Assembly (NCBI RefSeq): GCF_014524565.1
Contig: NZ_CP060139.1
Span: forward strand, 1,991,501 to 2,055,500
Source of the DNA: Croceimicrobium hydrocarbonivorans
GTDB lineage: Bacteria > Bacteroidota > Bacteroidia > Flavobacteriales > Schleiferiaceae
Direction of reading: 5' to 3'
Length of the DNA stretch: 64,000 nt
The notes under the pieces are model-generated. The model did not search any database. It was given only the letters and a program-made list of their open reading frames with translations, and was not told the DNA's origin. Positions 1 through 64,000 of the stretch are shown here, one piece after another (position 1 is the stretch's first letter; the number at the start of each line of letters is the position of its first letter). Position numbers and translations under genes: made by a program.

Positions 1-1164
1 AATAATCCGGCATTGCTTATCGCGGATGAGCCTACCACGGCATTGGATGTAAGTGTGCAGTCTAGCATTCTGAAATTGCTTAAAAAGCTTCAGGAAGAAT
101 ACAATATGGCGATGATTTTCATCTCCCATGATTTGGGCCTGGTGCGTAAAATCGCCGATGAGGTTTTGGTGCTTTATCAAGGTCAATTGAAGGAACAGGG
201 CAGTGCTGAGCAAATCTTTAATCAGCCTCAGGATCCCTATACCAAGGGCTTAATTGCTTGCAGACCGGGACCCGATACCCATTTTAAACGCTTGCCTTTG
301 GTGCAGGATTTTTTATTGGGTCATGTTCAGGATTTGGAGCAAATCGATCCGGCCAAGAAGGAGCAAAAAGCGATGGCCCGCGCCAAGCAAAGTCCGCTTT
401 TAAGCATTAAGGCCATAGACAAGATATACCGCTCAAAAAGTGGATTATTAGGTCGTTGGAAAGAGGTGAAAGCGGTTCATGAAGTCAATCTCGATATTTA
501 TCCGGGCGAAAGCCTGGGTCTGGTAGGTGAGTCGGGTTCTGGTAAGAGTACCATCGGCAGAATCTTGGTAGGCCTTGAACATGCGGAGGCGGGTGAGATT
601 TTCTATGAAGGTCAGGATATTCGCAATCTATCCAAAAAGGCCTGGCGCAAATTGAATCGGGAGATTCAGATCATATTTCAGGATCCTTATGGTAGCCTTA
701 ATCCCCGCATTACCGTGGGCGAAAGCATCGCGGAAGTATTACGGGTGAATGCCCATCGCAACAAGGAGGAGGCTAAAGAAGAAGCACTGAATTTATTAGA
801 GAAAGTAGGGCTCCTGAAGGATTATGCCGGTCGTTATCCCCATGAGTTTAGTGGTGGACAAAGACAGCGTTTAGGCATTGCCCGGGCTCTGGCCTTAAGT
901 CCTAAATTTTTGGTCTGTGATGAATCGGTAAGTGCTTTGGATGTAAGTGTGCAAGCCCAAATCCTTAATCTCTTAAATGATTTAAAAGAGGAGTATGGAT
1001 TTACCTACCTCTTTATTTCACATGATTTGCAGGTGGTGCGCTATTTCTGCGATCGTGTATTGGTATTGCGAAACGGGCAATTGGTGGAAGAGGGATTTGC
1101 AGAGAGCTTATTCCAAAATCCGCAGGAGGAGTATACCGCTCGTTTAATAGCGGATCAGCATTAG
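1..1164 (+). CDS. Peptide/nickel-type ABC transporter ATP-binding protein, two fused ATPase domains (5' partial)
   Basis: The reading frame is open from base 1, so the gene begins upstream of the window. What remains is the Walker B/D-loop part of a first ATPase domain (IADEPTTALDVSVQ) and a complete second one. The second has Walker A GESGSGKST, signature FSGGQRQRLGIARAL and Walker B FLVCDESVSALDVSVQ. Each domain is followed by the oligopeptide-family C-terminal extension (DPYTKGLI and EEYTARLI). This is the DppD-DppF fused arrangement that energises uptake of di- or oligopeptides or similar solutes at the inner membrane. Permease and binding-protein genes would lie upstream and cannot be seen. 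It converges on the next gene. Confidence 0.93.
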   Translation, partial: NNPALLIADEPTTALDVSVQSSILKLLKKLQEEYNMAMIFISHDLGLVRKIADEVLVLYQGQLKEQGSAEQIFNQPQDPYTKGLIACRPGPDTHFKRLPLVQDFLLGHVQDLEQIDPAKKEQKAMARAKQSPLLSIKAIDKIYRSKSGLLGRWKEVKAVHEVNLDIYPGESLGLVGESGSGKSTIGRILVGLEHAEAGEIFYEGQDIRNLSKKAWRKLNREIQIIFQDPYGSLNPRITVGESIAEVLRVNAHRNKEEAKEEALNLLEKVGLLKDYAGRYPHEFSGGQRQRLGIARALALSPKFLVCDESVSALDVSVQAQILNLLNDLKEEYGFTYLFISHDLQVVRYFCDRVLVLRNGQLVEEGFAESLFQNPQEEYTARLIADQH

Positions 1165-1188
1165 AGTTGGCCAAAGTCTTTTAATGGA

Positions 1189-1908
1189 TTAAAATGAAAA
1201 GGGGAATTGCAAGGATAGCCCGCCATTAAGAAAGAATATTTGATCAAACTCTGCATTGGAGATGAGGCCTAGATAAGAGCCCACTTTATAATTTAGCATT
1301 AGACCCTTTCCAGATCGCCTTTGATTTGATTGATAGTGGCAAGCTATTTCAAAGCTTAGAGGATTTCGGCTTAGTGTAGAAGGTGCGAGGGTATTATTCG
1401 TTTCGTAAGTACCTCCATTTATGCCTTCGTAAAGTACATGCATTCTATTCACAAAGCCTATTCCCAAAGAAACCTTAGGAACAAGATAGCCTTTCTTAAA
1501 ACGAAGCCTTTTCTCGTAATTAAGGTTTAAGCTTATGGCCGCATAGCTTGAACTGAGATACCTGAGATCTGATGGGTATATACCTCCAGATGCTCCGAGC
1601 GTGTTAAAGCTTGAGTTTGGATAGGAAGCTTTAGAAAAGATATAAGCAATTCCCAGTCCGAAATAATGGTTTCCGAATCGTACTCTAGGCTCAATTGATA
1701 ATTGGTTAAAGAGGCTCATAGTGGACTGATGAAACCGTTCTATATCATCTACTCGTAACCTGGTGAAAGCTAAAAAGTCAGTATTGATAAGACCGGCCTT
1801 GTATCCTGGACTGAGATCAAAGCTGAAATTCTTTTGAGTAGACTGGCCGCGGGCAATGTTTGCGCTTAAACCCAAAAAAATGGAAATAAGGAATAATTTT
1901 AGTTTCAC
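1189..1908 (-). CDS. Unknown exported protein, probably outer-membrane beta-barrel-like
   Basis: Not recognised as a named family. The 239-residue product begins with a signal peptide (KLKLFLISIFLGLSANIARGQ) and continues with alternating polar and aromatic stretches such as HYFGLGIAYIFSK and YLVPKVSLGIGFVN. It ends in a hydrophobic strand closing on Phe (GLSLQFPFSF), as outer-membrane barrels do. The start appears to be GTG, because no ATG precedes the signal peptide in frame. It is the last minus-strand gene before the convergent ABC ATPase and lies 40 nt after the glycosyltransferase gene. Function unknown; envelope location is inferred. Confidence 0.7.
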   Translation of the reverse strand: MKLKLFLISIFLGLSANIARGQSTQKNFSFDLSPGYKAGLINTDFLAFTRLRVDDIERFHQSTMSLFNQLSIEPRVRFGNHYFGLGIAYIFSKASYPNSSFNTLGASGGIYPSDLRYLSSSYAAISLNLNYEKRLRFKKGYLVPKVSLGIGFVNRMHVLYEGINGGTYETNNTLAPSTLSRNPLSFEIACHYQSNQRRSGKGLMLNYKVGSYLGLISNAEFDQIFFLNGGLSLQFPFSF

Positions 1909-1948
1909 CGGTTCTTAACAGATTTTGAATTGTGTTTAGGTCCTTTCA

Positions 1949-3343
1949 TTAGGGCAGAGGACGTAATTCTTTTTCCCGCCCTTTCTCATCATAAACTATC
2001 TGATAGATGGGTCTTTGGCTGGCTTCCATTTTTTGCAGGAAGGCCGTGGGTGTGGATAGATTTAAAACCAAATAATCGCAATAGAACTGTGCTTCAATAT
2101 TGCTGAATTCCCTTGCCCCGATTAATATCGCATCCGGCGAAAGCCGCCCCTTTAAACTACGGTAGAATTGAGCTCGGGAGTGATTTTCAGGATAACGATC
2201 TGCGAAATTCACAAAAGGGAGATAGGCCATTTGAGCCAAGGCTAAGAGCAGAAAACCTAAACTGATGTAGCGCCAAAATGGCTTTTTGGGGCTTAAACTG
2301 CTTAGTAGAATCAGCACCAAAGGCAAGGCAATGAAGCTAAAGGCCGGTAATTTGGTTTGAGCCAGACTAAAGAAAACCAGGACGAATCCCACACTAAATA
2401 CTGCGGCCCGGAATTGTGGCTTGGCTTTCTTCGAGGTTTTATTTAGGATTAAGGCCAAAGGGAATAAGGCAAGCAAAAGAAAGAAGTGACTTCCCCACTG
2501 TTGGAAATGAAAATACCAGGGCTGTTGATGGTTTTCGACTACCGCTGCAAAGTGTTCCTGATTAAAGGCGAAGGCGGCTTTTGCTTCGGCCGGAAAAGCC
2601 CAAAAAGTATAGATGTGCCAAGGAGCAATCAGAATCAGGCTTAAGCCCAGGGCCCTTAATTTTGGGGCTAAACCCTGAATGCGGCCTTTCTTAAAATCGG
2701 CCAGGAACCAGAAGAGAAAGGGCAAGAAACCTGCTAACCATTTTGTGAGGACCGCAGCGGCTATAAAGAGAGATATCAGGATGAGGCGGCCAGTGCTTTT
2801 CTTTTGTTGATAGGCTAAAATCATCCAAAAGGCCAGACTAATGCAAGTGATAAAGGCCAGATCATTATGGTCCATACCTTGCCAACCCATCATGAGTTTT
2901 AATAGGAAAGGGTTTAAACAGAGACCAGCTGCAATAAAGCTGGCCGTCCATTTTTCGAGGTCCAGGAGGATTTGGATGCGCAGAAAGCTGAAATAAAGCA
3001 AGAGCATGGATAAGGCACTGGCGAAGCGAAATTGAAATAAACCGGCCCCCAAGACTTTTAGGAAGAGGGCTTCGATATAGCTGAAAAGTGGGGGTTTATG
3101 CAGCCAGATATGACTGTTATACCAAGCACTGCTTGCACTGGCATTTTCAAATACTTCCAGAGGGTATAATTGCCCTATCCAAGGATAGTTTAGCAGGTTT
3201 TTAGCGACCAGGGCATGGAAACGCTCATCCCACCAAAAAAGGAAATCGGGCTTTTGGATTAAGTAGAGGAATAAAGCTAGTAGTGCAAGCGGAATGGCAC
3301 CGTAAATAAAGATGAGCTGCGCCTTGTGTTTTTGCGCCATCAT
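1949..3343 (-). CDS. GT39/ArnT-like membrane glycosyltransferase
   Basis: A 464-residue polytopic membrane protein with about ten hydrophobic segments. Right after the first membrane span it carries the motif FLFWWDERFHALVAKNLL (D39-E40), the acidic pair of the first periplasmic loop in GT39/ArnT/PMT-type GT-C enzymes, which use polyprenyl-phosphate sugars. A HKPPLFSYIEALFLK segment follows, the usual place of the substrate-channel KPPL motif. It overlaps the upstream gene by 4 nt (ATGA), so the two are translationally coupled. The sugar and acceptor cannot be told from sequence; lipid A, a lipoglycan or the glycans of secreted proteins are all possible. Confidence 0.82.
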   Translation of the reverse strand: MMAQKHKAQLIFIYGAIPLALLALFLYLIQKPDFLFWWDERFHALVAKNLLNYPWIGQLYPLEVFENASASSAWYNSHIWLHKPPLFSYIEALFLKVLGAGLFQFRFASALSMLLLYFSFLRIQILLDLEKWTASFIAAGLCLNPFLLKLMMGWQGMDHNDLAFITCISLAFWMILAYQQKKSTGRLILISLFIAAAVLTKWLAGFLPFLFWFLADFKKGRIQGLAPKLRALGLSLILIAPWHIYTFWAFPAEAKAAFAFNQEHFAAVVENHQQPWYFHFQQWGSHFFLLLALFPLALILNKTSKKAKPQFRAAVFSVGFVLVFFSLAQTKLPAFSFIALPLVLILLSSLSPKKPFWRYISLGFLLLALAQMAYLPFVNFADRYPENHSRAQFYRSLKGRLSPDAILIGAREFSNIEAQFYCDYLVLNLSTPTAFLQKMEASQRPIYQIVYDEKGREKELRPLP

Positions 3344-4674
3344 TCCTCTTCCCCTTTCAAAGCCGCATCATAATCGGGTGGGTCGAGGTATTTGTCGTGG
3401 TCTTTAACGTAATGGTCGATAAAAAACTGCTTCCAATACAGTTCTTTGCTCATGCTGTCCCAGTGAATAATGGTGCTTTTGTACTGCTTATTCATAAAGA
3501 TGGACCATACCACTAGGAAGCTGATCACTAAAAAGGCGGGGAGCTTTAACCAAAGTTTTTGCTTTAAAATCCACTGCAAGCTGAAGCCTAAGGCCAGGGC
3601 CATAAAAGGTAAAAACTCAATTAAGGGGCGGGCACCAAAGCTACCGCCATACCACCAGCACCACCAGCTAAAGGTGACCCAAAAAGCCAGGAGCAGGGTA
3701 AGCACCGTTGCCATTGCTTCTTTGCGATGGGCCTTAAATAGGAAGTAAAAGCCAGGTAAGCTTACAAAGAGTAGGGGGCTGTACACAAACCAGCCTTTGC
3801 GGTAGCTGAAGAGGCCCTTCCAAATTTCTGGACTGAGAAAGAAAAACCCTTCTTCGGTATAGGAGTAAATGATCCAGTGGCCGGTCATGTATTTCCAGTA
3901 AAAAAGCTGGGGCGATACGGCTATTAAGATCAGTAAAGCGGCAAGGCCACCGTGTATCCACCATTGAATGCCTTTTAAAGGTTTATCCCAAATCAAAAGG
4001 AATATGGGGAAGACTAAGGCAATTACATTAGTGGGGCGTATTAAGATGATAAACCCTGCAGCCAGACCCATGATTACTACCTCTTTAATAGAGGGTTTTT
4101 TGCGATAGACTTCAAAGCGCCAGAGGACCAAGCTTACCAGGGCAAAGCTGAAAATATGGCTCATGGGCTCCACAAAACTGTAGTGGGGCATATTGGTGCC
4201 GGCGAAAATGAGAACTGCCGCAAGGGAGGCAATTCCAGGGCTGAGAAAAGATTGTAAAAAGCGTATCAAGAAATAGAGCCCGGCGAGGGCATAGGCCAAG
4301 GCTGCGGCTAGGAGCGCTAAGCGGTAGGGGGCACTAAAGCCATCGGCTTCATAAGTATCGCTAAGGCTGGCATAGAGGTGGCCGGCAAAAAAGAAGGGAC
4401 TGTATAAAATGGCGGGTCCGGCGGTCATTTTTACAAAGCGATTGCCCTCGGCATCCGTTTTCATATAAAAATGGCGCTTACCCCATTCTTCCACCGGATG
4501 CTCAAATTTCAGGTCATCGTAAATGAAAAGCGCCGGGAGATAATGGTAATAGAGAGTAATATCCCAATCGATAGTGGGCTTTTTATTCCAAAAGCGGGAG
4601 GAAATAAAAACCAGCAGGCATACCAGAATGAGGAGCTGGTAAATGCGTTCCAGACGAAACCAGCGGGACTTCAT
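3340..4674 (-). CDS. Polytopic membrane protein, GT-C glycosyltransferase-like
   Basis: A 444-residue integral membrane protein with an N-terminal span and about ten further hydrophobic segments. The first periplasmic loop has acidic residues (TIDWDITLYYHYLPALF, D36 and D38), as in GT-C glycosyltransferases. It lacks the exact DE pair of its neighbours, so the enzyme assignment is less sure. The C-terminal part has a short soluble tail (YLDPPDYDAALKGEEE). It directly abuts scoB upstream (stop codon of scoB at 4675, ATG ending at 4674) and overlaps the next gene by 4 nt, which places all three on one transcript. Confidence 0.72.
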   Translation of the reverse strand: MKSRWFRLERIYQLLILVCLLVFISSRFWNKKPTIDWDITLYYHYLPALFIYDDLKFEHPVEEWGKRHFYMKTDAEGNRFVKMTAGPAILYSPFFFAGHLYASLSDTYEADGFSAPYRLALLAAALAYALAGLYFLIRFLQSFLSPGIASLAAVLIFAGTNMPHYSFVEPMSHIFSFALVSLVLWRFEVYRKKPSIKEVVIMGLAAGFIILIRPTNVIALVFPIFLLIWDKPLKGIQWWIHGGLAALLILIAVSPQLFYWKYMTGHWIIYSYTEEGFFFLSPEIWKGLFSYRKGWFVYSPLLFVSLPGFYFLFKAHRKEAMATVLTLLLAFWVTFSWWCWWYGGSFGARPLIEFLPFMALALGFSLQWILKQKLWLKLPAFLVISFLVVWSIFMNKQYKSTIIHWDSMSKELYWKQFFIDHYVKDHDKYLDPPDYDAALKGEEE

Positions 4675-5331
4675 TTAGTCCAATTTCATGGTAGGGATAT
4701 CGCCTTCTACAATCAGGCGTCCTTCGGTGGCGTTGCGTACTTCATCCACACTAATGCCGGGTGCTAATTCACGCAGGTAAAAAGCATTGTCTTTGATATC
4801 AAGTACCGCCAAATTGGTCACCACTTTTTTAACGCAACCTACACCGGTAAGAGGTAAGGTACATTTGGTAAGTAGTTTCGACTCCCCTTTTTTATTGGTG
4901 TGCATCATGGCCACGATGATATTATCGGCCGAAGCCACTAAATCCATCGCACCCCCCATGCCTTTTACCATTTTACCGGGAATCTTCCAGTTGGCGATAT
5001 CACCACCTTGAGAAACTTCCATGGCCCCTAAAACGGTCATTTGTACATGCTGTCCGCGGATCATTCCGAAGCTGGTTGCCGAATCGAAAAAGGTGGCACC
5101 AGGAAGAGCAGTAATGGTTTGCTTGCCTGCATTAATAAGATCGGCATCCACCTGATCTTCGGTGGGGAATGGCCCCATGCCTAAGATGCCGTTTTCACTT
5201 TGAAACTCAACTGAAATGCCTTGAGGAATATAGTTGGCAACCAGGGTGGGGATGCCAATTCCGAGGTTCACATAAAATCCGTCTTGCATTTCTTGAGCAA
5301 TGCGCTGGGCAATACCGTTCTTATCGAGCAT
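4675..5331 (-). CDS. scoB: Succinyl-CoA:3-ketoacid CoA transferase, subunit B
   Basis: The 218-residue product is the usual size for the beta subunit of class I CoA transferases. It has the glycine-rich start VNLGIGIPTLVANYIP and the catalytic SENGILGMGP motif with Glu46, which forms the enzyme-CoA thioester. The later GGAMDLV and TLPLTGVGCV segments are also typical. With ScoA it moves CoA from succinyl-CoA to acetoacetate or another 3-oxoacid in the cytoplasm. Unusually, a 1.7 kb membrane protein gene separates it from scoA, although all three lie on one strand with gaps of 0-6 nt. Confidence 0.95.
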   Translation of the reverse strand: MLDKNGIAQRIAQEMQDGFYVNLGIGIPTLVANYIPQGISVEFQSENGILGMGPFPTEDQVDADLINAGKQTITALPGATFFDSATSFGMIRGQHVQMTVLGAMEVSQGGDIANWKIPGKMVKGMGGAMDLVASADNIIVAMMHTNKKGESKLLTKCTLPLTGVGCVKKVVTNLAVLDIKDNAFYLRELAPGISVDEVRNATEGRLIVEGDIPTMKLD

Positions 5332-5337
5332 AGGTCT

Positions 5338-7065
5338 TTAATTAGCGTTTCTAAGTGTGCGCCATTGAGCGTCTTTGAGGCTAAAGGTCTCGGAATGAGG
5401 ATTCCAGATAAAAACCTTCATTCTCTCCGTTTCCGGAGCCACTGTTCCCAAAACTACAAAAAGCCTCCATTCTTGCCAGCCTGCTTTTGGGCTTAAATAA
5501 TGACGCGCTTCATAGGCTTCAAAAGCAATGGAATTTCCGTCTTCATCAAAGCTTTGAAAGGCGATGGCCAGTTTATGCAGTGCCTCAGGACTTTGAATGT
5601 TAAGCTGGAGCTGAAGGGCTTGGGGAATAGAGTCTTTGGTCCATTCGAAAAGTTGTTTTCCTTCTTGATGATTGCTTAAATTCCGAATGGAGCCGTGGCT
5701 TGAATTGGTCCAGAATAAATTCTCCTTTCTTTGGAGAAGGAATAAATTTTCGGAGGGACTGGTAGCGATTAAGTCGTATTTCGGCGAAAGCCGCAAAGGC
5801 GCAAAGCTTAAACGGAATTGACTGGCTATGTTTTCCGATTTCTGAAAAGCGGGAATGGCCGCCCCATTTTTAACCTGTAAGTAGTTCCATTGCGGGGCTA
5901 AGAGATAAGAGCCACTTAAACTTTGCACTTCTTGATCAGCCAGGGATTGATAGAAGGAATCCGGAATTTGTTCTTTGGACCAGGATCTTGCCAATGAGTG
6001 ATTAAGCGATATTCTTGGGCTTAAAAACCAGAGGGGAATAAAGCAGGCCAAGATCCAGTAGGCACGACCTAAATAGGCTTTTTGCCAAATTTGGCTGGCT
6101 AAGGGGAGCGCGGAGATCAAAGCCCAGAAAGACCAGTACATGAGACCACGGTCAAAGGGGAAGTTTAAGTCTATAAGCCAGTGGCCAAGGATGTAAAAGA
6201 GAGGAATAAGCCAATAGGACAAGGCCCAAAACCAGGCAAAGGGCTGGGAAATTTGATCGCGCTTAATCCAAGCTAAAATGAGGATGAAAATTTGAAAAAG
6301 GAAAATTGGGATTAAACCGAAATCCACTTGAATAAGGCTGCCTATACTGTCTTGCAGAAAGCCATTTTGACTGCCATAATACAATTGCTGATGCGCTTTT
6401 AATTCGAAGCTCATCCAAAGTGCATAGGCAATGGGAATTAGATTCAATGCGAAGAGGAGATAGGTTTTGACGGAGTGATTTTTTCGCCAGAGCACATAAA
6501 TGTGCATTAAGCTTAGGAAGCCTAAAAGGGGCAGCCAGCTCAGATTACTGAGGATGCCCAGACTGGCAAAAAGTAAAAAGCGCCATGAGGAGGAGAGCTT
6601 TCCTTTGGCTTCCAATTGTTGGATATGATAGGCCGCCGCCATCATAAAGGCGAACATTAAGCCATAACCTCTACTATAGGCGAAAAATTCCATGGGATAG
6701 CCGGCCGCCAAAAGAGTAAGGAGTCCAACTACCACTAATTCGCGGTTTTTAAAATGGGCTAAAAAGCGCCAGGCATAGCCATAAAAGAGGGGGAAAGCTA
6801 GAAGATTAGGAAGCCGCAAAAGCCATTCATCCATGCCGCCTAGGCGATAGACAAGGTGACTTAAAAGGGAATTGAGGAAATGGTTGTTGGCAGACCAATA
6901 AGCGCTTCCCGGCCAAAAATTTCCACTTTGGATATAGCTAAAGAAGCTGGTTGCCTCATCAAAAACCAGAGGATTTTGAAAAGCCCGAATCCAGAGAAAA
7001 GCCCAGTAAAGCAAGCCTAAAAAAAGCAAGCTCAAATTAAAGGGCTTATGCTGGCGTTTAAACAT
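5338..7065 (-). CDS. GT39-like membrane glycosyltransferase located between scoA and scoB
   Basis: A 575-residue protein with an N-terminal span, about ten membrane segments and a soluble C-terminal domain of roughly 200 residues. After the first span comes NPLVFDEATSFFSYIQSG, with the D36-E37 pair of GT39-type enzymes. A SANNHFLNSLLSHLVYRLGG loop follows and resembles the family's substrate-binding region. The C-terminal domain has a jelly-roll feel (LQLQLNIQSPEALHKLAIAF) and may bind carbohydrate. It sits 0 nt after scoA and 6 nt before scoB, splitting a pair that is normally adjacent. Donor and acceptor are unknown. Confidence 0.8.
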   Translation of the reverse strand: MFKRQHKPFNLSLLFLGLLYWAFLWIRAFQNPLVFDEATSFFSYIQSGNFWPGSAYWSANNHFLNSLLSHLVYRLGGMDEWLLRLPNLLAFPLFYGYAWRFLAHFKNRELVVVGLLTLLAAGYPMEFFAYSRGYGLMFAFMMAAAYHIQQLEAKGKLSSSWRFLLFASLGILSNLSWLPLLGFLSLMHIYVLWRKNHSVKTYLLFALNLIPIAYALWMSFELKAHQQLYYGSQNGFLQDSIGSLIQVDFGLIPIFLFQIFILILAWIKRDQISQPFAWFWALSYWLIPLFYILGHWLIDLNFPFDRGLMYWSFWALISALPLASQIWQKAYLGRAYWILACFIPLWFLSPRISLNHSLARSWSKEQIPDSFYQSLADQEVQSLSGSYLLAPQWNYLQVKNGAAIPAFQKSENIASQFRLSFAPLRLSPKYDLIATSPSENLFLLQRKENLFWTNSSHGSIRNLSNHQEGKQLFEWTKDSIPQALQLQLNIQSPEALHKLAIAFQSFDEDGNSIAFEAYEARHYLSPKAGWQEWRLFVVLGTVAPETERMKVFIWNPHSETFSLKDAQWRTLRNAN

Positions 7066-7767
7066 TTAGGCGGAAGGACGTACCGTGCGCTGCTCGATGC
7101 GTTTTTCGTAGTTCACTCCTTCAAAAATGCGTTGTACGAAGATGCCCGGGCAATGAATTTCATTAGGATCTAATTCGCCGGCAGGCACTAACTCTTCTAC
7201 TTCAGCAATGGTGATTTTACCCGCCATAGCCATTAAGGGGTTAAAGTTGCGGGCGGTGCCTTTAAAGATGAGGTTTCCGGCTTCATCACCTTTCCAGGCT
7301 TTTACGAAGGCGAAATCCGCTTCAAAAGCATGTTCCAAGATATGAGGTTTGCCATTAAACCAGCGTACTTCCTTGCCTTCAGCTACTTCAGTACCATAGC
7401 CTGCAGGGGTGAAGAATGCGGGAATTCCGGCTCCGGCAGCACGACAGCGTTCCGCCAGGGTACCTTGAGGAATAAGCTCTACCTCCAATTCACCGCTCAG
7501 CATTTGCTTTTCAAAAAGGTCGTTTTCACCCACATAGGAGCTGATCATCTTTTTGATCTGACGCGTTTGCAATAGCAGGCCCAATCCAAAATCATCTACA
7601 CCGGCATTATTACTAATACAGGTAAGGCCTTTTACTCCGCTTTCGCGAATGGCTGAAATGGAATTTTCAGGAATCCCACAGAGGCCAAAACCTCCCAGCA
7701 TTAAGGTCATATCGTCTTTTAGTCCCTGGGCCGCTTCTTCGGCTCCGCTTACTACTTTACGAATCAT
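7066..7767 (-). CDS. scoA: Succinyl-CoA:3-ketoacid CoA transferase, subunit A
   Basis: The 233-residue product matches the alpha subunit of class I CoA transferases. It shows the early glycine-rich [15 protein letters not shown] loop, [15 protein letters not shown], then [18 protein letters not shown] and [15 protein letters not shown]. It forms the enzyme with ScoB, encoded 1.7 kb downstream beyond a glycosyltransferase gene. The role is ketone-body type or branched-chain ketoacid CoA transfer; the natural acceptor cannot be fixed from sequence. It starts 21 nt after the PBP1A stop codon, so cotranscription is plausible. Confidence 0.95.
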
Positions 7768-7788
7768 ATCTAATAATTTTAAGAGGCA

Positions 7789-10119
7789 CTAATCAGGATT
7801 AAATTGATCGTGTCCCATGCCATTATCAACATTGGCAGTATCAATGCTGCCCAAAGCTGCTTTATAGCGTTCACAATTCAGTTCAATACTAAGGGGATCG
7901 ATCGGTTTTTCAAAATCGGCTTTGCTTACTTGTAAGCTTGGATCGGCATAACATTTCTGCATAAATAAGGCCCAAACCGGCAAGGAAACTGTTGCCCCTT
8001 GTCCATAATAAGTGGAACCAAAATGAGCAGAGCGATCTTCACAACCACCCCAAACGCCGGTAATTAAATTGGGCACCATACCCATAAACCAGCCATCCGC
8101 ATTAAACTGAGTAGTTCCGGTTTTACCCGCAATGGGATTGGTGAAATTCCAAGGGAAGCCGGTTACCACATCATTGGAGTAAGAGCCCCAAGCCGAGCGC
8201 AAACGAGCACCGGTACCGGAAGCAGTTACGCCTTTTAAAAGATCTAGCACCACATAGGCATCTTGCTCACTCATCACCTCATTGGTGCGAGGACTAATTT
8301 CTTGCAGTACCACTCCATTGCGATCTTCAATACGGGTAATAAAGATGGGTTCAGTATACACCCCTTTATTGGCGAAGGTGGTGTAGGCGCCTACAATATC
8401 ATGCACCGATAGGTCTACTGTTCCTAATGCGATAGAAGGCTGAGTCGGGATTTCATCTTCAATTCCCATTTCATGCATCATTCGGATTACCGGCACAGGA
8501 CCTACTTGCTTCATTAAATAGGTTGTAACTGTATTTACAGAATTGGCGAGGGCATATTTTAGGGTATATATTCCGCCATATTTATCATCGGAATTTTTGG
8601 GGCACCAATCTTTTAACAAGTCGTATTTCCCTTTTTCGATACAGGTTCGCACATTGGGCACCTCAAAACAAGGGGAGTAGCCTTTTTGACGAATGGCGGT
8701 AGTATACACAAATGGTTTAAAGAGTGAGCCTACCTGACGTTTTCCTTGACGTACGTGGTCGTACTGGAAATGGCGGAAATCGATACCACCTACCCAGGCT
8801 TTAATAAAACCAGTTTGAGGCTCCACCGACATTAATCCGGATTGGTAGAAATGCTTGTAATAGCGAATAGAATCCCAGGGGCTCATTAAAGTATCTACAT
8901 CTCCACCCCAAGCAAAAACACTCATTTCGATAGGGGTGTGGAATACCTTCATAATACTGTCCATGGAGATATCCTGCTTTTTCATGCGGCGGAACCGCGG
9001 AGTTTGTCGCATGGCTTTGCCTAGCAGATCTTCAACTTCACCGGCTGTAAGATAATGGAAGGGCGCTAATTTGCGGTTCTCCTCCATTTTAAAGAATACC
9101 CGCTGCAAATTGCTCATATGCTCGGTTACCGCTTCTTCGGCATACTTCTGCATACGAGAGTCGAGGGTAGTGTAGATTTTTAAACCGTCGGTATAAAGGT
9201 TGTATTCGCTGCCATCAGGCTTGGGATGTTCTTTAATCCATCGCGCCATATACTGACGTAGGTATTCTCGGAAATAGGTGGCCGTTCCACTGATATGACC
9301 TTGACGATTAAATTCCAGTTCAATAGGCAAGGCAGAGAGGGAATCCATTTCAGACTCGGTGATCATCTCATTGCGAAGCATTTGTCCAAAGACCACATTT
9401 CTTCTTTGCAAGGCTCGTGGAGCGGTTTGCTCCCGTCGGGGATTGATTTGCCAGGGGTTTTGCAGCATGCCAATAAATAGGGCCGCTTCTTGCAGATTAA
9501 GGCTATCTGGTGTTTTGTTAAAATAAGTGGAAGCCGCCGATTTAATCCCCACGGCATCATATACAAAGTCGACCTGGTTGAGGTACATCGCTACAATTTC
9601 CTCCTTGGTGTACTGGCGCTCCAATTGAACGGCAATTACCCATTCCTGGAATTTCTGTAAAATTCGTTCAACAACCGAAGACGGAGGGTCATGGAATAAC
9701 TGTTTAGCCAGCTGTTGGGTAACGGTACTACCCCCACCATTTTGGCCCATTCGAACAATGGCTCTGGCCAAGGCTTCGAAATCGATTCCGCTGTGGCTGT
9801 AATAACGCTCATCTTCAGTAGCAACCAGGGCATTAATTAAGTGTGGACTTAATTCGCTGTACTCAATATGGGTGCGATTGTCTTTGAAGAATTTCCCCAG
9901 GGTTTCGCCATCCGAGCTAAAGATCTCAGTAGCCACATTGCTCTTAGGGTTTTCAATTTCTTCGAAGGTGGGGAGTTTTCCAAAGGCCCCTAAAGTGGTA
10001 AGGCTAACTACAATTACGATGCTTAAGATCCCCAAAAAATAGAGGATCCACATCAAGCGTACCAGCTTGCGGTAATCGTTCTTCGCAGTTCTTTGGGTCT
10101 TAGTTTTTCGCTTCGCCAT
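7789..10119 (-). CDS. mrcA: Bifunctional penicillin-binding protein 1A (transglycosylase/transpeptidase)
   Basis: This 776-residue class A PBP polymerises and crosslinks peptidoglycan at the inner membrane. It has a basic cytoplasmic tail and one membrane span (residues about 21-45). The GT51 domain follows, with ATEDERYYSHSGID (catalytic Glu102) and GGSTVTQQLAKQL. The transpeptidase domain carries all three motifs: S465-LFK, S527-VN and K666-TG. The next minus-strand gene upstream, gldH, overlaps its start by 20 nt. The order ricT-gldH-PBP1A is, to my knowledge, common in Bacteroidota. The C-terminus is short and acidic, without an extra domain. Confidence 0.95.
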   Translation of the reverse strand: MAKRKTKTQRTAKNDYRKLVRLMWILYFLGILSIVIVVSLTTLGAFGKLPTFEEIENPKSNVATEIFSSDGETLGKFFKDNRTHIEYSELSPHLINALVATEDERYYSHSGIDFEALARAIVRMGQNGGGSTVTQQLAKQLFHDPPSSVVERILQKFQEWVIAVQLERQYTKEEIVAMYLNQVDFVYDAVGIKSAASTYFNKTPDSLNLQEAALFIGMLQNPWQINPRREQTAPRALQRRNVVFGQMLRNEMITESEMDSLSALPIELEFNRQGHISGTATYFREYLRQYMARWIKEHPKPDGSEYNLYTDGLKIYTTLDSRMQKYAEEAVTEHMSNLQRVFFKMEENRKLAPFHYLTAGEVEDLLGKAMRQTPRFRRMKKQDISMDSIMKVFHTPIEMSVFAWGGDVDTLMSPWDSIRYYKHFYQSGLMSVEPQTGFIKAWVGGIDFRHFQYDHVRQGKRQVGSLFKPFVYTTAIRQKGYSPCFEVPNVRTCIEKGKYDLLKDWCPKNSDDKYGGIYTLKYALANSVNTVTTYLMKQVGPVPVIRMMHEMGIEDEIPTQPSIALGTVDLSVHDIVGAYTTFANKGVYTEPIFITRIEDRNGVVLQEISPRTNEVMSEQDAYVVLDLLKGVTASGTGARLRSAWGSYSNDVVTGFPWNFTNPIAGKTGTTQFNADGWFMGMVPNLITGVWGGCEDRSAHFGSTYYGQGATVSLPVWALFMQKCYADPSLQVSKADFEKPIDPLSIELNCERYKAALGSIDTANVDNGMGHDQFNPD

Positions 10120-10594
10120 TTTCCTGTTTGTAAATGCTTATGCCAATATCTTCAATGCCGGGAAGAGGATCTTCGCGCATGGCCTGCACAAATTCAAAGC
10201 GATAAGTGCCGGCCTTGGTAAAACGCAGAGGTTCTCTTCTGAATACTCTTTGAAAGGTCTTAAGCTCACCCACTCCTTCTCCCAACCATTTACCAAAGGG
10301 ATCGGCCAGGGTAAGGTTGGCAGTATCACTGTATTCCATGCCTCCCTCTGAATATATTTTCCTGAAAAGGTACAGATTTGAAAAGGGATAATCATTATTC
10401 CCCCGCATATTGAAATAGATGAGGTAGGAACTCAGGGTATCCTCAATTTCCACCTCAAAACTGGCAATGCTATCTGCATGCCAACCTTCAGGAGATACGG
10501 GCGAATAGCTTTCGTACCAAGGCTTCTCGGAGCAGGCAAAGGCAAGGCTGACCAATAGGCCTAATAGAAATAGCTGCTTAAGACTTCGGAGCAT
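10100..10594 (-). CDS. gldH: Gliding motility lipoprotein GldH
   Basis: The 164-residue product begins with a lipoprotein signal (LFLLGLLVSLAFAC, lipidated Cys21). It then has the GldH-type body: SIASFEVEIEDTLSSYLIYFNMRGNNDYPFSNLYLF and GTYRFEFVQAMREDPLPGIEDIGISI. GldH is an envelope lipoprotein needed for gliding in Flavobacterium; its exact role is unresolved. The frame is open up to 10762, but the ATG at 10594 is chosen because it immediately precedes the signal peptide. This leaves 17 nt of overlap with ricT rather than 185. The 3' end overlaps the PBP1A gene by 20 nt. Confidence 0.88.
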   Translation of the reverse strand: MLRSLKQLFLLGLLVSLAFACSEKPWYESYSPVSPEGWHADSIASFEVEIEDTLSSYLIYFNMRGNNDYPFSNLYLFRKIYSEGGMEYSDTANLTLADPFGKWLGEGVGELKTFQRVFRREPLRFTKAGTYRFEFVQAMREDPLPGIEDIGISIYKQENGEAKN

Positions 10595-11915
10595 CGTTAT
10601 TTCCGGGATTGCTGTTTTTACGTCGGCGATTGCGATTATTGCGATTGCGGTTTGTGCCACCACTTTTATTCGGGCTACCGCCTTCTTTCGTGTTGCGAGG
10701 CGATGGTGCTTTCGCTTGAGGATTAGCCTTGGCTTCGGGCTTGGGTCCATTGCTTTGCGCATTGGGCTTGCTTCTACCTTTAGCCGGGCGATTACGGCTT
10801 TTCCGACGGCGATTATCAGAGCCTCTGCCTTTTTGATCGAAGCGGGTTAGCTCATCCTGACCTACCACATTCTCATAGGCGACACTTTCCTCCGAAGGCT
10901 TATTGGCATTAAAATCCGTTAAATTTTCAGGCTTTTCGCCCTTCTCATTTAAGGCCATGATATGCTTTACATCCTCAAGCTTTACGGCTACCCATTCATT
11001 CCCTTGGTCAGGAAGGGCATACCACAGTAATTCTTTGAAGATGTCCATTTTCTGGAAGTAAGCCCGGCCCGCTTTGGTTTCCAAATTTTTATTGGTGTCG
11101 GGGAAATTCTTGAGGGCGTCTAAATAGGTGTCCAGCTCATAGTTAAGGCAGCACTTTAATTTCCCGCACTGTCCTGCCAATTTGGTCGGATTCAGCGAAA
11201 GCTGCTGATACCGGGCCGCGGCAGTGTTAACCGAACGAAAATCCGTAAGCCAGGTGCTGCAACATAATTCGCGGCCACAAGAGCCAATACCCCCAATTTT
11301 ACCGGCTTCTTGTCGAGTTCCGATTTGGCGCATTTCTACGCGAATCTTAAACTCAGAAGCTAATAGTTTAATCAGCTCACGGAAATCAACCCGTTCATCA
11401 GCGATATAGTAAAAAGTAGCCTTGGCATTATCGCCCTGGTACTCTACATCGCTGAGCTTCATATTGAGATTTAGCTCTTTTACAATCTCGCGACTACGTA
11501 CCATGGTTTCATGCTCTCGATCGCGAGCAGTTTGCCAGATATCAATATCACGCTGATTGGCTTTGCGATATAATTTGCGCACATCCGGAGACTCCGGGCG
11601 CAATTTGCGTTTATTCATTTGTAGGCGTACCAGTTCGCCCGTGAGCGAAACAGCGCCTATATCGTGTCCGGGATTTCCTTCTACTGCAACCACATCGCCC
11701 ATATAGAGGCGAATTTGGCTTGGGTTTTTATAATATTCCTTGCGGCCGTTCTTAAAACGAACTTCGACATATTCAAAAGGAGCGAGGTGCCCCGGTAGTT
11801 CCATATCACTTAACCAGTCGAAAACGGTGTGTTTCTCACAACCCTTTACGCCACAAGAGCCATTACTTTTACAGCCTTTGGGAATCCCGCTTGTACTACA
11901 ACTTCCACATCCCAT
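10578..11915 (-). CDS. ricT: PSP1/RicT (YaaT) family regulatory protein
   Basis: The 445-residue product has the PSP1 domain with its two cysteine motifs, CGRELCC (C213, C218, C219) and CGKLKCC (C250, C255, C256). In Bacillus RicT these belong to an iron-sulfur protein complex with RicA and RicF that affects RNA maturation and sporulation. Here there is also an N-terminal cluster of five cysteines (residues 3-26). A C-terminal tail of about 90 residues is rich in Arg, Asn, Lys and Pro, and looks disordered and possibly nucleic-acid binding. It is the first gene of the minus-strand block and divergent from porZ. Confidence 0.9.
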   Translation of the reverse strand: MGCGSCSTSGIPKGCKSNGSCGVKGCEKHTVFDWLSDMELPGHLAPFEYVEVRFKNGRKEYYKNPSQIRLYMGDVVAVEGNPGHDIGAVSLTGELVRLQMNKRKLRPESPDVRKLYRKANQRDIDIWQTARDREHETMVRSREIVKELNLNMKLSDVEYQGDNAKATFYYIADERVDFRELIKLLASEFKIRVEMRQIGTRQEAGKIGGIGSCGRELCCSTWLTDFRSVNTAAARYQQLSLNPTKLAGQCGKLKCCLNYELDTYLDALKNFPDTNKNLETKAGRAYFQKMDIFKELLWYALPDQGNEWVAVKLEDVKHIMALNEKGEKPENLTDFNANKPSEESVAYENVVGQDELTRFDQKGRGSDNRRRKSRNRPAKGRSKPNAQSNGPKPEAKANPQAKAPSPRNTKEGGSPNKSGGTNRNRNNRNRRRKNSNPGNNDAPKS

Positions 11916-12048
11916 TGTAAGGTCTCTTTTTTAGGGTCCTTTTTCGCGGACCTGCGCAAAGATACCATTTCACATCTTTGACAATTTGCCGTCCGCAGTA
12001 TCATTTTTGGCTACTTTTAACGTTTCATTCCCAAAACGGATTTCCCGC

Positions 12049-14361
12049 ATGAGAATTAGCTTAGGGCTGCTCTTCATTTTTGGCACCATTTCCCTCTCTG
12101 CACAGGTATCAAATAACCTGGGGGTTTGGGTCGATCATTTCCCTTATACCAAGTCGGTAGACATCGCCGAAAACGACGGTGTGGCCTACGTTGCCACCGA
12201 ACAAGGTATGTATCGTTATGAGCTTGAAGATCGCAGCATTCACCGTGTTTCCAAGGTTAATGGCTTAAGTGATGTTGGCTTAAGTTGTATTGCCTATAGT
12301 GAGCAATTTGATCAATATTTTATTGGCTATGAAAATGGCACCCTCGATATTCTCGATGGGGATGAGATTATCAGTTTTCCCGATATCCGCCTTTCCGGAA
12401 ATTACAGCGGCTTAAAACGGATTAATCACATTCATGTGATGGATTCTGTGGCTTTTATCGCGACTGATTTTGGGATTGTGGCCTACGATATTGCCCAGGG
12501 ATTAGTGCGAGAAGCGCCCTATATCATCGGACCTGGAGGTGGTACTTTGGCTGTGTATCAAGTGGAGAATGATGATCAATATTTGTACGCCGCTACTCCC
12601 GAAGGTTTGTATAGTGCGCCCCTTAGTTCTGCTAAATTCTTTTTTGGTAATTGGTCGGTAGACCCAGCAATGGCGAGGGAAATTGATCATTTGGCTTATT
12701 TCGATGGCAAGCTTTTCGTCAATCGCAATATTCCTCCCAATAATGATTCGATCTGGTATAAAGAGAATGGCAGCTGGACCTTCTTTCCGGCCAACGAAAT
12801 TTCAGATAATCGGGATTTACGTGAATCGCGAGGGAATCTGGTAGTCGTAAATAATTTTAGTGCTCGTGCTTATGATCCGGCTTTTCAAAGAGTGAAAAAC
12901 TGGAACAGCACCACCGTTGGTGATACGGCCTTTTCGCCAGTAGCAGCAATTATGGGCAGTCGATCCGATAATTTCTGGATCGCCGATGCGGGTAGCGGAA
13001 TTTACCAGGTTTTTCAAATTTTCCCGCTCGAGGTAGTTCCCAATAGCCCGGCCACTCGTAATGCTTTTCGCCTTCAACAGGATGAAGGTAAAATATGGGT
13101 AGCCCCCGGTGGTTACGATGTGGTGGGTACCCCCGTTTTTAATAATGATGGTATTTTTCACCTCGAAGGATTGAATTGGACCAATTATCCCAATGCCCTC
13201 TTTGGTTCATTTAAAGACATCGTTAAAATCCTTCCGCATCCAACAAAAGAGAATCATATCTATGCTTCCAGCTTTGGAAGTGGTTTATTGGAATTGGCCA
13301 TTGATGGTGAGAGCGTTTCTATAGAGCGCGAAATTAATGAGGCCACTACCGATGGCGCAATGCCTTCCATTAGCGGAAGTGGCGAACATCGGGTGGCGGA
13401 TATGGATTTGGATGCCGATGGAAATATCTGGTTCAGTAATCCTTTAACCGATCGTCCCTTGGGTGTGATTCGTCCGGATGGAACGGTAGAATGCTATGGT
13501 TTAGGTGCCGCTGGTGCCGGTGCCAATGTTTTGAAATTAATGGTTACCTCGGGTGGTCAGGTTTGGCAACAGATTCGGAATAATGGGATTTTAGTAACCC
13601 GCCTGGAAGATGGGGTGCCTCAAGAAACGGTGCGTTTAGGGGCCAGTGAGGGAAGTGGCGACCTACCTTCGGAGTCGGTACTTTGCTTTGCAGAAGATCA
13701 GGATGGAGAGATTTGGATTGGTACCAATGAGGGCCTAGCCGTACTGTTTAGCCCCGAGAATATCTTTGAGCCCAATCGCAGTTACGATGCTTCAATCCTG
13801 GTAATTGATGAAGATGGTGATGGTAATGGGGAGCGCGTGTTAGGCTCGGAAGCCATTAATGATATTGAAGTGGATGGAGCCAATAAGAAGTGGTTCGGAA
13901 CCGCCAATAATGGAGTGTTCTATACCAATTCTAATGGCCGTACTCAATTGCAGCGTTTCAGTAAAACCAATAGCCCTTTGGCCAGTGATGTGATTTTGGA
14001 TATTGAAATCGACGATCAAACCGGAATGGTGTACTTTGGAACGGATCAGGGAATTGTTTCCTATCAAGGTCAGGCTACAGCCGGGGAGAAAACCATGAGT
14101 GATGTATTTGCCTATCCCAATCCGGTAGAGCCGGGATACAGCGGTCCGATTTTAATTCGTGGCTTGGTAACCAATGCTCAGGTTAAGATTACCGATGTGG
14201 AAGGAAATATCGTTTTCGAAACGGTGGCCGAAGGTGGTCAGGCAATTTGGGATGGTAAAAATTTCGATGGACTGAAAGTAGCTTCAGGAATTTATCTGGC
14301 CTTTATCAGTGATGATTTAGGTGTTAATACGGAGGTGGCTAAAATCATGATTTTGAATTAA
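12049..14361 (+). CDS. porZ: Type IX secretion system protein PorZ
   Basis: After a signal peptide (ISLGLLFIFGTISLSAQ) the 770-residue product begins with the PorZ-type segment NNLGVWVDHFPYTKSVDIAE. It then has beta-propeller repeats of the two-component-regulator type (VAYVATEQGMYRYE, IWIGTNEGLAVLF, MVYFGTDQGIVSY) and ends in a T9SS C-terminal domain (DVFAYPNPVEPGYSG onward). In Porphyromonas, PorZ belongs to the PorU-PorV-PorQ-PorZ attachment complex on the cell surface, which joins cargo to A-type LPS. The frame is open from 11986, but the ATG at 12049 precedes the signal peptide. It overlaps recO by 1 nt. Confidence 0.92.
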   Translation: MRISLGLLFIFGTISLSAQVSNNLGVWVDHFPYTKSVDIAENDGVAYVATEQGMYRYELEDRSIHRVSKVNGLSDVGLSCIAYSEQFDQYFIGYENGTLDILDGDEIISFPDIRLSGNYSGLKRINHIHVMDSVAFIATDFGIVAYDIAQGLVREAPYIIGPGGGTLAVYQVENDDQYLYAATPEGLYSAPLSSAKFFFGNWSVDPAMAREIDHLAYFDGKLFVNRNIPPNNDSIWYKENGSWTFFPANEISDNRDLRESRGNLVVVNNFSARAYDPAFQRVKNWNSTTVGDTAFSPVAAIMGSRSDNFWIADAGSGIYQVFQIFPLEVVPNSPATRNAFRLQQDEGKIWVAPGGYDVVGTPVFNNDGIFHLEGLNWTNYPNALFGSFKDIVKILPHPTKENHIYASSFGSGLLELAIDGESVSIEREINEATTDGAMPSISGSGEHRVADMDLDADGNIWFSNPLTDRPLGVIRPDGTVECYGLGAAGAGANVLKLMVTSGGQVWQQIRNNGILVTRLEDGVPQETVRLGASEGSGDLPSESVLCFAEDQDGEIWIGTNEGLAVLFSPENIFEPNRSYDASILVIDEDGDGNGERVLGSEAINDIEVDGANKKWFGTANNGVFYTNSNGRTQLQRFSKTNSPLASDVILDIEIDDQTGMVYFGTDQGIVSYQGQATAGEKTMSDVFAYPNPVEPGYSGPILIRGLVTNAQVKITDVEGNIVFETVAEGGQAIWDGKNFDGLKVASGIYLAFISDDLGVNTEVAKIMILN

Positions 14362-15086
14362 TGGCCGAGATTCGGGAGGGCATCGTATTAAGCAGTGTTC
14401 CCTATGGTGAAAGCCGCATTATTCTCAATCTTCTTACACCGGATTTAGGAACTATCGGCTTGATCGCTACCCTTTCTAAAAAGGGAAAAAGCGGTTTAAA
14501 GAAGGCCCATTTTCAAAACCTCCAGATTCTCGAAATTCAGCATGCTGAGCGGAATAAAGGCGAATTAAAGCGCCTTCAGGATGCCCGCATACTCTATCCT
14601 TATCAGCAATTGTATTTTGATCCGGTTTTGTCCTGTATGGCGCTCTTCTTAGCCGAGTTTCTCTACAAGGTATTGCGGGAAGAAGAAGGACATCCGGAAC
14701 TCTATCGATTTGTACGGAAGGCCCTAATTCAATTGGATTCAGCCGAAACAGGTTTGGCCAATTTCCATTTGGCCTTTTTAATGGAATTAAGCGCGCATTT
14801 AGGACTGCGGCCTCAATTGGAAGAAGGTACTGCCCGATATTTCGACTTATTAAATTCTCAATTAAGCATTCAGCCTCCGGATCATGCCCATTTTATTGAA
14901 GAAGATGAATTGCAGATTTGGCGTGAGCTTCAAGCCAAAGGAATGGAAAACTACGAGGAGCTGAATATCAAAGGATCCGCTATCCGCCGCAAGGCTCTAG
15001 CCAGCTTAATAGATTATTACCGCCTTCATTTACATGATTTTGGTGACTTGAAATCCTTGGCGGTTTTACGCGAAGTACTGGCTTAA
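14361..15086 (+). CDS. recO: DNA repair protein RecO
   Basis: The 241-residue product has the RecO N-terminal OB fold: EGIVLSSVPYGESRIILNLLTPDLGTIGLIA. An alpha-helical domain follows (LFLAEFLYKVLREEEGHPELYRFV and FHLAFLMELSAHLGLRPQ). RecO works with RecR and RecF to load RecA on SSB-coated single-stranded DNA. The zinc-finger cysteines of some RecO proteins are missing, as seems common in this phylum. Its ATG shares a base with the porZ stop codon, giving a porZ-recO pair. The 3' end overlaps the convergent DUF4837 gene by 4 nt. Confidence 0.94.
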   Translation: MAEIREGIVLSSVPYGESRIILNLLTPDLGTIGLIATLSKKGKSGLKKAHFQNLQILEIQHAERNKGELKRLQDARILYPYQQLYFDPVLSCMALFLAEFLYKVLREEEGHPELYRFVRKALIQLDSAETGLANFHLAFLMELSAHLGLRPQLEEGTARYFDLLNSQLSIQPPDHAHFIEEDELQIWRELQAKGMENYEELNIKGSAIRRKALASLIDYYRLHLHDFGDLKSLAVLREVLA

Positions 15087-16090
15087 AGAATTTCGAGATT
15101 GCGAATAATGCTCTCTAATTCGAAAAGACTCTTGCGCTTCTTTTTCTCCGGAGCTAGGATAAAGCTATCGATGTAAATCAATCGATTATTCTCTTCATCG
15201 TAAATGGTATAGCTCACAAATGGGCCACCCATAATATCGCCATGCGTACGCCATAAGCCACGCGCTTCAATGCTAAAGCGTCCCTGTACTTCGGTTGGGT
15301 TCAATTGCGGTTTTACTAAGTCCTCAGTAATCATATAGCTGCCATCTCTTTGTCCGGGAACATAGAGTTTGGTGAGGCTATCCCTTAGGGGAATAATGTT
15401 ATTGCCAATAATAGCTTCGTCTGCTGGTAAGTCACCTACGTAAATGATTATACCATTATCGGCCAAAGTGGTGGTTTTCCAATACACTACCACATCGTCT
15501 GTAGACACCGAAAGAGCAAAGTCTTTGGGAACATTTAACTTGAGATTGTGCTTGCTGAAAAACTCAGGATACTCTTTATGCGTAAGCGGCCGCATTTTGG
15601 TATAGAGACGTTCAGATTCTAAAGCACTGATGCGGGCGTCAATGGCATCATTTTGCTGAAGGGTCAATTTCCGTAAATCCAGTTCGGTGGGAGCGCTCAG
15701 GTGACTTACCATTTGGCCACGCGCCCATTTATCCATTTCGAAAACCAGGCTGCTGCTATCAGCATTAGCGTCTAAAAGCACAATATAGCGGGAGCGTTTA
15801 AGAAGGTCGCTAAATTCTTTTGGAGCCACCTGACGTACTGTGTAGCGCGGTTCGGGTTGAGGCAGGCCGTAGACCATGCCAATAAAATGTTCTTCGAAAG
15901 CTCTACCGGGACCACCGTTCCAAACCTTGTCCTCGGCTACCACCAAAATATCCAGAATACCCCCATTGGCAGGAGGCAGGGTATCATCGTTAAAGATTTT
16001 CTCTAAAGCCGACTCTTCACCTTCGGGGCTTGAGCAGGAAATGGTTAAGCTAAGAGCAAGCAGGAATAAGAGGCCGGTTTTTAGTTTCAT
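15083..16090 (-). CDS. DUF4837 family lipoprotein
   Basis: A 335-residue predicted lipoprotein: signal LLFLLALSLTISC with Cys19 as the lipidated residue. It then has DILVVAEDKVWNGGPGRAFEEHF, recognised as the start of the Bacteroidota DUF4837 family. The C-terminal half carries RFSIEARGLWRTHGDIMGGPFVSY and a basic EKKKRKSLFELESII end. Function is unknown. It lies 4 nt after the lytic transglycosylase gene on the same strand, so a role at the cell wall or outer membrane is reasonable but unproven. Confidence 0.85.
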   Translation of the reverse strand: MKLKTGLLFLLALSLTISCSSPEGEESALEKIFNDDTLPPANGGILDILVVAEDKVWNGGPGRAFEEHFIGMVYGLPQPEPRYTVRQVAPKEFSDLLKRSRYIVLLDANADSSSLVFEMDKWARGQMVSHLSAPTELDLRKLTLQQNDAIDARISALESERLYTKMRPLTHKEYPEFFSKHNLKLNVPKDFALSVSTDDVVVYWKTTTLADNGIIIYVGDLPADEAIIGNNIIPLRDSLTKLYVPGQRDGSYMITEDLVKPQLNPTEVQGRFSIEARGLWRTHGDIMGGPFVSYTIYDEENNRLIYIDSFILAPEKKKRKSLFELESIIRNLEIL

Positions 16091-16094
16091 AGGA

Positions 16095-17621
16095 TCAGCT
16101 TTGAGGGTAGATTTTTAAGGTCATTCCCACTTTCAGGCGTTTCGCATTATTAATGCCATTCCACGACATAATATTTTGAGCGCTTACACCGGGATATTTG
16201 CGGGCAATGGAATAAAAGGTTTCACCACTGCGCACCCGATACATTTCGTATTTGCCATCGGTGGAAGTTTTGGTCTGCGAGCTGCTGCTACTGTTGGATG
16301 CCACCGTAGAGCTGCTGGGCATGCGGCGTGGATAAATAGTTAATCTTTGTCCAACGCGAATGGTATTGCCGCGCAGACCGTTCCATCTGCGAATGCTGCT
16401 CACACTAACGCCGTATTTTTCGGCGATGGTGCCTAAAACTTCACCCCGGCGAACCTTGTGGCGAATGCGATCATTCATTTCCACCACGGCTGGTGCTACG
16501 GTCTTGTTTTTAGCAAAATCGTTTTCCGCAATGCTGTAAATCGAATCCTCATTGGCAATAAACAAGCCTACCTTATCCGAAGGTAGAACGATTCGATAAG
16601 CATGATTGGAAACTTTGGGAATCACCTTGTAGCGATAAGCAGGATTTAAGAAGAGTAATTCTTCCTCGTCCATGGCGATCAATTTTGAAAGCTGCTCAAA
16701 GCTTACTTTTTCGCGAATAACAACGGTGTCTGTCGAGAAGAAGGAAGGTTTTATGTCGGTAGCGAAAAGCAAATGCTCCTCGTGGTAATTCATGATATAA
16801 TTCACCGCGATAAAGGCGGGAACATAACCCGCTGTTTCACGAGGCAAAAAGGGACGAATGGCCCAATAATTAGTTTGTCCACCAGAGCGGCGAATGGCCT
16901 TGTTTACATTACCAGGACCCGAATTATAGGCCGCTAGAGCTAGGTTCCAATCACCGAAAATATTGTACAAGGTGGTGAGATAGCGACAAGCGGCTTCCGT
17001 TGATTTGATGGGATCATGGCGTTCATCTACATAGCTGTTAACGCTCAGTCCATTCAATTTACCGGTAGAATACATGAACTGCCATAAGCCTGCTGCTCCC
17101 ACACGCGAACGAGCGGTTGGATTTAAAGCTGACTCTACTACCGCCAGGTATTTGAGCTCCAATGGCATATTGTATTTATCCAAGGTTTGCTCAAAAAGCG
17201 GGAAATAGTAACGAGCCAAGCCCAGCATGCGGCTCACTTGCTCGCGGCGTCTTTTACTGTAGAGATCGATAAAGGAGCGGACAACAGGATTGTAATCTAA
17301 ATCCATGGGACTTAGAGCATCCAGTTCCTTGAGGCGCGCTTCATAGACCGAATCATGCCAATCCGGTAATTCTCCATCGGCCAAAAAGTTGGAGTCGAGG
17401 GTACTAAATTCTTCGGCGGTAGCCTGAAAGAAATTGAGGTATAGCAAGGAGTCGAGGCGGGCCGCCACGGGATGATCCTTAAGATCAATAGCCTCCAGAT
17501 CTAAAAACTGAGGCTTTATGATGGTATCGGTATCCTTATGTTCGCCACCGGGTTGAGTGGGGCTGGCCGCCAATGGCAGAGTAGCCAATCCAAAACCCAG
17601 TGCAAGTAATTTAAGTTTCAT
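16095..17621 (-). CDS. Membrane-bound lytic murein transglycosylase D-like protein with LysM repeats
   Basis: The product (508 residues from the ATG at 17621; a GTG lies three codons upstream) has a signal peptide. Its GH23 lytic transglycosylase domain includes KYLAVVESALNPTARS (catalytic Glu), VGAAGLWQFMYSTGK and DWNLALAAYNSGPGNVNKAI. Two LysM modules follow: HKVRRGEVLGTIAEKYGVSV and YRVRSGETFYSIARKYPGVS, separated by a Ser/Thr-rich linker. It cleaves peptidoglycan glycan strands to 1,6-anhydro products in the periplasm. It is probably cotranscribed with the DUF4837 lipoprotein gene. Confidence 0.93.
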   Translation of the reverse strand: MKLKLLALGFGLATLPLAASPTQPGGEHKDTDTIIKPQFLDLEAIDLKDHPVAARLDSLLYLNFFQATAEEFSTLDSNFLADGELPDWHDSVYEARLKELDALSPMDLDYNPVVRSFIDLYSKRRREQVSRMLGLARYYFPLFEQTLDKYNMPLELKYLAVVESALNPTARSRVGAAGLWQFMYSTGKLNGLSVNSYVDERHDPIKSTEAACRYLTTLYNIFGDWNLALAAYNSGPGNVNKAIRRSGGQTNYWAIRPFLPRETAGYVPAFIAVNYIMNYHEEHLLFATDIKPSFFSTDTVVIREKVSFEQLSKLIAMDEEELLFLNPAYRYKVIPKVSNHAYRIVLPSDKVGLFIANEDSIYSIAENDFAKNKTVAPAVVEMNDRIRHKVRRGEVLGTIAEKYGVSVSSIRRWNGLRGNTIRVGQRLTIYPRRMPSSSTVASNSSSSSQTKTSTDGKYEMYRVRSGETFYSIARKYPGVSAQNIMSWNGINNAKRLKVGMTLKIYPQS

Positions 17622-17701
17622 GTTCAGCACAGAAATATCTAAGGGAAAAGGTAAGTGATTAAATGCCTTTCCCAGTAAGCATTTAACGAGGTTTTTAACC
17701 G

Positions 17702-19120
17702 CTAATTGTGAACTAATGTATCCACAAAACGCAGCAAATCGGCTTCTTGATATTTCGCAGCCGAAAATTGCATTCCAAGCGGTAATCCATTGCTATGAGT
17801 TGCCATCGGCAAGCTGATAGATGGAATGCCACTGATATTGGCGTGTACGGTAAAAATGTCTTCTAAATAAGCCTGCGTAGGATCATTTTGTTCTTGATCC
17901 AAGGCAAAGGCAGTGTGGGGTGTGGTAGGGGAGAAAAGTAGGTCGTAGTCCTTAAAAAGGGCTTCGGTTTTTTCTACCACCAGGCGGCGGGTTTTTTGCG
18001 CTTTGCCATAATAGGCATCGTAATAGCCGCTGCTAAGCACGAAAGTTCCTAGCAGGATACGGCGCTTAACCTCGGGGCCAAAACCTTCGGTGCGCGAAAG
18101 CTTATAGGTGCTCTCCAAATCATGGGCATTGGCACTGCGGTATCCGTAATGGATGCCATCATAGCGGGCCAAATTAGAGCTGGCTTCGGCAGTGGTAAGG
18201 ATATAATATACCGGTACCATATAGTCGAGCAGAGGGAAATCTACCGCTTCCACGGTATGACCATCAGCCTTTAGCTTTTCGATAATAGCTTCAGAAGCTT
18301 TGCGTACTTCGGGATCGAGATGCGCAGATTCCATAGCATTGCGGAAATAAGCAATGCGCTTTTTGCCAGGCTCGGGGGCCGATTGTACCGACTCTACCTC
18401 ACGTTTACTTACGGTATTGTCATAATTGTCTGCGCCGGCCATCACTTCGTAAAGGAGGGCAATATCTTCTACAGAGCGGGCAAAGGGACCAATTTGATCG
18501 AAGCTGGAGGCAAAGGCAATCAAACCATGGCGAGAAATTCGTCCATAGCTGGGCTTAAAACCATAAATGCCGGTAAAGCTGGCGGGTTGGCGAATAGATC
18601 CACCGGTATCACTTCCCAAGGAAGCTAAGCATAAGCCTGCCGCAACCGCAGACGCTGATCCACCGGAGCTTCCACCGGGAACCTTAGTAGTGTCGAGTGG
18701 GTTTTTAACCGGCCCATAAGCACTAAAGCGGTTAGAGGAACCCATGGCGAATTCATCGCAATTGAGTCGACCAATAATAATCGCATCCTCAGCTAAAAGT
18801 CTTTCGACTACCGTGGCGGAGAACAGAGATTGAAAACCTTCCAAAATTTTGGAAGCGGCCGAAACCTTATGGTCTTTGTAAACAATATTATCCTTGATTC
18901 CAATTACCATCCCTGCGAGTTTACCCGCAGTGCCGTGTTGCAATTTGGCGTCAATTACCGTGGCCCGGGCGCGAGCGTCGTGGGCATATACTTCTAAAAA
19001 GGCGTTCAGATCCTGATGCGCCTCAATTTTCTCCAGGTAATTTTCTACAAGCTGTACGCAGCTGATGGATTTTGATTCCAGGTCGGACTGGATTTCGGTC
19101 AGCTTCCGGTAATCTTTCAA
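17702..19120 (-). CDS. gatA: Glutamyl-tRNA(Gln)/aspartyl-tRNA(Asn) amidotransferase subunit A
   Basis: The 472-residue amidase-signature protein has the full Ser-cisSer-Lys triad: Lys76 in GIKDNI, Ser151 in PGGSSGGSASAV and Ser175 in SDTGGSIRQPAS. GatA releases ammonia from glutamine, which GatB uses to amidate misacylated tRNA; gatB and gatC are not in the window. The start is TTG at 19120, since the next in-frame ATG lies near residue 71, inside the catalytic region. It begins 10 nt after the tatA stop codon, so tatA-gatA are likely cotranscribed. Confidence 0.95.
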   Translation of the reverse strand: MKDYRKLTEIQSDLESKSISCVQLVENYLEKIEAHQDLNAFLEVYAHDARARATVIDAKLQHGTAGKLAGMVIGIKDNIVYKDHKVSAASKILEGFQSLFSATVVERLLAEDAIIIGRLNCDEFAMGSSNRFSAYGPVKNPLDTTKVPGGSSGGSASAVAAGLCLASLGSDTGGSIRQPASFTGIYGFKPSYGRISRHGLIAFASSFDQIGPFARSVEDIALLYEVMAGADNYDNTVSKREVESVQSAPEPGKKRIAYFRNAMESAHLDPEVRKASEAIIEKLKADGHTVEAVDFPLLDYMVPVYYILTTAEASSNLARYDGIHYGYRSANAHDLESTYKLSRTEGFGPEVKRRILLGTFVLSSGYYDAYYGKAQKTRRLVVEKTEALFKDYDLLFSPTTPHTAFALDQEQNDPTQAYLEDIFTVHANISGIPSISLPMATHSNGLPLGMQFSAAKYQEADLLRFVDTLVHN

Positions 19121-19130
19121 GGTATTGACT

Positions 19131-19322
19131 TTAGGATTTTTTCTCTGGCGATTCTTCTTTATCGTCTTCTTTCACAGCATCTTTAAACTCCTTAATGCCG
19201 CCACCAAGGCCGCGCATTAATTCAGGAATTTTACGTCCGCCAAAAAGGAGCAGTACCAAGGCAACAATCAGAATAATTTGCCAGGGACCTACAAATCCTA
19301 AAAACAGGCTTGCCATCGTCAT
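19131..19322 (-). CDS. tatA: Twin-arginine translocase subunit TatA/TatE
   Basis: The 63-residue product has the standard plan: a short N-terminal membrane helix (GPWQIILIVALVLLLFGG), a hinge at FGGRKIPELMRGLGGGIKEFK with the conserved Phe-Gly, an amphipathic helix, and a charged Lys/Glu tail. It forms the pore of the Tat system for folded, often cofactor-bearing, proteins. ATG codons at 19322 and 19316 are both possible. It is the first gene of the minus-strand unit tatA-gatA, and a promoter-like TACCTTTG lies 24 nt upstream. Confidence 0.95.
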   Translation of the reverse strand: MTMASLFLGFVGPWQIILIVALVLLLFGGRKIPELMRGLGGGIKEFKDAVKEDDKEESPEKKS

Positions 19323-19345
19323 TGTATCATGAATTTAATGAGCCG

Positions 19346-19353
19346 CAAAGGTA
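19346..19353 (-). promoter_or_regulatory. Candidate promoter -7 element of tatA-gatA
   Basis: The minus strand reads TACCTTTG, an exact fit to the Bacteroidota -7 consensus TAnnTTTG, 24 nt before the tatA ATG in a 170 nt divergent intergenic region. I see no clear TTTG -33 element at the expected distance, so this rests on the -7 box and its position. Confidence 0.4.
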
Positions 19354-19492
19354 TAAATTAAACGGCCCATTGGGGCGGCTTTCCAAGATCAGTATTTCGC
19401 CCTCAAAGAATTAGGGGACGAGAGGCCTTAAACACAATAAAACCTGCGCATACCTCGTCAATATTGTATCTTGCCAAACCAGAATCTAGAAC

Positions 19493-20188
19493 ATGGAAGA
19501 GATCATCAAGCTTCGCCAGATCAAGCGTGACTTTCCCCTTGGAAGTCAGGTGGTGAAAGTGCTGAAAGGCATTGATCTGGATGTGCGTCGCAATGAATAT
19601 GTGGCTTTAATGGGCCCCTCAGGATCCGGGAAATCGACCCTGATGAATTTATTGGGCTGCCTCGATACACCCAGCAGCGGCGAATACTGGCTAAACGGAA
19701 AGGATGTAAGCAAAATGACCGATAATGAGTTGGCGGAAGTGCGCAATTCAGAGATCGGTTTTGTTTTTCAAACCTTTAACCTTTTGCCACGTAGTACTGC
19801 GCTCGAGAATGTGGCTTTGCCTTTGGTTTATGCCGGAGCCAGTACCACCGATCGTCAGGCTCGAGCCGAAGAAGTTTTAAACTCCGTAGGTTTAAGTGAT
19901 CGCATGGATCACCGTCCTAATCAGCTCAGTGGTGGGCAGCGTCAAAGGGTAGCCGTGGCCAGAGCCCTGGTAAATCATCCCTCCATTATATTGGCGGATG
20001 AGCCCACGGGTAACCTCGATTCCAAAACCTCAGTAGAAATTATGAAGCTCTTTAGCGATATCCACGCTCGAGGGAATACCGTAATTCTGGTAACGCATGA
20101 GGAGGACATTGCTCAGCACGCACATCGCATTATTCGTTTGCGCGATGGTATGATCGAATCCGACGAAAAGAACGAACATGGATCTTAA
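19493..20188 (+). CDS. LolD/MacB-type ABC transporter ATP-binding protein
   Basis: The 231-residue single ATPase domain has Walker [10 protein letters not shown], the family's [19 protein letters not shown] segment, Q-loop [19 protein letters not shown], signature [15 protein letters not shown] and Walker [13 protein letters not shown]. This is the LolD/MacB/FtsE class, which drives mechanotransmission rather than solute import, for example lipoprotein release or peptide export. No permease gene is adjacent, so the partner is unknown. It overlaps the downstream SDR gene by 11 nt. Confidence 0.92.
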
Positions 20189-20966
20189 TCTTAGTGGTAA
20201 GAAAGCCCTGATCTGCGGCAGCAGTGACGGTATCGGTAAAGCGGCAGCCGAAGAAATTGCCCGCATGGGAGCCAGTGTAACCTTATTGGCTCGCAACCCT
20301 GAAAAACTCGAAAAAGTAAAATCCCAACTCAGTACCGCCCATGGTCAGCAGCATCAAATTTTGGTGGCCGACTTTGATGATTTAGTAGGTCTCGAATCTG
20401 AGTTAAGCGCACATCTTCGCGCCGGGAACGATTACAATATTCTGGTTAATAATAGTGGTGGACCGCCCGCCGGACCTGCGCATAAAGCCGGTTTGGAAGA
20501 ATATGTTACGGCCTTCCGTCGCCATTTATTAGCCAATCAATTAATTAGCCAGGCCCTTTTAGAGGGGATGCGTAAAAGCGGATATGGACGAATCATTAAT
20601 GTGATTTCCACTTCTGTAAAAGCACCTTTACCTAATTTGGGAGTAAGCAATACCATTCGCGGAGCAGTGGCCAATTGGTCTAAAACTTTGAGCCGCGAAT
20701 TAGGTCCGGATGGAATTACCGTAAACAATGTTTTACCCGGAGCTACAGAAACCCTGCGCTTAAGTTCCATTATCAGCAATAAAGCCCAAAAAACCGGAAA
20801 GAGTGAAGCAGAGGTTTCTGCCGAAATGACCTCCGAAATTCCATTAGCCCGTTTCGCTAAGCCCGAGGAAGTGGCCAATGCCATTGCCTTTTTAGCCTCC
20901 CCGGCGGCAGCTTATATCAGCGGAATTAATGTGCCGGTAGACGGTGGTCGTACGCCAAACTTATAA
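20178..20966 (+). CDS. Short-chain dehydrogenase/reductase family protein lacking the catalytic Tyr and Lys
   Basis: The 262-residue Rossmann protein has the NAD(P) motif [25 protein letters not shown] and a C-terminal [10 protein letters not shown]. It aligns with FabG-like SDRs up to Ser144 (NVISTS). The YxxxK position, 13 residues on, reads S157-N-T-I-R161, so both Tyr and Lys are replaced. An atypical SDR subgroup with SNxxR at this place exists, as far as I recall, so this looks like a family trait rather than damage. It sits 2 nt before an ALDH8-type dehydrogenase gene, which suggests a shared catabolic role such as 2-aminomuconate metabolism (inference). Confidence 0.85.
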
Positions 20967-20968
20967 GG

Positions 20969-22411
20969 ATGGAAAAATTACAGAACTATATTGGAGGCAA
21001 ACTTTGTGCTCCGGTAAAAGGGGAATACCTCGATAATTATGAACCTGCCAGAGGCGAAGTTTATTCCTTAATTCCTCGCTCGGGGGCCGAAGATGTAACT
21101 GCGGCAGTAAAAGCGGCCGAAGCAGCATTTCCCGCTTGGTCGGCCTTAAGTAATGCTGAGCGCAGTAAGCACTTAATGGCACTAAGCAATCGCATTGCCG
21201 AGCGCCTCGATGAATTGGCCATGGCCGAAAGTCGGGATAATGGCAAGCCTTTTAAATTGGCTCAGTCGGTGGATATCCCCAGAGCACGCGACAATTTTGC
21301 CTTCTTTGCCACCGCTATTTTGCATCAGGAAGATGAGTTTCACAATATGGGGGGCAAGGGATTTAATTATACCCTGCGTCAGCCTTTAGGCTCTGTGGCC
21401 TGTATCTCTCCCTGGAATTTACCGCTCTATTTATTCAGTTGGAAAATTGCTCCGGCCTTAGCCAGTGGGAATTGTGTTATTGCCAAGCCATCGGAGGTAA
21501 CTCCTTATACCGCCTATTTACTTTCGCAGATTTGCATCGAAGTAGGATTCCCGGCCGGGGTACTCAATATTGTGCATGGCTTAGGCGCTGAGGCCGGGCA
21601 GGCCATGGTAGAGAATGATACCATCAAGGCGATTTCCTTTACCGGCGGAACCGCAACCGGAGCGCGTATTGCCAGCATTGCGGCACCTAAATTCAAGAAG
21701 ATGTCCTTAGAATTGGGGGGTAAAAACCCCAATATCATTTTTGATGATTGTGATTTTGAACGGGCTGTAAAAATCAGCACTCGAGCGGCCTTTGCCAATC
21801 AGGGGCAAATTTGCCTTTGTGGAAGTCGCATCTTCGTACAACGCGGAATTTACGATCGATTTAAGGAGGCTTTTGTTGAGCGTGTGAAAGGCTTAAAAGT
21901 TGGGGCTCCAGAAGAAGAAAGCTCTCGCATGGGAGCCGTGGTTTCCGAAGCGCATATGGAAAAGATATTGTCTTATATCCAATTAGCGCAGGAAGAAGGT
22001 GGCCAGATTTTGCATGGAGGAAAGCGGGTAGAAATGCCGGCGCCTTATGATAAGGGCTATTTCTTGGAACCTACAGTAATTGAAGGATTGAGCTTTGATT
22101 GCCGTACCAATCAGGAAGAAATCTTCGGACCCGTAGTAACCCTTACGCCTTTTGATACAGAAGAAGAGGTTTTGATGATGGCCAATAGCACCGAATATGG
22201 ATTGGCCTGTACCATCTTCACACAGGACTTGAATCGTGCCCACCGCGTGGCTCGCGATATCCATAGCGGAATTGTGTGGATTAATGATTGGTTAGTGCGC
22301 GATTTACGTACGCCTTTCGGCGGAATGAAAAACAGCGGCGTCGGTCGCGAAGGCGGCTTTGAAGCTTTGAAGTTCTTTACCGAGGCCAAGAACGTTTGCT
22401 TTAATTACTAG
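20969..22411 (+). CDS. Aldehyde dehydrogenase, ALDH8 / aminomuconate-semialdehyde type
   Basis: This complete 480-residue NAD(P)-dependent aldehyde dehydrogenase has the oxyanion Asn in SPWNLPL (Asn150), general base Glu248 in LELGGKNPN, and catalytic Cys282 in NQGQICLCGSR. The late IFGPVVTLTPF and WINDWLVRDLRTPFGGMKNSG segments are also present; the WINDWLVRD version points to the 2-hydroxy/2-aminomuconic semialdehyde dehydrogenase branch. It follows the atypical SDR gene by 2 nt. Genes for the upper kynurenine/3-hydroxyanthranilate pathway are not in the window, so the substrate remains inferred. Confidence 0.9.
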   Translation: MEKLQNYIGGKLCAPVKGEYLDNYEPARGEVYSLIPRSGAEDVTAAVKAAEAAFPAWSALSNAERSKHLMALSNRIAERLDELAMAESRDNGKPFKLAQSVDIPRARDNFAFFATAILHQEDEFHNMGGKGFNYTLRQPLGSVACISPWNLPLYLFSWKIAPALASGNCVIAKPSEVTPYTAYLLSQICIEVGFPAGVLNIVHGLGAEAGQAMVENDTIKAISFTGGTATGARIASIAAPKFKKMSLELGGKNPNIIFDDCDFERAVKISTRAAFANQGQICLCGSRIFVQRGIYDRFKEAFVERVKGLKVGAPEEESSRMGAVVSEAHMEKILSYIQLAQEEGGQILHGGKRVEMPAPYDKGYFLEPTVIEGLSFDCRTNQEEIFGPVVTLTPFDTEEEVLMMANSTEYGLACTIFTQDLNRAHRVARDIHSGIVWINDWLVRDLRTPFGGMKNSGVGREGGFEALKFFTEAKNVCFNY

Positions 22412-22416
22412 AATGT

Positions 22417-22818
22417 ATGAGTAATTACCTGATCGCATTTATTCCTTTTATCCTCTTCTACTTTTTGGCGAGGATGATGATGGATCGGGCTAATCGCAAA
22501 TTGGAACCCGAGAAGAAAGCCGAAATGGTGGACCTGTTTTCCAATCGATCACCCATGCGCTATGTTTGGTTGGCCCTCTTAATGGGCGGGCTATATGCAG
22601 TTTGGCAGGCAGAATTACTCGATCTTAATTATACCCTGGCCTTTTATTTTGCCGGCCTGATTGTGTACTCCGTTTTTTACGGTCGTAAATCAGTGAGCCT
22701 ATTAAAGGCCAACAATTTTCCGCCTGATTACATCCGTGCTTATCTCAGTGCTACCCTATTTCAATGGGCGGGAATCGCCTTTTTGGTCTTTGGGATGATA
22801 TTGGTACGCAATGGCTAA
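22417..22818 (+). CDS. Small unknown integral membrane protein
   Basis: Not recognised. The 133-residue protein has about four hydrophobic segments: YLIAFIPFILFYFLARMM, a central WLALLMGGLYAVW, LAFYFAGLIVYSVFYG and a C-terminal WAGIAFLVFGMILV. A basic loop (RANRKLEPEKKAEM) lies after the first. It starts 5 nt after the aldehyde dehydrogenase gene and overlaps the GNAT gene by 8 nt, so it belongs to the same transcript. Confidence 0.75.
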   Translation: MSNYLIAFIPFILFYFLARMMMDRANRKLEPEKKAEMVDLFSNRSPMRYVWLALLMGGLYAVWQAELLDLNYTLAFYFAGLIVYSVFYGRKSVSLLKANNFPPDYIRAYLSATLFQWAGIAFLVFGMILVRNG

Positions 22819-23275
22819 ACAGGAGCTCAGGATAGAAAGAACGAATTCCAAGAATCCGGATTTTATAAGCCTGGTCCAATTGCTGGATGCTGAGCTGGTT
22901 CATCGCGATGGACCCATGAATAGCTTTTACCATCAGTTTAATGGCATTGAAGATTTAAAGCAGGCTTTGCTTTTATACCAGGGAGATCAAGCCCTAGCCT
23001 GTGGTGCATTTAAAAACAAGTCTGCGGATACGGCGGAGGTCAAGCGTATGTATGTAGTCGAAAGCCAGCGCTCCCAAGGATTGGCCAGTCAATTATTAGG
23101 GGCCTTGGAAGACTGGGCCCGCGAATTAGCTTTAAAGCGATTGGTTTTGGAAACCGGAATCAATCAACCGGAAGCCATTCGCTTGTATGAGAAGAACGGC
23201 TATCAGCGGATTCCCAATTATCCGCCTTATGAAGGTGTGGAAACTAGTTATTGTTTTGAGAAAATATTGAATTAG
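22811..23275 (+). CDS. GNAT family N-acetyltransferase
   Basis: The 154-residue protein has the GNAT acetyl-CoA binding motif VKRMYVVESQRSQGLASQLLGALEDWA, where QRSQGLA is the Q/RxxGxG/A loop. The motif B region follows: RLVLETGINQPEAIRLYEKNGYQRIP. The acceptor is unknown. Its last 42 coding codons before the C-terminal Ile-Leu-Asn are repeated 1574 nt downstream in the same orientation (24712-24837), marking an insertion or recombination event at its 3' end. It is followed directly by a strong terminator hairpin. Confidence 0.9.
   Translation: MAKQELRIERTNSKNPDFISLVQLLDAELVHRDGPMNSFYHQFNGIEDLKQALLLYQGDQALACGAFKNKSADTAEVKRMYVVESQRSQGLASQLLGALEDWARELALKRLVLETGINQPEAIRLYEKNGYQRIPNYPPYEGVETSYCFEKILN
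23138..23263 (+). repeat. Direct repeat, copy 1 (3' end of the GNAT gene)
   Basis: This 126 bp segment inside the intact GNAT gene matches 24712-24837 without gaps. Hand alignment gives 8 mismatches in the first 51 nt, all synonymous except one Val/Ile change, and none in the last 75 nt (23189-23263). The sharp change from diverged to identical suggests a recombination boundary near 23188. Confidence 0.9.
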
Positions 23276-23277
23276 GA

Positions 23278-23310
23278 AGCTGTCTCATTTCTGAGGCAGC
23301 TCTTATTTTT
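23278..23310 (+). terminator. Rho-independent terminator after the GNAT gene
   Basis: AGCTGTCTCA and TGAGGCAGCT form a 10 bp stem with one G-U pair around a TTTC loop, followed by CTTATTTTT. It starts 3 nt after the GNAT stop codon and would end the 19493-23275 transcript. Confidence 0.85.
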
Positions 23311-23360
23311 ACGCTGTTTATTGCAAATCGGCCCCCATAGACATTGTAACCGTCATGGTT

Positions 23361-23489
23361 TTAAGTATCTCCTGCCAGCATTGACAGTGCTTTTTCTTTT
23401 TGAAAACCTCTTATTGAAAGTTCATCTTGAGCTAAAGATCCGGTAGAAAAGAATGTTACCGTTACGTAAATAAAATTTTTAAAACGCAT
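23361..23489 (-). CDS. Possible 42-residue secreted peptide
   Basis: An ATG-started minus-strand frame encodes 42 residues with a signal-peptide look: two basic residues, IYVTVTFFSTGSLA, then Gln-Asp, and a mature part of about 22 residues (QDELSIRGFQKEKALSMLAG and two more). It lies 37 nt downstream of the unknown envelope protein gene in the same orientation, within the GNAT-flanked insert. It could instead be the 5' piece of a decayed gene, because other frames remain open for a short way beyond its stop codon. There is no homology support. Confidence 0.3.
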   Translation of the reverse strand: MRFKNFIYVTVTFFSTGSLAQDELSIRGFQKEKALSMLAGDT

Positions 23490-23526
23490 AGTATATACCT
23501 TGCTTAGGAGACTTTATTGTAGGATG

Positions 23527-24060
23527 TCATAAGATATATTGAAATTTAAACTTCAATATTATTTTTCTTGATGTAGCCTGACCAAATGTTGGAAACCACT
23601 TCGCGTTTGATTGACTTTCAAAATGTGGTGAAATAAAGAAAACTAGGTTTTTATACTTAAACCCCATATCAATATCTGGCTCTAATCCTTGCATTGTAAG
23701 AAAGTACAAGCCTACAATGGGCTTAAAATTTGATTCTTCTTTTCTTCCAAACATAAAGCTGTACCCGAAAGACATTCGTGAGGTATAGACCCATGGTTGG
23801 GATACTAGTCTCCGAAATTCCCCGCGTCCTTCAGCAATAAATTCACTTGTTAGGACTCCATAATAATTTAAAGTGAACCCTTTGTATGATGCAGATACTC
23901 CGCTCCACATTTCTCTTTGATATGAATCAACGGATACAACGGGGACGGTTAAACCTAATCTCCAATCTTTGGTTTTAGCTTTTTGGCTATATAGAGATAT
24001 TGAAAGAAGGAATGATGCTACAAAAAGAATCGTTTTCTTTATCATTTTATTGATTTTCAT
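23527..24060 (-). CDS. Unknown exported protein in the GNAT-flanked insert
   Basis: Not recognised. The 177-residue product begins MKINKMIKKTILFVASFLLS, a typical signal peptide with cleavage near LYSQ. Short alternating strands follow (GLTVPVVSVDSY, GFTLNYYGVLTSEF, RMSFGYSFMFG), ending in IILKFKFQYIL. An eight-stranded outer-membrane barrel is plausible. Base composition looks more AT-rich than the flanking genes, and it lies between a terminator and a dnaB remnant. Both points suggest foreign or relocated DNA. It shares no obvious similarity with the other barrel-like proteins in the window. Confidence 0.65.
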   Translation of the reverse strand: MKINKMIKKTILFVASFLLSISLYSQKAKTKDWRLGLTVPVVSVDSYQREMWSGVSASYKGFTLNYYGVLTSEFIAEGRGEFRRLVSQPWVYTSRMSFGYSFMFGRKEESNFKPIVGLYFLTMQGLEPDIDMGFKYKNLVFFISPHFESQSNAKWFPTFGQATSRKIILKFKFQYIL

Positions 24061-24144
24061 GAGCTTAGTAAATGTGAAAATAATCGCAGATTAACTGTTA
24101 AGGAGTTTTCCCTGAATTTTAAAAAGGGCTTTTTCTGAGATTAA

Positions 24145-24711
24145 CTAGGGCTTTTTGCCTTTTCTCAAGTCTTTAAAGTCTTCTAAATCAAAAAATCGGG
24201 TGTACTGGCCTTCGAATCCCATTCGGTTGCGAACAAGGTCTCCATTTCGGTTTTTGGTAAGGATGTATTTCGCTTCACCATTAGTGGGTTCACTATGATA
24301 GTCGTCCCATTGTTCAATGTCGTAGTATTCGAGTCGATTCAAACACAATAGCACATCAGCGTCTTGATCAATGAAGCCTGAGTCTCTTAAATGGGATAGC
24401 ATAGGTCGCTTATGCCCACCTTGACTTTCTGCACTACGCAAGAGTTGTGAAAGTGCAATAACAGGGATGTCTAGTTCCTTGGCAACCATTTTCAATCCTC
24501 CAGAAATTCTTGATATCTCTTGCTCACGATTGGCATCTTTGTTTTTAATTCCAGACATCAGTTGCAGGTAATTTACAATTATGAGCTTTATCCCATATCT
24601 GGAATTCATTTGCTTTGATTTGGGAACCCTCAATTGTCACCTGAGCGGTGTCGCCTATGATTAGTTTAGAATTCCTGATCGGTTTTGTGGCTTCAATGGC
24701 GATAGCTTGTT
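24145..24711 (-). pseudogene. dnaB: Remnant of replicative DNA helicase DnaB (C-terminal part, frameshifted, 5' truncated)
   Basis: The minus strand encodes the DnaB RecA-like core: RYGIKLIIVNYLQLMSG (normally DYLQLM, with the Walker B Asp changed to Asn), EISRISGGLKMVAKELDIPVIALSQL, LRDSGFIDQDADVLL and ILTKNRNG. The long frame up to 24633 has no ATG. Upstream of about 24635 the homology continues in another frame (KPIRNSKLIIGDTAQVTIE, matching the usual IDDTA segment), so there is a frameshift. The homology then stops at the GNAT repeat, somewhere in 24705-24725. The N-terminal domain and Walker A are missing. It cannot make a working helicase and marks a past insertion or rearrangement. Confidence 0.88.
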
Positions 24712-24846
24712 CGATTGATTCTTGAAACCGGTATCAATCAGCCAGAAGCCATTCGTTTGTACGAGAAGAACGGCTATCAGCGGATTCCCAATTATCCGCC
24801 TTATGAAGGTGTGGAAACTAGTTATTGTTTTGAGAAAGTACTCTGA
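24712..24846 (+). pseudogene. Second copy of the GNAT 3' end (direct repeat, copy 2)
   Basis: In frame it reads RLILETGINQPEAIRLYEKNGYQRIP and continues as in the intact GNAT protein, ending Lys-Val-Leu-stop (TGA at 24844-24846) instead of Lys-Ile-Leu-Asn-stop. It has no start codon and a TAG lies three codons upstream of the homologous part. Positions 24763-24837 are identical to 23189-23263, while the preceding 51 nt differ at 8 sites. This looks like the tail of a diverged GNAT allele, left after recombination, rather than a recent tandem copy. Confidence 0.88.
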
Positions 24847-24911
24847 AATTTCCGGATACCTTTTCTAGCCAAGCATCATTGCTTAACTTCCTTGCCAAAT
24901 CAAAGTTTAAA

Positions 24912-25412
24912 ATGAAAGTATTTATCTGTTCGCTATTTCTACTGGCTTTTATGTTGCCCGCTGGGGCGCAAGAGTTTAAAGTACCTAAAGAACCCAAAAT
25001 GGAAAAGGCCGAAGACTATAAGGCCTATGAAGAAGATGTTTTGGCTTGTATCAATTGGCTTAGCAGTCATGGACCGGAGGAAGAAAGCAGCAAGCGAAAA
25101 AAGGCTTCTGCATTTTTGCTGATGTGGCTTACCGGAACCCCGGCAGTTAGCATGGAATTGCATGCTGAGATGATTGAGTATTCTGAGAAGAATCCAGAAC
25201 TATTAATCCTTTTTATGGGAGGATGGGCCAAATATGTTTTAGAAACAGGCGATAAAGATGCCACTGCAGGAAATGTAGCCGGATTGGAAATGGTAATCAA
25301 CTATTACAATCAGTATAAGGATCAGCTGTCTAAGGATCGTAGCCTTAAAAAGCTATCCAAGAAAATGGAAGAGGGCGAGCTCAAGACCTATGTTGAGGAA
25401 AGCTTAAACTAA
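24912..25412 (+). CDS. Unknown secreted alpha-helical protein
   Basis: Not recognised. From the ATG at 24912 the product has 166 residues, with a signal peptide (KVFICSLFLLAFMLPAGAQ) and then a Lys/Glu-rich, mainly helical body: PKMEKAEDYKAYEEDVLACI, HAEMIEYSEKNPELLILFMGGWAKYVL, and a C-terminal SLKKLSKKMEEGELKTYVEES. An upstream in-frame TTG (24879) was not used because it would bury the signal peptide. It lies just after the GNAT repeat and is followed by a bidirectional terminator. Confidence 0.75.
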   Translation: MKVFICSLFLLAFMLPAGAQEFKVPKEPKMEKAEDYKAYEEDVLACINWLSSHGPEEESSKRKKASAFLLMWLTGTPAVSMELHAEMIEYSEKNPELLILFMGGWAKYVLETGDKDATAGNVAGLEMVINYYNQYKDQLSKDRSLKKLSKKMEEGELKTYVEESLN

Positions 25413-25430
25413 GCTTCCAAACTAAAAGCT

Positions 25431-25459
25431 AAAAAGGCCCCAAATTGGGGCCTTTTTTC
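25431..25459. terminator. Bidirectional rho-independent terminator
   Basis: AAAAAGGCCCC and GGGGCCTTTTT form a perfect 11 bp stem around AAATT, with a T run on one side and an A run on the other. It lies between two convergent genes (stop codons at 25412 and 25477) and can serve both. Confidence 0.9.
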
Positions 25460-25476
25460 TTGAGAGAAGTCGTAAA

Positions 25477-26583
25477 TTAAATTCGACTGATTATACCCAG
25501 GTTGAAGCCAATCCAGGCTTTTTGCTGGGCTTCGGGCCCAACGGAACTATTCAACTCCAAAGCGCTGTTCACGCGGGCAAAATGGGCTTCATCAAATTCA
25601 TCCGAGCGATAGTGGTTAAAGCTCAAACCGCCGCTTAGGGACCATACCTCAGTTAAGTGGTATTGATAGTTTAAGCGGGCACTGGTCCAAAAGGCATAGT
25701 TATCCGGACCATCAAAATCATTCCGCAGATGCTGGAAACCAAACTCTAATGCGGTTCCGTGTTTTTCATTCCAGTTATACAGGCTTCCTAAACCCAGACC
25801 CAGGCCCAGAGTGTTTTCTTGATCAAAACTTCCATAGCCCAGGCTCACAAAAGAATAGAGCTTTTCGACCCCCATTTTAAATTGGAGATTGCTGTACAGC
25901 ATTTCGGTGCTGCTCAATTCAAAGGCATAATAACCTTTATTGATGATGTTGATTAAGCCTAAAGAATAACCTTCGGAAGCGGAGTCTACAATATTAACCA
26001 AGCCCAATTGAAAGCCGGTATTTTCTTTGGAACCAAGGCTTCGACTACGATTGATCATTCCAATCTGGAAACCTTCCATATGCTTAGCCAGGTTTAAGAT
26101 GCCAGACATTTGAATGCCTTGGAATTTTTGCAAGTTTAGATTGCTCAAACCGGCAATGGCTATTCCCTGACTTTCGCTGGCCATATTAAAGAGTCCGGCC
26201 ATATTAATGCCTTCCACGCGACCTAAGTTTAGGTTTCCTAAACCGGCAATGACGGCGCCGCTAGAGCCCAAATTTAAATTGAAGAGACCTGCACTCTGAA
26301 AGCCATTCAGGTTGCCCATATTAATATTGCTGAGGCCTGCCATCTGGAAACCTTGCACATCGGCATTGTTGTAATTGAGCAAAGAGCCTAATTCAAAGCC
26401 ATTGAGGCCACCATTTAATCCTACCAGAATATTGAAGGAGAAATTGTGAACCTCAGAAAGGGAATGAATGCCACTGCTACCTAATGGATACACAAAGCTA
26501 ACTTGGGCTTTGGCATCGCTTTGGGCTTGAACCATTCCAGAGAAGGAAAGGCCCAGAATCAGAGCTAAAAACTGCTTTTTCAT
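25477..26583 (-). CDS. LA_2272-type surface repeat protein
   Basis: The 368-residue product has a signal peptide ending near VQAQ. Residues about 53-217 form an array of about ten units, each near 15 residues, built on GxxxAGLxN(L): GFQMAGLSN, GFQSAGLFN, VIAGLGN, GINMAGLFN, GIAIAGLSN, GIQMSGILN, GFQIGMIN, GFQLGLVN and GYSLGLIN. This fits the surface repeat first named from Leptospira LA_2272. The C-terminal 150 residues look like outer-membrane beta strands (FVSLGYGSF, ALEFGFQHL, WSLSGGLSFNHY), ending WIGFNLGIISRI. Its role is unknown. It may fold as a solenoid capped by a barrel. Confidence 0.78.
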   Translation of the reverse strand: MKKQFLALILGLSFSGMVQAQSDAKAQVSFVYPLGSSGIHSLSEVHNFSFNILVGLNGGLNGFELGSLLNYNNADVQGFQMAGLSNINMGNLNGFQSAGLFNLNLGSSGAVIAGLGNLNLGRVEGINMAGLFNMASESQGIAIAGLSNLNLQKFQGIQMSGILNLAKHMEGFQIGMINRSRSLGSKENTGFQLGLVNIVDSASEGYSLGLINIINKGYYAFELSSTEMLYSNLQFKMGVEKLYSFVSLGYGSFDQENTLGLGLGLGSLYNWNEKHGTALEFGFQHLRNDFDGPDNYAFWTSARLNYQYHLTEVWSLSGGLSFNHYRSDEFDEAHFARVNSALELNSSVGPEAQQKAWIGFNLGIISRI

Positions 26584-26610
26584 AAAAAGGGATTTTGAGT
26601 TAGGGGAGCT

Positions 26611-27147
26611 TTAGTTTGTCTGTTGTTTTCTTGAATTTTCTATGATCTCTAGAGCACTTCGAGCTGCATGTTGGTTGGCGGGATGTTCATTAGTAAGTAA
26701 GCGCTTAAGGAGGGGCTCAAAATCCTCAAGGAGGAGATAGCCTGCACTAAATGCTGCGGTGCCTAAAACGCTAGAGGGGTACAGATCGGGTCGATTTAGG
26801 GCCTGGAAAATGGGCCAGGCTAAAGCTTGAAGGTTAAAATCATCGGGCCCCAGGGGCAGGATTACAATCTTTTCGCCGATCTCCGGGTCACGCCTTTTTA
26901 GGGCATGATAGGTGATTAGCTCTTCCATAGCAGCATAGGCTGCCCTTTGCAAATCATCATCCTCTGAATGTAAAAAGGAAACCAGCCAAGGCATAATTTC
27001 GGGTTCATGACTATCAGCTAAAAGCTTCATACCGGCTAGCTGTTTTTCCTTGTCCGAGGACAGTAGTTTTCGAACTGCGCCAGGATAATCGGCCATTATT
27101 TTGAAGGCCTTCAAAGAATCGATGAAGCGCTCGTAATCTGCTTCCAT
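26611..27147 (-). CDS. Unknown cytoplasmic HEAT-repeat-like protein
   Basis: The 178-residue protein has no signal peptide or membrane span. It contains helical pairs of the HEAT/PBS-lyase type: KQLAGMKLLADSHEPEIMPWLVSFL, then DDLQRAAYAAMEELITYHAL, and near the end LLTNEHPANQHAARSALEIIE. Such repeats usually form protein-binding solenoids. It starts 10 nt after the PD40 lipoprotein gene and is likely cotranscribed with it. No specific function can be given. Confidence 0.65.
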   Translation of the reverse strand: MEADYERFIDSLKAFKIMADYPGAVRKLLSSDKEKQLAGMKLLADSHEPEIMPWLVSFLHSEDDDLQRAAYAAMEELITYHALKRRDPEIGEKIVILPLGPDDFNLQALAWPIFQALNRPDLYPSSVLGTAAFSAGYLLLEDFEPLLKRLLTNEHPANQHAARSALEIIENSRKQQTN

Positions 27148-27157
27148 TTTAACGGGA

Positions 27158-28066
27158 TCATATTTGGGCTTCTTTTCGGCCGGTAGTAAAAACCAGATAT
27201 TGCCCGTCCGGACTCAGCCAAGGGCTACCGTCAATTTGATCGCTGTTGATGGTAGGACCTAAATTTTGAGGATCGGTCCAGCTGGTGTCGGATCGGCGAA
27301 AGCTGATATAGAGATCGCTATTGCCAAAACCGTCTTCCGCATCTACTCGAACAAATACGATATACGATTCATCGGCCGCCACAAAGGCATCGGCCTCGCG
27401 CGCTTCGGTATTAATATTTGCGGGAAGGGCAATAGCTTTTCCATACAGACCATCCTTAAAGTCGGCGTAATAGAGGTCGGAAGTGTTTTCGAAATCCGAA
27501 TTGAAATAGAGTCGACCACTATTTGTAGACACCGGGTAAAATTCATTGCCAGCACTGGCCAATTCACCTTTTACAGGCTGAGGTTCCTGCCAGGCATTAT
27601 TCTTCCATTGCACTTGCCAGAGATCGAAATGAAAACCTTCTGCCTTTCCGGGATAATCTTTAAAGGTGCTGTAGAATAAATGCTTACCATCGGGACTCAT
27701 TTGAACATCGGCCATCGGTATTTCCGCTTCGGCAAAGGGAAGCCATTGTGGTGGGTCAAATGCGGTTCCATTCCAAACCTGATAAACGGGAGCGGTAAAA
27801 CCCAGCTTTTGATTGGTGGCACAATAGAAAACGGTATCTCCACCAGGGCTTAGCGTGAAATTGAATTTGTCGATGGCGGTAGAGAGTTCACCGGGCCGCA
27901 GGATTTGGGGGACCGGACCCAAGTCATCCGGTAGCCATGGATAACCATTAGCCGGTGCTTGCGAACCAGTTTCTTGGGGGGCTTCCGGATGACAGGCCCA
28001 GACTGCGGCAGTCAAGCTTATCAGTAGGATTGGAATGCGGAAAGTAGACCAGGGGATGCTATTCAT
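27158..28066 (-). CDS. PD40/WD40-like beta-propeller lipoprotein
   Basis: A 302-residue predicted lipoprotein (ILLISLTAAVWAC, Cys25). The body consists of TolB/PD40-type blades: FTLSPGGDTVFYCATN, VQMSPDGKHLFYST, YPVSTNSGRLYFNSDFENTSDLYYADF, ADESYIVFVRVD with GNSDLYISFR, and SPWLSPDGQYLVFTTGRK. Such propellers act as scaffolds or ligand-binding surfaces at the outer membrane. The last blade ends abruptly at KEAQI, where family members usually continue with a DIYW-like strand, so slight C-terminal truncation is possible. It lies 6 nt downstream of the T9SS cargo gene stop region. Confidence 0.8.
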   Translation of the reverse strand: MNSIPWSTFRIPILLISLTAAVWACHPEAPQETGSQAPANGYPWLPDDLGPVPQILRPGELSTAIDKFNFTLSPGGDTVFYCATNQKLGFTAPVYQVWNGTAFDPPQWLPFAEAEIPMADVQMSPDGKHLFYSTFKDYPGKAEGFHFDLWQVQWKNNAWQEPQPVKGELASAGNEFYPVSTNSGRLYFNSDFENTSDLYYADFKDGLYGKAIALPANINTEAREADAFVAADESYIVFVRVDAEDGFGNSDLYISFRRSDTSWTDPQNLGPTINSDQIDGSPWLSPDGQYLVFTTGRKEAQI

Positions 28067-28072
28067 TTCCGT

Positions 28073-29701
28073 TTATTGAATGAGAATTTTTTTAGTCTGA
28101 GGCTCTCCTTCTTTAGATTCCATACGCAGGATATAAATGCCCGGAGCCAGGCCAGCGCAATTGATTTGAATCTGCTTTTGGTTTCCTTCTAAACTCAGGC
28201 ACTTTTGTCCATCCAAGCGATACAGCTCCACCTTTTGCAGGGGATAGGGTGCCTCAATTTGCAGATATCCCTGAGCAGGTTGCGGATAAACTTGGATTTG
28301 AGGCAATGTGACCTTTTCATTCAAGCCAATCTTATAGGTTTGGCAGTCATAGTTTTGCGCCTGATAAAAGGCTCTTAGGGCATCAGATTTGGACTTCAAT
28401 TTTACCACCGAAGCATAGGGGTTGAGGTCCGTTGAATCATTAGCGTAGCTAATAGCCAAGTTCCAACAAATGGTATCTCCAGGCGGAAAAGAGGGCTTGG
28501 TATAACGTAAAAGACAATCTGTTACAAGCGATTTATTAGGTGAATTGTACCAGTTGTTTTGGTCATTATAAACCCAATTGGTTTGTGGACTAAAAGGAGG
28601 CGAACTTTGGTAACCTTCTCCGTTTAGGGTATCAAAAAGTCCGCTCGGATTATCTAATCGCAAGACTTCACCATTTCGCCAACGTCCCTGAATTAGGTTG
28701 AAATAATGGTTTATATTTTTAGGGTAACAGGTGTTAGTGTCTACTGTAGGAATGTAGTTATTGTAATAAAGGGAGCCATTGGCTTTATAGTCTAAATCGT
28801 AAACTGCAACGGCACCTGGATAGTTTCCAAAAGATCTATATCCAGAATCAGTGGAATCGCGATTATAAGCGTAGATCATGGCTCTACTGGAGTCACTTCC
28901 GATCAGGTCATTCCAATCACCTCCAACGCTTACTGCTTGATAAAAATTCGTACTGAATTGCTCATAGCTTCGGTTACTACGATTGATGATCCGATAATTA
29001 AGGAAGATGGAGTTATTGAGATGGTAAACCTGGGCTTGGTCAAAGGCATAGACCATTAAATGGATTTCTAGGCCCATGCTATTGGTGTCAGAAAAGGCTA
29101 TATCCCGGTTTAAATCTTGGAATATCATATACACGGCCTCATCACCTCGAATCATCGGATAATCACCTAGAGAAGGTTCATAGATACCATTGCTGTCACG
29201 ATCATGGAAAGGAGCTAAATAAAAGGCCTCTCCGCGATTAGTGTCTCCATGGGCAGGCCAATCGCGAATGGTGCTATGCATCAGGTAATTGGCCTCATTA
29301 TAATGCGCATTGTGGTAATCAATGTCTATGCGACTGATTTGCCAAAGCTTTACAAACTGATTGATATAGTTGGGATCATTAAAATCATTACTAATTGGTC
29401 CCGTGTGAAAGTCAGTTTTACTGCCTTGTGGATCGAAGTCGGGGTTGTAGCCTTTTTGCATTGCGATGTATTGCGCATTGTTATAATAGGCACCAATCCA
29501 AAGCAGGCCATTAGTCATAATTCTTTGACCACCTGGGCTTTTAATGGTTAATTTACCTATGCCGTTGTAATCCTGAAATAGCCCGCCATTATCACAAAGG
29601 ACGGCCTCAAAATTATTGGTTCGAAGGGTGGTTGTTCGCTGAGCCATGAGGGTCAAGCTGCTTATAAGGGCCAAGCTGAAACTGAGAATCTTTGTTTTCA
29701 T
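28073..29701 (-). CDS. Secreted protein with T9SS type A sorting domain
   Basis: The 542-residue product has a signal peptide (KILSFSLALISSLTLMAQ) and a C-terminal T9SS type A domain beginning near QIQVYPQPAQGYLQIEAPYP and ending PGIYILRMESKEGEPQTKKILIQ. The central 440 residues carry SNDFNDPNYINQFVKLWQIS, FHDRDSNGIYEPSLGDYPMIRGD and INHYFNLIQGRWRNGEVL. This resembles a family of large Bacteroidota surface proteins of unknown role. The Asp/Asn-rich DRDSNGIYEPSLGD stretch could bind calcium. It should be exported by the Sec system and then carried over the outer membrane by T9SS. Confidence 0.82.
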   Translation of the reverse strand: MKTKILSFSLALISSLTLMAQRTTTLRTNNFEAVLCDNGGLFQDYNGIGKLTIKSPGGQRIMTNGLLWIGAYYNNAQYIAMQKGYNPDFDPQGSKTDFHTGPISNDFNDPNYINQFVKLWQISRIDIDYHNAHYNEANYLMHSTIRDWPAHGDTNRGEAFYLAPFHDRDSNGIYEPSLGDYPMIRGDEAVYMIFQDLNRDIAFSDTNSMGLEIHLMVYAFDQAQVYHLNNSIFLNYRIINRSNRSYEQFSTNFYQAVSVGGDWNDLIGSDSSRAMIYAYNRDSTDSGYRSFGNYPGAVAVYDLDYKANGSLYYNNYIPTVDTNTCYPKNINHYFNLIQGRWRNGEVLRLDNPSGLFDTLNGEGYQSSPPFSPQTNWVYNDQNNWYNSPNKSLVTDCLLRYTKPSFPPGDTICWNLAISYANDSTDLNPYASVVKLKSKSDALRAFYQAQNYDCQTYKIGLNEKVTLPQIQVYPQPAQGYLQIEAPYPLQKVELYRLDGQKCLSLEGNQKQIQINCAGLAPGIYILRMESKEGEPQTKKILIQ

Positions 29702-29710
29702 AAGAAAGAA

Positions 29711-30763
29711 TTAAGAGTGCAGAATGAAGTTTTTAATAAAGGCTTGCAGCGCTCCGTTTTGGCTAAACATCGGTTCATGACCCGCATTAGGGAGGCTGAT
29801 GAATTCTTTTTGATGGTCTACCGTGCCTAAGCTGTCGAACATAGCTTTGCCTTCTTGGGGGGGAATAAGATCATCGTATTGACCCCACAAGAAGAGGGCA
29901 GGAAGCTTAATCTGCTTTAAGTCACTTTGTAAATTTTGACCTTCTAGTTCTGCATTCAGAAGATCATTTACCTTCTCCAAATTGGAGGATAAAAAAGCAG
30001 GGAATGGATTATAGGAGGAGGCGAAGCCTAGTTTCATATAGTCCCGTAGGGAAAGTGCTAAATATTCATCGGGGATAAGGTATTCACCGGGTTGACCTAC
30101 ATATTGATTCCAGATTTTCTTTTGGGCATTATCACTGAGATCTGGCTCCGTATTTAGCCAATCTAGTGCCGCTTGCCAATGGGCTATATTTTCCCCCAAA
30201 TTGATTTGAGCTTCGGCCATTTCCTGAAGGAAAATGCGGCGATATTCCCAAGTGAGATCGAAGTCATAATTCAAGGCACCATCTATTAGAATGAGCTTAT
30301 CGGCCAGGGCCTGATCGCCATATTCCAAGAGATAAGAGCTCGCTAAGAAGCCGCCAAAGCTATGCCCGCAGAGGCTGAGCTCCGCATCGGGATACTGGGC
30401 CTTTAAAACGCCTAAAACGTAATGAAGATCTTTGCGGTATTGTTGGAGATTAATACTCGATTCTTCAAAATTACCTTGGGCATTTCCGCAGCCCCTTTGG
30501 TCGTAATAAGCAATGGCTACAGATTTTTCGAGATTCGTTTTCCATTTAAAAAGATCAGCCTCGGCCAGATCCAAGCTGGTTAGGCCTGGGCCCCCGTTTA
30601 CGAAGAGCATAATTTTATTCGAGGCGGTATTACCGCGAAGCAAAACCGGAATACTAGCCTTATCCACCGTAAGGTGAAAATAGGTTTCGGCGCTAGTACT
30701 GCTTTCAAATTTTTGGCAAGCAAAAAGGCTTCCAATCAAGATTAGAGTGATTAGCTTTTTCAT
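29711..30763 (-). CDS. Alpha/beta hydrolase lipoprotein, proline iminopeptidase-like
   Basis: The 350-residue product is a predicted lipoprotein (LITLILIGSLFAC, Cys16) with an alpha/beta hydrolase fold. It has the oxyanion-hole NGGPG, YYDQRGCGNAQG, nucleophile elbow LCGHSFGGF (Ser135), acid-residue strand FLWGQYDDLIPP and histidine loop LPNAGHEP. NGGPG together with DQRGCG is typical of the S33 proline iminopeptidase branch, so N-terminal proline peptide cleavage is a guess. Lipid anchoring places it in the periplasm or at the outer membrane. The gene overlaps its upstream neighbour by 4 nt (ATGA). Confidence 0.85.
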   Translation of the reverse strand: MKKLITLILIGSLFACQKFESSTSAETYFHLTVDKASIPVLLRGNTASNKIMLFVNGGPGLTSLDLAEADLFKWKTNLEKSVAIAYYDQRGCGNAQGNFEESSINLQQYRKDLHYVLGVLKAQYPDAELSLCGHSFGGFLASSYLLEYGDQALADKLILIDGALNYDFDLTWEYRRIFLQEMAEAQINLGENIAHWQAALDWLNTEPDLSDNAQKKIWNQYVGQPGEYLIPDEYLALSLRDYMKLGFASSYNPFPAFLSSNLEKVNDLLNAELEGQNLQSDLKQIKLPALFLWGQYDDLIPPQEGKAMFDSLGTVDHQKEFISLPNAGHEPMFSQNGALQAFIKNFILHS

Positions 30764-31323
30764 GCTTTGTGCTTCATATTAAGACCGATTTCCAGGAAAA
30801 AATAACCGGTGTAAGAGGGAAAGCCGGTCCAGGCGGCCAGCGTGCTGGGTTTGATATACAGGTTTAAATGATACTCTTCATTTTGATAGATCCGTCTCTG
30901 GTATTTCACAAAGAGGCCACTGCGCAAGGCTCCGTAGGATGGATGATGTTGTTCAACAATGCCATTGTGCAAAATGCGCCAAGAGTTTGGGATGAAGGAT
31001 CGCTGATAACCTCCGATTAGGCCCCATTCCCAGGCATGTCTTTTTTTACTGCGCTGATAAGCCAATTCTGCATCCACAAAGAAGCTGCTTTGATAATTAG
31101 CATGGTAGAAAAAGCCGAGGCTTGGACTTAAGCTTATACTTCGCTGGCGCTGCGAATCTTTGCTCGAATTCCAATCTTTAAGCGAATAATGCAAGCTTCC
31201 TTTAAGCCCGGGATGACTAATAAATTCGCCATAGTAGGCTAGGGAATAGCCATCGGCATTGAGCCATTGCGACTTAGCACCTAGTGCCAATAGCAATAGA
31301 AACAGAGTGGTAGGGATCTTCAT
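30760..31323 (-). CDS. Unknown exported barrel-like protein
   Basis: Not recognised. The 187 residues begin with a signal peptide (KIPTTLFLLLLALGAKSQ). Beta-rich segments with many aromatics follow: YSLAYYGEFISHPGLKGSLHYSL, SISLSPSLGFFYH, SSFFVDAELAYQR, YHLNLYIKPSTLA and GYFFLEIGLNM. An outer-membrane beta-barrel fits this pattern. It is translationally coupled to the alpha/beta hydrolase gene by a 4 nt overlap, so the two products probably act together in the envelope. Confidence 0.68.
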   Translation of the reverse strand: MKIPTTLFLLLLALGAKSQWLNADGYSLAYYGEFISHPGLKGSLHYSLKDWNSSKDSQRQRSISLSPSLGFFYHANYQSSFFVDAELAYQRSKKRHAWEWGLIGGYQRSFIPNSWRILHNGIVEQHHPSYGALRSGLFVKYQRRIYQNEEYHLNLYIKPSTLAAWTGFPSYTGYFFLEIGLNMKHKA

Positions 31324-31390
31324 TTAGAAACAAAAGAAGCCGGATGGACGAAAGGAAAATTGTAAAAAATCGACAGTTTAGCTTTTGGCC

Positions 31391-32182
31391 CTACACGAAT
31401 AATTGGGCTTGTAAATCGCTAAGTTCACTGCGGAAGCGCATCGGGTTTAAACCCGTAAAACTTTGCACCTCATGAATAAAATGGGCTTGATCGAAATAGC
31501 CAAAATCATAAGCAATGGCGGTGAGGGAGCTTTGATGATCAGCCTTGGTGCGAACTAGAGCCATAAGCACTCGTTGCAGCCTGAGATATTGCTTGGGACT
31601 TAAGCCGAAATGTTTCTTAAAATGACGTTCTAAGCTTTTGAGGGAAAGCCCAGACCAATTCATTAAACCTTGCACCGTTGCCTGGCCTTGCTGTGCAGAA
31701 ATATAAGCCGCTATAGGGGATGCAAAAGGTTTTTCGGATGTCTGTTTCTTAAGCTTAAAGAGGAAGTATTGGCTTAAGATTTGAACCCGACTCTCGAAAT
31801 CAGCGGCTTCAAATAATTGTTCTTCAATTGCACGAATCTCCGGACCGAATACCTCTTCGGGTGCAAAGCTGCCATTTAGAAGTTCCTGACTTGCGCAATT
31901 AATGAAGGGCTTTAAGCCATAGGGTTTAAAACGCACCGCTACTAAGGGACTGCGTTCTACCGCTACCATCTGACTTTGGGTTTTTAAGCCACTTAAATGA
32001 CTGAGATAGCGCTGCCCATTGCGAATAAATGGATTTTCCGAAAAAATGAGTTCTACGGTATTATCCGGGAAAATCATTAATTGTTTGCTCTCACTCCGGT
32101 CCATATAATTTTCGGACCAGAAACAATCAATGTATTCTGCCAGTAAGCCTTCTGCTTTATATTCCCGGAAATGCCACGTCAT
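31391..32182 (-). CDS. AraC-family transcriptional regulator with DUF6597-like sensor domain
   Basis: The 263-residue protein ends in two AraC-type helix-turn-helix motifs: GLMNWSGLSLKSLERHFKKHFGLSPKQYLRL and IAYDFGYFDQAHFIHEVQSFTGLNP, the second nearly canonical. Its first 140 residues (YIDCFWSEN, IMFPDNTVELIFSEN and AVRFKPYGLKPF) match the DUF6597 N-terminal domain often found in this type. It probably controls nearby genes; the downstream barrel-hydrolase pair on the same strand is the obvious candidate (inference). Its 180 nt upstream region contains overlapping inverted repeats. Confidence 0.88.
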   Translation of the reverse strand: MTWHFREYKAEGLLAEYIDCFWSENYMDRSESKQLMIFPDNTVELIFSENPFIRNGQRYLSHLSGLKTQSQMVAVERSPLVAVRFKPYGLKPFINCASQELLNGSFAPEEVFGPEIRAIEEQLFEAADFESRVQILSQYFLFKLKKQTSEKPFASPIAAYISAQQGQATVQGLMNWSGLSLKSLERHFKKHFGLSPKQYLRLQRVLMALVRTKADHQSSLTAIAYDFGYFDQAHFIHEVQSFTGLNPMRFRSELSDLQAQLFV

Positions 32183-32274
32183 ACAATAGGGGCTGTGGTA
32201 AAGGGAAAATCGGTTATCCTCGAATGAGGGTCCTCAAAAATACAATTTTCCCTGAGCTTAAACATTCATCTTAA

Positions 32275-32326
32275 AAATCGGGAGAGCCGAACCTCTCTTC
32301 GTGTGCATCCGAGGATTAAGAGAGGT
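32275..32326 (-). terminator. Possible terminator or attenuator between the T9SS operon and the AraC gene
   Basis: Two hairpins overlap here. ACCTCTCTT (32291-32299) and AAGAGAGGT (32318-32326) form a 9 bp stem with an 18 nt loop. The minus strand also offers GAGAG-GTTCGG-CTCTC followed by CCGATTTTT, a weak 5 bp intrinsic terminator using one of the same arms. It may simply end the 33208-32363 transcript, or it may be a switch in the AraC leader. Confidence 0.35.
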
Positions 32327-32362
32327 CCGGGTCCCATAGCCAAAGTCATGCTCTGCTGAAAA

Positions 32363-33208
32363 CTAAAGCTTTACCAAGGCATGTTGTTCTCCATTGATCC
32401 ACATATAATAGCGACCAATAGCCCATTCCGACGTGTTGATGTTCAAAGTGTTGTCGAGGCTACCTTGATAAACTTTGCGACCTTGGCTATCCAATATTTG
32501 TACTTCCAGCGGCTCAGCATCTGAGGCCTTCAATTGCAATTTGTCATTTACAGGATTATTGAACTCAATTGCAGTTTTGGCTTTTTCTTTTAAACCAATA
32601 CCGCTGGGTCTATGTACTATTAATCTGGGGTGTAATGCGCTTTGATTGTGCTCTCTAGAGGCGAAGCTTACACCCGCGAAAGGAGTTTCTGTGCGTAGCT
32701 TTACCATAAAGCCAGTGGCCTGCTGTTGGTTGGCAGATTTCAATAATTGAGTTACATCCAATCGATAGCTTTGGGTATCGCTTTGGCTGGTGGCTCCTTC
32801 TACAAATACTTGATCATCAATGGCCGGCTGATTGGCCCAGGTAACCTGTGTTTCTTGCCAGGCTTCGGTGATGGGATGAATGCGAAAGGCATTTTGCCCA
32901 ACCTGCTGCGTGAAATTGGGATTGGCAAAAAACTTCAAATACAGAAAAGCACTATCTATATCCTGGGGCGGAATGGTATCGGCCGGAAAGTGAATGAGAA
33001 AACGGATGGTATCATTTCGAGTGCCTTGCCATTGCCAACTTTCTGCGCGAAGCACATTGTGTAAGCCGCTGTTTTGAGCATTAGGCTTTCCAAAATTGAT
33101 ATTTTGAGCTGCGGGTAAGGACCATATCCAAGCATCGCTGTCGGCACTGAAATTTTGCGCGCAAAGGCTAAAAGGAATAAGGAGCACGAAGAGGAAAAGT
33201 CTTTTCAC
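32363..33208 (-). CDS. DNRLRE-domain secreted protein with T9SS sorting domain
   Basis: The 281-residue product starts with a signal peptide (LFLFVLLIPFSLCAQ) from a GTG codon. It continues with a DNRLRE domain: AWIWSLPAAQNINFGKPNAQNSG, FLIHFPADTIPPQDIDSAFLYLKF, ITEAWQETQVTWANQPA and LHPRLIVHR. DNRLRE domains are found in surface adhesion and filament proteins. Residues from about 208 form a T9SS-like C-terminal domain (KLQLKASDAEPLEVQILDSQGRKVYQG onward). GTGA overlaps couple it to the next upstream gene. It closes a three-gene block of T9SS cargo. Confidence 0.82.
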   Translation of the reverse strand: MKRLFLFVLLIPFSLCAQNFSADSDAWIWSLPAAQNINFGKPNAQNSGLHNVLRAESWQWQGTRNDTIRFLIHFPADTIPPQDIDSAFLYLKFFANPNFTQQVGQNAFRIHPITEAWQETQVTWANQPAIDDQVFVEGATSQSDTQSYRLDVTQLLKSANQQQATGFMVKLRTETPFAGVSFASREHNQSALHPRLIVHRPSGIGLKEKAKTAIEFNNPVNDKLQLKASDAEPLEVQILDSQGRKVYQGSLDNTLNINTSEWAIGRYYMWINGEQHALVKL

Positions 33209-34143
33209 AGTATTTGAATTTTAAGGGTTTGAACTTGCTGATCGGCGGCGAATTGAATGAGGTATAGGCCTGGTTTGAGTGATTCTAAGTCAAGGCTTTC
33301 TTGAATGCGTCCTTCTTCCAAGCAAAGACCATTAAGCTGGCAAATGCGGTATTGAAACTGACCTTCTGGTAAAAGGATGCGGTCTCGAGTAGGTATAAAT
33401 TGGTAATCGGTTTTTCGGATTTCGGCCTGTCCAATGCCATTGTTGGGGATTAAGCTGATTAAAGTGTTCTCCTCCCAAAGGCCATTTAAATGATAATTGG
33501 GGAAGGCATTAAAACTGCGGTTCTCCACCAAAGTGTCTTTCAATTGGCCAAGGCTGCCGTACCAGCAATGGTATTGCTCAAATTTTAAGGGATTGAGGCT
33601 TTCCAGCTTGCTGTAGGCTAAAAAGGGTCCCATGCTTAAATTTTGCACATCTATACTATCATGGGGTCCCATGTGAAAGCTGAGAGAAGCATCATGCTCA
33701 TTAAACCAAATTTGAAAATTGATAGCCTTAGAGGGATTATGGTCAAAGCGGGCATTCTCAAATTGAAGGATCACCTTTTGGCTGCCGTTGCTAAAGCTTT
33801 CGCGGATTAGTCGTACTGGAGATGAACTTAAACCAGGTGCGGCTCTTAGCCAGGCAATAGTATTGAGGTCGAGCCAATAATGATGTCGCGCATCAAAAAC
33901 CAAACGGCCACTCGCCTCTAATTTCACGGAACTAATAACCGTATCCATAAAAGGGAAATTGAAGCCCAGGTTTATTTGGGCCGTTTGAAAAGGATCCCAA
34001 TTTGAAGCCGGAAAAAGCAATGTGCCACCGCTTCGACTTTGATAATTCAAAGTGTCTATTTCCAGGCGATACTGATCCTGTGCGGATAGAGTCTTTCCAC
34101 ACAGGATGCAGCAAAGCAGAACTAAATAGCTCAGGCTTTTCAC
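33205..34143 (-). CDS. Unknown secreted protein with T9SS-type C-terminal domain
   Basis: The 312-residue product has a signal peptide (SYLVLLCCILCGKTLSAQ) and a beta-rich body: INLGFNFPFMDTVISSVKLEASGRLVFDA, INFQIWFNEHDASLSFHMGPHD. The C-terminal segment (RILLPEGQFQYRICQLNGLCLEEGRI, GLYLIQFAADQQVQTLKIQIL) looks like a T9SS sorting domain. The NLGFNFPFMDTVISSV start resembles the beta-sandwich of many Bacteroidota surface proteins. The start codon is GTG, and the GTGA overlaps the stop codon of the upstream esterase gene. It overlaps the DNRLRE gene in the same way. Function unknown. Confidence 0.75.
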   Translation of the reverse strand: MKSLSYLVLLCCILCGKTLSAQDQYRLEIDTLNYQSRSGGTLLFPASNWDPFQTAQINLGFNFPFMDTVISSVKLEASGRLVFDARHHYWLDLNTIAWLRAAPGLSSSPVRLIRESFSNGSQKVILQFENARFDHNPSKAINFQIWFNEHDASLSFHMGPHDSIDVQNLSMGPFLAYSKLESLNPLKFEQYHCWYGSLGQLKDTLVENRSFNAFPNYHLNGLWEENTLISLIPNNGIGQAEIRKTDYQFIPTRDRILLPEGQFQYRICQLNGLCLEEGRIQESLDLESLKPGLYLIQFAADQQVQTLKIQIL

Positions 34144-35114
34144 AAGGCAAGTTTTACTTCATATTGCTGGCCCTGAGTATTGCTGAGCTGCAAAAAGTAG
34201 ATTCCTTTTTGAGGCAAGCTGAAGGACTGCTCATCTTGAAATAGCACATCAAATAGCATTTTACCATCGAGGCTTAAAATTTTAGCCCGAGCCTTTCCCG
34301 GGCTATTCGAATAAACCCAAACTTCCTTCTCTCCCTGGCGACGATATTGGAAGGGAGCTTCCTGACCAGAATCTTCCCTTAAACCAATGGTGGTAGTATT
34401 GGACAAATACTCGAAGCAGTCCAGCATATATTCATCAAAGCGTGGATGCACGGTGGTATGCCCTACATTGGGCATAAGGATTTCGTGAAACTGTGCCTGG
34501 CGAGCTTGCAGGCTATCAATTAGATCATGATAATAGGGCAGCTGAGTATAAAAGTAATCGCGGGTGCCCATGCACAAACACACCGGGCTTACTTGCGAAC
34601 GGGCAAAACTGGGCGGGTTGAAATTAGGATGGTTGAAGGCCCCGGAATAGGGTATTACACCTGCAAAAGGAACCGTCGTAAGTTCTTCTAAAACCACGCG
34701 CATGGCTTCGCGACCATTGCAAGAAAAGCCGGTGAGATAAACAGCATTGGAATCAATAGAATAATGAGCTTGAACAGAATCGTAGAGGTATTCGAGCAAT
34801 TTTACTTCGCGGCCACCATATTCATCGGTAATCGCATTGCCCCCGGCATCGAGGCAGGCTACAATGGCATCGAGGGAATCAGCAATATTGCGAAGGTCAT
34901 CGCGGAAATCATTCGGGGCCACCCCACAACCGGGTAAGGCCAGAATTAAAGTATGATTTTGACTGGCCTGATAAGTGGCCGGAACATAAAAGGAAAAACG
35001 GCGATTGAGATTGTTAAAGTCGCTAGTATTAAAAGTGTGATCCTGATGAAAGGAACCGGTGCTCTGGGCAAAAGCCATAGAGGAGAGCAGGAGGAAAAGA
35101 CAAAGTCGCATCAT
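34140..35114 (-). CDS. Secreted alpha/beta hydrolase (CE1/PHB depolymerase-like) with T9SS sorting domain
   Basis: The 324-residue product has a signal peptide ending AFAQ and an esterase core: YVPATYQASQNHTLILALPGCG, YSIDSNAVYLTGFSCNGREAM (nucleophile Ser in GFSCNG) and NVGHTTVHPRF with a candidate catalytic His. This order fits CE1/feruloyl-esterase and polyhydroxybutyrate-depolymerase-like enzymes. A T9SS sorting domain forms the end (GKARAKILSLDGKMLFDVLF, KGIYFLQLSNTQGQQYEVKLAL). It probably hydrolyses an ester of a polymer at the cell surface. It is the first gene of a three-gene T9SS block with GTGA overlaps. Confidence 0.82.
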   Translation of the reverse strand: MMRLCLFLLLSSMAFAQSTGSFHQDHTFNTSDFNNLNRRFSFYVPATYQASQNHTLILALPGCGVAPNDFRDDLRNIADSLDAIVACLDAGGNAITDEYGGREVKLLEYLYDSVQAHYSIDSNAVYLTGFSCNGREAMRVVLEELTTVPFAGVIPYSGAFNHPNFNPPSFARSQVSPVCLCMGTRDYFYTQLPYYHDLIDSLQARQAQFHEILMPNVGHTTVHPRFDEYMLDCFEYLSNTTTIGLREDSGQEAPFQYRRQGEKEVWVYSNSPGKARAKILSLDGKMLFDVLFQDEQSFSLPQKGIYFLQLSNTQGQQYEVKLAL

Positions 35115-35305
35115 AATTTTCGTTTTACCCTACGAAGTATTGATGCCGCTCTAAAAGGGAAAAACATTTTATGCGATCGACCCAAATTTTAATGGGATCA
35201 ACCGATTTTCAATGACTTTTTAGCTTGTTCTATCTTGCTAAATTTCAATAAGTTAAACAATAGTTAATCTTTATTGAAAATCTCCAGCTCGCAGGTGGAG
35301 CCTGC

Positions 35306-35313
35306 TATTTTTG
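35306..35313 (+). promoter_or_regulatory. Candidate promoter -7 element of the LytS/LytTR genes
   Basis: TATTTTTG fits TAnnTTTG exactly and lies 20 nt before the TTG start of the histidine kinase gene, in the 218 nt divergent region 35115-35332. No convincing TTTG -33 box was seen. Confidence 0.4.
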
Positions 35314-35332
35314 GTCCTTTAATTTTAGTTTT

Positions 35333-36328
35333 TTGAAGAATTTTCTGGCCAATAAATGGGTGCATTTCCTGCTTTGGATTTTAATCATTTGCAGTGAAGC
35401 TTTCTCCGAAGCGCTTAATCATTCCTATGAAATTGCCCCGGTAATTGCCAAGGCTATTTTCGGGCAGGGCTTAAATGCACTTATATTTTATTGCACCGCC
35501 TTATTGATATTTCCACGGCCTAAACCCTGGTCGGGATTAGGGGCTTTGGCCATGGTATTAATTGCCCCGGTACTTAGTTATGCGGTATATATGAGTATAT
35601 ACCACTGGTTTTTGGGCGTGGAGTTTATGACCTATAGCTTAGAGCTCTACCTCTATTACCTTACTAATGGAATCCTATTTGTATTGGCAGGCTACCTCTA
35701 TGGCGGGGCGCGTAATGCTATAGCATTGGAGAAAAAACAGGCCCAGTTGGAACGAGAGCAAGCCCTGGCTGAAGCGCGATTTTTACGGACCAAGCTAAAT
35801 CCGCATTTTCTGTTTAATGCCCTCAATACCCTATTATCCCTAAGCCTGAATCAGCAAAAGCAATTGCCGGAAACCCTGCTTAGGCTGGCGGGCATATTGC
35901 GCTATAATCTGGAAAATCGAGAGCGTTTTTTAGTGGAGGTTCAAGAGGAGATTGGGCCTTTGGAAGACTATCTATTTGTACAGCAACAGCGACTCTTGAA
36001 GGATTTTCCGGTAGATACCAGGTTTCGCCCCATAAACCCGCAATTCGAAATCCCGATCTTCAGTTTGATTAATCTGGTGGAAAATTGCTTTAAGCATGGT
36101 GACTTATCCCGCCAAGGTTGGATAAAGCTCCGACTGCGCTCCACAAAGAGCTATCTCTATTTTTCTACGGATAATAAAATTGGTTCGCAATCGGCGGAAA
36201 GCCCAGGTAGCAATTTGGGTTTGGAAAGTTTAAAGAAACAATTGGATTTGAACTTCCCCGGACACTATCGCCTTGAGAGAAGGGAAGAAGGGGAGCGTTT
36301 CCAAATACGAATATTGATATGGCACTGA
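35333..36328 (+). CDS. LytS/YehU-family sensor histidine kinase
   Basis: The 331-residue protein has four hydrophobic segments in its first 130 residues, then a short coiled coil (ALEKKQAQLEREQALAEARFL). The His_kinase domain follows, with LNPHFLFNALNTL (phospho-acceptor His158), and then a HATPase region with LINLVENCFKHGD. The start is TTG at 35333. In-frame upstream codons contain no ATG before a stop, and the first internal ATG would cut the membrane part. It overlaps the response regulator gene by 10 nt, forming a two-component pair. Confidence 0.9.
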   Translation: MKNFLANKWVHFLLWILIICSEAFSEALNHSYEIAPVIAKAIFGQGLNALIFYCTALLIFPRPKPWSGLGALAMVLIAPVLSYAVYMSIYHWFLGVEFMTYSLELYLYYLTNGILFVLAGYLYGGARNAIALEKKQAQLEREQALAEARFLRTKLNPHFLFNALNTLLSLSLNQQKQLPETLLRLAGILRYNLENRERFLVEVQEEIGPLEDYLFVQQQRLLKDFPVDTRFRPINPQFEIPIFSLINLVENCFKHGDLSRQGWIKLRLRSTKSYLYFSTDNKIGSQSAESPGSNLGLESLKKQLDLNFPGHYRLERREEGERFQIRILIWH

Positions 36329-37017
36329 GGTATTTGATTATTGAAGATGAACCACCGGCAATCGCCTTGCTGGAGGAATATGCTCGTAAGACGGATTTTT
36401 TGCAGTCGGCTGGTGTTTTTAGTGACCCCCAAGAGGCCTTGCATTTTATTAAGGATCGCCGTTCTGACTTTGATTTCCTTTTTCTGGATGTGAAAATGCC
36501 GCATATCAATGGGCAAGAATTATTGGCTTTGGCCGATGAGCCTATCCCCACAATTTTTGTGACAGCCTACGATCAATATGCAGTACAGAGCTATGACTAC
36601 AATACAATAGCCTATCTCACCAAGCCAGTGGCTTATCCTAAATTTTTAGCGGCCACCTATAAAATGCGCGAATACTTGCAGATTAATACGGCTTCGAAAG
36701 TTGAAGAACAAAGTTTTTTTGTGAAGGATGGTAGTCGCTATTTGCGATTGGAATATTCGGAGATACTCTTTTTAAAAGGACTTTCCAATTACCTGCAGTT
36801 GATCACCGCAGAGAAAACCTACACCCTGCATTTGAGTTTAAAAAAGGCGGGCCTCTCCTTGCCCATGCAGTTCGTTAGAGTGCATCAGTCCTATCTGGTT
36901 AATTTAAACCGAATTGATGAAATTTATGGAAATACCATATATATCGGGAAAGAAGAAATTCCAGTAGGAAGGCAATTTAAAGATGAACTCTTAAAGCGAC
37001 TAAATGCATTAATGTAG
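36319..37017 (+). CDS. LytTR-type response regulator
   Basis: The 232-residue protein has a receiver domain (IIEDEPPAIALLEEYARK, FLFLDVKMP with phospho-acceptor Asp57, IFVTAYDQYAVQSYDYNTIAYLTKPV) and a C-terminal LytTR DNA-binding domain (FFVKDGSRYLRLEYSEILFLKGLSNYLQLI, FVRVHQSYLVNLNRIDEIYGN). It is translated from a start inside the kinase gene, 10 nt overlap. Target genes are unknown; the divergent T9SS cargo operon is 1.2 kb away. Confidence 0.93.
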   Translation: MALRYLIIEDEPPAIALLEEYARKTDFLQSAGVFSDPQEALHFIKDRRSDFDFLFLDVKMPHINGQELLALADEPIPTIFVTAYDQYAVQSYDYNTIAYLTKPVAYPKFLAATYKMREYLQINTASKVEEQSFFVKDGSRYLRLEYSEILFLKGLSNYLQLITAEKTYTLHLSLKKAGLSLPMQFVRVHQSYLVNLNRIDEIYGNTIYIGKEEIPVGRQFKDELLKRLNALM

Positions 37018-37242
37018 GAGAAGAAATGCAAAGAAGAAATTGAGCTTTTAGTGATATTGATTGCCAGCATTTTGGAAGAGAAATTTGAAGAAAAATAAGC
37101 TAGATTTTATAGTCAAATAAAGGTTAAGCTCAACGCCCGCCTGAAATATTGGCGCAAAACTATTTCGGTATTTTCTTTGATGAAGCAGAGATCAATTTTG
37201 AGGTTTATGCGTTATAAGCCCATCCTCAGCGAAGCAATTTTG

Positions 37243-37250
37243 TAATTTTG
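37243..37250 (+). promoter_or_regulatory. Candidate promoter -7 element of the cupin gene
   Basis: TAATTTTG fits TAnnTTTG and lies 20 nt before the ATG at 37270. The 252 nt region 37018-37269 otherwise shows AT-rich sequence with no hairpin or reading frame that I can support. Confidence 0.4.
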
Positions 37251-37269
37251 CCAATCAAATTTCCATAGC

Positions 37270-38151
37270 ATGCAACTGCAAGCGGTAGACGTTGTAGACG
37301 ATATAAGTCCGGAAGAGTTTTATCAGAAATATGTCAAAACTCGTATTCCGGTTAAGCTAAAGAACTATTCTAAAAACTGGGAGGCTCGTGAAAAATGGAC
37401 CTATCCTTTTTTGAAAGAAATAGCCGGTGACCATAAGGTAAAACTTCATGGTGCTTGGCAAGATAATGGGCCCACGCAAATTGTGATGCCCCATGTAAAG
37501 GAGACCACTTTTGGAGAGTATTTAGATATGTTGGAGGGAGATGTAAAATCTGATCTCCGCATTTTCTTGTTTAACCTTTTCAAGTTGGAGCCTTCCCTGC
37601 TTAATGATTTCGATTTTCCACCCATCATGGATGGATACTTGGAAGACTATCCATATATGTTTTTCGGATGCGCAGGGAGTGATGTTCGCCTGCATTATGA
37701 TATTGATCTTTCCAATGTCTTTATCACCCAGTTTGGAGGCACCAAGCGCATTACCCTCTTTGATCAAAGTCAAACTAAGTACCTCTATAAATTACCCTTT
37801 ACCACCCACAGTGCGGCCGATCTTGGGAATATCGATTACGAGAAATATCCGGCCTTGAAACTGGCTTCGGGTTGGCAAACGGATTTATTGCCGGGCGAAA
37901 CCTTGTTTATGCCTAGCGGTATTTGGCACTATATTCAATACATCGACGGCTCTTTCTCCTTAAGCTTGAGAACTCTAAACCCTAGTAGAATGGGGAAACT
38001 GCAAGGAGCCTACAATGTATTTGTGATTCGCAAATTGGATGAGTACTTCAATAAATTCTACAAGAATAGCTGGAGCGATTACAAGCTCAAAAAAGCCATT
38101 GAACGCACCAATGAAATTATCGACAGTCGCTCGGCCGAATACAAGGACTAG
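37270..38151 (+). CDS. JmjC/cupin_8-type protein, putative Fe(II)/2-oxoglutarate oxygenase
   Basis: The 293-residue protein has a cupin fold of the JmjC-like cupin_8 family. The metal ligands can be read: H142-Y-D144 in RLHYDIDLSNVF and H220 in FMPSGIWHYIQY, the HxD...H facial triad. FGGTKRITLFDQSQ and YKLPFTTHSAAD carry residues that normally hold 2-oxoglutarate. Related bacterial enzymes hydroxylate proteins or small molecules; the substrate here is unknown. It is monocistronic, with a promoter-like box in front and a strong terminator behind. Confidence 0.85.
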   Translation: MQLQAVDVVDDISPEEFYQKYVKTRIPVKLKNYSKNWEAREKWTYPFLKEIAGDHKVKLHGAWQDNGPTQIVMPHVKETTFGEYLDMLEGDVKSDLRIFLFNLFKLEPSLLNDFDFPPIMDGYLEDYPYMFFGCAGSDVRLHYDIDLSNVFITQFGGTKRITLFDQSQTKYLYKLPFTTHSAADLGNIDYEKYPALKLASGWQTDLLPGETLFMPSGIWHYIQYIDGSFSLSLRTLNPSRMGKLQGAYNVFVIRKLDEYFNKFYKNSWSDYKLKKAIERTNEIIDSRSAEYKD

Positions 38152-38170
38152 GCCCTGATGAAATTACCTG

Positions 38171-38203
38171 GAAGGTCGGCAGCTCGCCGACCTTTCTTAT
38201 TTT
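38171..38203 (+). terminator. Rho-independent terminator after the cupin gene
   Basis: AAGGTCGGC and GCCGACCTT form a perfect 9 bp stem around AGCTC, followed by TCTTATTTTT. It begins 21 nt after the cupin stop codon and precedes the next gene's start at 38220. Confidence 0.88.
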
Positions 38204-38219
38204 TAGGGAAATTATTCCC

Positions 38220-38936
38220 TTGTATCGGATTCCTTCCATCCAACAGTATTGCAATCGCTGGTGCCAACGCTGCCCCTTAAGCAGTTTGTGTGGTTTATAT
38301 CATGCCCGCTATGGCGATGAGGAATTAGATCCTCAGGAATGGTCTGGTCCTGCTTCAGGAGAAGAGCCTCGCCATGTTTTTGAAGAGATCGATCTTAAGA
38401 AGGTGGAGGCCCTGCCAGCTAAGATTAAAGAGCTCGAAGACCAGGGGGATTTTAATCCGGATGCTTCCCCAATTTTAGGGATTTACGATCAGTGGCAAGG
38501 GCATTATGGCCAAGTATTGCAGCACTTAACCGAAAGCTGGGAGCAGGCCATGCAAAAGCAGGATTCCTTTGTGCGGGAAGCTCATTTTCTACAGCGCTTA
38601 AACGCTCGGGAAGTCTTGCTGCATTACCGTAATTTTTTAGGTCCTAAACTCCATCGAGCTTTGGGCGGACGCTTTGATGCCGGAGGTCAGATTCCCTTGC
38701 AAAGCGATTGGAATGGAAGCGCCAAGGTCTTAATTCTAGCTCTCAATCATCTTCTACTGGTATTGGAAATCATGGATCGGCTGTATCCGGAATACCACCA
38801 AAGCATCGCCGCTTTTCAATTGGCCAGTGAAGATTTTAAAGAGCAGTGCTTAAGCCTATTTCCGCAGGCCATGGCCTTTAAACGTCCGGGTTTTGATGAT
38901 TTAAGTCCGGATTTGGTTTTGGGTCCGGGTCTATAA
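38220..38936 (+). CDS. Unknown protein with N-terminal cysteine cluster
   Basis: Not recognised. The 238-residue protein opens with SIQQYCNRWCQRCPLSSLCGLYHARYG, where Cys residues at 10, 14, 17 and 23 could bind zinc or an iron-sulfur cluster. The rest is helical and has no signal or membrane span. A conserved-looking segment near residue 150-190 (HRALGGRFDAGGQIPLQSDWNGSAKVLILAL) follows. The start is TTG at 38220, because the frame has no ATG between the upstream terminator and this point. It stands alone between the cupin gene and a T9SS cargo gene. Confidence 0.65.
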   Translation: MYRIPSIQQYCNRWCQRCPLSSLCGLYHARYGDEELDPQEWSGPASGEEPRHVFEEIDLKKVEALPAKIKELEDQGDFNPDASPILGIYDQWQGHYGQVLQHLTESWEQAMQKQDSFVREAHFLQRLNAREVLLHYRNFLGPKLHRALGGRFDAGGQIPLQSDWNGSAKVLILALNHLLLVLEIMDRLYPEYHQSIAAFQLASEDFKEQCLSLFPQAMAFKRPGFDDLSPDLVLGPGL

Positions 38937-39009
38937 ATCAGAGAATTATGAGGTAGGATGAGGGGAGTTCTTTGTAATTTTCCCTTCGATTTAAAGCTAA
39001 ATCTGCTTC

Positions 39010-40269
39010 ATGCGAAAGCTCCTACTTTTTTTAATCTTGATGAGTTTTGGTGTCAAAGCTCAGCTTTACTTTCCCGCTAGCAATGGTTCTTGGGATACCC
39101 TAAGTCCGACCCGCCTTAACTGGTGCCCTCCTCAAATTGCCGCTTTAGATAGTTTTGCCCTTGCTGCCCACTCCAAATCCTTATTGATTTTAAAGGATGG
39201 AAAAATCGTGCATGAAGCCTATTATGGCAGCTATACGCAAGATTCAGTTTGGTACTGGGCTTCGGCCGGAAAGACCTTGATGGCTTTCTTGATCGGTAAG
39301 GCTCAAGAGGAAGGCTTATTAGATATCAACGACAGTACTTCGCAATATTTAGGAAGGGGCTGGACCAGTGCTCCGGCCAATAAGGAAGCTTTGATCACCA
39401 TCAAGGATCAATTGCAAATGACCACCGGATTAGATTATCAGGTGCCTAATCTGGATTGTACCGCCGATTCTTGCTTGCTCTATCGAATGGATGCCGGAAC
39501 ACAATGGTATTATCACAATGCTCCATATCTCCTTTTAAAAGATGTTTTGGAGCAGGCCTCCGGGACCGGGCTAAATCGCTATACCCAAAATACCTTAGCG
39601 GGAAGCATTGGATTTAGAGGACTATGGTTGGATAATCTCTACTTTTCGAATGCACGCCAAATGGCTCGTTTTGGTTTGCTACTCCTGGCGGAAGGAGAAT
39701 GGAACGGGCAAAAGGTTTTGGCCGATACCAATTATTTGAGGGCTATGCAACAAAGCAGCCAAAGCCTAAACCCTGCCTATGGATACCTCACCTGGTTAAA
39801 TGGAAAAAGCAGTTTCATCCAGCCGGGATTGCCCATCAGTTTTAATGGTCCCATTATTCCGAATGCGCCTTCGGATTTATATATGGCCGCCGGAAAAAAT
39901 GATCAACGCATTTATGTAGTGCCCTCTCAAAATCTGGTGGTGGTGCGCCAGGGGCAAGCGGCAGATTCATCGGCATTAGCCTTATCAGGATTCGATAGTC
40001 AATTATGGTCTTATATCAATGCGCTTAACTGTCAGGGTATTGGATTAAGTGAAGAAGAATCTGCAATAGCAGTCTATCCTAATCCCTCGGAGGGTGAATT
40101 CTATATTCCGGCCAATCATCAGGTTCGGGCCGTTTATGATCTCTATGGTCGGCAGGTGGCCTTTAGGCAGGAGGGCTCCAAATTAAGCTTTAAGGAGGCT
40201 GTTCAGGGACTCTTTGTTCTAGTACTGGATAATGGATCTTCTGCTCTAATTCATGTTCAGGATAGATAG
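39010..40269 (+). CDS. Serine beta-lactamase-like hydrolase with T9SS sorting domain
   Basis: The 419-residue product has a signal peptide (LLLFLILMSFGVKAQ) and a class C beta-lactamase/DD-peptidase-like domain. S85-AGK88 (SxxK) is the nucleophile, WYYHNAPYLLL supplies a YxN motif, and ARFGLLLLAEGEWNG is a typical later segment. Such enzymes include esterases, D-aminopeptidases and amide hydrolases; drug hydrolysis is not implied. The C-terminus is a T9SS type A domain (IAVYPNPSEGEFYIP onward), so the enzyme should be at the cell surface. Its 3' end overlaps the TPR regulator gene by 17 nt, or less if that gene uses a later start. Confidence 0.87.
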   Translation: MRKLLLFLILMSFGVKAQLYFPASNGSWDTLSPTRLNWCPPQIAALDSFALAAHSKSLLILKDGKIVHEAYYGSYTQDSVWYWASAGKTLMAFLIGKAQEEGLLDINDSTSQYLGRGWTSAPANKEALITIKDQLQMTTGLDYQVPNLDCTADSCLLYRMDAGTQWYYHNAPYLLLKDVLEQASGTGLNRYTQNTLAGSIGFRGLWLDNLYFSNARQMARFGLLLLAEGEWNGQKVLADTNYLRAMQQSSQSLNPAYGYLTWLNGKSSFIQPGLPISFNGPIIPNAPSDLYMAAGKNDQRIYVVPSQNLVVVRQGQAADSSALALSGFDSQLWSYINALNCQGIGLSEEESAIAVYPNPSEGEFYIPANHQVRAVYDLYGRQVAFRQEGSKLSFKEAVQGLFVLVLDNGSSALIHVQDR

Positions 40270-40279
40270 AAATCCAACC

Positions 40280-41965
40280 ATGGAGTGCCCAATGCGCGTT
40301 ATTCAGCAAATGCCGATATCCTCAAAGCCCCTTTTTCAGATTATTCGCCTTTGGAGTTTAATGCTCCTCTTCACTTTTTCCCTGCAAGCTCAGGAAGAAA
40401 TAGACAGCCTTGCCGCCTATTATCGCAAATTGGGGGATCATTATAAGGAGACCAATAAAAGCGATTCTGCTCTGTATGCCTATCGCCTGGCCTTGGCCAA
40501 ACTGGTGGGCAGCGATAAGAACGCCAAGATTGAGCGCATTAAGATTTTTAATCAAATGGGCATTGAGCTCTACAAACTTGGTGATGTAGAAGCTCAGGTG
40601 GCTTATACCGATAGCGCTTTAGCCGTATTATCCTGGGAAGACATACCCACTGAAATTCGCTTAAGCCTGCTGGTTAATCGCACTACAGGACTATCGCGAA
40701 TGGATCAGCCACAGGAACAAAAGCAGCGTTATAAAAAGCTCTTGGCGGAATTTGCAGATAGTAATTTTCATAGCCTGCGCGCTATTGCCAGCATTAATCT
40801 CGGTAAGGCTTATGCCAATGAGTACTTTATCGATAGTGCGAATATGGATACGGCCGAAATTTATTTTCTGGATGCGCTAAAAGCAGCTAAAGAAGATGGC
40901 GATGCGGCCCTGCAAAAGCAAGTGGAGATTTACTTGGCTACTCTCTGGACTATGCACAATCCAGCAGAACATGATGCCATTGGAATGCTGGAAAAGGCGC
41001 GAAACTTTTACGATTCCATTGAAGATACCTACAAGGGCGCTTTTGCCCGAGTGCAATTGGCAACGGCCTACTATTTTTTAGATCGCGATGAGGAAGCTTT
41101 AGCTCTAATTGATGAATCGATGCCCTTTTGCCTAAAGCATGGCTACCGGGAGCATTATTTGTCCCTGGTGGAAATAGGGCGGAGAATTCACAAAAGGCAA
41201 GGAAATTTTGAAGAAGCCTTGGCATTTGCCGAAGATAGGATGTCGATGGAAGACACCCTGCACCGGGAGAAATTAGAAGCGGACCTTGCGCAATTGGAGG
41301 CGCGCTTTCGCTTGAAAGAGAAGGAGCAAAAATTAAAACTCTTGGAGGCAGAGAATGCCCTTCAGCGAAAATCGCAATGGCTATTATTGGTCTTGGTTTT
41401 AATCTTCTTCATTCTGATGGTGGCCGCAATTTGGATTTGGCGTAATCAGCGAAAGCTGGCCCTATACCGTGAGGAGGCATTGCAGATGGAACTTAAAACC
41501 GAGCAATTGCAAAGAAGCAATTTGCAGATGGAGTTGGAGCAAAAGAAGCGCCAGCTACTAACTAATACGCTGCAGCTTTCTGAACGTAATGAGCTTTTAG
41601 AGCAACTGAAAGAAGACTTACAGGAATTGGATACTCAAAAATCCACCGCGCTTTCGGCCTTGCAGGCTAAGATGAGTCAAATGTTGGAAACCAATTTAAA
41701 TGCAGATCCGCTTTGGGCCGACTTTAAACTGAAGTTTGAGGAAATCCATCCAGAATTCTTTGCTCAGATTAAGGCCGATTATCCTGACTTAAGTGAAAAG
41801 GATTTCCGACTGCTAGCCTTTGCACGCCTGGGCTTAAGCATTAAGGAGGTTGCTGCTCTATTGCATGTGGAGCCCGCTTCGGTAAAAACCGCTCGCTATC
41901 GCTTAAAAAAGAAACTCAATTTACCTGCGGATCAGGATATCGAAAGCTTTAGCGCCAGTTTCTAA
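40280..41965 (+). CDS. TPR membrane protein with C-terminal LuxR-like helix-turn-helix
   Basis: The product (about 561 residues from the ATG at 40280; 40253 and 40292 are alternatives) has an N-terminal signal or anchor (LWSLMLLFTFSLQAQ). About 300 residues of TPR-like helices follow (KLGDHYKETNKSDSALYAYRLAL, GALEAQ-like repeats), then a membrane span (LLLVLVLIFFILMVAAIWIW). Next comes a long coiled coil and a helix-turn-helix ending in LSEKDFRLLAFARLGLSIKEVAALLHVEPASVKTARYRLKKKL. This layout is common in Bacteroidota: a periplasmic TPR sensor fused to a cytoplasmic DNA-binding domain. It likely regulates the coupled serine hydrolase or nearby genes (inference). Confidence 0.82.
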   Translation: MECPMRVIQQMPISSKPLFQIIRLWSLMLLFTFSLQAQEEIDSLAAYYRKLGDHYKETNKSDSALYAYRLALAKLVGSDKNAKIERIKIFNQMGIELYKLGDVEAQVAYTDSALAVLSWEDIPTEIRLSLLVNRTTGLSRMDQPQEQKQRYKKLLAEFADSNFHSLRAIASINLGKAYANEYFIDSANMDTAEIYFLDALKAAKEDGDAALQKQVEIYLATLWTMHNPAEHDAIGMLEKARNFYDSIEDTYKGAFARVQLATAYYFLDRDEEALALIDESMPFCLKHGYREHYLSLVEIGRRIHKRQGNFEEALAFAEDRMSMEDTLHREKLEADLAQLEARFRLKEKEQKLKLLEAENALQRKSQWLLLVLVLIFFILMVAAIWIWRNQRKLALYREEALQMELKTEQLQRSNLQMELEQKKRQLLTNTLQLSERNELLEQLKEDLQELDTQKSTALSALQAKMSQMLETNLNADPLWADFKLKFEEIHPEFFAQIKADYPDLSEKDFRLLAFARLGLSIKEVAALLHVEPASVKTARYRLKKKLNLPADQDIESFSASF

Positions 41966-41969
41966 AAAA

Positions 41970-42001
41970 GAAAAGCCCCCGAGGGGGCGCTCCGATTTTT
42001 T
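41970..42001. terminator. Bidirectional terminator between convergent genes
   Basis: GCCCCC and GGGGGC form a stem with a GA loop, with an A-rich tract before it and GATTTTTT after a short GCTCC spacer. It lies between stop codons at 41965 and 42000. The short stem makes it weaker than the others in the window. Confidence 0.7.
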
Positions 42002-43361
42002 AATCTGTAATAATCAGCTTACTGAGCTCATTATTGTAATGGATGAGGTAAAGGCCTTGAGGCAGATTCAGAGGAATTTCGTGATGACCAGAATTCAATT
42101 CCATTTCCTGCATTAAGCTGCCGTCGAGGGAGAATATTTGAAAGCGACCCTGCTGTGAGGCTTCAATCTTTAAGCGATCCTTGGCGGGATTTGGATAAAA
42201 GCTTAGTTTCTCCAGGCTTGAATTTTCTTTCGTTCCGATGCCAGGATTTCCACCTACAAAGCCTGGGCTGGAAGTGTATAAATCATCTGCGTAAGCAATG
42301 AAGAGTTTGGGTCCTATATGGAAATAGCTTAGAATAGGCGGTGCCAAAGCAAATTGATTGCTGGGGTAGGTTGGTAAGCCATCTACGCTGCAAAGCGAAA
42401 AATTGGGAACCGGATCACTGGAGATCAAAATCCGGGAAACGGTATCACCACTTGTGGGGAAAAAGGTGGCGAAGACATAATCGTCTACTGCATATAAATC
42501 GTGGAGGTAAACGCTGGCCAAATTATAGGAAGCTAAACTGGCGGTATTCGTGGCCCCCCAGGTAGCACAGCCATCATTGGAATAGAGAATTACATTGGCG
42601 TCGGCACCTGAAATGGAACCAGAAAGGTAAAACTTAGATTGATGGTTACTCACCAAATTATAAGGTGCAAAACCCGTAGGCAGGCCGCTGGTATTCGTAG
42701 AAGTCCAGCTTTGACCAAAGTCGGTTGATTTGGTAATTCGATCCGCCTCATTGGCCACAAAATTGTTAAGCGCATACCAGGTATTACCAGCATAGGTGAT
42801 GTCTTGGATATTCTTTTGACTGGTAGTGCTAAAGGTATTGCGAAACACCCAAGCATTTTGTCCGGCTTGTTTAAAATAGGCACCGTCAAATTCTGAGATT
42901 GCGGCCATATAGCCATTATTCATAGCCTTTAAGCGGAAACCCAATTTATAAGCGGGGTTGAAGGAGGCAGGCAAGCCGGCGGTATCGATAGTCCAGTTTG
43001 CGCCCAGGTCATCAGAATAGTAATACAAGTTCACATAACTGGAGGTACCCAGATTTACACGAGCATAAAGTCGACCATTAATACCAGCCAATTGGGAAAC
43101 GGTTGCCACGATGCCATCTATCAGGGTATCGAATATTGGGGCTCCGGCAGACCAAGTTTGACCTTGATCTAAGGAGGTGCTGATTATATTTCGATGGCTG
43201 GTACTACGGGCTAAAGCATAAATGGTATCGCCGGTAGTAGCGGTTAGGAGGCGGGTATCATTACCTACCGCAGCAATGGATGCATTGGTTCTTTGCCAGT
43301 ATTGAGCCTGAGCAAAGAAGCTAAAAAGGATGAAAGCAAAGCTGTAGATTATTTTGTGCAT
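42000..43361 (-). CDS. Asp-box (BNR/sialidase-like) repeat protein with T9SS sorting domain
   Basis: The 453-residue product has a signal peptide (IIYSFAFILFSFFAQAQ) and a beta-propeller with Asp-box motifs SxDxGxTW: TSLDQGQTWSAG, YSDDLGANWTID, STDFGQSWTST and YSNDGCATWGA. A T9SS type A domain closes it (KLSFYPNPAKDRLKIEASQQG, PQGLYLIHYNNE). Such propellers may bind or cleave glycans, but I see no sialidase catalytic Arg triad or Tyr/Glu pair, so it is more likely a surface binding or scaffold protein. Confidence 0.82.
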   Translation of the reverse strand: MHKIIYSFAFILFSFFAQAQYWQRTNASIAAVGNDTRLLTATTGDTIYALARSTSHRNIISTSLDQGQTWSAGAPIFDTLIDGIVATVSQLAGINGRLYARVNLGTSSYVNLYYYSDDLGANWTIDTAGLPASFNPAYKLGFRLKAMNNGYMAAISEFDGAYFKQAGQNAWVFRNTFSTTSQKNIQDITYAGNTWYALNNFVANEADRITKSTDFGQSWTSTNTSGLPTGFAPYNLVSNHQSKFYLSGSISGADANVILYSNDGCATWGATNTASLASYNLASVYLHDLYAVDDYVFATFFPTSGDTVSRILISSDPVPNFSLCSVDGLPTYPSNQFALAPPILSYFHIGPKLFIAYADDLYTSSPGFVGGNPGIGTKENSSLEKLSFYPNPAKDRLKIEASQQGRFQIFSLDGSLMQEMELNSGHHEIPLNLPQGLYLIHYNNELSKLIITD

Positions 43362-43546
43362 AAGGGATGGGGATATTTAATTTTTCAAAATTCCAGCAGA
43401 TAGGCAGTTTCGGAAATAGGGCATATGCCGTATTCTTTTCGCCCAAATGGCTAAGAGGATGCTCTGAAAACAAAAAAATCAAGAAAATCCCCCTGCTGTA
43501 TACCGCTTGTATACCACTGTTTACAAGGCTTTTGGGGGAGTAAGTC

Positions 43547-43554
43547 TAGTTTTG
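43547..43554 (+). promoter_or_regulatory. Candidate promoter -7 element of the LamG protein gene
   Basis: TAGTTTTG fits TAnnTTTG and lies 18 nt before the ATG at 43573, within the 211 nt divergent region 43362-43572. No clear -33 partner was seen. Confidence 0.38.
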
Positions 43555-43572
43555 GGCATAAATCCAAATGCT

Positions 43573-44613
43573 ATGAAGAATTACTACAGCCTATTCCTTT
43601 TGATTTTCGTGATCGCCCTAAAAGCGCAACCAATTCAGTTGAGTTCAGGTTTGATTGGGGCCTATCCTTTTGAGATCGACTCAAATTTCAACAGCCTTCA
43701 GTTTCATGATACATCAGGTGTTAATACCGCCATGACTTACCAAGGTACGGCCATGGGCCATGCTGATCGTAAAGGAGGCTTTGGTGCCGTGCGAATTATG
43801 GACATTTTAGGAAATGGAAACGGCCCTAATGAGTTTATCAGTCATAATGCCTCACCAAAATATCCATCCGGAGATTCGGCAAGAAGCTTTAGTTTCTGGT
43901 TTATGAAGGAGTCGCTCGATTTAAACTTCGAGGCCCAAATTCAATTTGTGATGTTCTATGGAAACCAACAACCCAGTCAAGGTTGCGGTGTGGCGGTAGA
44001 TTATGCCCAAGGTCAGGTTTATTTTCTGGGGGTACAAAATGACCTTATCGTAAATTACAATCTTCAGTTTAATCAGTGGTATCATATCGTGGCTACTTAT
44101 GATGGTGATACGGCCAAGATGTATTTAAACGATAGCCTGGTAGGGCAAAAAACTCTGGCTTGGAATACATTTTCTACTTCCTTTAGCTCCAATCCTCGCT
44201 ATGGCTATTTCATTCAAACTACTCCCACCGGAGGCTCGCAGATTCATTATTCGAATTCCTACAAAGGATTTTTGGATGATGTGCTGATTTACAATCGAGT
44301 GCTAAACAGCCGGGAGGTTACCGCCCTTTATGGAGGAGATACGAGTTCTACTGGTTCCTCCGGAGTGTCGGTTCCAAACTTTAGCCTAAGCAAAGAAACT
44401 TTTTGGTACCCTAATCCTACTGAAGGTCGGATTCAGATTCCTGATCATCAGCAAATTGATCTGCTACGAATTTTAGATCAACAAGGGCGAATAATGCTTG
44501 AACTCAGCAAACCTAATCTAGGGGTAGACCTGAGTGTCTTGCCAGCGGGCCTCTATTGGTTGCAGGTAAAAGGGCCGCAGGGTTTAAGGCAAGGGCAACT
44601 GCTGAAACACTAG
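43573..44613 (+). CDS. LamG/concanavalin-like secreted protein with T9SS sorting domain
   Basis: From the ATG at 43573 the product has 346 residues, with a signal peptide (YSLFLLIFVIALKAQ). The LamG_3-type jelly roll is clear: SFSFWFMKESLDLNFEAQIQFVM, QFNQWYHIVATYDGDTAKMYLNDSLVGQ and GFLDDVLIYNRVLNSREVTALY. A T9SS type A domain ends it (ETFWYPNPTEGRIQIP, SVLPAGLYWLQVKG). LamG domains bind glycans or proteins and are common in surface adhesins. A frame extension to 43507 starts with TTG and was set aside. A terminator overlaps the end of the convergent RDD gene. Confidence 0.85.
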   Translation: MKNYYSLFLLIFVIALKAQPIQLSSGLIGAYPFEIDSNFNSLQFHDTSGVNTAMTYQGTAMGHADRKGGFGAVRIMDILGNGNGPNEFISHNASPKYPSGDSARSFSFWFMKESLDLNFEAQIQFVMFYGNQQPSQGCGVAVDYAQGQVYFLGVQNDLIVNYNLQFNQWYHIVATYDGDTAKMYLNDSLVGQKTLAWNTFSTSFSSNPRYGYFIQTTPTGGSQIHYSNSYKGFLDDVLIYNRVLNSREVTALYGGDTSSTGSSGVSVPNFSLSKETFWYPNPTEGRIQIPDHQQIDLLRILDQQGRIMLELSKPNLGVDLSVLPAGLYWLQVKGPQGLRQGQLLKH

Positions 44614-44618
44614 GAAGG

Positions 44619-44644
44619 AAGGCTCCCATTGGGGGCCTTTTTTA
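44619..44644 (+). terminator. Rho-independent terminator after the LamG gene
   Basis: AAGGCTCCC and GGGGGCCTT form a 9 bp stem with one G-U pair around ATT, followed by TTTT. Its tail overlaps the stop codon of the convergent RDD gene. Confidence 0.82.
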
Positions 44645-45394
44645 ATGAAGGCCTTTTTCCAATTGTTCCTGGCTTTTTAGGCTGTAATAGAGGTAATCTT
44701 TACGGATGGTTTCCAAAAACTTAATGGGATGCATTTCGGAGCTAATCTCTAAACGCTGCTCAACCATGGCCTTTGCCTTTTCCATGGGCTTGCGATCTTG
44801 GGAATTTCGGAAGATGTCAATGCTCTTGGAAAGAAGATCTATTTCTTGATCAGTTAAGCGCAGCACACCATTGAAGGTGGGGACATAGTCCTCCGCAATT
44901 TTAGGCTTCTTTTCCAGGCTCTGTTCCAATAAACCCAAGCTGTCTTTGATCTTAATAACTGTGGTTCCTGCAGCTAAATCACCAAGGCGTTGACCTTTGG
45001 CGCTTAAGGCAACTACAGCGGTGGCCAGACCTCCCATGGTCATAAAAATTTCAATTAGCGAAAAGAGCCAGCGAATAATCGCATCCGAAGTACGAAAGGC
45101 ACTGCCATCCAGGCGAATTACTCTTAGATTCATTGCCCTCTTGCCCAAAGAGGCCCCACCCAAGAAGATTTCACAAAGTGGGTGATAAGTAAGGAGAATA
45201 AAGTTGAAGCCTAAGATTAAAAAGATTTGAGTGTTTTCATCCGTTCCAATTGAGCTTAAAATGGCAAAGCCGATTAAACCAATGAAGATCATAAGCGCCA
45301 GGTCGATAATGCCTGCAATAAGTCGATCGCCCACACCGGCCAATTCTTGCTCGATGGCTACATTTTGCGAAGTTTGAATGCGAATGCTTTCCAT
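44642..45394 (-). CDS. RDD family membrane protein
   Basis: The 250-residue protein has the RDD signature in the first span (GVGDRLIAGIIDLALMIFIG, conserved Arg and Asp). Further hydrophobic segments follow (FILLTYHPLCEIFLGGASLGKRAMNLRVI, FSLIEIFMTMGGLATAVVAL, GQRLGDLAAGTTVI), then a soluble C-terminal domain of about 90 residues. RDD proteins are membrane proteins, several of which are linked to ion or solute exchange. It is divergent from the SpoIIM gene by only 32 nt. With SpoIIM, DUF4129, DUF4350, MoxR and DUF58 it makes up a gene neighbourhood that I recall as common in Bacteroidota. Confidence 0.9.
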   Translation of the reverse strand: MESIRIQTSQNVAIEQELAGVGDRLIAGIIDLALMIFIGLIGFAILSSIGTDENTQIFLILGFNFILLTYHPLCEIFLGGASLGKRAMNLRVIRLDGSAFRTSDAIIRWLFSLIEIFMTMGGLATAVVALSAKGQRLGDLAAGTTVIKIKDSLGLLEQSLEKKPKIAEDYVPTFNGVLRLTDQEIDLLSKSIDIFRNSQDRKPMEKAKAMVEQRLEISSEMHPIKFLETIRKDYLYYSLKSQEQLEKGLH

Positions 45395-45426
45395 TTTTGG
45401 TATTTTTCCCAGCCTTAATTTAACTG

Positions 45427-46404
45427 ATGACAGAGTCTGCGTTTATTAGCGCTAATATAAACCGCTGGCAAGAATTTGAAAGAAGCCTAAAATCACCCAA
45501 GGGTGAAAGTCCGGATCATCTTAAAAGTCTTTTCCTGCAAACCACCGATGATTTGGCTTATGCCCAAACATTTTTTAAGGGTGGGGAGGCCGAAAATTAC
45601 CTGCAGCAACTCAGTCATAAATTACAATCCACAGTTACCAAAAGACGGGCTTTTCATTGGGCTAAATTCAGCCGTTTTTGGTCTCAGGAATTACCCTTGA
45701 TCTCCTATAAATACCGCCGAACTCTATTGTATTCGGTGCTCATATTTCTTTTGAGTGTGGGGATCGGTGTGTTTAGCGCCGCCAAAGATCCTACCTATAC
45801 CCGTTTAATTATGGGCGATCGCTATGTGGATATGACGGAGAGCTTTATTGAAGACGATGATCCGATGGCCGTATACAAACAATCCGGGCAAACCGAAATG
45901 TTTCTGGGGATCACTTTCAATAATATCATGGTCTCCTTTTATGCTTTTGCTCTGGGCCTTTTTACAGCAGTGGGAACGGTTTACATTATGGTAAGTAATG
46001 GGATAATGCTGGGTGCCTTTCAGTTCTTCTTTTTTCAGAAGGGCCTTTTTTGGACTTCCTTCCTCACCATTTGGATACACGGTACCCTCGAAATTTCAGC
46101 GATTGTTATTGCCGGTGCCGCCGGAATGATTTTGGGCAATAGCTTTATGTTTCCCAAATCTTATTCTCGAGTAGAGAGCTTTAAACGTGGGGCGCGCGAT
46201 GGCATGAAACTGGTAATTGGCCTGGTTCCGATTTTTATTACCGCTGGTTTTTTGGAAGGCTTTGTTACCCGCTTAACCGATATGCCAACCGCATTAAAGG
46301 TCTTTATTATAGTGGTCTCCTTAGGCTTTATCCTATTCTATTTTTCCTGGTATCCTCGACTCATATACCAATCTTACAAACAGCAACAGAAACATGTATC
46401 TTAA
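45427..46404 (+). CDS. SpoIIM (stage II sporulation protein M)-like membrane protein
   Basis: The 325-residue protein has a soluble N-terminal part, then about five membrane spans. The SpoIIM-type segments are MFLGITFNNIMVSFYAFALGLFTAVGTVYIMVSNGIMLGAF and WIHGTLEISAIVIAGAAGMILG. In Bacillus SpoIIM takes part in septal peptidoglycan removal with SpoIID and SpoIIP, but here no sporulation genes are present. The homologue belongs to the MoxR-linked set. It overlaps the downstream membrane protein gene by 11 nt. Confidence 0.92.
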   Translation: MTESAFISANINRWQEFERSLKSPKGESPDHLKSLFLQTTDDLAYAQTFFKGGEAENYLQQLSHKLQSTVTKRRAFHWAKFSRFWSQELPLISYKYRRTLLYSVLIFLLSVGIGVFSAAKDPTYTRLIMGDRYVDMTESFIEDDDPMAVYKQSGQTEMFLGITFNNIMVSFYAFALGLFTAVGTVYIMVSNGIMLGAFQFFFFQKGLFWTSFLTIWIHGTLEISAIVIAGAAGMILGNSFMFPKSYSRVESFKRGARDGMKLVIGLVPIFITAGFLEGFVTRLTDMPTALKVFIIVVSLGFILFYFSWYPRLIYQSYKQQQKHVS

Positions 46405-47326
46405 GTACGATCCTTTTCGCAAGCGCTCCGTGGGCGCCAGCATCAATTTAACCTTTGCATTGCTACGCGGTCATGCCAAGGATATTTTTAGTGTGATACT
46501 ACCCATTGCTGGGCCCGCCGCTCTGATTTATTTCATTTCCATATTCTTTCTGCAGGAGGAGGCGCAAAGGATTCTCACCGGGAATAGAACCTTTGTATCA
46601 TTTGATTCATTTGGCATATTTGGGCAGGTGATTTTTGCTTTGTTCTTCTATGCAATTTTCACTTTGTTCTCTCAGCTTGGTATTTATGCTTGGGTTCGTA
46701 AAGCCTATGAAGAGGATAGGGCTCCTCGATTAATTGAAGTGTGGCGTTTAGTTCGCAGAGGTATTTTACCCTTGATTGGAATCGCTTTTATTTTACTTAT
46801 TGCAGGGATTATTACCATTGCAATTATTAGCCTCTTAGGCTTCATGCAACCATTATTGATTTTCCTATTCTTTATTCCCTTTTTCTATTTATTAGTGCGT
46901 ATTAGCCTCTTTCCGGTGGCCATTGTGATGGAGGGGCGCTCCATAGATTCATTGGCAAGGTCATGGCGTTTAGTCGATCAGAACTGGTGGGCCACTTTTG
47001 GCTTCTTTTTCCTTATTGGCTTAATAACCTCAATTTTGGATAAAACAGTACAGTTACCCATTACCTTATTAGATGGATCAATTTCGTACTTAGACTATCA
47101 AGTGGTTGATCCAGCAAACTTGGAATTCACCACCGAAGCTTGGTTTTTAGCACTAACTAGCCTCATTGCGATTATTGTGGCATTAATAACCACCTTAATT
47201 AGTGGTGTGGCATCTGCTGCCTGGTTCGGAAACCTGGTAGATCGTAAAGAGAATGTGGGTATTCAAAGAGATATAGAAGCATCTATGCAATCAGAGCAAA
47301 GCAGCGAGCAGGAAGGTGAGTATTAG
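46394..47326 (+). CDS. Unknown polytopic membrane protein of the MoxR-linked module
   Basis: The 310-residue protein has about six hydrophobic segments (DIFSVILPIAGPAALIYFISIFF, FGQVIFALFFYAIFTLFSQLGIYA, GILPLIGIAFILLIAGIITIAII) and a central FPVAIVMEGRSIDSLARSWRLVDQNWW segment. The last resembles the GP-PDE/DUF7847-like membrane domain in which AVRRSWRLV-type motifs recur. It is coupled to SpoIIM upstream (11 nt overlap) and to the DUF4129 gene downstream (11 nt overlap, GTG start). Function unknown. Confidence 0.75.
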   Translation: MYLKYDPFRKRSVGASINLTFALLRGHAKDIFSVILPIAGPAALIYFISIFFLQEEAQRILTGNRTFVSFDSFGIFGQVIFALFFYAIFTLFSQLGIYAWVRKAYEEDRAPRLIEVWRLVRRGILPLIGIAFILLIAGIITIAIISLLGFMQPLLIFLFFIPFFYLLVRISLFPVAIVMEGRSIDSLARSWRLVDQNWWATFGFFFLIGLITSILDKTVQLPITLLDGSISYLDYQVVDPANLEFTTEAWFLALTSLIAIIVALITTLISGVASAAWFGNLVDRKENVGIQRDIEASMQSEQSSEQEGEY

Positions 47327-47993
47327 ATTAAGTTTCATCTTATTAGGTTTAGTCTTAGGTCCTTGGCTTAAGGCCAGCGATAGCCTGCCATCCTATCGTG
47401 AAGCCTCTTCGGAATTGATTGCCGAATTAGAGGAGGATCGTGATTTAGAGTATAAGGAGCCATCAAGCAAACAATCCGAATCGCCGGGACAAATGCTTCT
47501 CGCCCTATTGAAAAAGTACCTCGGAAACCTATTTGAAACAGCCGGGAGAAGCCCATTGACCAGGCCAATCTTGATTTTCCTGGGAGTGCTGCTAGGCCTT
47601 TATATTTTGTATCGGATCATTGGTCCGGATCGTTTAGGTCTAGGACATAATGAACGCTATTCTGGACCCAGTCATCTCAGTGATTTTGAGCGCAGTGCCG
47701 AAAGCCTGGAAGCCTTAATGCTAAAGGCAGAACAGGCCGGTGATTGGCGGGAGTATATCCGTCTCCAGTTTTTAATCGGCCTGAAGCAAATGCAGTTAAA
47801 AGGCCATTTGAAAGTGAGCCCGCAAAAAACAGCCCTCGATTATCAGTATGAAATTCAGAAAAGGGACCTCGCCCTTAGGTTTAAGGATTTCAGTCGCACC
47901 TTCGAATACATCTGGTTTGGAGGCTTTGAAGCCGATGAAGATCGTGCTCGGAGCTATCAATTGGAAAGCAAGGAATTGGAAAGGCATTTATGA
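47316..47993 (+). CDS. DUF4129-domain membrane protein
   Basis: The 225-residue protein has an N-terminal signal-like stretch, a charged linker rich in Glu and Ser, one membrane span (RPILIFLGVLLGLYILYRI) and a C-terminal helical DUF4129 domain (AEQAGDWREYIRLQFLIGLKQMQLKG through FEYIWFGGFEADEDRARSY). The start is GTG at 47316, inside the previous gene; this gives SIRLSFILLGLVLG as its first hydrophobic stretch. DUF4129 proteins accompany MoxR/DUF58 genes in many bacteria. The last base overlaps the DUF4350 gene through an ATGA. Confidence 0.85.
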   Translation: MSIRLSFILLGLVLGPWLKASDSLPSYREASSELIAELEEDRDLEYKEPSSKQSESPGQMLLALLKKYLGNLFETAGRSPLTRPILIFLGVLLGLYILYRIIGPDRLGLGHNERYSGPSHLSDFERSAESLEALMLKAEQAGDWREYIRLQFLIGLKQMQLKGHLKVSPQKTALDYQYEIQKRDLALRFKDFSRTFEYIWFGGFEADEDRARSYQLESKELERHL

Positions 47994-49213
47994 GCAAAGG
48001 TTTTAAATACGGAATTGCGATTGCCTTGCTTCTTGTCTTAGGCCTGTCTTGGCTATTTCAGCCTGAGGATTCGGCTCCAGAAACCTGGCACCGAGCCGAT
48101 AAACAGGCCTTCGGAGGCTATGTTTTACATCGGTATCTAGCAGACTATAGCCTGCATGAACCTAAGTCGATGTTTATTCCCTTTAAGGAGGATGAAGCCG
48201 CTCAAGAGGGCCCTAATGCCAATTTGATTTTTATTGGTCACGGTATAGGGATTACAGAACAAGATTGGGAAGCAATAGAAGCTAAAATTTCGGAAGGCAG
48301 CACCGCACTTATGGTCGCCTACCAATGGCCCCAATTTTTGGTGGATTACTTAAACCTTGAAACGGATGGGGGCTTGATGGAGGAGGCCATAAGCTCTGTG
48401 GAGAAACTGAGTGAGCTAGAGGGTTCTATTCATTTTAAGGAGCTACAATCCTATCCACAAAACAAGATTCCCTATCCCCATAAAGCTATGCCCTTGAGTT
48501 TTAAAGTTGAGGCAGCTGGGGATAGTAGTTTGGAAGCTCGGGTATTAGCTGTCAATGGGGCAGATAAACCTGTTTTACAATCCTACAACATTGGGGAAGG
48601 ACGATTGCTCTGCGCTGCAAATCCTTTGGCCTTTAGCAACTATTTTATGATGAAGGAGGAAACACGAGCCTATCCTAGTGCGGTGCTTTCCAATTTGCTA
48701 AAAGATGCCCCCACCTATCATTACGAGTTTTATCATTTAGGAAGGATGGAAGCGCAAACCCCTATGCGTGCCCTATTAAAACCTATTTCACTGCGTGGAG
48801 CCTTATATATTTTGCTGGCTCTTGGCTTAATATACCTGCTCTTTGGTGGTAAACGTCGGCAGAGAATTATTCCGGAAAAAGCCAGTTTCGAAAATGATAA
48901 TCTCGAATTTCTCAATAGCCTAAGTGAGCTCTATCATCGCAATGCCCATCATCGCAATTTGCTGGAAAAGCGAATGATCTATTTTCAGGACTTTTTGCAG
49001 CGTAATTATCGCATCCGCCTTAAAGGCGAGGCCCAGCAAAACTTCGATGAAGTGGTGCGAAAACTGGAGCCCGAACCAGAGTTATTGGGACGTATTCGCA
49101 AGGCCTGGATGATCGCTTATTCCGAAACAGAAGTATCTGCCTCCAGCCTCTTAGAAGCCGAAAAAGCATTACAAGAATTTTATCAAGCACATCAATATGG
49201 AAGAAAACACTAA
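47990..49213 (+). CDS. DUF4350-domain membrane protein
   Basis: The 407-residue protein has a membrane span near the N-terminus (YGIAIALLLVLGLSWLF). A DUF4350 domain of Rossmann-like character follows (ADKQAFGGYVLHRYLADY, NLIFIGHGIGITEQDWEAIEAKISEGSTALMVA). A second span (GALYILLALGLIYLLFGG) and a helical C-terminal tail complete it. It is linked to DUF4129 by ATGA and to moxR by 17 nt of overlap. In the wider family this gene class sits in MoxR operons, but no activity is known to me. Confidence 0.85.
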   Translation: MSKGFKYGIAIALLLVLGLSWLFQPEDSAPETWHRADKQAFGGYVLHRYLADYSLHEPKSMFIPFKEDEAAQEGPNANLIFIGHGIGITEQDWEAIEAKISEGSTALMVAYQWPQFLVDYLNLETDGGLMEEAISSVEKLSELEGSIHFKELQSYPQNKIPYPHKAMPLSFKVEAAGDSSLEARVLAVNGADKPVLQSYNIGEGRLLCAANPLAFSNYFMMKEETRAYPSAVLSNLLKDAPTYHYEFYHLGRMEAQTPMRALLKPISLRGALYILLALGLIYLLFGGKRRQRIIPEKASFENDNLEFLNSLSELYHRNAHHRNLLEKRMIYFQDFLQRNYRIRLKGEAQQNFDEVVRKLEPEPELLGRIRKAWMIAYSETEVSASSLLEAEKALQEFYQAHQYGRKH

Positions 49214-50192
49214 TCCCGAATCAGATGCTTTTGAAAAGCGTGTAGACCTGAGTCGATTTAAAGCATCGCTGGAAAGGGTGAATGAGCAAATTGGCTCCTA
49301 TATCGTTGGGCAGCGCAAGGCCGTAGAACTATTACAGGTGGCGCTTATCGCGGATGGTCATGTCTTGATTGAAGGGGTGCCCGGGATTGCTAAAACCCAA
49401 TTGGCCAAGCTTATGGCCCGTGCCCTGGATTTAGATTTCTCAAGGGTGCAATTTACGCCAGACCTCATGCCTTCAGATATCCTGGGAACATCGGTATACA
49501 ACCAAAAACAAGGGGAGTTCGAGTTTAAATCCGGACCTGTATTCTCCAATGTGGTATTGGTGGATGAGATTAATCGGGCCCCAGCCAAAACTCAGGCGGC
49601 CTTATTTGAGGTGATGGAAGAAAGGCAGGTAACCATAGATGGACATCAACATAAAATGGATGAACCCTATCTGATTTTAGCCACCCAAAACCCCATTGAG
49701 CAAGAGGGCACCTATCGTTTGCCGGAAGCGCAATTGGATCGATTCCTCTTTAAAATTTCCATGGACTATCCTAGTTTAGATGAGGAGTTTGAGATTTTAA
49801 AATTGCATCAATCCCTGCAAGGCAAGCCAGAGGCCATGATTCAGAAGGCGCTTTCCAAGGAAGACATTCAGGAATTGCGCGCCACGGCCAAACAGATTCA
49901 TATTGAAGAGGATATTTTACGCTATATCGCTGCGATTGTAGATGCTACTCGCAATCAAGGTTCCTTATACCTTGGGGCTTCACCACGAGCTTCCTTGGCC
50001 TTGTTAAATAGTGCCCGTGCGCTGGCCGCCATTCAAGACCGTGATTTTGTAAGTCCGGATGATATTCGTTTCCTCGCTGCTCCGGTTTTAGCCCACCGGG
50101 TAATTCTAAGTCCCGAACGCGAAATGGAAGGCTTAAGCAGCGTAGAAGTATTGGATCAAATTGTAAGAAGCATCAAAGTACCCGGTTCTTGA
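49197..50192 (+). CDS. MoxR-family AAA+ ATPase
   Basis: The 331-residue protein has Walker A GVPGIAKTQ (Lys66-Thr67), Walker B VLVDEINRAPAKTQAAL (Asp123-Glu124), sensor 1 LILATQNPIEQEGTYRLPEAQLDRF and a C-terminal lid with ASPRASLALL and DDIRFLAAPVLAHRV. MoxR ATPases act as chaperone-like factors that help to mature protein complexes or to activate proteins with von Willebrand A domains. Its partner here is the DUF58 protein encoded next, starting with TTG inside its stop codon (4 nt overlap). Confidence 0.95.
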   Translation: MEENTNPESDAFEKRVDLSRFKASLERVNEQIGSYIVGQRKAVELLQVALIADGHVLIEGVPGIAKTQLAKLMARALDLDFSRVQFTPDLMPSDILGTSVYNQKQGEFEFKSGPVFSNVVLVDEINRAPAKTQAALFEVMEERQVTIDGHQHKMDEPYLILATQNPIEQEGTYRLPEAQLDRFLFKISMDYPSLDEEFEILKLHQSLQGKPEAMIQKALSKEDIQELRATAKQIHIEEDILRYIAAIVDATRNQGSLYLGASPRASLALLNSARALAAIQDRDFVSPDDIRFLAAPVLAHRVILSPEREMEGLSSVEVLDQIVRSIKVPGS

Positions 50193-51520
50193 AGCTAATT
50201 AGGAATCTATATTTCGGACCTAATTTTTACCGAATTACAGGTCTGTTAATTGGGCTTTGGATAGTAGCTTATCCCTTGCCTTTCCTGCTATTTCCAGTGC
50301 AAATCATTAGTCTGCTATACGCTGTGGTATTGCTCTGGGAAATAGTTTATCTCTTTCGGCGCCAAGCTAATATCGAAGCCCAAAGAGAAGTGTCGGATCG
50401 TTTGTCGAATGGTGATGCCAATCCGGTTCAAATCAAGCTTCTGAGCCTTTATAATAGTCCGGTAAAAATTGAGGTCTTGGATGAAATTCCCGCCCAATTT
50501 CAATTGCGGAATCATTCCTTTAAAGCTACCATTCAACCTTTGGAAGAATTAACTTGGGACTATCATTTACGCCCGGTTAAACGCGGACCCTATGAATTTG
50601 GGAAGCTGCGGATTTACGTTTCCTTTTTAAGTCATTCGATCCAAAGAGCTTTGGTTCACGACCTTAGTCGAACGGTAAAAACCTACCCTTCTTACCTGGA
50701 TTTACGACGCTATGAATTAATGGCCTTTAGCGATCAATTGCGTTTGCAGGGCCAAAAAAGAGTGCGTCAAATTGCGGTGAGCAAGGAGTTTGAGAAGATT
50801 GATAAATATGTAGAAGGCGATGATTACCGCCGTATTAATTGGAAAGCCACCGCGCGTACCGGCGATTTAATGGTGAACCACTATCGCGATGAGCGCAGCC
50901 AAAACATCTTGATGGCCATCGATAAAGGCCGGGCTATGAAAATGCCTTTCGGCGGAATGAGCTTATTGGATTATGCCATTAATGCCAGTCTCATGATTAG
51001 CAATGTGGCCTTAAAGAAAGGCGATCGAGCGGGAATGGTAAGCGTCCAAGATAAAGTGCAGGGCCAGGTGCTACCCGAATCGCGTGCCAGCCAGATGATG
51101 CGCATTATGGAAGCCTTGTACGCAGAGAAAACGGCCTATAAGGAAACGGATATGAGGGCCTTATACCGATGGTGTAGTTACAGCCTTAAGGAGCGCAGCT
51201 TGATTATGCTCTACAGCAATTTTGAATCCTTGCATGCCCTAAAACGACAATTGCCCTATCTCAAATTGATCAATCGCAGCCATCGTTTATTGCTGATCTT
51301 TTTCCTGAATGAAGAAGTGGAAGACATTAGCATGAAGGAGGCCAATAGCCTTCAGGAAGTGTATCGAAAAGCCCTGGCGGAAGATTTCGTTTTGGAGAAA
51401 CGCCGCATTGCCCATGCCCTGCAAAGGGAGGGAATTCAAACTCTATTGACTCGTCCGGAAGACCTCAATATCAAGGCCCTCAATAAATACCTAGAGATTA
51501 AGCAGCGGGGCTTAATCTAA
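50189..51520 (+). CDS. DUF58 (vWA-like) domain protein
   Basis: The 443-residue protein has two N-terminal membrane segments (ITGLLIGLWIVAYPLPFLLFPVQIISLLYAVV) and an immunoglobulin-like stretch. The DUF58 motif is complete: FEKIDKYVEGDDYRRINWKATARTGDLMVNHYRDERSQNILMAIDKGRAM, a circularly modified von Willebrand A domain. MoxR-DUF58 pairs are found in nearly all bacterial phyla. The TTG start overlaps the moxR stop codon (TTGA). The 3' end overlaps the convergent lipoprotein gene by 4 nt. Confidence 0.93.
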   Translation: MKLIRNLYFGPNFYRITGLLIGLWIVAYPLPFLLFPVQIISLLYAVVLLWEIVYLFRRQANIEAQREVSDRLSNGDANPVQIKLLSLYNSPVKIEVLDEIPAQFQLRNHSFKATIQPLEELTWDYHLRPVKRGPYEFGKLRIYVSFLSHSIQRALVHDLSRTVKTYPSYLDLRRYELMAFSDQLRLQGQKRVRQIAVSKEFEKIDKYVEGDDYRRINWKATARTGDLMVNHYRDERSQNILMAIDKGRAMKMPFGGMSLLDYAINASLMISNVALKKGDRAGMVSVQDKVQGQVLPESRASQMMRIMEALYAEKTAYKETDMRALYRWCSYSLKERSLIMLYSNFESLHALKRQLPYLKLINRSHRLLLIFFLNEEVEDISMKEANSLQEVYRKALAEDFVLEKRRIAHALQREGIQTLLTRPEDLNIKALNKYLEIKQRGLI

Positions 51521-52248
51521 AGCACATTGTAGATATCGGGCAAGAGCCATTCACTGCTATTACCTGCAGCATCCTTCACTTCCAATTTCACTTTAAAACT
51601 GGTGCCTGCCTGATAAGTGCTGCTGCCAGGAATGGAATGGTAGGAGGCCGCATTGCTTTGTCCGGCCAGAGCTATGCTATGACTGTAGATATCCGAGCCC
51701 AAAGACCCATTCCATTCAATTAATCGGATTTTGAGTTCATCCAGGGCTTTATTGTCTTGCAGCACATAGCTTACTTCAAAGAGAACACTGGGATTTTGAC
51801 TGAGCACCCCATTGGTTTGGGCATCCAAAATTTGGGGTTTTTCGGTATCGGGGTCTAGCACCACAAAGCTTTGTTCTACAATGCTTTCCTGACCATCTTC
51901 ATCGCCCGCCTTAACCAGAATATAATTGCGCCCCGTGATATTCAGGGTACTGGGAACTATTGCTTTAAAACGCAATTCATCATTTAAGCCCGAAATCCCT
52001 CTCTGAGAAAAGTGATACACGGTATTGCCGCCGCTCTCCGTACCCAGGCTAACTTCGGTAAAGGTCAGTCCACTGTCGTCGGAATAGACTATATGCACAT
52101 CAATGCTATCGGATAAATTGAGAGTATCGCTAGGGCTGATAATGCTAATGATGGGACTGGGGTTTTCTTCGGTGCCGCCAACGCCACAACTGCTAAGGCT
52201 AAGGCTCAATACCGCTAGGCTGGCCAAAAGGAATTTAGTCTTCATCAT
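51517..52248 (-). CDS. Putative lipoprotein with immunoglobulin-like domains, DUF4625-like
   Basis: The 243-residue product is a predicted lipoprotein (LAVLSLSLSSC, Cys21). It has two beta-sandwich-like domains: PIISIISPSDTLNLSDSIDVHIVYSDDSGL and LRFKAIVPSTLNITGRNYILVKAGDEDGQES, then a second beginning EKPQILDAQTNGVLS. This resembles DUF4625-type Bacteroidota lipoproteins, some of which are involved in surface attachment. The start may be either of two adjacent ATGs (52248 or 52245). It overlaps the upstream rmuC gene by 14 nt, so it is translated from the same mRNA. Confidence 0.72.
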   Translation of the reverse strand: MMKTKFLLASLAVLSLSLSSCGVGGTEENPSPIISIISPSDTLNLSDSIDVHIVYSDDSGLTFTEVSLGTESGGNTVYHFSQRGISGLNDELRFKAIVPSTLNITGRNYILVKAGDEDGQESIVEQSFVVLDPDTEKPQILDAQTNGVLSQNPSVLFEVSYVLQDNKALDELKIRLIEWNGSLGSDIYSHSIALAGQSNAASYHSIPGSSTYQAGTSFKVKLEVKDAAGNSSEWLLPDIYNVL

Positions 52249-53560
52249 GACTGTCGATTAAGCGATTATCCAATTTTTTCTGAGAGTTTACGGCTCCTAA
52301 TTCTTGTAATTTTTGAGCGCGGCTAACCAGGCTGCCTCTACCTTCACTGAGTTTATTCATAGCCGCATCGTAGGTCTTCTGGGCGGTAGCCATTTGATTT
52401 CCCAACTTCATTAGGTCATCCGAGAAGTTCACGAATTTGTCGAACATGGCTCCTGCCTGACGGGCAATTTCTTCCGCATTTTTATTCTGGGCATCCTGGC
52501 GCCAGATATAGCTAATGGTGCGTAGGGTAGCCAGCAGGGTAGAGGTGCTCACCAGCACAATATTCTTTTGCAGAGCCTTATCGAAGAGCTGAGGATCTTC
52601 GGCTAAAGCCAAATGCAAAGCCGGTTCATTGGCCACAAAGAGCATCACATAATCCGGTTGATTAACCCCAGGGAGATCCTGGTAATTTCGTTTACTCAGG
52701 CTGTCGATATGCCCATGGATGCTAAGCAAATGCTCTTTCAAGAAGCGTGCTTTCTCGGCTTCATCTTCGCTTTCCACATAGCGCAGGTAGGCGGTAAGTG
52801 AAACTTTAGAATCCAGAATTAAATGCTTTCCATCGGGGAGGTCAAGCAGAAAGTCGGGACGTTGATTTTGATTTTCGCTATTCTTAAAGTTCACCTCCTT
52901 ACGATAGTGGATGTCCTTTTGCAAGCCTGCCGATTCGAGGATGCGCTCTAATTGGTATTCGCCCCAATTACCCTGGGTTTTACTCTCTCCTTTAAGGGCT
53001 TGGGTGAGGGAATGCGCTTCGGCCTTAAGGCTGTGGTTAAGCTCTTGTAAGCTTTTGATTTGCTGAATGAGCGCAGAGTTACGCTCGGCACCCTCCAAAT
53101 TAGTGCGACTTACTTTTTCTTGAAACTCTTTAATCTTTTCATTCAAGGGTTTTAAAATACCCTCGATGTTCTCCTTATTGGTTTGGGTAAAGCGCTCGCT
53201 TTTTTCCTCCAAGATCTTTTGAGCCAGGTTTTGGAATTGCTCGCTAAACTGCTTTTGGAGATCGCTTAATTCAGATTTCTGCTCCTTTAAACGCTCTTGT
53301 GCATGATCTACTTCGGCCCTGAGCCTGGCCTTATCTTCACTATAAGATTGGATTTGCTGACGCAGATTTTGGAGCTCGGCTTCCACGCTTTGGATGCGTT
53401 CTTCGGCGCTTTGTGCCTTGGACTGCCAAAGGGCTAAATCATTCTTCAATTGGTTTTTTTCGGCTTCCAGAGCCGGATGGGGTCTTTTTTGGTTAATCCA
53501 CCAGGCCAGGGCAAAACCCAGTACAAATGCCAGGGGGATAAAGAGATACACTAAACTCAT
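52235..53560 (-). CDS. rmuC: DNA recombination protein RmuC
   Basis: The 441-residue protein has an N-terminal membrane anchor (VYLFIPLAFVLGFALAWWIN), a coiled coil of about 150 residues, and the RmuC nuclease-like domain. The latter includes NWGEYQLERILESAGL, QRPDFLLDLPDGKHLILDSKVSLTAYLRYVE and QAGAMFDKFVNFSDDL. RmuC limits DNA rearrangements at inverted repeats and takes part in defence-like DNA processing in E. coli. The LDSK core is visible. It follows marC with ATGA overlap. Confidence 0.94.
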   Translation of the reverse strand: MSLVYLFIPLAFVLGFALAWWINQKRPHPALEAEKNQLKNDLALWQSKAQSAEERIQSVEAELQNLRQQIQSYSEDKARLRAEVDHAQERLKEQKSELSDLQKQFSEQFQNLAQKILEEKSERFTQTNKENIEGILKPLNEKIKEFQEKVSRTNLEGAERNSALIQQIKSLQELNHSLKAEAHSLTQALKGESKTQGNWGEYQLERILESAGLQKDIHYRKEVNFKNSENQNQRPDFLLDLPDGKHLILDSKVSLTAYLRYVESEDEAEKARFLKEHLLSIHGHIDSLSKRNYQDLPGVNQPDYVMLFVANEPALHLALAEDPQLFDKALQKNIVLVSTSTLLATLRTISYIWRQDAQNKNAEEIARQAGAMFDKFVNFSDDLMKLGNQMATAQKTYDAAMNKLSEGRGSLVSRAQKLQELGAVNSQKKLDNRLIDSHDED

Positions 53561-54219
53561 ACACTAAAATTATGGTAGAGGGTAAAGACACCTTTTAAGA
53601 ACATTTGGGCGGCCAGCGAACCTACTACCAGACCCATAATACGGTTAAATACTTTGAGGCCATTATCGCCCAAAGCCTTTTTAATAAAGGGCATGCGCTG
53701 TAAGATAATCAAGGCAGCAATGCTAACGATAATAATGGCCACAATTCCACTTACATAGTCCATCCAACCCTCGGCGGCGATGCTCATATTAATTATGGTG
53801 GTAAGCATACCGGCGCCCACCATAACGGGGATCGCCAAAGGCACCACGCTTATGTCATCTCGTTTTTCCGCTGCTTTTTGATCTTTCTCATTATGATTCA
53901 CTTTTTTGCCATGGCCTTGCACCATGTTTAAACCCATGATAAAGAGAATAGTACCCCCGAAAATGCGCAGACCAGCCGGGGAAATGCCAAAGAATTGAAA
54001 GATATAGGTACCCAACAAAAAGGAAATAATCATGGTAAGGAAAGCCGCTTTCATGGTTTTCCTGGATACATGACGAATCTCTTCACGGGGGGCGTTCTCA
54101 TCTAAAAGTCCCAGCATGATTACCCCTACGGATAAGGGATTCATAATGGTGAAGAGTGAAATACTGTCTGAAAGAATACTACGTAAAAGGTCCAGAATCA
54201 TTTGAGGGTATTGAAGCAT
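53557..54219 (-). CDS. MarC family integral membrane protein
   Basis: The protein has about 220 residues and six membrane segments, and includes FTIMNPLSVGVIMLGLL, which holds the conserved MNPxxxxxxF/L motif of MarC/NAAT proteins. FFGISPAGLRIFGGTILFIMGLNMV and VPLAIPVMVGAGMLTTIIN complete the pattern. A histidine and lysine-rich loop (GHGKKVNHNEKDQKAAEKRDD) lies in the middle. Substrate is unknown; a drug link for E. coli MarC was not upheld. The ATG at 54219 is used rather than the TTG just upstream; 54201 is a further option. It overlaps rmuC by 4 nt. Confidence 0.9.
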   Translation of the reverse strand: MLQYPQMILDLLRSILSDSISLFTIMNPLSVGVIMLGLLDENAPREEIRHVSRKTMKAAFLTMIISFLLGTYIFQFFGISPAGLRIFGGTILFIMGLNMVQGHGKKVNHNEKDQKAAEKRDDISVVPLAIPVMVGAGMLTTIINMSIAAEGWMDYVSGIVAIIIVSIAALIILQRMPFIKKALGDNGLKVFNRIMGLVVGSLAAQMFLKGVFTLYHNFSV

Positions 54220-54312
54220 CAAAATAACTAAATGCTAAGCAAACCTGCCCTTTCTTGGGAGCCAGATTGCAGAATCTGTATTTGGGACGCTTGCAATTCT
54301 TATTTTTGGGAG

Positions 54313-55188
54313 ATGGACATCCAGTTCCCCAATCTAATCCATCATGCCATCCCCTTTTTTGTGGCATTTGTTCTGCTGGAGATCGTGCTAACGGCTTGGC
54401 GGCGTATTCCTACTTATCAGGCTAAGGATGCTTTAAGCAGCATCGCCATGGGCTTGGGTAATGTAGGCGTGGGCTTTATTAGCAAAGCTTTGATTTTTGG
54501 GGCTTATACCCTGGTCTATCAGTTTCGGATTTTCACCTTGGACTTTAGCTGGTGGATGTGGATCTTACTCTTTTTGGGAGATGATTTATCCTATTATTGG
54601 TTTCATCGCACTTCTCATAATGTGCGCTATTTCTGGGCCAGTCATATTGTACATCACAGTTCACAGAATTACAATTTGGCCACTGCCCTGCGCCAAACCT
54701 GGACTGGAGGCCTTACCGGAAGTTTTATCTTTTACCTCTGGTTGCCCCTCTTAGGCTTTCATCCACTGGCCATCCTCTTTATGCACAGCATTAGTCTTTT
54801 GTATCAGTTTTGGATTCACACCGAGCTTATTGACCGCATGCCCCGTTGGTTCGAGTATATCTTTAATACTCCATCCCATCATCGGGTGCACCATAGTAGC
54901 GATACCAAGTATTTGGATCGCAATCATGCCGGGATATTAATTATTTGGGATCGGATGTTTGGCACTTTTATCGAAGAGGATGAGCATCCCCATTATGGGC
55001 TCACCAAGAATATTCATAGCTTTAACCCACTGTATATCGCTACGCATGAATGGATTGCGATTTTTCAGGATATCCGAAAACACCCTAAATATTTCTGGTC
55101 TTACTTATTCGGCCCACCGGGCTGGAGTCATGATGGTTCCCGAAAAACCAGTGCCCAGCTCCGTGCGGAAATGCAAGATTCTGAATGA
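54313..55188 (+). CDS. Sterol desaturase / fatty acid hydroxylase family protein
   Basis: The 291-residue membrane protein has the diiron histidine boxes of the fatty acid hydroxylase superfamily: YYWFHRTSHNVRYFWASHIVHHSS (HxxxH and HxxHH) and FNTPSHHRVHHSSD with a DRNHAG box. Four membrane spans surround them. Substrates may be sterols, hopanoid-like or fatty acyl lipids, or carotenoids; none can be chosen. The ATG at 54313 was preferred over an upstream frame extension to 54232. A promoter-like TATTTTTG (54301-54308) is only 4 nt before it. ATGA overlap couples it to the aspartyl protease gene. Confidence 0.88.
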   Translation: MDIQFPNLIHHAIPFFVAFVLLEIVLTAWRRIPTYQAKDALSSIAMGLGNVGVGFISKALIFGAYTLVYQFRIFTLDFSWWMWILLFLGDDLSYYWFHRTSHNVRYFWASHIVHHSSQNYNLATALRQTWTGGLTGSFIFYLWLPLLGFHPLAILFMHSISLLYQFWIHTELIDRMPRWFEYIFNTPSHHRVHHSSDTKYLDRNHAGILIIWDRMFGTFIEEDEHPHYGLTKNIHSFNPLYIATHEWIAIFQDIRKHPKYFWSYLFGPPGWSHDGSRKTSAQLRAEMQDSE

Positions 55189-56162
55189 GAACCTGGATAG
55201 GCATATTCCTAATGCTTTGCAGCATCTCCCTTTGGGGGGAAGAGCCGCCTGAACTATCCTTTAGTTCGGGAGCTTATAATCAGCGCTTAATTATGCAGCG
55301 CCCTGTGCCCAAGGGCGATTTCCAACGCATGGTAATCCCGGTAAAGCGGGTGGGTAATTTGATTATCGTTGAGGCCACGGTGGATGGGATTCGCGGCAAT
55401 TTCATTTTCGATACCGGTGCGCCTTATTTGGTTTTAAATGCCACCTATTTCCGCGATTACAAAGAAGAGAAAGGTCATATTGCTACCGATGTAACCGGCA
55501 AACTCAATACCCAGCGTACCACCGAAGTGGAGCGACTCAAAGTAATGGGGATGTACTATGAAAACCTGGAGGCCGATGTGAGTGATTTATCCACTATTGA
55601 AAATAAGAGAGGCATTCAGGTTTTAGGCCTGTTAGGAGTGAATCTCTTTATGCGGATGGAGATCGAAATCAATCTGCAAGCCGAACAATTAATCGTGTAT
55701 CGCACCGATCGCGAAGGCCGACGTTTAGAACAGCCGACCTACCGAATGGAAGGCGATTATCACAAATCCTTCGAATTACGAAACAACGCCATTATCGCCA
55801 GCGGTACCATTGCTGGTCAAAGTTTGAATTTTTGCTTTGATACCGGAGCAGAGGCTTTATTGCTGGATAATGATTTGGATGAAGATGTGTATACCGAAAT
55901 GCGTATTGTACGTCGCTCAACTCTAACGGGTGCGGCTGGTTCCAGTACCGAGGTGCTTTTTGGAGCCCTGCGGGAAATGGAGTTTGGACCCACTTTAAAA
56001 AGCTGTCAGGTGATGATTGCCGACCTCGAAGAAATTGGTCGGGCCTATGGCTTTCCCGTCGATGGATTTGTGGGCTATGATCTCTTGCGAATGGGCTCAG
56101 TCTGTATTAATTTTAAGACTAAGGAACTTATTGTCAATGTTTTTAGGAAGGAGCATGAATAG
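55185..56162 (+). CDS. Exported two-lobe retropepsin-like aspartyl protease
   Basis: The 325-residue product has a signal peptide (IGIFLMLCSISLWGEE) and two retropepsin-like halves, each with a DTG active-site triplet: NFIFDTGAPYLVLN and NFCFDTGAEALLLDN. Glycine-rich flaps lie between them. Two DTG lobes on one chain could form a single pepsin-like active site, unlike the usual dimer of single retropepsin domains. It is flanked by overlapping genes on both sides: ATGA with the hydroxylase gene and 8 nt with the CBM48 protein gene. Proteolytic targets are unknown. Confidence 0.85.
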   Translation: MRTWIGIFLMLCSISLWGEEPPELSFSSGAYNQRLIMQRPVPKGDFQRMVIPVKRVGNLIIVEATVDGIRGNFIFDTGAPYLVLNATYFRDYKEEKGHIATDVTGKLNTQRTTEVERLKVMGMYYENLEADVSDLSTIENKRGIQVLGLLGVNLFMRMEIEINLQAEQLIVYRTDREGRRLEQPTYRMEGDYHKSFELRNNAIIASGTIAGQSLNFCFDTGAEALLLDNDLDEDVYTEMRIVRRSTLTGAAGSSTEVLFGALREMEFGPTLKSCQVMIADLEEIGRAYGFPVDGFVGYDLLRMGSVCINFKTKELIVNVFRKEHE

Positions 56163-57576
56163 GATAATTGGAATAGTACTCCTTTTAATTGGCACCGCTT
56201 TTAGCAGCTTGGCGCAGGATAAGGGTATCGCCTATAAAATTGTAGGTAAAGACCTTTATTGTTCCATTGATCGCTCTTTGCCCCAAAGTCAAATTGATAG
56301 TTTATTGGGCACCTGCGATATCGACTTCAGCAATTTGGAAGCCATGCTACGCAGCGGAGAAAGCAGCGCCGACCATTGGCAGGTGGAGGCCATTGAGCCC
56401 CATCGTATCGTACTTAAGAAACCTTTGAAAAGCCTCACGGGTAAAGCGGAAAATCAGAAGGATTTAATTGTGCTCCTTAATGAGGAAATTGAGTCTAGCG
56501 TTGAGGATTACCGCTTTGGCTATAATATGTTTCACAAACCTGCTGTGATTGAGCTGGAAAACGGATTAACACGCTTTTTCCTCAAGGTAGAAGGGGGCAA
56601 GCCGCATAGTATTTTTATCAGTGGCACTTTTAATGAGTGGAGCACCAGCGCTAATCCAATGGAAGCCTGCGACAGTGGTTACTATGTTGATCTTAAATTG
56701 GGCGTAGGTCCACATTATTATAAGTACATCGTAAATGGCTATTGGCTGCTCGATCCCCGTAATCAATTGAAGGAATCGGATGGGGAAGGCAATGAAAATT
56801 CAGTGTATTTCAAATGCAATTATACCTTCCGCTTAAATGGCTATACTAATGCCAAACGGGTGAATTTGGCGGGCTCCTTTAATGATTGGAATGATAATCG
56901 GTTTACCCTGCGTAGGGTGCCGGGCGGCTGGCAGCGTAAATGCTATGTGAAGGAAGGGACCCATGCCTATAAGTATGTAGTCGATGGTGAATGGATACTT
57001 GATCCGGATAATCCGGTGAAGCGCGATGACGGCGCTGGTAACCAGAACTCTTTTATGTCGGTTGGCGATAGTATTGTTTTCTATTACCCCCGCGATTTGG
57101 ATGCCCGCTTTGTGGTGCTCAGTGGCAGCTTTAATGGCTGGAATGCCGAGGAACTGCGCATGCAGAAAACTGACAGTGGCTGGGTACTGCCTTATGTGCT
57201 GGCAGCGGGAAATTATGAGTATCGCTTTAGAGTAGCGGATAAAATGGAATGGCAATTAGATCCACTAAATCCAATTAGCTCCGGGCCCTATGAAACCAAG
57301 AATTCAGTAGTAAGCGTAAAGGCCAATCACCATTTCTTTTTCCCCCGCACACGAGGAGTGGATGAAGTAATCCTAACGGGTGATTTTAATGGCTGGAATG
57401 AGCATGGCTATTATATGGAGCGCCGTGCGGATGGCTGGCATGCAGATCTGTATCTGCCGAAAGGCAAGACCCGCTATAAGTTTATTGTAGACGGAAAATG
57501 GATTAAAGACCCCTCCAATCCGCTTTTCGAACCCAATGAATACGATGACTATAATTCCGTGATCTGGGTAAAATAA
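56155..57576 (+). CDS. Secreted protein with four tandem CBM48/AMPK-type glycogen-binding modules
   Basis: From the ATG at 56155 the product has 473 residues. After a signal peptide (GIVLLLIGTAFSSLAQ) and a 115-residue N-terminal domain there are four similar modules, at about 139-220, 224-304, 306-389 and 391-473. Each has a GxFNxW core (GTFNEW, GSFNDW, GSFNGW, GDFNGW), a YKYIV/YKYVV/YEYRF/YKFIV strand and a WLLDPRNQ/WILDPDNP/WQLDPLNP/WIKDPSNP loop, the pattern of CBM48 and AMPK-beta glycogen-binding domains. No catalytic domain is visible. A frame extension to 56017 would overlap the protease gene by 145 nt and was rejected. Confidence 0.88.
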   Translation: MNRIIGIVLLLIGTAFSSLAQDKGIAYKIVGKDLYCSIDRSLPQSQIDSLLGTCDIDFSNLEAMLRSGESSADHWQVEAIEPHRIVLKKPLKSLTGKAENQKDLIVLLNEEIESSVEDYRFGYNMFHKPAVIELENGLTRFFLKVEGGKPHSIFISGTFNEWSTSANPMEACDSGYYVDLKLGVGPHYYKYIVNGYWLLDPRNQLKESDGEGNENSVYFKCNYTFRLNGYTNAKRVNLAGSFNDWNDNRFTLRRVPGGWQRKCYVKEGTHAYKYVVDGEWILDPDNPVKRDDGAGNQNSFMSVGDSIVFYYPRDLDARFVVLSGSFNGWNAEELRMQKTDSGWVLPYVLAAGNYEYRFRVADKMEWQLDPLNPISSGPYETKNSVVSVKANHHFFFPRTRGVDEVILTGDFNGWNEHGYYMERRADGWHADLYLPKGKTRYKFIVDGKWIKDPSNPLFEPNEYDDYNSVIWVK

Positions 57577-58151
57577 TGCCTCATTTCATGCGCTTGCGAA
57601 ACTGCATACCCCTTCTATTTATTGGACTCTTAGCTGCTTGTCAAAACCCCGCGGAGCGAAAGCAAGTACAGGCATTTGATCAATACCTTGCTTCTTTAGA
57701 TCAGCTCGAGATCCCTTTTAACTGCAATAGCAATCCCCACTTTGAATTAAAGCTGAAGTCACAGAATTTCAATCCTGAGCTTCATGCCAAATTCAAGTAC
57801 CAGTGGGCCACGGAACCTTTGGGAATATTATTTCAGGATTCTACTAAGGTATTAGTGGTGGATTTGGTTCCGGGTGATATAGCCATGGTTCCGGTTTTTA
57901 TGTCTTATGATTTAAAAGGAAACAAGCTGGATTCACTTAATCCCTGGGATAAATCGGGTTGGGACCCCTGGTATCAGGGCGTGGAATACCTTACCGTAAC
58001 TAAGGGTAGGACTATTGAAATTGTGGATACAGTTAATCAATGGTCCGAAGTGCATCCAAATCCGGGTGAAAACCCGAAGGAGGCGACTGAAACAAAGACC
58101 GGTAAGAGTCAATATTTTTGGTTAGGGAACGGCCATTTTAAAGAGAGCTAA
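57576..58151 (+). CDS. Unknown lipoprotein downstream of the CBM48 protein
   Basis: Not recognised. The product (191 residues from 57576; 187 from the ATG at 57588, which better fits the signal) is a predicted lipoprotein (CIPLLFIGLLAAC). The body includes IPFNCNSNPHFELKLKSQNF and ALVVDLVPGDIAMVPVFMSYDLKGNKLDSL. The first ATG shares one base with the CBM48 protein's stop codon, giving strong coupling in the hydroxylase-protease-CBM48 gene set. Confidence 0.75.
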   Translation: MPHFMRLRNCIPLLFIGLLAACQNPAERKQVQAFDQYLASLDQLEIPFNCNSNPHFELKLKSQNFNPELHAKFKYQWATEPLGILFQDSTKVLVVDLVPGDIAMVPVFMSYDLKGNKLDSLNPWDKSGWDPWYQGVEYLTVTKGRTIEIVDTVNQWSEVHPNPGENPKEATETKTGKSQYFWLGNGHFKES

Positions 58152-58175
58152 AGCATCGAAAACTAAGACCTACCT

Positions 58176-58667
58176 ATGACGCGATCCCTACCTATCTGGA
58201 TAAAGATTTTAGTTCTATTAAATGGAAAAGAAGGATTGCAGGTACTGGGTGTGGTCTTTTTACTTTCAGCCCTATTTCTTCCTATTATAATGGAGGGTCA
58301 TGTGACCTCAATTCGTCAATTATCAGGTCTTTTATTGTATTTCATGTTGGCAATTTATTGGCTTCATCTAATATGGAAGGCTCGTTATGATTTGCCCACC
58401 TTGTTGGAAGGACGAATTACAAAAGGGAACCTCACGTATAAAAAGTGGTTTGATCGGCGTATCATGAATAAAAGGGGCTGTGATTTTACTTATCGTTTTA
58501 CGGATGTAAGTGGAAAGGAGTATACAACAAGCTTTCAATCTTACAAGGGATTAGAGCTTCAAGATGAAGAATTACTAATCTATCATCCATCTGCGCCTGA
58601 AAAAGCTTTGGTGATTGAAGCTCTAGACTCTCCCCTTCGTAATTATATTCTAAAACACTGGCTCTAA
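58176..58667 (+). CDS. Small membrane protein, DUF3592-like
   Basis: The 163-residue protein has two hydrophobic segments (GLQVLGVVFLLSALFLPIIM and LSGLLLYFMLAIYWLHLIW). A soluble C-terminal domain follows (GRITKGNLTYKKWFDR, CDFTYRFTDVSGKEYTTSF, QDEELLIYHPSAPEKALVIEAL), resembling the DUF3592 pattern of VxGxV-type beta strands. It ends the plus-strand gene set and faces the RND efflux genes. Function unknown. Confidence 0.62.
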   Translation: MTRSLPIWIKILVLLNGKEGLQVLGVVFLLSALFLPIIMEGHVTSIRQLSGLLLYFMLAIYWLHLIWKARYDLPTLLEGRITKGNLTYKKWFDRRIMNKRGCDFTYRFTDVSGKEYTTSFQSYKGLELQDEELLIYHPSAPEKALVIEALDSPLRNYILKHWL

Positions 58668-58696
58668 CAAAAAAGGAGCACCCCTGCAGGTGCTCC
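58668..58696 (-). terminator. Rho-independent terminator of the RND efflux operon
   Basis: GGAGCACC (58675-58682) and GGTGCTCC (58689-58696) form a perfect 8 bp stem around CCTGCA. On the minus strand the stem is followed by a T run (TTTTTTG), which fits a terminator for the efflux genes. It lies 64 nt beyond their last stop codon. Confidence 0.82.
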
Positions 58697-58759
58697 TCTC
58701 GTCGTAAACCATGTCAGTCATCTAAAGCGAGATAACTGATTGAAGAAAAACAGAATTAA

Positions 58760-61700
58760 TCAGGCCATACTGGTTTGAAGCGTCTCTTCGATTTCGGTGT
58801 TCAGCTCTTCTCGAGGGGTTTCTACTAATTCGATCTTTTGCTCTTTATCCCATCCAAAACGAGCCATCACCCGGTCGAAGATGTAATACACCAAGGGCAC
58901 TACAATCAGGGTTAAGAACATAGAACTGGTGAGGCCGCCAATCAGCACCCAGGCCAATCCGTTTTTCCATTCAGCACCGGCACCACTGGCCAAAGCAATA
59001 GGTAGCATACCAATTACCATCGCCAGGGTAGTCATCAAGATGGGACGAATCCGCACCTGAGTAGCGCGAATCAGCGCTTCGCGTACTTCCAGTCCACTTT
59101 CCTTCAATTGATTGGTAAAGTCAACCACCAGAATGGCATTCTTGGCTACCAAACCAATCAACATAATCATCCCCAAAATGGAGAATATACTTAAGGCATT
59201 TCCACTTAAAGCCAGGGCTAAGAGGGCTCCAATCACCGCCAATGGTAAGGAGAACATCACTACTAGTGGATAAGCATAACTATTGTAAAGGGCTACCATA
59301 ATCAAGTACACCAATACCAAAGAGGTTAAAAGGGCCAGCAAGAGGCTGCCAAAGGCTTCCGCCTGATTTTCGAGATCACCTCCCATGCTGTAAGTCAATC
59401 CGGCGGGGAAGTCAATGCTCGCTAATTGGTTCTGAATTTCTTCCCCAACCGTACCTACAGGTCGACCAATAACCTGAGCCGACACCGTAATGGTGGGCAC
59501 CTTATCCCGACGATTAAGCTGAGCAGGTCCTGAAGCTTCAATTACGCTAGCGAATTGATCTAAGCGGATTTGATCGCCCTTATTATTCATCAGCACCAGA
59601 CTTTGGATGTCCTCAATTTTCTGACGATCAAATTGATCCAAAAGGATATTGATATCGTACTCATTGTCGCCATCGCGGTATTTGGATTCTTGCACCCCAT
59701 TAAAGGCGGTACGCATGGTTCCTCCTACTAATTCGAGGCTTAAGCCCAGGCTGGCCATTTTATCGCGGTCGATCTGCACTTGAATTTCAGGATTACCGTC
59801 TTTTAAGCTGCTTTCCACTTCGGCGGTACCTTGCACTGATTGCACAATCTCCATCACCTTATCGGCATAGCTCTTCATTTGCTCCGCTTCGGATCCACTC
59901 AATACAATTTGAATGGGAGCCTGAGTTCCGGAGCCTACTAAAGAAGCAGGAACGGCCTTAAACTTGGCTCCAGGGATATTCTCTTGCAAGGCAATTTGCA
60001 ACTGACGAGAGAAAATGGGTGCGGTAACCGTCCGTTGATCAGCGTCGATCATTTTAACGCTAAGCTCCGCTACATATGGGGTATTGGTATTCCCAGATCG
60101 GCTGCCAGACTGCTGTCCAACTACGGTAGAGATTTCTTTAACCTCCGGAAACTGACTAACGAAGTATTCGGCCTTTTGGCTGAGGAGGTTGGTTTGGTGC
60201 AAACTGGCCTTTTTAGGTAATTCAATTTGCATTAAGAACTCACCACGGTCACCAGCCGAAACGAATTCGGATCCGATAAAGCCTTTGGTTACCAAGGTGA
60301 AGGAGCCAATAAAGAGAGCAAAGGTGATGGCCAAAACCACCAGCTTATGTTGGAAAGACCATTTTAAGGCTTGAGTCATTCCCTCCTCAAAGCTCTTGAG
60401 CACGCCTTCGAACCAGCGAATAAAGTTCCCGATAAGGCCCTTGCTTTTTAAATTGGACAAGCGCGAGAAACGTGAGGCCAATAATGGAATTAAGGTAAAG
60501 GCCACCAATAAACTCAGCAGGGTGCTAATGGCAACGGTTAAGGAGAACTGACGCAGTAAGTTTCCAATAATACCACCAGTTAAGGAGATCGGTACGAATA
60601 CCGCAACAATTACCAGTGTAATGGAAATTACGGTTACTCCAATTTCACGAATACCATCATAGGCCGCTTGGAAGGGACTTTTACCCATTTCCATGTGGCG
60701 GTAAATATTTTCAATTACTACAATCGCATCATCCACCAGGATACCAACTACCAGGGAGAGGGCTAAAAGACTCATCAGGTTGAGGGTAAAGCCCAGGAGC
60801 ATCATCGCCGTGAAGGTGGCTATAATGGAGGCGGGTACTGATACCATTACAATTACAGCATTCCGCAAGCTATGCAGGAATAGGAGCATTACCAGGGCTA
60901 CCAGAATTACGGCAAAGAAAAGGTCGTGAATAACCGCATCTGCTGCTTCGAGGGTAAAGTCGGAGCTATCCTTAGCGATGGATATTTTAAGGTTCTTATC
61001 GGCATAAGCCTCTTCCAAATCAGCAATAATCTCTTTGGTCGCGGCACTAACCTCTACGGTATTGGCATCCCCCTGTTTACGGATATTAAGACCAATGGCA
61101 TTTTCGCCGTTTACACGGGATAAAATTTCCGCTTCTTTCTCGGTGTCTTGCACTTCGGCAACATCTCCCAGGCGGATCACGGAACCATTGGGCATGCTGC
61201 GTAATACCAGGGCCCGAATTTGATCCAGCGAATGGTATTTCCCGCTCAAGCGGATCAGGGTTTGAGTTTCGTCATCACTAATCTTACCGGTAGGGAAGTC
61301 CATATTGGCATTTTGCACAATCTGACTTAATTGCAAGAGGCTAATGCCGTAGGTTTCCAGTTTATCGGCGTTGATGTTGATGCGGATTTCACGGGCCTGA
61401 CCACCAATTACATCTACCTGCGCTACTCCTTCAATTTTGGATAGCTGAGGTTTTAGCTTTTGATCAATAAGGTCGTAGAGCTCCGTTCCGGAGAGGTCGG
61501 CGGAAACGCCCAGGTTCATAATGGGTAAATCACCCAAATCGAATTTACCTACCGATGGTTGTTGGGCATCATCGGGTAAATCGCTTACCATGGCATTAAT
61601 GTTCCTTTGGGCCTCTTGCATGGCCTGGTCTACATCTACATCTTGTTTCAGCTCGATGGTAACGATGGAAACACTTTCCATGGAGGTAGAACTCAGCCTG

Positions 61701-61933
61701 TCCAAGCCTTCGAGGGTGGAAACGGCATCTTCAATTTCTTTGGTTACCGAGTTCTCCACCTCAGTAGGCGAAGCTCCGGGGTATATGGTAGAAACGGTAA
61801 GTATAGGGGTGCTCATATCAGGGAGCAGCTCGTAGTTGAGCGCCTTATAACTGAAGGACCCGGCACCGATAAGTAGGGTAAATAGCACCACCACCAATGT
61901 GGGGCGGAGTATGGAAGTTTTGGTAATCTTCAT
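58760..61933 (-). CDS. RND efflux transporter permease (HAE1/AcrB family)
   Basis: The 1057-residue protein matches the full length of the family: N-terminal span, large periplasmic loops between TM1-TM2 and TM7-TM8, and 12 membrane segments in all. The proton-relay Asp pair is in TM4 (VVGILVDDAIVVIENIYRHME). LEGLDRLSSTSMESVSIVTIEL and ENAIGLNIRKQGDANTVEVS are typical porter-domain sequences. It exports hydrophobic compounds from the periplasm or inner leaflet in exchange for protons. It lies 14 nt after the adaptor gene in a TolC-adaptor-permease operon. Confidence 0.95.
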   Translation of the reverse strand: MKITKTSILRPTLVVVLFTLLIGAGSFSYKALNYELLPDMSTPILTVSTIYPGASPTEVENSVTKEIEDAVSTLEGLDRLSSTSMESVSIVTIELKQDVDVDQAMQEAQRNINAMVSDLPDDAQQPSVGKFDLGDLPIMNLGVSADLSGTELYDLIDQKLKPQLSKIEGVAQVDVIGGQAREIRININADKLETYGISLLQLSQIVQNANMDFPTGKISDDETQTLIRLSGKYHSLDQIRALVLRSMPNGSVIRLGDVAEVQDTEKEAEILSRVNGENAIGLNIRKQGDANTVEVSAATKEIIADLEEAYADKNLKISIAKDSSDFTLEAADAVIHDLFFAVILVALVMLLFLHSLRNAVIVMVSVPASIIATFTAMMLLGFTLNLMSLLALSLVVGILVDDAIVVIENIYRHMEMGKSPFQAAYDGIREIGVTVISITLVIVAVFVPISLTGGIIGNLLRQFSLTVAISTLLSLLVAFTLIPLLASRFSRLSNLKSKGLIGNFIRWFEGVLKSFEEGMTQALKWSFQHKLVVLAITFALFIGSFTLVTKGFIGSEFVSAGDRGEFLMQIELPKKASLHQTNLLSQKAEYFVSQFPEVKEISTVVGQQSGSRSGNTNTPYVAELSVKMIDADQRTVTAPIFSRQLQIALQENIPGAKFKAVPASLVGSGTQAPIQIVLSGSEAEQMKSYADKVMEIVQSVQGTAEVESSLKDGNPEIQVQIDRDKMASLGLSLELVGGTMRTAFNGVQESKYRDGDNEYDINILLDQFDRQKIEDIQSLVLMNNKGDQIRLDQFASVIEASGPAQLNRRDKVPTITVSAQVIGRPVGTVGEEIQNQLASIDFPAGLTYSMGGDLENQAEAFGSLLLALLTSLVLVYLIMVALYNSYAYPLVVMFSLPLAVIGALLALALSGNALSIFSILGMIMLIGLVAKNAILVVDFTNQLKESGLEVREALIRATQVRIRPILMTTLAMVIGMLPIALASGAGAEWKNGLAWVLIGGLTSSMFLTLIVVPLVYYIFDRVMARFGWDKEQKIELVETPREELNTEIEETLQTSMA

Positions 61934-61947
61934 GAGAATTTAGGCCT

Positions 61948-63003
61948 TTAGTGCAGCACTTTAACTTTAGTGCCGTCTGTCAAATTGATTTGACCGCTGG
62001 ATACCACTTGATCCTGGCTGCTTAAACCACTGATGATCTCCACCCAGGGACCATGACTGGCACCTACTTCAATATTTTTAAGCTCAGCTGTTTCGCCATT
62101 CACCACAAAAACCTGTGGATTTTGCAGGGAACCGGCTAAGGCATTACGATCTAAGTACAAAGCCTCTTCCTTTTGCTTAAAGTGAAAGTGGGCCGTGGTG
62201 TACATGCCAGGCTTCAATTTTTGGGCAGCGGAGTTTAGGAGTTCGATTTCCACATTGTATTTCAAGGAAGCATCCGCTTTCACCGCGATGGCCGAAACTA
62301 TACCCTTAAAAGTTTCACCTGCATATAGGTTGCTGCTTATCTCAACCGTATCTCCTTTTTGGATGCGTAAGATATCGCGAGCGGTAAGCTTTACATTGAG
62401 TCGCAATTGTTGATCATCAACAATCTCATAAAGCTTTGCACCTCCTCCGATATAGGAGCCTTCCTGAATGAAATCATCGTTGATAAAACCACTGGCAGTA
62501 GCGCGGATATAGGTGTTGCTTAAGCGCTTTTGGGCCGATTTGTACTGGGCCTCGGCGTTTTTAAGTCCAATGCCGATATCTTCTAACTGACGCTGCGTAA
62601 CGGCATTTTGCTCAGCCAATTTGGAGAAACGCTCCTGATCCGCTTTAAGCTTAAGGTAGTTGGCTTCGGTGGCGGCAACTTCCGCTTCGAGCAGGTCATT
62701 TTCTACTTCGGCTAAAAGATCGCCTTTGCTTACGGTGCTTCCTTTTTTACGTAGCACGCGTATTACCCGACCTTGGGTTTCAGAAATTACCATAAGGTCT
62801 GTTACCGGCTCCAATTGGCCGTCGGCAGTGGTTTCTTCTTCCAAAATTTTACGACTGGCCTTGGTGGTTTCTACCGGAATGGCATCGCTGCTAATTTCAG
62901 AGAGTTTAGCGTTTTCTGCCATTTCCACTTTATTGTTGTAGAGTTGGAAAGCCATCAGGGCCAGGATGGCCACTCCGCTTAAGATTAAAAGAGCTTTTTT
63001 CAT
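61948..63003 (-). CDS. RND efflux periplasmic adaptor subunit (MFP)
   Basis: The 351-residue protein has an N-terminal membrane anchor (LLILSGVAILALMAFQLYNN), a lipoyl half-motif (VISETQGRVIRVLRKKGSTVSKGDLLAEVEN), an alpha-hairpin (ATEANYLKLKADQERFSKLAEQNAVTQRQLEDI), the second lipoyl half (NTYIRATASGFINDDFIQEGSYIGGG) and beta-barrel domains. It bridges the inner-membrane pump and the TolC channel. There is no lipobox, so it is anchored by a transmembrane helix. It starts 11 nt after the TolC-like gene. Confidence 0.94.
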   Translation of the reverse strand: MKKALLILSGVAILALMAFQLYNNKVEMAENAKLSEISSDAIPVETTKASRKILEEETTADGQLEPVTDLMVISETQGRVIRVLRKKGSTVSKGDLLAEVENDLLEAEVAATEANYLKLKADQERFSKLAEQNAVTQRQLEDIGIGLKNAEAQYKSAQKRLSNTYIRATASGFINDDFIQEGSYIGGGAKLYEIVDDQQLRLNVKLTARDILRIQKGDTVEISSNLYAGETFKGIVSAIAVKADASLKYNVEIELLNSAAQKLKPGMYTTAHFHFKQKEEALYLDRNALAGSLQNPQVFVVNGETAELKNIEVGASHGPWVEIISGLSSQDQVVSSGQINLTDGTKVKVLH

Positions 63004-63014
63004 GATCGAATTAT

Positions 63015-64000
63015 TTAGGTGTTTTGAAGTATTTGTTGAATGCGTCCCAAGGATTTAAGCAGATCGAGTTCCGAACGCTTGAATTTGAGAACCTCATTGT
63101 AGTAATTGGTTTGGGCAGAGCGGAAGGCCTGCTCGGCATCCAGTAGTTCGGTAAGGCCGATTACTTCCTCCTGATACATTTGCTGGGATTGCTCGTATAC
63201 CTTGCGGGCCAATTCTTTATTGTCGGCCTGAGCGGATACAGATGCAAAGCTGTATTGCAATTGCTTGCGGGCATTTTCGGTTTGCAGGTCGAGCTGACTA
63301 CTAGCATAGTCTTTTTGCAATTGGAGTTTGTCGATCTGCAATTGATTCTGCTGAATTTTATGGTGCTTGCTGCCGCCATCAAAAATGGGAACCTGCAATT
63401 GCACTCCAATTACCGTTTGTTGGAACCAAGGTTGATTGCCATCAAAGAAATTGAACTCATTGCGTTGGGCTTGCCAGCTTTGTTGACCAAAAAGAGCCAG
63501 GGTAGGATAGTAGCCTGCGCGAGTAACTTCGAGGTTGCGGAGGTTAAGCTTCTTCTGCTTTTCGAGAATTTTAAGCTCAATAGGGCTTTGACTTTCGTAA
63601 CTGGCCAGGCTTAAGCTGAGGTCTTCCAGATCTAAGGGTTCTTCTAGGCTGAGCTCGGCGGTGATGGGTAAACCCATTAAAAGCTTGAGGTAGTTCACCT
63701 GCTGATCGCGTACCGCTCGCAGGGATTGCAATTGGGTGGCCAGATTGGTTTTTTGCACGGTGATCCGGTCCAACTCATTAGCGGTGATCATCTCATTTTG
63801 ATAGCGGGCCAACATCACCTTGCTCATTTTATCAAGGGTCAGCAGGTTGCTGTCTAGAGAGCGAATCTGGGCTTCAATTTCCAGCGATTGATAGTAGGCG
63901 CTGGCCACCTGATAAATAAGATCTTCTTCGGATTTGATTTTGAGCAGGGCATAGAGTTCCCGACTGTCTTTAGCCGCTTTTAAGCCACTAAATAATTCTT
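63015..64000 (-). CDS. TolC-family outer-membrane efflux protein (5' partial)
   Basis: The minus-strand frame is open to the window edge, so the N-terminus lies beyond base 64000; 328 residues are visible. The sequence has the long heptad-rich helices of OEP/TolC proteins: KIKSEEDLIYQVASAYYQSLEIEAQIRSLDSN, QNEMITANELDRITVQKTNLATQLQSL, DGGSKHHKIQQNQLQIDKLQLQKDY and GLTELLDAEQAFRSAQTNYYNEVLKFKRSELDLLKSLG. The outer-membrane barrel strands GYYPTLALFGQQSWQ and GVQLQVPIFDGG lie between them. It provides the exit duct of this RND system. Its promoter is outside the window. Confidence 0.93.
   Translation of the reverse strand, partial: ELFSGLKAAKDSRELYALLKIKSEEDLIYQVASAYYQSLEIEAQIRSLDSNLLTLDKMSKVMLARYQNEMITANELDRITVQKTNLATQLQSLRAVRDQQVNYLKLLMGLPITAELSLEEPLDLEDLSLSLASYESQSPIELKILEKQKKLNLRNLEVTRAGYYPTLALFGQQSWQAQRNEFNFFDGNQPWFQQTVIGVQLQVPIFDGGSKHHKIQQNQLQIDKLQLQKDYASSQLDLQTENARKQLQYSFASVSAQADNKELARKVYEQSQQMYQEEVIGLTELLDAEQAFRSAQTNYYNEVLKFKRSELDLLKSLGRIQQILQNT

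What the first reader, a model, noticed from the sequence alone, without database searches (positions are those of the whole stretch)
23138..24846. GNAT gene 3' end repeated on both sides of a 1.4 kb insert, with a sharp divergence-to-identity boundary
The last 126 bp of shared GNAT coding sequence (23138-23263) recur at 24712-24837 without a gap. The first 51 nt differ at 8 positions, almost all synonymous, while the next 75 nt are identical. A plain tandem duplication would diverge evenly. The pattern suggests that a diverged GNAT allele recombined inside the identical block, or that an element uses this gene end as its attachment site and rebuilds the gene on integration. The intact gene keeps its own terminator and the far copy carries a different stop codon. 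No integrase or transposase gene is present, so the agent is lost or was supplied in trans.
Basis: partly seen in the sequence, partly recalled or inferred. Interest (0 to 1): 0.62.

Follow-up and report, generated by a model that had tools for sequence, protein, structure and literature searches.

The report
Decayed phage-like insert at gene end
A small leftover of what was probably a phage-like element sits at the end of an acetyltransferase gene in a bacterial chromosome; on inserting it gave the gene a new last few letters, a known kind of event seen here as a worn-down remnant.

Summary
23138-23263 recurs ungapped at 24712-24837: 8 differences in the first 51 nt, none in the next 75. The proposed test, an empty site, was found. 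The nearest relative, G001 (GNAT 95% identical), has one GNAT 3' end followed directly by the 24912 gene; window 22811-23263 joined to 24838-25412 aligns to it ungapped over 1028 bases at 96.0%. Of 6 genus relatives, the 3 with the gene (G001-G003) all have the empty arrangement.

One detail is reversed. The ancestral end (VL-stop) is on the FAR copy. The intact near gene carries an imported end (ILN-stop plus a hairpin). The diverged 51 nt also came with the insert.

The best reading is the remnant of a circular, probably phage, element that integrated in the GNAT 3' end, rebuilt the gene, and later lost most of itself. It keeps a truncated DnaB fragment (64% to DnaB of three viral contigs, 52% to the host's own) and an accessory gene with one strong match, in sister species G003. 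No integrase was found in it. The closest analogue is prophage e14 in icd. New member of a known kind; low interest.

The parts
22811..23275 (+). intact GNAT acetyltransferase gene (154 aa); body from the host, last codons and stop (from about 23264) from the element
   Evidence: Pfam PF00583 1.7e-15; comparison with G001
23138..23263 (+). near (attL-like) copy of the repeat
23189..23263 (+). 75-nt block identical to 24763-24837; the crossover most likely lies in it (inference)
23264..24837 (.). net inserted DNA, 1574 bases relative to the G001 empty site (its frame can be slid within the identical block)
23277..23311 (+). terminator-like hairpin and T-rich run brought by the element, directly after the GNAT stop
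   Evidence: fold of 23262-23318: -18.6 kcal/mol, z -3.78, 1 of 200 shuffles folds as well
23527..24060 (-). 177-aa accessory ORF of unknown function; its one strong match among relatives is a gene in G003 (70% aa, 80% nt); a weak match (30%) in G005
   Evidence: no Pfam, PHROG or NCBIfam match
24145..24633 (-). C-terminal fragment of a DnaB-type replicative helicase, 5' part missing
   Evidence: PF03796 1.4e-43, phrog_19 2.1e-35, TIGR00665 positions 296-434 of 435; 64% to viral contigs
24634..24711 (-). probable continuation of the dnaB fragment in another frame, ending about where the far GNAT copy begins: inferred deletion junction
   Evidence: frames printed; homology judged by eye, inference
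24712..24837 (+). far (attR-like) copy: first 51 nt from a diverged GNAT allele carried by the element, then the identical block; followed by the ancestral host stop and downstream DNA
24912..25412 (+). host gene whose counterpart directly follows GNAT in G001, G002 and G003

Best explanation
A circular mobile element, most likely a temperate phage or phage-derived element, carried a copy of the 3' end of a related GNAT gene with its own stop codon and a terminator-like hairpin. It integrated by one crossover inside the shared sequence, so the host gene kept its body and received the element's last codons, while the host's original end was pushed to the far side behind the element's own GNAT piece (the insertion and the swap of ends are shown by comparison with the empty site; circularity is inferred from the layout). 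The crossover was most likely made by an integrase of the element (inferred). Afterwards an internal deletion removed most of dnaB and whatever lay between dnaB and the GNAT piece, presumably with the integrase (inferred from the cut dnaB). The two repeat copies were probably made identical over 75 bases by gene conversion, or the crossover itself was homologous with repair (inferred).
For: Ungapped empty site in G001: 1028 bases, 96.0%. The near copy is continuous with the host gene body, and the far copy's tail after the block equals G001's VL-stop and downstream DNA, while the near tail does not. The far copy's left arm differs from the near copy at 8 of 51, in 7 codons, 6 of them synonymous, so it diverged while coding. 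The element's piece plus the near tail reads as one open GNAT C-terminus with its own stop. The DnaB fragment is closer to DnaB of 3 IMG/VR contigs (64%), one of which also carries a terminase small subunit and a replication-protein match, than to the host's chromosomal DnaB (52%). G+C is 0.31-0.43 in 300-base windows inside the insert against 0.39-0.51 around it, ranges that overlap.
Against: No integrase, no structural phage gene and no intact relative of the element found. A GNAT 3'-end pattern found nothing in IMG/VR; a peptide search there gave 2 contigs, and in the one read (L083) the hit lies inside a complete 157-aa gene. Besides G000, none of the other 295 order genomes searched showed an adjacent C-terminal GNAT fragment. 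The 177-aa gene looks like an ordinary cell gene. No inverted-repeat integrase core stands out in the block. A 75-nt identical block is longer than a site-specific core needs. By counts alone the left arms are not decisive: near against G001 3 of 51, far against G001 7 of 51 (counted).
Confidence: 0.72

Rival explanations
1. Single homologous (RecA-type) crossover of a circular DNA without integrase, for example a plasmid or excised phage that happened to carry a diverged GNAT gene or gene end, followed by deletion.
For: The shared stretch is long (126 nt, 75 identical); identical blocks favour homologous crossover and gene conversion (general knowledge). The GNAT piece ends on its 5' side at the dnaB junction, so the donor may have carried a whole GNAT gene.
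Against: The element's tail right after the GNAT stop is a terminator-like hairpin with DNA behind it that is not in G001, the usual build of an attachment site in a gene end (general knowledge).
Confidence: 0.2
2. The whole arrangement arose in another lineage and was brought in by ordinary homologous transfer of a linear stretch.
For: A patch of very low divergence from G001 just downstream (0-3 per 100 over 24812-25411, against about 7 on average) suggests recent recombination near here.
Against: A similar low patch occurs elsewhere (0-5 per 100 over 19004-19703); near GNAT body and far flank both look like ordinary host sequence. It only moves the insertion to another lineage.
Confidence: 0.06
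3. Plain tandem duplication, or an assembly error.
For: Two direct copies exist.
Against: About 1.45 kb of DNA not found in G001 lies between them, the two tails differ, and divergence is uneven; single-contig genome.
Confidence: 0.02

Closest known systems
Prophage e14 in icd of E. coli
   Same: Element integrates in the 3' end of a protein gene, supplies a new 3' end, and leaves the old end as a duplicated fragment (163 bp in e14; passages of PMC6379469).
   Different: Target is a GNAT gene; no integrase left; 1.6 kb remnant instead of 15 kb; part of the repeat is perfectly identical while the outer part is diverged; probably a different phylum (inferred from the proteins; the window's taxon is not given).
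Genomic islands and integrative mobilizable elements that rebuild the 3' end of their target gene
   Same: Many reconstitute the gene they enter (passages of PMC12884075); most elements with a single tyrosine recombinase in the review use sites such as 3' ends of tRNA or protein genes, one repeat keeping the gene whole (passages of PMC5704250).
   Different: No recombinase, relaxase or other mobility gene recognised; direct repeats there are given as generally 8-60 bp, here 126.
Grounded (cryptic) prophages
   Same: Integrase absent, most genes gone, att-like repeats kept (concept in passages of PMC6379469).
   Different: Only one phage-type gene fragment is recognisable, so phage origin is likely, not proven.

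Membership tests
Element integrated at a gene 3' end with restoration of the gene (e14/icd type) | Empty site in a close relative | tested here: met
   G001, ungapped 1028 bases at 96.0%
Element integrated at a gene 3' end with restoration of the gene (e14/icd type) | Direct repeats of the gene end at both borders, gene restored in frame | tested here: met
Element integrated at a gene 3' end with restoration of the gene (e14/icd type) | Integrase gene in the element | tested here: not met
   Two ORFs of 60 aa or more in the insert, neither an integrase; the 7 PF00589 matches of the genome lie elsewhere; serine integrases were not searched genome-wide
Element integrated at a gene 3' end with restoration of the gene (e14/icd type) | Excised circle with attP | not testable with these tools
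   needs PCR or reads
Prophage remnant | Phage genes present | tested here: inconclusive
   One DnaB fragment, 64% to three viral contigs; no structural gene; all 973 annotated phage records with a match are below 60%, the 15 listed at 42-48%
Insertion sequence or transposon | Transposase gene; further copies | tested here: not met
   No transposase match for the insert's two ORFs; repeat is 126 nt of gene end; no other copy of the region in the genome at E <= 0.001

The most novel reading that the evidence does not exclude
The 1.6 kb unit is not a wreck but a miniature integrative element: two att-like gene ends, a terminator and a cargo gene, moved by an integrase supplied by another element in the same cell, trading 177-aa cargo genes between species of this genus.
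Probability: 0.04. Interest if true: 0.5.

Novelty: new member of a known kind. Interest (0 to 1): 0.22.

Why it matters
It adds a GNAT gene 3' end as a likely protein-gene attachment site and shows how such an event can be read from sequence after the mobility genes are gone: the synonymous, coding-type divergence of one arm and the swapped stop codons tell which side is host and which is element. It has little wider consequence.

Tried and rejected
Rejected: plain tandem duplication (DNA not found in G001 between the copies, uneven divergence). Transposon (no transposase, no second copy). Post-insertion decay of the far copy as the cause of the 8 differences (6 of 7 changed codons synonymous). 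Less likely: origin of the identical block from the diverged donor allele. G001 differs from it at 3 of 75 positions; about 12 would be expected at the near-far rate (8 of 51) and about 10 at the far-G001 rate (7 of 51) (counted, my estimate). This is suggestive only, the numbers being small.

Led nowhere: insert DNA against annotated phages, no match; 177-aa protein in IMG/VR, no relative; DnaB alignment in genome contigs, 15 loci at 39-50%; GNAT end in IMG/VR by peptide (2 loci, 55%) and by degenerate pattern (0); other adjacent GNAT 3' fragments among 296 order genomes, G000 included (only G000's; cut-off E 1e-12, so short diverged fragments would be missed); insert DNA in 88 family genomes, G000 included: 30 match, namely G000, the G003 gene and 28 weak ones, 26 of these in the dnaB part (at most 4 candidates per genome were scored); 12 kb around the G003 gene against G000 and G001 gave the gene itself (G000), a transporter-gene stretch and short pieces, no contiguous counterpart; inverted-repeat core near the block: the top hit is the hairpin after the stop, and 17 of 200 shuffles do as well. 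A neighbour of the G003 gene searched in 7 genus genomes gave only 46%-type family members outside G003. Paper searches: e14/icd, gene-restoring elements, acetyltransferase gene as prophage site in Bacteroidetes; no paper on integration in a GNAT 3' end showed in these listings, which is not proof that none exists.

Full report
What was checked. The window lies in G000, a single 4.04 Mb contig. The repeat is real: 23138-23266 and 24712-24840, 129 nt, 93%, E = 4.8e-49 in a self-comparison of the window and the only pair printed at E <= 1e-8 (first 60 rows examined). Within 126 nt, 8 differences fall in the first 51 and none in the next 75 (Fisher p = 0.0005 with a boundary chosen after the fact). 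The differences touch 7 codons, 6 of them synonymous.

Empty site. A GNAT search of 39 genomes, G000 included, matched 17; of the 6 genus relatives, G001, G002 and G003 carry the orthologue (95, 66 and 75% identity), G004 has only a weak match, and G005 and G006 have none. In these 3 the single GNAT 3' end is followed directly by the counterpart of the 24912 gene (alignment). Joining 22811-23263 with 24838-25412 gives 1028 bases that align to G001 without a gap at 96.0%. So 1574 bases were inserted in the window's lineage, or lost in G001 by exact recombination between repeats; the absence from G002 and G003 as well makes insertion the simpler reading.

Which part is whose. After the identical block, the far copy continues with the same VL-stop and downstream sequence as G001, while the near gene continues with ILN-stop and a hairpin (-18.6 kcal/mol, z -3.78). 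Before the block, the near copy is continuous with the host gene body, and the far copy is preceded by insert DNA. Counts alone are weaker: near against G001 3 of 51, far against G001 7 of 51 (counted). Thus host = near left + far right, and element = far left + near right. The element's two pieces read through as one open GNAT C-terminus, RLILETG...CFEKILN-stop.

The identical block. If the element's allele had been as diverged over the whole 126 nt as over the first 51, about 12 differences would be expected in 75; there are 0, wherever the crossover was. The block differs from G001 at 3 of 75 positions, which fits host-type sequence better than donor-type, though the numbers are small. So the block is probably of host type in both copies, through gene conversion between the direct repeats or repair during a homologous crossover. 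This step is inferred.

Content of the insert. Two ORFs of 60 aa or more lie between the repeats. One, 162 aa on the minus strand, is the C-terminal part of a DnaB helicase (PF03796; TIGR00665 positions 296-434 of 435). It is 64% identical to DnaB of three IMG/VR contigs and 52% to the host's chromosomal DnaB at 923028. Of eight ORFs scanned from two of those contigs, five are of L046 and include matches to a terminase small subunit, an HNH endonuclease, replication-initiation proteins and DnaB. The upstream continuation of the fragment appears in another frame and ends about where the far GNAT copy begins (by eye), so a deletion probably joined dnaB to the GNAT piece. The second ORF, 177 aa, has no family match; in 59 genomes searched, G000 included, it has a 70% match in G003 and a weak one in G005. 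At the DNA level, in 88 family genomes, the only strong match besides the own genome is G003 at 80%. There it lies among genes that look ordinary in the ORF list of 19 kb (by eye; no family scan was run on them). No integrase or transposase was found in the insert; the 7 PF00589 matches of the genome lie elsewhere, and whether one served this element is unknown.

Mechanism and place among known things. The anatomy is that of e14 in icd, where the element supplies the end of the gene and leaves a 163-bp old end behind (passages of PMC6379469). Reconstitution of the target gene is described for many genomic islands (passages of PMC12884075) and integrative mobilizable elements (passages of PMC5704250). 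Here no integrase was found, so membership in a named integrase-bearing class is not claimed. Phage origin rests on one gene fragment. Site-specific against homologous crossover cannot be decided from this genome; I favour the former because a gene end with its own terminator followed by unrelated DNA is how attachment sites of this kind are built (general knowledge).

Verdict. Interest is low.

Noticed in passing
24812-25411: Divergence from G001 drops to 0-3 per 100 bases here against about 7 per 100 on average; a similar low patch (0-5 per 100) lies at 19004-19703. Recent recombination between the lineages or strong constraint.
   Followed up: partly
22811-22910: The 5' end of the GNAT gene is unusually diverged from G001 (15 of the first 100 bases), while the rest of the gene is close (6 or fewer per 100).
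   Followed up: no
about 23360-23490, minus strand: A reading frame of about 43 residues with a signal-peptide-like start (by eye) lies between the hairpin and the 177-aa gene (frames); could be a remnant of another cargo gene.
   Followed up: no
L048:9564-10115 (G003): The G003 homologue of the 177-aa gene sits in a setting that has no contiguous counterpart in G000 or G001.
   Followed up: partly
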